15,838 nt of DNA from SAR116 cluster bacterium. Lineage in GTDB: Bacteria; Pseudomonadota; Alphaproteobacteria; Puniceispirillales; Marisalimonadaceae. The position numbers and the translations under genes are program-made. The stretch is taken from assembly GCA_002691795.1 (NCBI GenBank), contig NZIY01000003.1, forward strand, positions 1-15,838. The letters run 5' to 3'. The notes below the pieces were generated by a model. It was not told where the DNA came from and did not search any database. It worked only from the letters and a program-made list of their open reading frames with translations. This document shows, one piece after another, positions 1-15,838 of the stretch (its first letter is position 1; the number at the start of each line of letters is the position of its first letter).

Positions 1-206
1 ATAGAGATAATGTTAAACTTAAGATGGTATCAAAGGCGAATATTTTAAAAGATGAAATTATCAATGAAGATAACATACATTTTTTAAGAGCATCTAGTGA
101 TGGTATTGAATTGAATGAATTTAAAAACTTAAGACAACTTTTTTCTCGAAGTGCAATACCCAAAGACACTCTAATTCAATGGAAAGATTTAAAAATAAAT
201 TTATGA
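1..206 (+). CDS. NeuB-family synthase, C-terminal SAF domain only (5'-truncated by window edge)
   Basis: The reading frame is open from the first complete codon at base 3 to a TGA at 204-206, about 67 residues, so the gene begins to the left of the window. The translation matches the C-terminal SAF (antifreeze-like) domain of N-acetylneuraminate synthase-family proteins. It starts VSKANILKDEIINEDNI and ends with AIPKDTLIQWKDL. The same positions of the complete NeuB homologue at 4553-5581 read VSKKTIKTGELLTKDL and DIPKDTLLSYEMF. In this family the SAF domain closes over the active site of the partner subunit. The catalytic barrel is not visible here, so the substrate cannot be judged. The gene's stop overlaps the next gene's ATG (ATGA), so the two are probably translationally coupled. 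The internal ATG at 24 is not a likely start because the domain homology continues upstream of it. Confidence 0.8.
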   Translation, partial: RDNVKLKMVSKANILKDEIINEDNIHFLRASSDGIELNEFKNLRQLFSRSAIPKDTLIQWKDLKINL

Positions 207-1405
207 AAAATAAAATTACATTAATGATAATTGGATCAGGATGGGAACAGGTCCCAATTATAAAAAAAGCTTATGAAAATGAATATGAACTTGTATTAAC
301 AGATCAAAATCCAAATGCTGAAGGGTTTAAATATAGTAAAATCAATGAAATTTTAGACCCAAGAAACTTAATTTTAGGATTAGAAATTGCTAGAAAGTAT
401 AATGTTGACGGTATTATTGCAGATCAATGTGATTACTCACGGTATGCTGCAAAATTGTTAGTAAATGTTCTAAAAAATAAACAGAATGAAATATGTGATA
501 TACAATTTACAACAAACAAAAAATGGATGAGAAAAAATTGTAAAAAAAATAAAATAGAACAGCCAAGGTTTTTTAATTGTCATACACTTGAACAAATTGA
601 ATTTGCATCAAAAAAAATTGGTTTTCCATTGATAATAAAACCAGTCGATAACAGAGGAAATTTTGGGGTTTCAAAAGTTGAAAAATCATCTGAAATTAAG
701 AAAGCTTTTTTTGATGGTATAATAAATTCTCACTCTAGAGAAGTTTTAGTCGAAGAGTTTATTGAGGGGGTTCACGTAACTGTCGATGGATGTTTAGATA
801 GAAAAGGTGTACATCATAACCTTTGCATTGCTACAAAAAATATAAAAAAAGGGAATAAACCAATAATAACGGATGTTTTATATCCTGGAAATCTTACAGA
901 TATACAAATAGAAAAAATTTATAGTATTAATAATAAAATTGTTAAATCATTATCCATAAGTGAGGGGTTAACTCATTCAGAATTCATTATTAATAAAAAA
1001 AACAAGTGTTATTTGGTAGAGATCGCGAATCGAGGGGGCGGAGTTTTAACTTCGTCTACTATTGTGCCTGAATTAAGTAACGTAGACACAAACAATTTAC
1101 TAATTTCAAATTCGCTTAACAAAAAATTTGAATTTAAATTTCATAAATCAAAAAAAATTATTCTATTACATTTTTTGAATTTTAAATCTGGAAAAATTTT
1201 TAAAATTAATGGTATACGAGATATAATTAAAATTAAAAACATAATGCATTTAAGGCTTAACTTTAAAAAAGGTGATTTCATTAAATCACCAACCTCAGGC
1301 TCAAAAAGGCATGGATTTGTTATTTTAAAAGGAGATACAAAGTCTGAAATTGATAAGTTATTAACAATGGTAAAAAAAAAATTGAAAGTAGAATATGATA
1401 GATAA
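203..1405 (+). CDS. ATP-grasp domain carboxylate ligase
   Basis: This is a 400-residue protein of the ATP-grasp superfamily (PurK/CarB-like arrangement), which activates a carboxylate as acyl-phosphate and couples it to an amine or similar nucleophile. An N-terminal Rossmann-like pre-ATP-grasp half (residues 1-100, start ITLMIIGSGWEQ) precedes the grasp core. The core has FPLIIKP with K146 for ATP phosphates, VEEFIEG at 183-189, GLTHSEFII at 255-263 and the metal/ATP motif EIANRGGG at 273-280. A C-terminal domain of about 90 residues follows. An upstream ATG at 179 is open, but the ATG at 203 is preferred because it forms an ATGA overlap with the upstream stop and opens directly into the first beta strand. 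The position between NeuB-type genes suggests it ligates an acyl or aminoacyl group to a keto-sugar or its amino precursor. That role is inference; the substrate is unknown. Confidence 0.85.
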   Translation: MKNKITLMIIGSGWEQVPIIKKAYENEYELVLTDQNPNAEGFKYSKINEILDPRNLILGLEIARKYNVDGIIADQCDYSRYAAKLLVNVLKNKQNEICDIQFTTNKKWMRKNCKKNKIEQPRFFNCHTLEQIEFASKKIGFPLIIKPVDNRGNFGVSKVEKSSEIKKAFFDGIINSHSREVLVEEFIEGVHVTVDGCLDRKGVHHNLCIATKNIKKGNKPIITDVLYPGNLTDIQIEKIYSINNKIVKSLSISEGLTHSEFIINKKNKCYLVEIANRGGGVLTSSTIVPELSNVDTNNLLISNSLNKKFEFKFHKSKKIILLHFLNFKSGKIFKINGIRDIIKIKNIMHLRLNFKKGDFIKSPTSGSKRHGFVILKGDTKSEIDKLLTMVKKKLKVEYDR

Positions 1406-2078
1406 CCTGAAAGAAAGAAAAAAAAAATTTTTTTTTAAAAATATTTTTCAAAATGTGAATAAACGCTATGAAGATAGGTTTAAAAAATTTGGGGATGATC
1501 CAAAAACACTTGGATGGGATAATTTAATTAATCAAAATGTTAGATTTAAAACTGCTTATGCTAACACTGATTTTAAAAATAGAAAAATTTTAGATGTAGG
1601 TTGTGGCCTTGGAAATTATTATGAGTTTTTATTAAAAAGTTTAAAGAAGACACAATTTACTTATACCGGCATTGATATAAATTCAAGTTTTATTAAACTT
1701 TGTAAATTGAAACATGAAAATGCAGAATTTTTTGTAAAAAATATTTTAACAGATGATATAAAAAAAAGGACATGGAATATAGTTACAATGTTTGGATTAC
1801 TGAATTTAAAAATTGAAGGAATTGATAAATATGAGTTTGCTAGAGACATGATTAATTCAGCATTTGATGTAAGCAATGATATTTTAATTGTAGACATGCT
1901 TAGTACTAAGTTCGATAAATCTTATAAAAAGGAAACATTTGTTAACTATTTTGATCCTTTAAAATTAATGAATATAGCCTTTAAATTATCACCAAATGTA
2001 AAATTAATTCATGATTATGCTTCAATACCTCAAAGAGAATTTATGTTAATTATTAGAAAAAAAACATGCAAATATTAG
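1395..2078 (+). CDS. Class I SAM-dependent methyltransferase
   Basis: This 227-residue protein has the Rossmann-type SAM-binding fold. Motif I, ILDVGCGLG, lies at residues 65-73, and the acidic residue after beta 2 that contacts the SAM ribose is D94 in YTGIDIN. The basic N-terminal 60 residues (YEDRFKKFGDDPKTLGWDN) are ahead of the fold and probably form a lid over the substrate. The C-terminal strands end in REFMLIIRK, typical of the final hairpin in this superfamily. It starts 11 bases before the stop of the ATP-grasp gene and ends 13 bases inside the amidohydrolase gene, so it is embedded in a coupled operon. A role as O- or N-methyltransferase acting on the pathway product or its acyl side group fits the context. 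The acceptor cannot be read from sequence. Confidence 0.85.
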   Translation: MIDNLKERKKKFFFKNIFQNVNKRYEDRFKKFGDDPKTLGWDNLINQNVRFKTAYANTDFKNRKILDVGCGLGNYYEFLLKSLKKTQFTYTGIDINSSFIKLCKLKHENAEFFVKNILTDDIKKRTWNIVTMFGLLNLKIEGIDKYEFARDMINSAFDVSNDILIVDMLSTKFDKSYKKETFVNYFDPLKLMNIAFKLSPNVKLIHDYASIPQREFMLIIRKKTCKY

Positions 2079-2851
2079 ATAGCTTTCTTCATCCTGTAAT
2101 AAAACCTTCAGAAGATGGTTTGTTTAATATTTCAAATGATTTGTTATTTAAAAATTTAGAATATTTAAAAAAACAAATGTCATTTAATAATATTGTAAAG
2201 AGTAATGTGATTTTATTCAATAATGAATTGGTTGAAAGTCTACCTTTGAATTATAAAGATTTTTTTTATTTTTCTGTACTAGCTAGTTTTAGAGAATATA
2301 AAAGCGATGATTATTTTGAAATATTAATAAAAAAAAATGTTAAGAATATAGTATTCCATCCTTATCTTCAAAATATAAAAAAAAGAGATTGGAATGATTG
2401 TGTTGAATTTGTAAAGAAAGCTGAAAGATTAGGGTTTATCATTACAATATGTACAGCATATGGGAGTAAAAAGATATACGATATTGACATTTTACCATTT
2501 GCTTTACATATAGCAAATAATGTAAAGTCGCCAATAATTTTTTCCCATTGTGGGGGATTAAAAATATTAGATGCGATGTTAATTGCTGAGAATTTTAAAA
2601 ATATTTATTTTGATACATCTTTTTCTTTAAGTTATTGGGTAGGCAGTAGTGTAGAAAAAGATATAGCTTTTGTTATAAATAAAATTGGTGTGAATAGGTT
2701 TCTTTTTGGTTCAGATTTTCCTTTTGTTGATATATCAAAAGCAATTGAAGATCAGATTATTTTTCTTAATAAATGGAAATTTTCTTCTAATGAAACAGAA
2801 CTTGTGATGAAAATAAATGCAGAAGAACTTTTTTCTAGGTTTTTTTTATGA
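2066..2851 (+). CDS. Amidohydrolase-2-like TIM-barrel protein with altered metal ligands
   Basis: This 261-residue protein resembles the Amidohydro_2 group (metal-dependent hydrolases and decarboxylases). Family landmarks are present in order: VFHPYLQN at 97-103 (the usual KxHPxxQ strand), FSHCGG at 159-164 (H161), the YFDTSFS strand at 181-187, FLFGSDFPF at 212-220 carrying the catalytic Asp D217, and a C-terminal helix resembling the usual N-A-x-x-L-F ending (INAEELFSRFF). Two canonical ligand positions are not conserved. The N-terminal H-x-H reads F-L-H (LDSFLHP, residues 4-10), and the barrel His of the usual HTG is a Cys (TICTA, 127-131). It may bind metal differently, act without a bound metal, or be a lyase or binding protein. 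Its start overlaps the methyltransferase stop and its stop overlaps the aldolase start (ATGA at 2848). Confidence 0.75.
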   Translation: MQILDSFLHPVIKPSEDGLFNISNDLLFKNLEYLKKQMSFNNIVKSNVILFNNELVESLPLNYKDFFYFSVLASFREYKSDDYFEILIKKNVKNIVFHPYLQNIKKRDWNDCVEFVKKAERLGFIITICTAYGSKKIYDIDILPFALHIANNVKSPIIFSHCGGLKILDAMLIAENFKNIYFDTSFSLSYWVGSSVEKDIAFVINKIGVNRFLFGSDFPFVDISKAIEDQIIFLNKWKFSSNETELVMKINAEELFSRFFL

Positions 2852-3864
2852 TTAATAATTATAAAGTTTTTGATGCAACATTAAGAGATAGTAGTTATGC
2901 AGTAAACTTTCAGTTTTCAAAACAAGATACAATGGAAATTTGTTATGAGCTAGAAAAAAGTGGTATTAATTATATTGAAGTTGGCCATGGGCTTGGATTA
3001 GGTGCTTCTTCATCCAAGCTAGGTTTTGCAAAAGAAAAAGATGTTGATTATCTGATCGCAGCTAGAAATAGTTTAAAAAAAGCAAAATTTGGAGCCTTTT
3101 TTATACCAGGAATTGGTAATAATAGTGATATTAAAAAAGCTGAAAAAGAAGGTGCAAGCTTTATTAGAATAGGACAAGACATTAATAAAATTGATGAATG
3201 CAGAAATTTTTGTGATTTAGCCAAAAATTCAAACCTTACTGTTTTTGTTAATGCTATGAAGACTTATTTAATTACACCAATTCAGTTGGCAAAAGTAGTC
3301 AAAAAAATTGATGATTGGAACAATACTGACATTTTTTATATTGTTGATTCTTCAGGTTCAATGTTACCAAGTGACATTAAAGAATATTTAAAAGTTGTGA
3401 AAGATAATACAAATATGGAAATAGGATTTCATGGTCATAATAATCTTGGAATGGCTAATGCAAACAGCTGTATTGCCCTTGAAAATGGTGCTAGCTTTAT
3501 TGATGGAACTTTAGGTGGAGTTGGAAGAAGTGCAGGAAATGCTCAAACGGAAATTTTATGCGATTTAGCATTTCGTTTTGATAAAGGGAAAACATATGAT
3601 ATACCAAGACTTTTTAAACTTTTTGAGAAAAATATACTGCCAATGATAAAGGAAAACCAAGGTATAAAGCCAGTTGATGTTATGTTAGGAATATCTAAAA
3701 TACATTCAAGTCATTTAACTAAAATAAAAAATATAGCGGATAAGTATAAAATTAATTTTTACAATTTTTTATATGAATTAAAGAGTTTGTCTAATCAAGA
3801 AGTTACAGATGAAGTAGTTGAAAATTTAGCCGCAAGTTTAAAAAGTAAATATTTTGAGGAATAA
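2848..3864 (+). CDS. 4-hydroxy-2-oxovalerate aldolase-like DRE-TIM metallolyase
   Basis: This 338-residue HMGL/DRE-TIM barrel protein is very close in length and layout to MhpE/DmpG 4-hydroxy-2-oxovalerate aldolases, which split or form 4-hydroxy-2-oxoacids (pyruvate plus aldehyde). Recognisable elements are DATLRDSSYAVNFQF at 9-23 (R13, metal Asp D14), IEVGHGLGLGASSSKLGF at 43-60, the metal-binding GFHGHNNLGMANANS at 193-207 (H195, H197), and DGTLGGVGRSAGNAQTE at 219-235. The C-terminal helices match the aldolase-specific domain. At the position of the catalytic His after the TLRD motif in MhpE and BphI there is a Tyr (Y17). The C-terminal VYSS of MhpE reads IHSS (285-288). The substrate is therefore probably not hydroxyoxovalerate. 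The next gene starts at the base after this stop. A role in supplying or cleaving a 2-oxo acid for a NeuB-type product is inference. Confidence 0.85.
   Translation: MINNYKVFDATLRDSSYAVNFQFSKQDTMEICYELEKSGINYIEVGHGLGLGASSSKLGFAKEKDVDYLIAARNSLKKAKFGAFFIPGIGNNSDIKKAEKEGASFIRIGQDINKIDECRNFCDLAKNSNLTVFVNAMKTYLITPIQLAKVVKKIDDWNNTDIFYIVDSSGSMLPSDIKEYLKVVKDNTNMEIGFHGHNNLGMANANSCIALENGASFIDGTLGGVGRSAGNAQTEILCDLAFRFDKGKTYDIPRLFKLFEKNILPMIKENQGIKPVDVMLGISKIHSSHLTKIKNIADKYKINFYNFLYELKSLSNQEVTDEVVENLAASLKSKYFEE
3856..3860 (+). promoter_or_regulatory. Shine-Dalgarno for the PIG-L gene
   Basis: GAGGA lies four bases before the ATG at 3865, inside the last codons of the aldolase gene. It is one of the few clear ribosome-binding sites in the window and fixes the start of the deacetylase gene directly after the upstream TAA. 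Confidence 0.55.
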
Positions 3865-4560
3865 ATGAATAAAGTACTGGTTATAGCAGCTCACCCTGAT
3901 GACGAGGTTTTAGGTTGTGGGGGTGTAATAGCAAAGCATGTAAATAATGGTGATAAAGTAGATGTTTTAATTGCCGCAGAGGGGATTACTAGTCGAACCC
4001 CTAAATTAATAGAAAAAGAAAAGTTAGATAAATTAAAAAGTGAGGCTGAAAGAGCAAATAAATTATTGGGTGTTAATAATTTATATTTTGAAGGTTTACC
4101 TGATAATAGACTTGATAAACTATTAAGATTAGAGACTGTAAAAATAATTGAAAAATATATTGAAAAGACTAAACCACACATAATTTATACCCACCATTCA
4201 GGAGATGTTAACATTGATCATCAGATACTTCATCACTCAGTAGTTACAGCATGTAGACCTATTCCAGGAATAGGAATAAAAGATTTATTATTTTTTGAAG
4301 TCTTGTCAAGTACAGAATGGCAAACCCCATATTCAAGTACAAGTTTTACACCAAACTGGTTTGTTGAAATAGATAATACCATTGATTTAAAGTTAAAATC
4401 ACTCAATAGTTACACTACTGAAATGAGAGATTGGCCTCATCCAAGATCAATTAAAGGCGCAGAAATCCTTGCTTCTCATAGAGGAGCATCAATAGGGGTT
4501 AATTATGCTGAAGCTTTTATGTTAGGAAGAAAAATAATAAGAGAGGAATTAAATGAGTAA
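3865..4560 (+). CDS. PIG-L/LmbE family zinc-dependent deacetylase
   Basis: This 231-residue protein has the PIG-L fold and is a normal length for the family. The N-terminal strand leads into AAHPDDEVLGCGG (8-20), where H10 and D13 are zinc ligands and the neighbouring Asp acts as general base. The second half of the site is THHSGDVNIDHQ (109-120), which supplies the third ligand H119. Family members remove N-acetyl groups from amino sugars or their derivatives (GlcNAc-PI, GlcNAc-Ins, BshB-type malyl-GlcN precursors, lipid-linked sugars). It is placed between an aldolase and a NeuB homologue. It may therefore expose a free amine on a pathway intermediate, which the ATP-grasp enzyme could then acylate. 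That link is inference. The start abuts the upstream stop, and the 3' end overlaps the next gene by eight bases. Confidence 0.9.
   Translation: MNKVLVIAAHPDDEVLGCGGVIAKHVNNGDKVDVLIAAEGITSRTPKLIEKEKLDKLKSEAERANKLLGVNNLYFEGLPDNRLDKLLRLETVKIIEKYIEKTKPHIIYTHHSGDVNIDHQILHHSVVTACRPIPGIGIKDLLFFEVLSSTEWQTPYSSTSFTPNWFVEIDNTIDLKLKSLNSYTTEMRDWPHPRSIKGAEILASHRGASIGVNYAEAFMLGRKIIREELNE
4541..4547 (+). promoter_or_regulatory. Shine-Dalgarno for the NeuB-like gene
   Basis: GAGAGGA ends five bases before the ATG at 4553, within the end of the PIG-L gene. It supports the start that overlaps the PIG-L stop by eight bases. Confidence 0.55.
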
Positions 4561-5581
4561 TTTTAAAGATTTAAATGGAGCTTCATGTTATGTGATTGCA
4601 GAAGCAGGGTTAAATCACAACGGTTCTATTGAAATAGCAAAAAAATTGATTGATTTAGCGCATATTGCAGGTTCTAATGCTGTCAAATTTCAAAAAAGGA
4701 CAGTTCAAATATTAGCTGTAAAAGATACGTTATACGCTAAAGATAATAGATTTCCAGAGTTTGGTAGTACATATAAAGAGATAAGAGAGCATTTAGAGTT
4801 TACTTTTGAACAATATCAAGAGCTTAAAGAGTATACAGAGAATAAAAACATGGATTTTATTGTTACTGGATTTGATATAGAGGCAATTGACTTTCTTATT
4901 AAATTAAAAGTCAAAAGTATAAAATTAGCAAGCCACAGCTTAACTAACACTGAATTATTAGATTACGTTTCTTCAAAAAAAATACCAGTGATTTTATCTA
5001 CTGGAATGGCTGATTTTGAAGAGATTGATAAAGCAGTAGAAATATTTAAATCAAAAAATTCTCCTTTATCTCTATTACATTGTGTTTCATCTTATCCTAC
5101 ACCTACAAAAGATTGTAATTTGTCCATGATTCAAGTTTTAAAAGAACGATATGGTCTGCAAACTGGTTATTCTGGTCATGAGTTAGGATATTTACCCAGT
5201 TTAGTAGCAGTATCTAAGGGAGCTGAAATTATAGAAAGACACTATACTTTGGATAATGATATGATTGGTTTTGATCATAAAATGTCACTTTCACCTCAAC
5301 AATTCATAGAAATGGTAAAACTTATAAGAGATATTGATGATGTTTTGGGAAATGGTAAGAAAACAATACTTGAAGCCGAATGGATCACTAGAAACAAATA
5401 TCATGTTTCAATGGTATCTAAAAAAACAATTAAAACTGGAGAACTTTTGACCAAAGATTTGGTCGAATACAAAAATCCTGGTACAGGAATCCCTCATAAA
5501 GATTCAGACAAAATTTATGGGAAAATTGCAGTAAAAGATATTCCTAAGGATACTCTTCTTAGTTATGAAATGTTTAAGTAA
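4553..5581 (+). CDS. N-acetylneuraminate synthase-family (NeuB-like) protein
   Basis: This is a 342-residue complete NeuB-type enzyme. The family condenses phosphoenolpyruvate with a six-carbon amino sugar to give a nine-carbon 2-keto-3-deoxy acid. The TIM barrel (about 10-265) shows VIAEAGLNHNG (14-24), AVKFQKRT (43-50), ILSTGM (147-152), SLLHCVSSYPTP (173-184), GYSGHELG (205-212) and IIERHYTLD (226-234). H209 and H230 correspond to the two manganese-binding His of Neisseria NeuB and have the same 21-residue spacing. Residues 284-342 form the SAF domain (VSKKTIKTGELLTKDL, GTGIPHKD). Departures from classical sialic/legionaminic synthases include ASHSLTN where KIGSxD-type motifs normally sit and DHKMSLSP in place of DHKASLEP. 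A different acceptor sugar is therefore plausible. It is the last gene of the coupled run. Confidence 0.88.
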   Translation: MSNFKDLNGASCYVIAEAGLNHNGSIEIAKKLIDLAHIAGSNAVKFQKRTVQILAVKDTLYAKDNRFPEFGSTYKEIREHLEFTFEQYQELKEYTENKNMDFIVTGFDIEAIDFLIKLKVKSIKLASHSLTNTELLDYVSSKKIPVILSTGMADFEEIDKAVEIFKSKNSPLSLLHCVSSYPTPTKDCNLSMIQVLKERYGLQTGYSGHELGYLPSLVAVSKGAEIIERHYTLDNDMIGFDHKMSLSPQQFIEMVKLIRDIDDVLGNGKKTILEAEWITRNKYHVSMVSKKTIKTGELLTKDLVEYKNPGTGIPHKDSDKIYGKIAVKDIPKDTLLSYEMFK

Positions 5582-5583
5582 AT

Positions 5584-5655
5584 ATGTCAGAAATATCACT
5601 TATAATTATAGTTAAAAATGAAACAAAATTTAAACAAATTTATAACGGTTATTAA
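5584..5655 (+). pseudogene. N-terminal remnant of a GT2 glycosyltransferase
   Basis: An ATG two bases after the NeuB-like stop opens a 23-codon frame reading MSEISLIIIVKNETKFKQ before a TAA at 5653-5655. The string ISLIIIVKNE is a typical first beta strand of family 2 glycosyltransferases, and the tight spacing is what an operon gene would have. Nothing downstream continues the fold before the ABC exporter starts at 5693. It most likely marks a glycosyltransferase gene deleted when the neighbouring module was exchanged. It is short, so chance resemblance cannot be excluded. Confidence 0.5.
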
Positions 5656-5692
5656 ATTTTAATAATATAAAAATCTCATTAATGAGTTCATA

Positions 5693-7372
5693 GTGAATTT
5701 CTCAAATCTCAGTCAATTAACATTAATATTTAAACAAATAGAAGTCACAAAATTTAAAATAATCTTATTTTTAATTTTGTATTACTTAGTTACTGGCATA
5801 AGTGCATTTTTAGATGTGTTTGGGATATTAATGCTTGTTTCTATTTTTACAGAGAATATTAATTACCTTTATGAACAAACTTCTTCTATTCCAATAATAA
5901 AATCAATTTTTGGCATAGTTGATTTTAATACGGAAATTCAGGATTTATTTCTTATTTTAATATTAATCTTTTCGTTAAGTTTTATATTAAAGTTTTCTCT
6001 ATTAGGTTTTAACAGTTGGTTAAAAGCAAAAATAAGAAAAAAATTGCAAGAGAGAATATTCAAAATATATTTAAATTCTAATTGGAATACTATGAGAGAT
6101 TTTCCAGTTGGAACAGCTCTGGGAACAAATACTAACGAAGCTAATTTGTCTGTAACATATATTTCTAATTTAATAACTTTTGGATATTTTCTTATTTCAT
6201 CAATTATATTTTCAATTATTTCTTTATATCTCGATTTCAAGACATTTACTTTTCTTGCTATACTATCTCTTCCATTTTTAGTTATTTTGAAGTATATAAT
6301 GAATTACCAAGTTAAACTTTCCATAGATAGTGCAGATCAACGAAATTTATTTTCTGCTCACATCACAGATAGATTAAACGGCCTTTTTCAGATATTAGCT
6401 GATAAAAATTTAGATTATCATTTTAAAAAAGGAATAAGAAGTCAGCATAAACTAACTTCTTTAGAAATAAAGATTGGTTTATGTGCAGCTTTCATCGGAA
6501 CTTTTATTATATTGATTCCTTTGTCATGCCTTATAGTATTTTATATTTGGTTTTATAATGATTTAACTTCCATAAATATAACTTCTACAGCAACAATTAT
6601 TTTATTAGGTATAAAGCTTATGAATCAATTTAATGGTTTAATTGGTTCATATGGAAATTTGGTAAGATTAGCTGGTAGTTTATATCCTGTTTCTAAAGTA
6701 TTAAAATTTACCTTAGATGATAAGAGAAAAAATATAGCTACAAATATAGACAACATTAAAATAAAAAATCTTTCCTTTAAGTACAATGATAACTTCATCT
6801 TAAACAATATAAATTTTAAAGTTGAAAAAGGATGTATATTAATCATCAAAGGTGAATCTGGAAAAGGTAAATCAACTTTAGCTAACATAATATCTGGTAT
6901 ATATTTGCCGCAGTCTGGATCTATAATTTATCAAGATTTAAAAAGTAAAGAAAAGTTTGATAGTAAGACGCATAAAATTAATGTTGGGTATGTAACTCAA
7001 GACATATATTTTTTTGAGGGAAGTTTTAGAGAAAATTTGTCATTAGGTCAAAATTTAATCGATGACAAAATATGGAATTGTTTAAAATCAGTTGATGCAG
7101 AAAAGTTTATTATTGAATTAGGTGGTTTAAACATGAAAACCACTGAAGCTGGTAAATCTTTATCCGGTGGTCAAAAAAGAAGGCTAGGTATAGCTAGAGC
7201 GATTCTTTCACAAAGTGATGTTTTAATTTTTGATGAGATTACTAACGGTTTAGATAAAAAAAATAAGGTTCAACTTGAAAAACTAGTTAATAGTTTATGT
7301 AAATCTCACATAATCATATATATAACTCACGAAGACACAAATTTTTATAAACAGAAAATTCTACAATTGTGA
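5693..7372 (+). CDS. ABC exporter (fused permease and ATPase), PglK/MsbA-like
   Basis: This is a 559-residue one-polypeptide half-transporter. The membrane domain (1-340) has hydrophobic segments near residues 22-52, 84-107, 158-180, 184-202, 262-288 and 296-312. The ATPase domain (352-559) is complete, with Walker A GESGKGKST (387-395), Q-loop YVTQD (Q436), signature LSGGQKRR (490-497), Walker B VLIFDE (510-515) and H-loop ITH (H546). Length and layout fit lipid-linked oligosaccharide flippases such as PglK (about 564 residues), so it probably moves undecaprenyl-linked glycan across the inner membrane. Lipid or other export is possible. The start is GTG at 5693; no in-frame ATG precedes the first membrane segment. 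It follows a GT2 remnant rather than joining the coupled genes upstream. Confidence 0.88.
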   Translation: MNFSNLSQLTLIFKQIEVTKFKIILFLILYYLVTGISAFLDVFGILMLVSIFTENINYLYEQTSSIPIIKSIFGIVDFNTEIQDLFLILILIFSLSFILKFSLLGFNSWLKAKIRKKLQERIFKIYLNSNWNTMRDFPVGTALGTNTNEANLSVTYISNLITFGYFLISSIIFSIISLYLDFKTFTFLAILSLPFLVILKYIMNYQVKLSIDSADQRNLFSAHITDRLNGLFQILADKNLDYHFKKGIRSQHKLTSLEIKIGLCAAFIGTFIILIPLSCLIVFYIWFYNDLTSINITSTATIILLGIKLMNQFNGLIGSYGNLVRLAGSLYPVSKVLKFTLDDKRKNIATNIDNIKIKNLSFKYNDNFILNNINFKVEKGCILIIKGESGKGKSTLANIISGIYLPQSGSIIYQDLKSKEKFDSKTHKINVGYVTQDIYFFEGSFRENLSLGQNLIDDKIWNCLKSVDAEKFIIELGGLNMKTTEAGKSLSGGQKRRLGIARAILSQSDVLIFDEITNGLDKKNKVQLEKLVNSLCKSHIIIYITHEDTNFYKQKILQL

Positions 7373-7566
7373 TTTATTAATTTGATCTTAGAACTTACGA
7401 AATAATTATCTTTTGTTAAATTTAAATTTACCAATTATTTTAAAAATCTTAAAAAATAGTTTAATATAAAAAAAATTTATATTCTTTGTTCTAAATATGT
7501 GAGAACTTATAAAATTGGAAAGAAGTTTTGAAAAAAAAATTAAAATATGTTTAATTTTACAAAAAT
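7373..7566. other. 194-base AT-rich intergenic gap
   Basis: No + strand gene is seen here. A perfect inverted repeat of only A/T bases (AATATAAA, five-base loop, TTTATATT) lies at 7463-7483 and could be a weak transcript end after the exporter gene, but it has no G+C. On the - strand a frame stays open for about 50 codons and ends at a stop at 7406-7408. Its translation includes SSHIFRTKNINFFYIK. It looks like a basic protein tail but matches nothing I recognise and has no clear start. Confidence 0.4.
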
Positions 7567-8466
7567 ATGATTGATTTAATTAATAAACTTAAAATAAATG
7601 GCTTCGTAAACGCTGGAAAGACTGGTTTGTCTTCTAATGAAATTAATGAATTATCAAATCTAGCAAATTCTATATTTGAAAAATTTAGAAATAAAAAAAT
7701 GAAACAAAAGTTTGCGAGTGATTATTTTCCACCTAAAGAAGGTTCTGAGATAGTAGCAAGATTCCCCCAACAAGATCTTAGAGCTTTCGAACTTATTGAA
7801 AAAATTTTAAATAAGAAAAAAATTCATTCAGTTTTAGAAAATGTATTAGGTAAAAATTATCGATTAACACAGATTGGCCTTAGAAGATCATTAACCACAG
7901 ATAAAGGACTTTATCTGCATCAAGATGCTGAAGGGGAAACAAATTTAGGAATAATGTTGTCAGATAATTTAGAAGGAAACGGCTCCACAATTTTTTTGCC
8001 AACATCTCATTTAGTTAAAACTAGAATGAAAGTATGGAATATTGAAACACCGCCCTTTGTTATGAAGTATTTTTCTATAATTATGAAAAAAATTAAAGGT
8101 GAAAAAGGAGATTGTTTCTTTTTTTTTAATAGAACTTGGCATGGTCGAAGTTCAAATAATTCAAATAATCATAATGATGTAATTCTTATGAGTTTTTTTC
8201 CAGAAAATGGAAATTTTGAAAAGGACAATTGGAACAAATACTTTTTAAGAGCAATAAAAGGATCAAAATTTTTTGAATTGATTAATACTAATAAAATAAA
8301 TTGGTCTTCAAAAGAACCAACAAAAAAGCCTTTTGCTTTAAGAATTGAAAAAGATAAAATTAAAAATAGTTTCTTAAATAAATTCAAATTATTTACTTTA
8401 ATTATTTTACTTCGTAGTTTGTTCAAGATCTACAGGTCTACAAAAAAAATGTTAAAATTTAATTAG
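7567..8466 (+). CDS. PhyH-type Fe(II)/2-oxoglutarate dioxygenase
   Basis: This 299-residue protein resembles phytanoyl-CoA dioxygenase-family oxygenases. The iron-binding facial triad is visible: HQD in GLYLHQDAEGE (H118, D120) and the distal His H192 in FNRTWHGRSS. The strand GNGSTIFLPTSH (137-148) and the turn GEKGDCFFFF (178-187) are standard for the double-stranded beta-helix core. The Arg that binds 2-oxoglutarate usually sits about ten residues after the distal His. Here that stretch is Asn/Ser-rich, leaving R194 as the nearest candidate. The C-terminal 90 residues are basic, with a hydrophobic helix near 275-290 that may sit at the membrane. Six bases separate it from the legB-like gene, so hydroxylation of the sugar or its acyl group is likely; the substrate is inferred only from context. 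Confidence 0.8.
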   Translation: MIDLINKLKINGFVNAGKTGLSSNEINELSNLANSIFEKFRNKKMKQKFASDYFPPKEGSEIVARFPQQDLRAFELIEKILNKKKIHSVLENVLGKNYRLTQIGLRRSLTTDKGLYLHQDAEGETNLGIMLSDNLEGNGSTIFLPTSHLVKTRMKVWNIETPPFVMKYFSIIMKKIKGEKGDCFFFFNRTWHGRSSNNSNNHNDVILMSFFPENGNFEKDNWNKYFLRAIKGSKFFELINTNKINWSSKEPTKKPFALRIEKDKIKNSFLNKFKLFTLIILLRSLFKIYRSTKKMLKFN

Positions 8467-8472
8467 GGTAGA

Positions 8473-9468
8473 ATGAAGATATTAGTCACAGGTGCCAATG
8501 GTTTTATAGGCTCACATTTAGTTGAAAAACTTGTTCAAGATGGTTTCAATGTAAAGGCTTTTGTAAATTATAATTCACTAAACTCAATAGGCTGGTTAAG
8601 CAATTCATCAAAAAAGATTTTAAATAATTGTGAAATTTTTCATGGGGATGTTAGAGATCCAAATGGGGTTTATGAAGCTTTAAAAAATTGTGACACGGTA
8701 ATACATTTAGCTGCTTTAATTTCAATACCATATTCTTATTATTCACCTGATATGTATATAGAAACTAATGTAAAGGGTACTTTAAATATTCTACAGGCAG
8801 CAAGAAAATTAAATATTAGAAAAATTATTCATACATCAACAAGTGAAGTTTATGGATCAGCAATTTCGATCCCCATAAATGAAAAACATCCATTACAGGC
8901 TCAATCCCCATATTCTGCGTCAAAAATTTCTGCAGACCAATTAGCACTTTCATTTTATAGATCATTTGGCTTACCAGTTTCTGTGATTAGGCCATTTAAT
9001 ACATTCGGTCCAAGGCAATCGGCTAGAGCTATAATACCGACAATTATTACTCAAATTTTATCCGGAGCAAAAGAAATTAAAGTTGGATCATTGTATCCTA
9101 GAAGAGATTTTACATTTATCAACGATACTGTAAATGGATTTATAAAATCAATAGAAGCAAAAAATATCGAAGGAGAAATAATCAATTTAGGTACAAATCA
9201 TGATATTTCAATTTCTGATATAATATCATTAATTTTTGAGATTTTTGAAATAGAATTGACAATTGTTTCTGATAATAAACGCATAAGGCCAAAAAAGTCT
9301 GAGGTAGATAGACTCTTATCTGATAACACTCTAGCAAGCAAATTAATAAATTGGTCACCATTATTTAAAGATAAAGAAGGTTTTAAATTAGGTTTAAAAA
9401 TGACAATAGAATGGTTTAGAAAAAAAGAAAATTTTCAAAAATATAATATTAAAGATTTTAACTTTTAA
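8473..9468 (+). CDS. legB: LegB-like nucleotide-sugar 4,6-dehydratase
   Basis: This is a 331-residue extended short-chain dehydrogenase. The NAD-binding motif is VTGANGFIGSH (5-15), the 4,6-dehydratase active site is TSTSEVYGSA (121-130), and the catalytic Tyr/Lys are in YSASK (147-151). The segment AFVNYNSLNSIGWL (29-42) is characteristic of the LegB group that converts UDP- or GDP-GlcNAc to the 4-keto-6-deoxy sugar at the head of the legionaminic acid pathway. PFNTFGPRQSARAIIPT and RRDFTFINDT are also conserved in that group. The length is normal. The following LegC-type aminotransferase supports the assignment. Whether the product becomes legionaminic acid or another 6-deoxy-4-amino sugar is not fixed by these two genes. 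Confidence 0.87.
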   Translation: MKILVTGANGFIGSHLVEKLVQDGFNVKAFVNYNSLNSIGWLSNSSKKILNNCEIFHGDVRDPNGVYEALKNCDTVIHLAALISIPYSYYSPDMYIETNVKGTLNILQAARKLNIRKIIHTSTSEVYGSAISIPINEKHPLQAQSPYSASKISADQLALSFYRSFGLPVSVIRPFNTFGPRQSARAIIPTIITQILSGAKEIKVGSLYPRRDFTFINDTVNGFIKSIEAKNIEGEIINLGTNHDISISDIISLIFEIFEIELTIVSDNKRIRPKKSEVDRLLSDNTLASKLINWSPLFKDKEGFKLGLKMTIEWFRKKENFQKYNIKDFNF

Positions 9469-9648
9469 AAAATAGGAATTCGTCTCTTATTAAGAAGGGT
9501 TTCAGCAAGAATAAAAATAGTTAAATTAAATGAACCAACCTTTAAATTGTATTCAAAATATGTTGATATAGATGTATTAAAACTAGGTCTTAATTTATTA
9601 ATTAATGGTTTTGTGATAAAGATAATCTAGGTAAGTATAATTATTGTA
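9469..9648 (+). other. 180-base gap with an unassigned open stretch, possible gene remnant
   Basis: Between legB and legC a frame stays open from the legB stop to a TAG near 9630. It lies in the same frame as legB but has no ATG. It translates to segments such as RLLLRRVSARIKIVKLNEP and KYVDIDVLKLGLNLLINGF, then stops. Fifty-odd codons without a stop are uncommon by chance in DNA this AT-rich, and the composition is protein-like, so it may be the tail of a deleted gene. I do not recognise the family. The LegB product already has a normal length, so read-through is not required. Confidence 0.35.
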
Positions 9649-10836
9649 ATGATCGACGAAAACTCTATAGCTAAAAAAATTATATCTGTAATTAGATCAA
9701 TTGCAGGAAATAATGACCTTTATTTACATGAACCATTATTTTTTGGCAACGAGTGGAGTTATTTAAAAAATTGTTTAGATACAACTTATGTTTCATCAGT
9801 TGGAAAATATGTCAATGAGTTTGAAGAAAAAATATCAGATTTCACTGGATCGAAGTTTGTTGTTGCAGTTGTAAACGGTACATCTGCGTTACATATTGGG
9901 CTAAAATTATGTGGAGTTGTTCCAAAAGATGAAGTTCTTGTGCCCTCCTTCACATTTGTTGGCACAGTTAACTCTATATCTTATAATAATGCTATTCCAC
10001 ATTTTGTTGATATAGAACAAGAAACATTAGGAATAGATACAAAAAAATTATTACAATATTTATATGAAAATACATATGTAAAAAATGGAATATGTATAAA
10101 CAAATTGACTGGGAGAATTATAAGAGCAATAATCCCAGTCCATACATTTGGTCACCCTTCAAATTTAGATGATCTCATAACTATCTCAAAAAAATTTAAA
10201 ATAAAATTAATTGAGGACGCAGCTGAATCTCTAGGCAGTTTTTTTAAAGGAAAGCATACTGGAACATTTGGAGATTTGGGAGTAATTAGTTTTAACGGTA
10301 ATAAAACTATTACGACAGGTAATGGTGGTGCAATATTAACTAATTCATATGATTTAGCAAAAAGAGCTAGACATTTAACAACCACTGCTAAAGTTCCGCA
10401 TAAATGGGAATATTTACATGACGAAATAGGGTATAATTACAGAATGTCAAATGTAAATGCAGCTATAGGGTGTGCTCAATTAGAAAATTTAAAGACTATT
10501 TTATTGTCAAAAAGAAAATTATACGAAGTATATTCTAATAAGTTTTCAAGAATTTCAGAATTAACATTATTCAAGGAGCCTAGTAATTGTGAAAGTAACT
10601 ATTGGTTACAAACCATAATTCTCAAAAATGAAAACAAAAAAGAATTAGAAGTGATATTAAGAGAGACAAATAAAAATAGAATTTTTACAAGGCCAGCTTG
10701 GAAATTAATTAGCGAACTAAAACCATATCAAGATTGTCCAAAAATGGATTTGACTTGCTCAAAATCACTGTCCAAAAGAGTGATTAATATTCCGAGTAGC
10801 CCAAACATTTTAAGAGATATAAATAATAATGGATGA
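9649..10836 (+). CDS. legC: LegC-family PLP-dependent nucleotide-sugar aminotransferase
   Basis: This is a 395-residue DegT/DnrJ/EryC1-type aminotransferase. Family features are SSVGKYVNEFEEKISDFTG (49-67), the cofactor phosphate loop NGTSAL (76-81), VPSFTFVGTVNSI (98-110), the Asp that contacts the pyridine nitrogen in IEDAAESLGS (188-197), and the Schiff-base lysine K219 in SFNGNKTITTGNGGA. The C-terminal segment RVINIPSSPNI is typical of the LegC branch. It transfers an amino group to C4 of the 4-keto-6-deoxy sugar made by the LegB-like enzyme. The stop at 10834-10836 overlaps the ATG of a broken acetyltransferase that would have acylated this amine. The start at 9649 follows the unassigned gap and has no strong Shine-Dalgarno. 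Confidence 0.88.
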   Translation: MIDENSIAKKIISVIRSIAGNNDLYLHEPLFFGNEWSYLKNCLDTTYVSSVGKYVNEFEEKISDFTGSKFVVAVVNGTSALHIGLKLCGVVPKDEVLVPSFTFVGTVNSISYNNAIPHFVDIEQETLGIDTKKLLQYLYENTYVKNGICINKLTGRIIRAIIPVHTFGHPSNLDDLITISKKFKIKLIEDAAESLGSFFKGKHTGTFGDLGVISFNGNKTITTGNGGAILTNSYDLAKRARHLTTTAKVPHKWEYLHDEIGYNYRMSNVNAAIGCAQLENLKTILLSKRKLYEVYSNKFSRISELTLFKEPSNCESNYWLQTIILKNENKKELEVILRETNKNRIFTRPAWKLISELKPYQDCPKMDLTCSKSLSKRVINIPSSPNILRDINNNG

Positions 10837-11221
10837 AATACTAATTATCGGTGCTGGGGGACATTCGAAGTCATCTATAGATTTGACAGAAAAAACAGGA
10901 TTATTTAAAATAAAGGGTTAAATTGGAACAAAAGAAGAAATTAATAATAAAATTTAAGCTTATGTTTGTAGGATTTCAAATAAGCAATAGAATAAAATTT
11001 TAAGAAAACATCATATTGAAAATTTGATCAAATTAGTGAACAAAAAAAATACTTAAAACTGTAGATGATGAAATTTTTTGAAAATAAATAAATCAAGTTT
11101 TAATATCTAGAAAGATATTAGAATACATCACTTTTACAGATGTTGAATTTAAATATTGATTGGTCTTGGACAAATTTTAAATATTATTAAGTTCAGATTA
11201 AAGAAGAATATTAAAAAATAG
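10829..11221 (+). pseudogene. Decayed PglD/NeuD/LegH-like sugar N-acetyltransferase
   Basis: An ATG overlapping the legC stop by eight bases opens with MDEILIIGAGGHSKSSIDL, the nucleotide-sugar-binding N-terminus of PglD/NeuD/LegH acetyltransferases (consensus ILIIGAGGHAKxxID). It breaks at TAA 10919-10921. In the same frame beyond the stop the text reads IGTKEEINNKI, as expected for that domain, until another TAA. Both stops sit where a Leu codon (TTA) would be natural, so each needs a single T-to-A change. Further on, FVGFQISNRIK appears in a second frame and IGLGQILNI, like a hexapeptide-repeat coil, at about 11159-11185 in another. The pieces keep the gene's order but not its frame. The right boundary is approximate. 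Loss of this gene would leave the LegC product without its normal N4-acetylation enzyme from this locus. Confidence 0.72.
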
Positions 11222-11471
11222 ATTATCTGTTTTTTTAAAAAAATGAGTTTATGAAGTTCTAAAAATCTGATATTCCTTTTTCATAAACTATGTAACCAAA
11301 TGAAATAGTATTAAGTTTTATAATTTAATTAGTGAATTGTTAAATAAAAAGTAATAAAATATTTCAAATAATTTATGTGGAACGATTTAAAAAATATTTC
11401 AATTTATTTGATATGATAATAATTAATTAAAAGTCATTAAAGTAAAAAGTTTCTGTTATCGGATAATTAAA
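11222..11471. other. About 250 bases without a recognisable gene
   Basis: Both strands were read and stops are frequent in every frame. Together with the decayed acetyltransferase it makes a non-coding stretch of roughly 635 bases between legC and the next intact gene, the longest in the window. It may hold further unrecognisable decay products. The only structure seen is one inverted repeat near its left end (11246-11289). No promoter could be assigned with confidence, although the genes that follow may need one. Confidence 0.5.
11246..11289. repeat. 10-bp perfect inverted repeat
   Basis: AGTTTATGAA at 11246-11255 is matched by its reverse complement TTCATAAACT at 11280-11289, with 24 bases between. 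It could form a hairpin or be an operator-like dyad. In AT-rich DNA of this length such a match can arise by chance, so no function is assigned. Confidence 0.3.
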
Positions 11472-12140
11472 ATGCAAAAGAACAAAAAATTATTTAAAGA
11501 GATTGAAGCCAATCAATGGTTTAAAAGGAATATAGATGCAATCGAAAATAAGGACAACAATCAAGTTATTTCTTTACTTATAAATTGGTTGAAACCTTTT
11601 AAAAATGAAATAAACAAAATATTAGAAGTTGGATGTGGAACCGGACATGGTTTAAACCAAATTGCTACTAACTTAAAAGCAGACGGTTTTGGTTTAGAAC
11701 CTAGTACAGACGCAGTTAAATATGCAAATAACAGATTTGGATCTTTAAACGTTCAAGTGGGTTTTGGAGATGCAATTCCTTTTAAAGAAGAGTTTGATTT
11801 AGTACATTTAGGTTTTTTTTTATATTTAACAGATAGAAAATACTATCTTAAATGTATAAGTGAAGCTGATCGAATGTTAAAGTTTGGTGGATTTTTGTCT
11901 ATTATTGATTTTGAAACACCTTATCCTTATTCAAATCTATACTCTCATAATGAAAATATATTATCACATAAACATAAAAATAGTGATGTCTTTGTTGCAA
12001 GTGGTTTGTACACTATCGTTAATAAGTATCAATATTCACATGAAAATTTTTTTTTTGATAAAAAAATTGATGCAAGAGTATCATTAACTCTACTTTTTAA
12101 AGAAACAGATATTTTTAGAAAAATAAAAAAGAATGATTGA
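11472..12140 (+). CDS. Class I SAM-dependent methyltransferase
   Basis: This 222-residue Methyltransf_11-like protein has motif I ILEVGCGTGHG at 50-60, the acidic residue after beta 2 in GLEPS (E76), GDAIPF at 99-104 before beta 4, and FDLVHLGFFLYLTD (108-121) with the post-motif LKFGGFLSIIDF. The C-terminal part (SHNENILSHKHKNSD and following) matches a group of methyltransferases found in polysaccharide clusters, but the acceptor is unknown. It is not closely similar to the methyltransferase at 1395-2078. The start at 11472 follows the long degenerate gap with no strong Shine-Dalgarno. Nine bases separate its stop from the carbamoyltransferase gene, so the two probably decorate the same glycan. 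Confidence 0.85.
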   Translation: MQKNKKLFKEIEANQWFKRNIDAIENKDNNQVISLLINWLKPFKNEINKILEVGCGTGHGLNQIATNLKADGFGLEPSTDAVKYANNRFGSLNVQVGFGDAIPFKEEFDLVHLGFFLYLTDRKYYLKCISEADRMLKFGGFLSIIDFETPYPYSNLYSHNENILSHKHKNSDVFVASGLYTIVNKYQYSHENFFFDKKIDARVSLTLLFKETDIFRKIKKND

Positions 12141-12149
12141 GTTAACATA

Positions 12150-13898
12150 ATGAAAATTCTTGGTATTCATGATGGTCATAATAGTAGTGCTTGTCTATTA
12201 ATCAATGGAGATGTTAAGTTTGCAATACAAGAAGAAAGACTCAGTCGAATAAAAAATTATTGGGGTATTCCTGAGTTAGCAATTAAAAATTGTCTTAAGA
12301 GTCATAAGTTATCTATTAAGGATATAGATTTAATAGCGATTGCTTCAAATAATCAGTTTTTAATACCAAAACAAAACATAACAAGAGATAGTTATATGTC
12401 TTCCATGCATTTAGCTCTTGAGGGAAATTTTTCATTAAGACAGCATATTTCACTAATTAAAGCTACATTATTTGATAAAATAAAATTAAATAATTTTAGC
12501 AATAAAAAAAATTATCGTGTCAAATTCTATGAAGATATTTTTGGTAAATTATTTGCAAGAAAAATTATTTTCATAGATCATCACTTTTCTCATTATGCCA
12601 CTGCAACTTTTGGAAGTGGCTTTTGGGGTAAGCATAAATTTTTAACGTTCACACTTGATGGACAAGGTGATGGCTTATGTGGAACTGTTCATTTAATTGA
12701 TAAAAAAAGAAAAGTTACAAAACTTACAGAAATCCCTGCAAATAATTCTATAGCAAATTTTTATGGTATTATAACTGTATGTTTAGGATTCAATATTTGG
12801 GAAGATGAATATAAAATCATGGGTATGGCTCCATATGCAAACCCCTTAAAAGCACAAAAAATCGGCAATAAATTTTTAGAATTATTTGACTGGTTTGGAG
12901 AAGACTTCAAAATGAAAGATGATATTAAAAGATTTATGGATAGAGATGAAAGGGAATTAAAAAAAAGAATAAATGAAATTACTAAATTTGAAAGATTTGA
13001 TAATATATGTGGAGGTATTCAACATGCCTTTGAAGAAATAGTATCACAATGGATTAATAATTATATAATTAAATATGATGTAAAATATGTTGCTTTGGCT
13101 GGTGGCGCATTTATGAATGTAAAAGCAAATTTAAAAGTTTCACAACTCTCGAAAATTGATAATTTGTTCATATATCCTTCGTGTGGTGATGAAACGATTT
13201 CTATTGGCGCTGCAATGGCCGCTTATTTTAAAAAACTTGAAAAAGCACCAATTCCAGTAAAAGATATATATTATGGGAATAGCTACAAAAATTCCTTAAA
13301 AAAACCAATAAACTTTATAAAACAAAATAAAAATTTAAAAATTTTTAGAGAAAAAAATATTGAAAAAAAATGTGCCGAACTACTTACTGAAAATCAAATT
13401 ATTGCTAGATTTTCCGGCTGTAGTGAGTTTGGTGCTCGGGCATTAGGAAATCGTTCAATACTAGCAAACCCTAGTAATATTGATAATGTAAGAATTATTA
13501 ATGATATGATTAAGAAAAGAGATTTTTGGATGCCTTTTGCCTGTTCAATAATTGAAGATGAAGCTAATAAATATCTTCATAACAAAAAAAACATTTCTTC
13601 TCCGTATATGATAATGTCGTTTTTGTGTGATAAAAATACAGATAAAATTCAAGCTAGTATTCATCCTCGAGATAATACCGTTAGACCTCAGATTGTAAAA
13701 CAAAAAGATAATCCCAAATACTATCAACTTATTAAATATTTCAATGAGATTACTGAAATAGGAGGTGTTTTAAATACTTCATTTAATTTACATGGGTTTC
13801 CATTAGTAGAAAAACCTGATGATGCTATAAAAGTTTTTCTAAATTCAGGACTTAGATATTTAGCTCTTGAAGAATATTTAATAGAAAAAACTAATTAA
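12150..13898 (+). CDS. O-carbamoyltransferase, NodU/CmcH/TobZ family
   Basis: This 582-residue protein matches family carbamoyltransferases, which use carbamoyl phosphate and ATP, by way of a carbamoyl-adenylate, to carbamoylate a hydroxyl on a sugar or antibiotic. The N-terminal Kae1-like domain has ILGIHDGHNSSA (3-14), EERLSRIKN (28-36), the metal-binding DHHFSHYATA (H144, H148), TFTLDGQGDG (D170) and EYKIMGMAPYANP. AGGAFMNVKANL (about 317-328) and YPSCGDETISIGAA complete it. The C-terminal domain carries FSGCSEFGARALGNRSIL (about 421-438) and VLNTSFNLHGFPL (about 539-551). No key motif is missing and length is normal. Its place next to a methyltransferase and an LIC12162-family transferase suggests carbamoylation of a surface-glycan residue. 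The target sugar is unknown. Confidence 0.93.
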   Translation: MKILGIHDGHNSSACLLINGDVKFAIQEERLSRIKNYWGIPELAIKNCLKSHKLSIKDIDLIAIASNNQFLIPKQNITRDSYMSSMHLALEGNFSLRQHISLIKATLFDKIKLNNFSNKKNYRVKFYEDIFGKLFARKIIFIDHHFSHYATATFGSGFWGKHKFLTFTLDGQGDGLCGTVHLIDKKRKVTKLTEIPANNSIANFYGIITVCLGFNIWEDEYKIMGMAPYANPLKAQKIGNKFLELFDWFGEDFKMKDDIKRFMDRDERELKKRINEITKFERFDNICGGIQHAFEEIVSQWINNYIIKYDVKYVALAGGAFMNVKANLKVSQLSKIDNLFIYPSCGDETISIGAAMAAYFKKLEKAPIPVKDIYYGNSYKNSLKKPINFIKQNKNLKIFREKNIEKKCAELLTENQIIARFSGCSEFGARALGNRSILANPSNIDNVRIINDMIKKRDFWMPFACSIIEDEANKYLHNKKNISSPYMIMSFLCDKNTDKIQASIHPRDNTVRPQIVKQKDNPKYYQLIKYFNEITEIGGVLNTSFNLHGFPLVEKPDDAIKVFLNSGLRYLALEEYLIEKTN

Positions 13899-13922
13899 AT
13901 AGTTAAAGATTTACTAACTTTT

Positions 13923-15674
13923 ATGGATTATCACTTAGTTACATCGTTAGATATAAAGACATGGCATAATCATAAATGTAATATAATTATAGGTGATTGG
14001 AACATTGGTGAAAATAAATTTTATAGAGGATTTAATTATAAAATTTTGTCATCTAATGAAATTTTAGGTAATAATCTAAATAGATTAGTTAAAAAAATTA
14101 ATGAAATTTATAGTACAATTTCTCCCCTATTATATAAAAAACTTAATGTCTATCACAATTGTGATTATAGTGATAGATACTGGAATATTATTCTTGGGCA
14201 TTGGTTATATAGATGTATATCTGTCTTTGTATATAGATTTAATGTCACTGAGAAAGTTTTAAGTAAATATAATATTACTGGAGCCTCAATAGCTGTTGAC
14301 AAAAATAATAATTTAATTGCTAAAAATAGTCTTTCCTTTGTTTATGCATGTGAAGATCAAGTATGGAATAGTTTTTTATATGGTAAGATCATAGAAAAAA
14401 TAACTGACAATAATTTTTTGAAATCATATATAGAAGTTAAGTCATCAAAAAATTTTATTTATCAAACTGAGAGAAAAAAAAGTAAATTTAAAAATTTAAT
14501 TAATGATTTACTATTTAGTAAATTACCAACTTTATTATATAATGAAACTGATGCTTGTATTATAGACAGTTATTTATCAAAAGTTAATGAATTAAAATTA
14601 AATATTTTACTTAAGCAATTACCGCGAAAATATCATTTTCCAGAAGTTAATTATAATTATTCTGTGAATAGAAGTAAATTTGGAAAAATTAATATAATTT
14701 CAAAAGACCCTATAATTAAATTTTTCACAGAAATTTTAAAAGATATTTTGCCTATGAGTTTTGTAGAAAACTACAAAGACATTGATAGCATGGCAAAAAA
14801 ACTTCCATTTCCAAAAAAACCTAAATTTATTTTTACTTCTAATGCTTATGATTATAATGAAATCTTTAAAGTATGGGTAGCAAATAAATGTGAGCAAGGA
14901 TATAAATATATTGTTGGGCAACATGGGAATAATTATAATACCCATTTACTTTTTGGTAATAAAATTCTTCCAGAATTATCATCAACTGATGGATTTTTTA
15001 CTTGGGGTTGGAAGAACAAATCTGAAAATATTATTCAAGGATTTAATTTTAAATCTAATAAAAGAAGACAAATACATAACAAAAAAGGTGGGTTGCTTAT
15101 TATTTGTCAACCAAGAGAAGATAGATGGCAACCAATAGATGTTGAAACAAATTTCAAAAAAAGTTTAAGTGATAATAAAACTCTTTTAGATAACTTGCAT
15201 GATAAAATAAAAAAGGAAGTAACTCTTAAGTATAGAGTACAAAACACAAATTTTATGAAAACAAATTTTTTTATTAAAAATTTTTCAAATTTTAAAATTG
15301 AAAACCATAAATTTGATTTAGATGTTAACTTAAAGAAAAATCGTTTGGTAATTTTTAATTACGATTCAACTGGAATTTTGGAACTCTTATGTAGAAACAT
15401 TCCGTTTATTGCTCTTTTAAGAAACGATTTAAAATATAGAAAAACTCACGCAAATAAAATGTATCAAATAATGTTTGATAATAAAATATTCCATCATAAT
15501 GCGAAATCTGCATCGAAATTCATAAATAATAATTGGAATACTATTGAAAAATGGTGGTATAGTTCAGAAGTCACAAAAGCTAAGGTTAGTTTTAGTAATA
15601 ATTATTCAAGAAGTACAAGTAATACTTCAAAAGATTTGCTTTTTAAAATTGATAAACATTTATCAAATATTTAA
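13923..15674 (+). CDS. LIC12162-family putative transferase
   Basis: This 583-residue protein resembles the LIC12162 family named after a Leptospira gene in a polysaccharide region. Its biochemical role is not established as far as I know. Visible family hallmarks are a short N-terminal segment with LVTSLDIKTWH, then IIIGDW, YWNIILGHWLYRCISV (about residues 85-101), the loop VGQHGNNYNTHLLF (about 329-342) and FFTWGW (about 357-362) in the C-terminal half. NYDSTGILELLCRNIPFIALL and the following Arg/His-rich segment resemble the donor-side half of GT-B glycosyltransferases, with the pattern of a conserved Glu near a Pro-containing strand. No membrane segment is obvious, so it is probably cytoplasmic. 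It may be the transferase for the unusual sugar made here; that is inference. Twenty-four bases separate it from the carbamoyltransferase gene. Confidence 0.72.
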   Translation: MDYHLVTSLDIKTWHNHKCNIIIGDWNIGENKFYRGFNYKILSSNEILGNNLNRLVKKINEIYSTISPLLYKKLNVYHNCDYSDRYWNIILGHWLYRCISVFVYRFNVTEKVLSKYNITGASIAVDKNNNLIAKNSLSFVYACEDQVWNSFLYGKIIEKITDNNFLKSYIEVKSSKNFIYQTERKKSKFKNLINDLLFSKLPTLLYNETDACIIDSYLSKVNELKLNILLKQLPRKYHFPEVNYNYSVNRSKFGKINIISKDPIIKFFTEILKDILPMSFVENYKDIDSMAKKLPFPKKPKFIFTSNAYDYNEIFKVWVANKCEQGYKYIVGQHGNNYNTHLLFGNKILPELSSTDGFFTWGWKNKSENIIQGFNFKSNKRRQIHNKKGGLLIICQPREDRWQPIDVETNFKKSLSDNKTLLDNLHDKIKKEVTLKYRVQNTNFMKTNFFIKNFSNFKIENHKFDLDVNLKKNRLVIFNYDSTGILELLCRNIPFIALLRNDLKYRKTHANKMYQIMFDNKIFHHNAKSASKFINNNWNTIEKWWYSSEVTKAKVSFSNNYSRSTSNTSKDLLFKIDKHLSNI

Positions 15675-15741
15675 ATTTATTGACAAAGATAGATTTGAAT
15701 TTAAGTTGATTGAATAAAAAGTTAAATCATAAAATTTTATT

Positions 15742-15838
15742 ATGTATAAACATTTTGAAGATGAATTAATAGACGAAATTAAAGTTAATGTTGAAAATAA
15801 TTATTTTTCTCCAATTCTAAATCATTTGATATCTAAAT
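15742..15838 (+). CDS. Unrecognised protein, N-terminal 32 residues (3'-truncated by window edge)
   Basis: An ATG at 15742, 67 bases after the previous stop, opens a frame that remains open to the end of the window. It starts MYKHFEDELIDEIKVNV and continues with NNYFSPILNHLISK. The segment is acidic and probably helical. It is too short to assign a family. Strand and spacing suggest it belongs to the same glycan region. Confidence 0.55.
   Translation, partial: MYKHFEDELIDEIKVNVENNYFSPILNHLISK

What the first reader, a model, noticed from the sequence alone, without database searches (positions are those of the whole stretch)
1..5581. Seven-gene coupled cassette bracketed by two NeuB-family genes: candidate undescribed keto-sugar-acid pathway
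Seen: NeuB-like SAF domain, ATP-grasp ligase, methyltransferase, altered amidohydrolase, MhpE/DmpG-like aldolase, PIG-L deacetylase and a second NeuB-like synthase run without any gap. Starts overlap stops by 4-13 bases or abut them. Known: NeuB enzymes make nonulosonic acids, PIG-L enzymes deacetylate amino sugars, ATP-grasp enzymes make amide-type bonds, and DRE-TIM aldolases handle 2-oxo acids. Inference: the set makes and tailors one unusual acid, for example by deacetylating an amino sugar, ligating a different acid to it and methylating it. I do not recognise a described pathway with this complement.
Basis: partly seen in the sequence, partly recalled or inferred. Interest (0 to 1): 0.8.

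Follow-up and report, generated by a model that had tools for sequence, protein, structure and literature searches.

The report
Custom-acid module for bacterial sialic-acid-like sugars
A tightly packed set of genes in an uncultured bacterium, with close counterparts in other phyla, probably builds an unusual small acid and attaches it to a sialic-acid-like surface sugar in place of the usual acetyl group.

Summary
The cassette is real: a weakly matching NeuB tail cut by the contig edge, then ATP-grasp ligase, methyltransferase, altered amidohydrolase, MhpE/DmpG-like aldolase, PIG-L deacetylase and complete NeuB, overlapping or abutting at all six junctions. LegB and LegC lie downstream; LegG/LegI/PtmE/LegF-like genes are on another contig of the assembly. 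The acyltransferase gene expected after legC survives only as a decayed stub, the only PglD_N over cut-off in the 85% complete assembly. Relatives show a recurring core: the ligase family lies in 17 of 80 aldolase loci (up to 10 kb each side) and 7 of 18 new amidohydrolase loci. All 17 of those aldolases carry Tyr where DmpG has His21. Only 1 of 118 amidohydrolases keeps both His of the HxH site. The three nearest ligases (L003, L006, L120; two other phyla) lie with NulO-type genes, though L003 shows only a PseG-like fragment. Best reading: the module makes a methylated acid and ligates it to the amine that LegC or PIG-L exposes, before NeuB adds PEP. Against it: most distant relatives show no NeuB within reach, and the aldolase step varies.

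The parts
3..206 (+). C-terminal tail (67 residues) of an NeuB-like synthase, cut by the contig edge
   Evidence: weak (below Pfam cut-off)
179..1405 (+). ATP-grasp carboxylate-amine ligase (PF13535, LAL_C2 PF18603); probable true start 203
1395..2078 (+). SAM methyltransferase (MT1) with an N-terminal Y..R....G......G motif shared with L003, L006, L010, L016, L124-L126, L135, L136
2066..2851 (+). Amidohydro_2 (PF04909) protein with degraded HxH metal site; H98, H161, D217 kept; fold among COG3618/PDC hydrolases and other amidohydrolases
2848..3864 (+). HMGL-like aldolase (DmpG/MhpE relatives), Tyr17 in place of DmpG His21, no DmpG communication-domain match
3865..4560 (+). PIG-L de-N-acetylase with AHPDDE and DxNxDHQ motifs
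4553..5581 (+). complete NeuB-family synthase with SAF domain
8473..9468 (+). LegB, nucleotide-sugar 4,6-dehydratase (TIGR04180, 476.2 bits against cut-off 475)
9649..10836 (+). LegC family aminotransferase (TIGR04181, 521.3 bits against 420)
10829..10984 (+). decayed remnant of a PglD/NeuD/LegH-type acyltransferase gene; stops in all frames up to 11471

Best explanation
The cassette is an acyl-customising module of a nonulosonic acid pathway. LegB and LegC make a nucleotide-linked 4-amino-4,6-dideoxy sugar (families shown, activity not). The Tyr-type aldolase joins pyruvate or a similar 2-oxo acid to an aldehyde, giving a hydroxy-oxo acid (inferred). The metal-site-poor amidohydrolase processes that acid, perhaps as a lactonase or hydratase (inferred). 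The methyltransferase methylates it (inferred). The ATP-grasp ligase joins the acid by an amide bond to the sugar amine exposed by LegC or freed by PIG-L (inferred). NeuB then condenses the acylated hexosamine with PEP (family known), and a CMP-transferase encoded on another contig activates the product. The decayed acyltransferase stub after legC suggests that the ligase has taken over from acetylation.
For: Tight packing. Leg genes in the window and complementary 2-epimerase, NeuB, CBS+NTP-transferase and CMP-transferase genes on contig C58. Decayed PglD_N stub: 26.6 bits against cut-off 23.4, two TAA stops, the only match over cut-off in the assembly (a second match of 15.6 bits is below it). 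Ligase in 17 of 80 aldolase loci: 16 of the 40 with the highest aldolase scores, 1 of the other 40; 17 of 33 Tyr-type loci and 0 of 47 others, 21 of which the motif could not type. Listed amidohydrolase and aldolase proteins share exact longest-contig lengths in 27 of 73 cases (at least 3 kb) against about 0.2 expected by jitter. L006 carries PseB, PseC, PseF and Pse_Me-ase over cut-off plus NeuB, ligase, aldolase, methyltransferase, amidohydrolase, PseG-like and PIG-L; L120 carries PseB and PseC over cut-off plus ligase, NeuB, amidohydrolase, PseG-like and PIG-L. Precedent: Shewanella sfmABCDE has NeuB, SAM methyltransferase and ATP-grasp_4, with a 236 Da moiety carrying extra methyls on a NulO (PMC3765264).
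Confidence: 0.55

Rival explanations
1. The ligase module acylates a 4-amino hexose used as such in the surface polysaccharide, not a nonulosonic acid; NeuB proximity reflects only a shared polysaccharide locus.
For: The ligase with amidohydrolase and/or aldolase occurs without NeuB or PseG-like genes in L013, L016, L024, L123-L126, L019, L020, L022, L026, L052, L073, some with DegT-type aminotransferases.
Against: The window's PIG-L and NeuB abut or overlap the module; the ligase clade nearest the window has NeuB or PseG-like genes in 4 of 4, one by a fragment only.
Confidence: 0.2
2. The ligase attaches an amino acid or peptide-like group made by the other genes, as an ATP-grasp protein may do in the type B flagellin glycan locus of C. 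difficile, and the aldolase product is first aminated to a 4-hydroxy amino acid.
For: LAL_C2 domain over cut-off; best solved match is L-amino acid ligase BL00235 (3vot); C. difficile ATP-grasp CDR20291_0245 in a flagellin glycan locus (PMC5207246); class I/II aminotransferase-family genes near the amidohydrolase in L123 and L124.
Against: Among the window genes scanned LegC is the only aminotransferase.
Confidence: 0.15
3. The aldolase, amidohydrolase and the two NeuBs act on the keto-sugar acid itself, making a new ulosonic acid skeleton.
For: Two NeuB-family sequences flank the cassette.
Against: 12 of 17 aldolase loci with the ligase show neither NeuB nor PseG-like genes; the left NeuB is a weak fragment.
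Confidence: 0.07
4. The contig is a contaminant or chimera in the assembly, so its link with the C58 Leg genes means nothing.
For: 4.25% contamination; in 60 relatives the aldolase has no match at E 1e-30 and the amidohydrolase only weak partial ones.
Against: Window LegB/LegC and C58 LegG/LegI/PtmE/LegF-like genes complement one another; the module itself recurs elsewhere whatever its host.
Confidence: 0.08

Closest known systems
Shewanella oneidensis sfmABCDE flagellin modification operon (PMC3765264; passages and Discussion seen)
   Same: NeuB-family synthase, SAM methyltransferase and ATP-grasp_4 protein in one operon; a NulO carries a further moiety with variable methylation
   Different: has an IlvB-like enzyme and a reductase, not an aldolase and amidohydrolase; PIG-L is not among its five genes; whether its ligase belongs to the same family was not tested
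[quoted passage not shown] PMC3068675, passages seen)
   Same: a methylated short acid decorating a NulO
   Different: the terms ATP-grasp and amidohydrolase do not occur in that main text; Cj1295 itself was not compared here
CMP-legionaminic acid pathway (LegB/LegC/LegH/LegG/LegI/LegF/PtmE; gene set recalled)
   Same: LegB and LegC over cut-offs in the window; LegG-, LegI-, PtmE- and LegF-like genes on C58
   Different: the acyltransferase gene next to legC is decayed, and a ligase module with a further NeuB is added
DmpG/MhpE 4-hydroxy-2-oxovalerate aldolases
   Same: closest solved relatives by sequence (8ih7, 1nvm); Arg-Asp and the HxH motif align
   Different: Tyr17 for His21; no communication-domain match; no aldehyde dehydrogenase found among the scanned window genes
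2-pyrone-4,6-dicarboxylate hydrolase LigI / COG3618
   Different: identity 10-14%; other amidohydrolases lie only 2-4 Z units lower; substrate unknown; HxH degraded
C. difficile type B flagellin glycan locus ATP-grasp CDR20291_0245 (PMC5207246, passages seen)
   Same: PF13535 protein in a glycan-modification locus
   Different: neighbours named in the passage are FemAB-like and ornithine-cyclodeaminase-like

Membership tests
Legionaminic acid pathway | LegB and LegC over NCBIfam cut-offs | tested here: met
   (476.2/475; 521.3/420)
Legionaminic acid pathway | 2-epimerase, NeuB/LegI and CMP-transferase in the genome | tested here: met
   contig C58, (Pfam level only; CMP-transferase cut by the contig end)
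Legionaminic acid pathway | LegH/NeuD-type N-acyltransferase | tested here: not met
   only a decayed PglD_N stub over cut-off in the assembly; assembly 85% complete, GNAT types not searched
4-hydroxy-2-oxovalerate aldolase (TIGR03217 equivalog) | score over the equivalog cut-off | tested here: not met
   234.4 against 286; passes the broader PRK08195 model (258.8/229)
4-hydroxy-2-oxovalerate aldolase | His21 catalytic base (role recalled) | tested here: not met
   Tyr17 aligns with 1nvm His21; Tyr in 120 of the 120 listed homologues, of 1365 found
Metal-dependent Amidohydro_2 | HxH on the first strand | tested here: not met
   FLH in the window; both His in 1 of 118 rows, first His in 6 (4 rows gapped there). 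More distant L005, L024, L135, L136 keep HxH
Metal-dependent Amidohydro_2 | strand-6 His and strand-8 Asp (roles recalled) | tested here: met
   H161 and D217 in 118 of 118 rows
PDC lactonase (LigI) | lactonase activity | not testable with these tools
   fold similarity only
ATP-grasp carboxylate-amine ligase | PF13535 over cut-off | tested here: met
   54.2/27; K154, E268, E281 invariant in 9 aligned rows, roles not tested
PIG-L de-N-acetylase | PF02585 over cut-off with AHPDDE motif | tested here: met
   97.8/28.2
sfmABCDE-type cassette | IlvB-like and reductase genes beside NeuB and ligase | tested here: not met
   not among the window's cassette genes

The most novel reading that the evidence does not exclude
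A portable pathway, exchanged between phyla, builds a methylated hydroxy acid from pyruvate with a Tyr-type aldolase and a metal-free lactonase-like amidohydrolase, and swaps it by an ATP-grasp ligase for the acetyl group of legionaminic or pseudaminic acids, with loss of the ancestral acyltransferase in this genome: a previously undescribed chemical class of nonulosonic acid.
Probability: 0.35. Interest if true: 0.75.

Novelty: new variant of a known kind. Interest (0 to 1): 0.6.

Why it matters
Nonulosonic acids shape bacterial surfaces, and their N-acyl groups are a main source of their variety. A gene signature for custom acyl groups would let one predict which bacteria make unusual ones, and offers an aldolase with a changed active site, an amidohydrolase with a degraded metal site and a sugar-acid ligase for testing.

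Tried and rejected
Paper searches for the gene combination showed no description of this set in their listings: (open-licence PMC library only; subscription papers are missing; listings were cut at 10-20 titles, and only four papers were opened, by passages or one section). The nearest were PMC3765264 and PMC5207246.

Leptospira as the described home of the cassette: aldolase homologues carry Leptospira names, but the passages seen of PMC4758666 do not describe this set, and no name in the list (most rows unnamed, 120 of 124 shown) is Leptospira.

A ThDP enzyme replacing the aldolase in L136 and L124 was suspected from gene length; Pfam gave no match, and L124 7953-9635 looks by eye like a membrane protein. 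Rejected.

PIG-L as a GalB-like hydratase was considered and set aside: several of its best solved matches are named deacetylases.

Weaker amidohydrolase hits without ligase or NulO genes (L127-L132, L134, L137; also L133 at 75 bits) may be generic members; they are kept in the denominators.

Limits of the counts: the profiles were built partly from L003-L082 members, so scores there are partly by construction; L120-L137 were not in training. L003's PseG-like gene is a 163-residue end fragment with no Pfam match. The jitter control is crude, and equal contig length is indirect evidence of linkage. The 118 rows are the window plus those of 120 listed proteins longer than 240 residues.
Full report
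What is there. The window is a whole contig, C81, of a 2.0 Mb, 85% complete assembly. Six complete genes and one fragment form the cassette, with junctions of -11, -13, -4, 0 and -8 bases and then +111 to the following ABC transporter gene. The fragment is the last 67 residues of an NeuB-like protein; its similarity to the window's own NeuB tail is weak (26% identity, E 1e-5). The ligase start at 203 gives an ATGA overlap with the fragment's stop and fits the alignment with L006.

Surroundings. LegB (TIGR04180) and LegC (TIGR04181) pass their cut-offs. Contig C58 of the same assembly carries a 2-epimerase (PF02350), another complete NeuB, a CBS plus nucleotidyltransferase protein (PtmE-like) and the start of a CMP-transferase gene. 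Together this is most of a CMP-legionaminic acid pathway (pathway recalled). Directly after legC, where an acyltransferase would be expected, there is a 30-codon PglD_N start (26.6 bits, cut-off 23.4) followed by stops in all three frames to the next gene. It is the only PglD_N over cut-off in the assembly; a second match, 15.6 bits, is below it. Stops scattered over some 550 bases in every frame look like gene decay, not a single sequencing error.

Recurrence. The ligase family lies in 17 of the 80 loci, methyltransferase MT1 in 5, the amidohydrolase in 7, PIG-L in 1, NeuB in 5 and PseG-like genes in 6; 16 of the 17 ligase loci are among the 40 with the highest aldolase scores. All 17 aldolases beside a ligase have Tyr at the DmpG His21 position, as have 16 without it; of the 47 other loci (25 His, 1 Asn, 21 not typed by the motif) none has the ligase. 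A protein search with the amidohydrolase profile gave 124 proteins, 120 listed; of the 73 listed with a longest contig of at least 3 kb, 27 share the exact length with a listed aldolase protein, against 0.2 expected. One such pair has consecutive locus tags (JWO08_3873 and JWO08_3874).

Independent sampling with the amidohydrolase profile. Genomes with a match at E at most 1e-10: own class 1 of 385 (the own genome), class of L006 7 of 395, phylum of L003 6 of 294, phylum of L005 3 of 193, phylum of L016 3 of 194, own phylum 4 of 249. Leaving out the own genome and the four seed genomes, 18 new loci (L120-L137) were fetched. Seven of 18 carry the ligase, 5 of 18 NeuB or PseG-like genes, 9 of 18 one or the other, and none the HMGL-type aldolase. 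L135 instead has an RraA-type aldolase between MT1 and a radical-SAM gene; L123 and L124 have class I/II aminotransferase-family genes. So the ligase and amidohydrolase are the steadier parts and the aldolase step varies.

Kinship. A ligase tree of 24 rows groups the window with L003 (Planctomycetota), L006 (Bacteroidota) and L120 (a genome drawn from the class of L006) at 100/99 support; L120 is a long branch, flagged as unsure. In 60 relatives, 12 of them of the same genus, the aldolase has no match at E 1e-30, and the amidohydrolase has only weak partial matches in ten. Horizontal exchange is the likely cause. L006 is a pseudaminic-type cluster: PseB, PseC, PseF and Pse_Me-ase over cut-offs, with NeuB, ligase, aldolase, MT1, amidohydrolase, PseG-like and PIG-L in a row. 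L120 has PseB and PseC over cut-offs.

Reading. Shown: gene content, linkage, decay of the stub, changed active-site positions. Inferred: that the aldolase, amidohydrolase and methyltransferase make the acid, that the ligase attaches it to the amine from LegC or PIG-L, and the order before NeuB. The described analogue is the Shewanella sfm operon, where mutants of the first four genes show flagellins near the unmodified mass and the extra moiety carries variable methyls; the ligase-gene mutant kept swimming motility (PMC3765264, passages and Discussion). Against the reading: 12 of 17 ligase-bearing aldolase loci show no NeuB or PseG-like gene, PIG-L joins only in three of the loci examined, and no chemistry is known. 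The verdict is a new variant of known NulO biosynthesis, with the product untested.

Noticed in passing
window 10829-11471: Decayed PglD/NeuD/LegH-type acyltransferase gene directly after legC.
   Followed up: yes
L004 9908-12073; L010, L012, L021, L024, L066: The aldolase is part of a long protein (624-722 residues); in L004 the extension has no Pfam match. As a group the extensions match stand-alone neighbours of the aldolase in L016, L052, L068 and L073 (hhalign 99.9%) and look Rossmann-like by eye.
   Followed up: partly
L004: A Hadesarchaea contig carries NeuB, PseG-like, LegC-like, ATP-grasp ligase and aldolase genes together.
   Followed up: partly
L007, L008, L009, L017: The same aldolase subfamily sits in loci sharing other gene families; three of them share a small protein of about 80 residues that may be an acyl carrier protein (a guess from size).
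   Followed up: no
window 7567-8466: 2OG-Fe(II) oxygenase-like protein of TIGR04436 (143.7 bits, below cut-off 200) between the ABC transporter and legB.
   Followed up: no
window 12150-13898: Carbamoyltransferase (PF02543, PF16861), which could carbamoylate the glycan.
   Followed up: no
window 13923-15674: LIC12162 family transferase over cut-off (295.1 against 225).
   Followed up: no
L135 12588-13373: RraA-type aldolase in the place of the HMGL-type aldolase, next to the methyltransferase and a radical-SAM/SPASM gene.
   Followed up: partly
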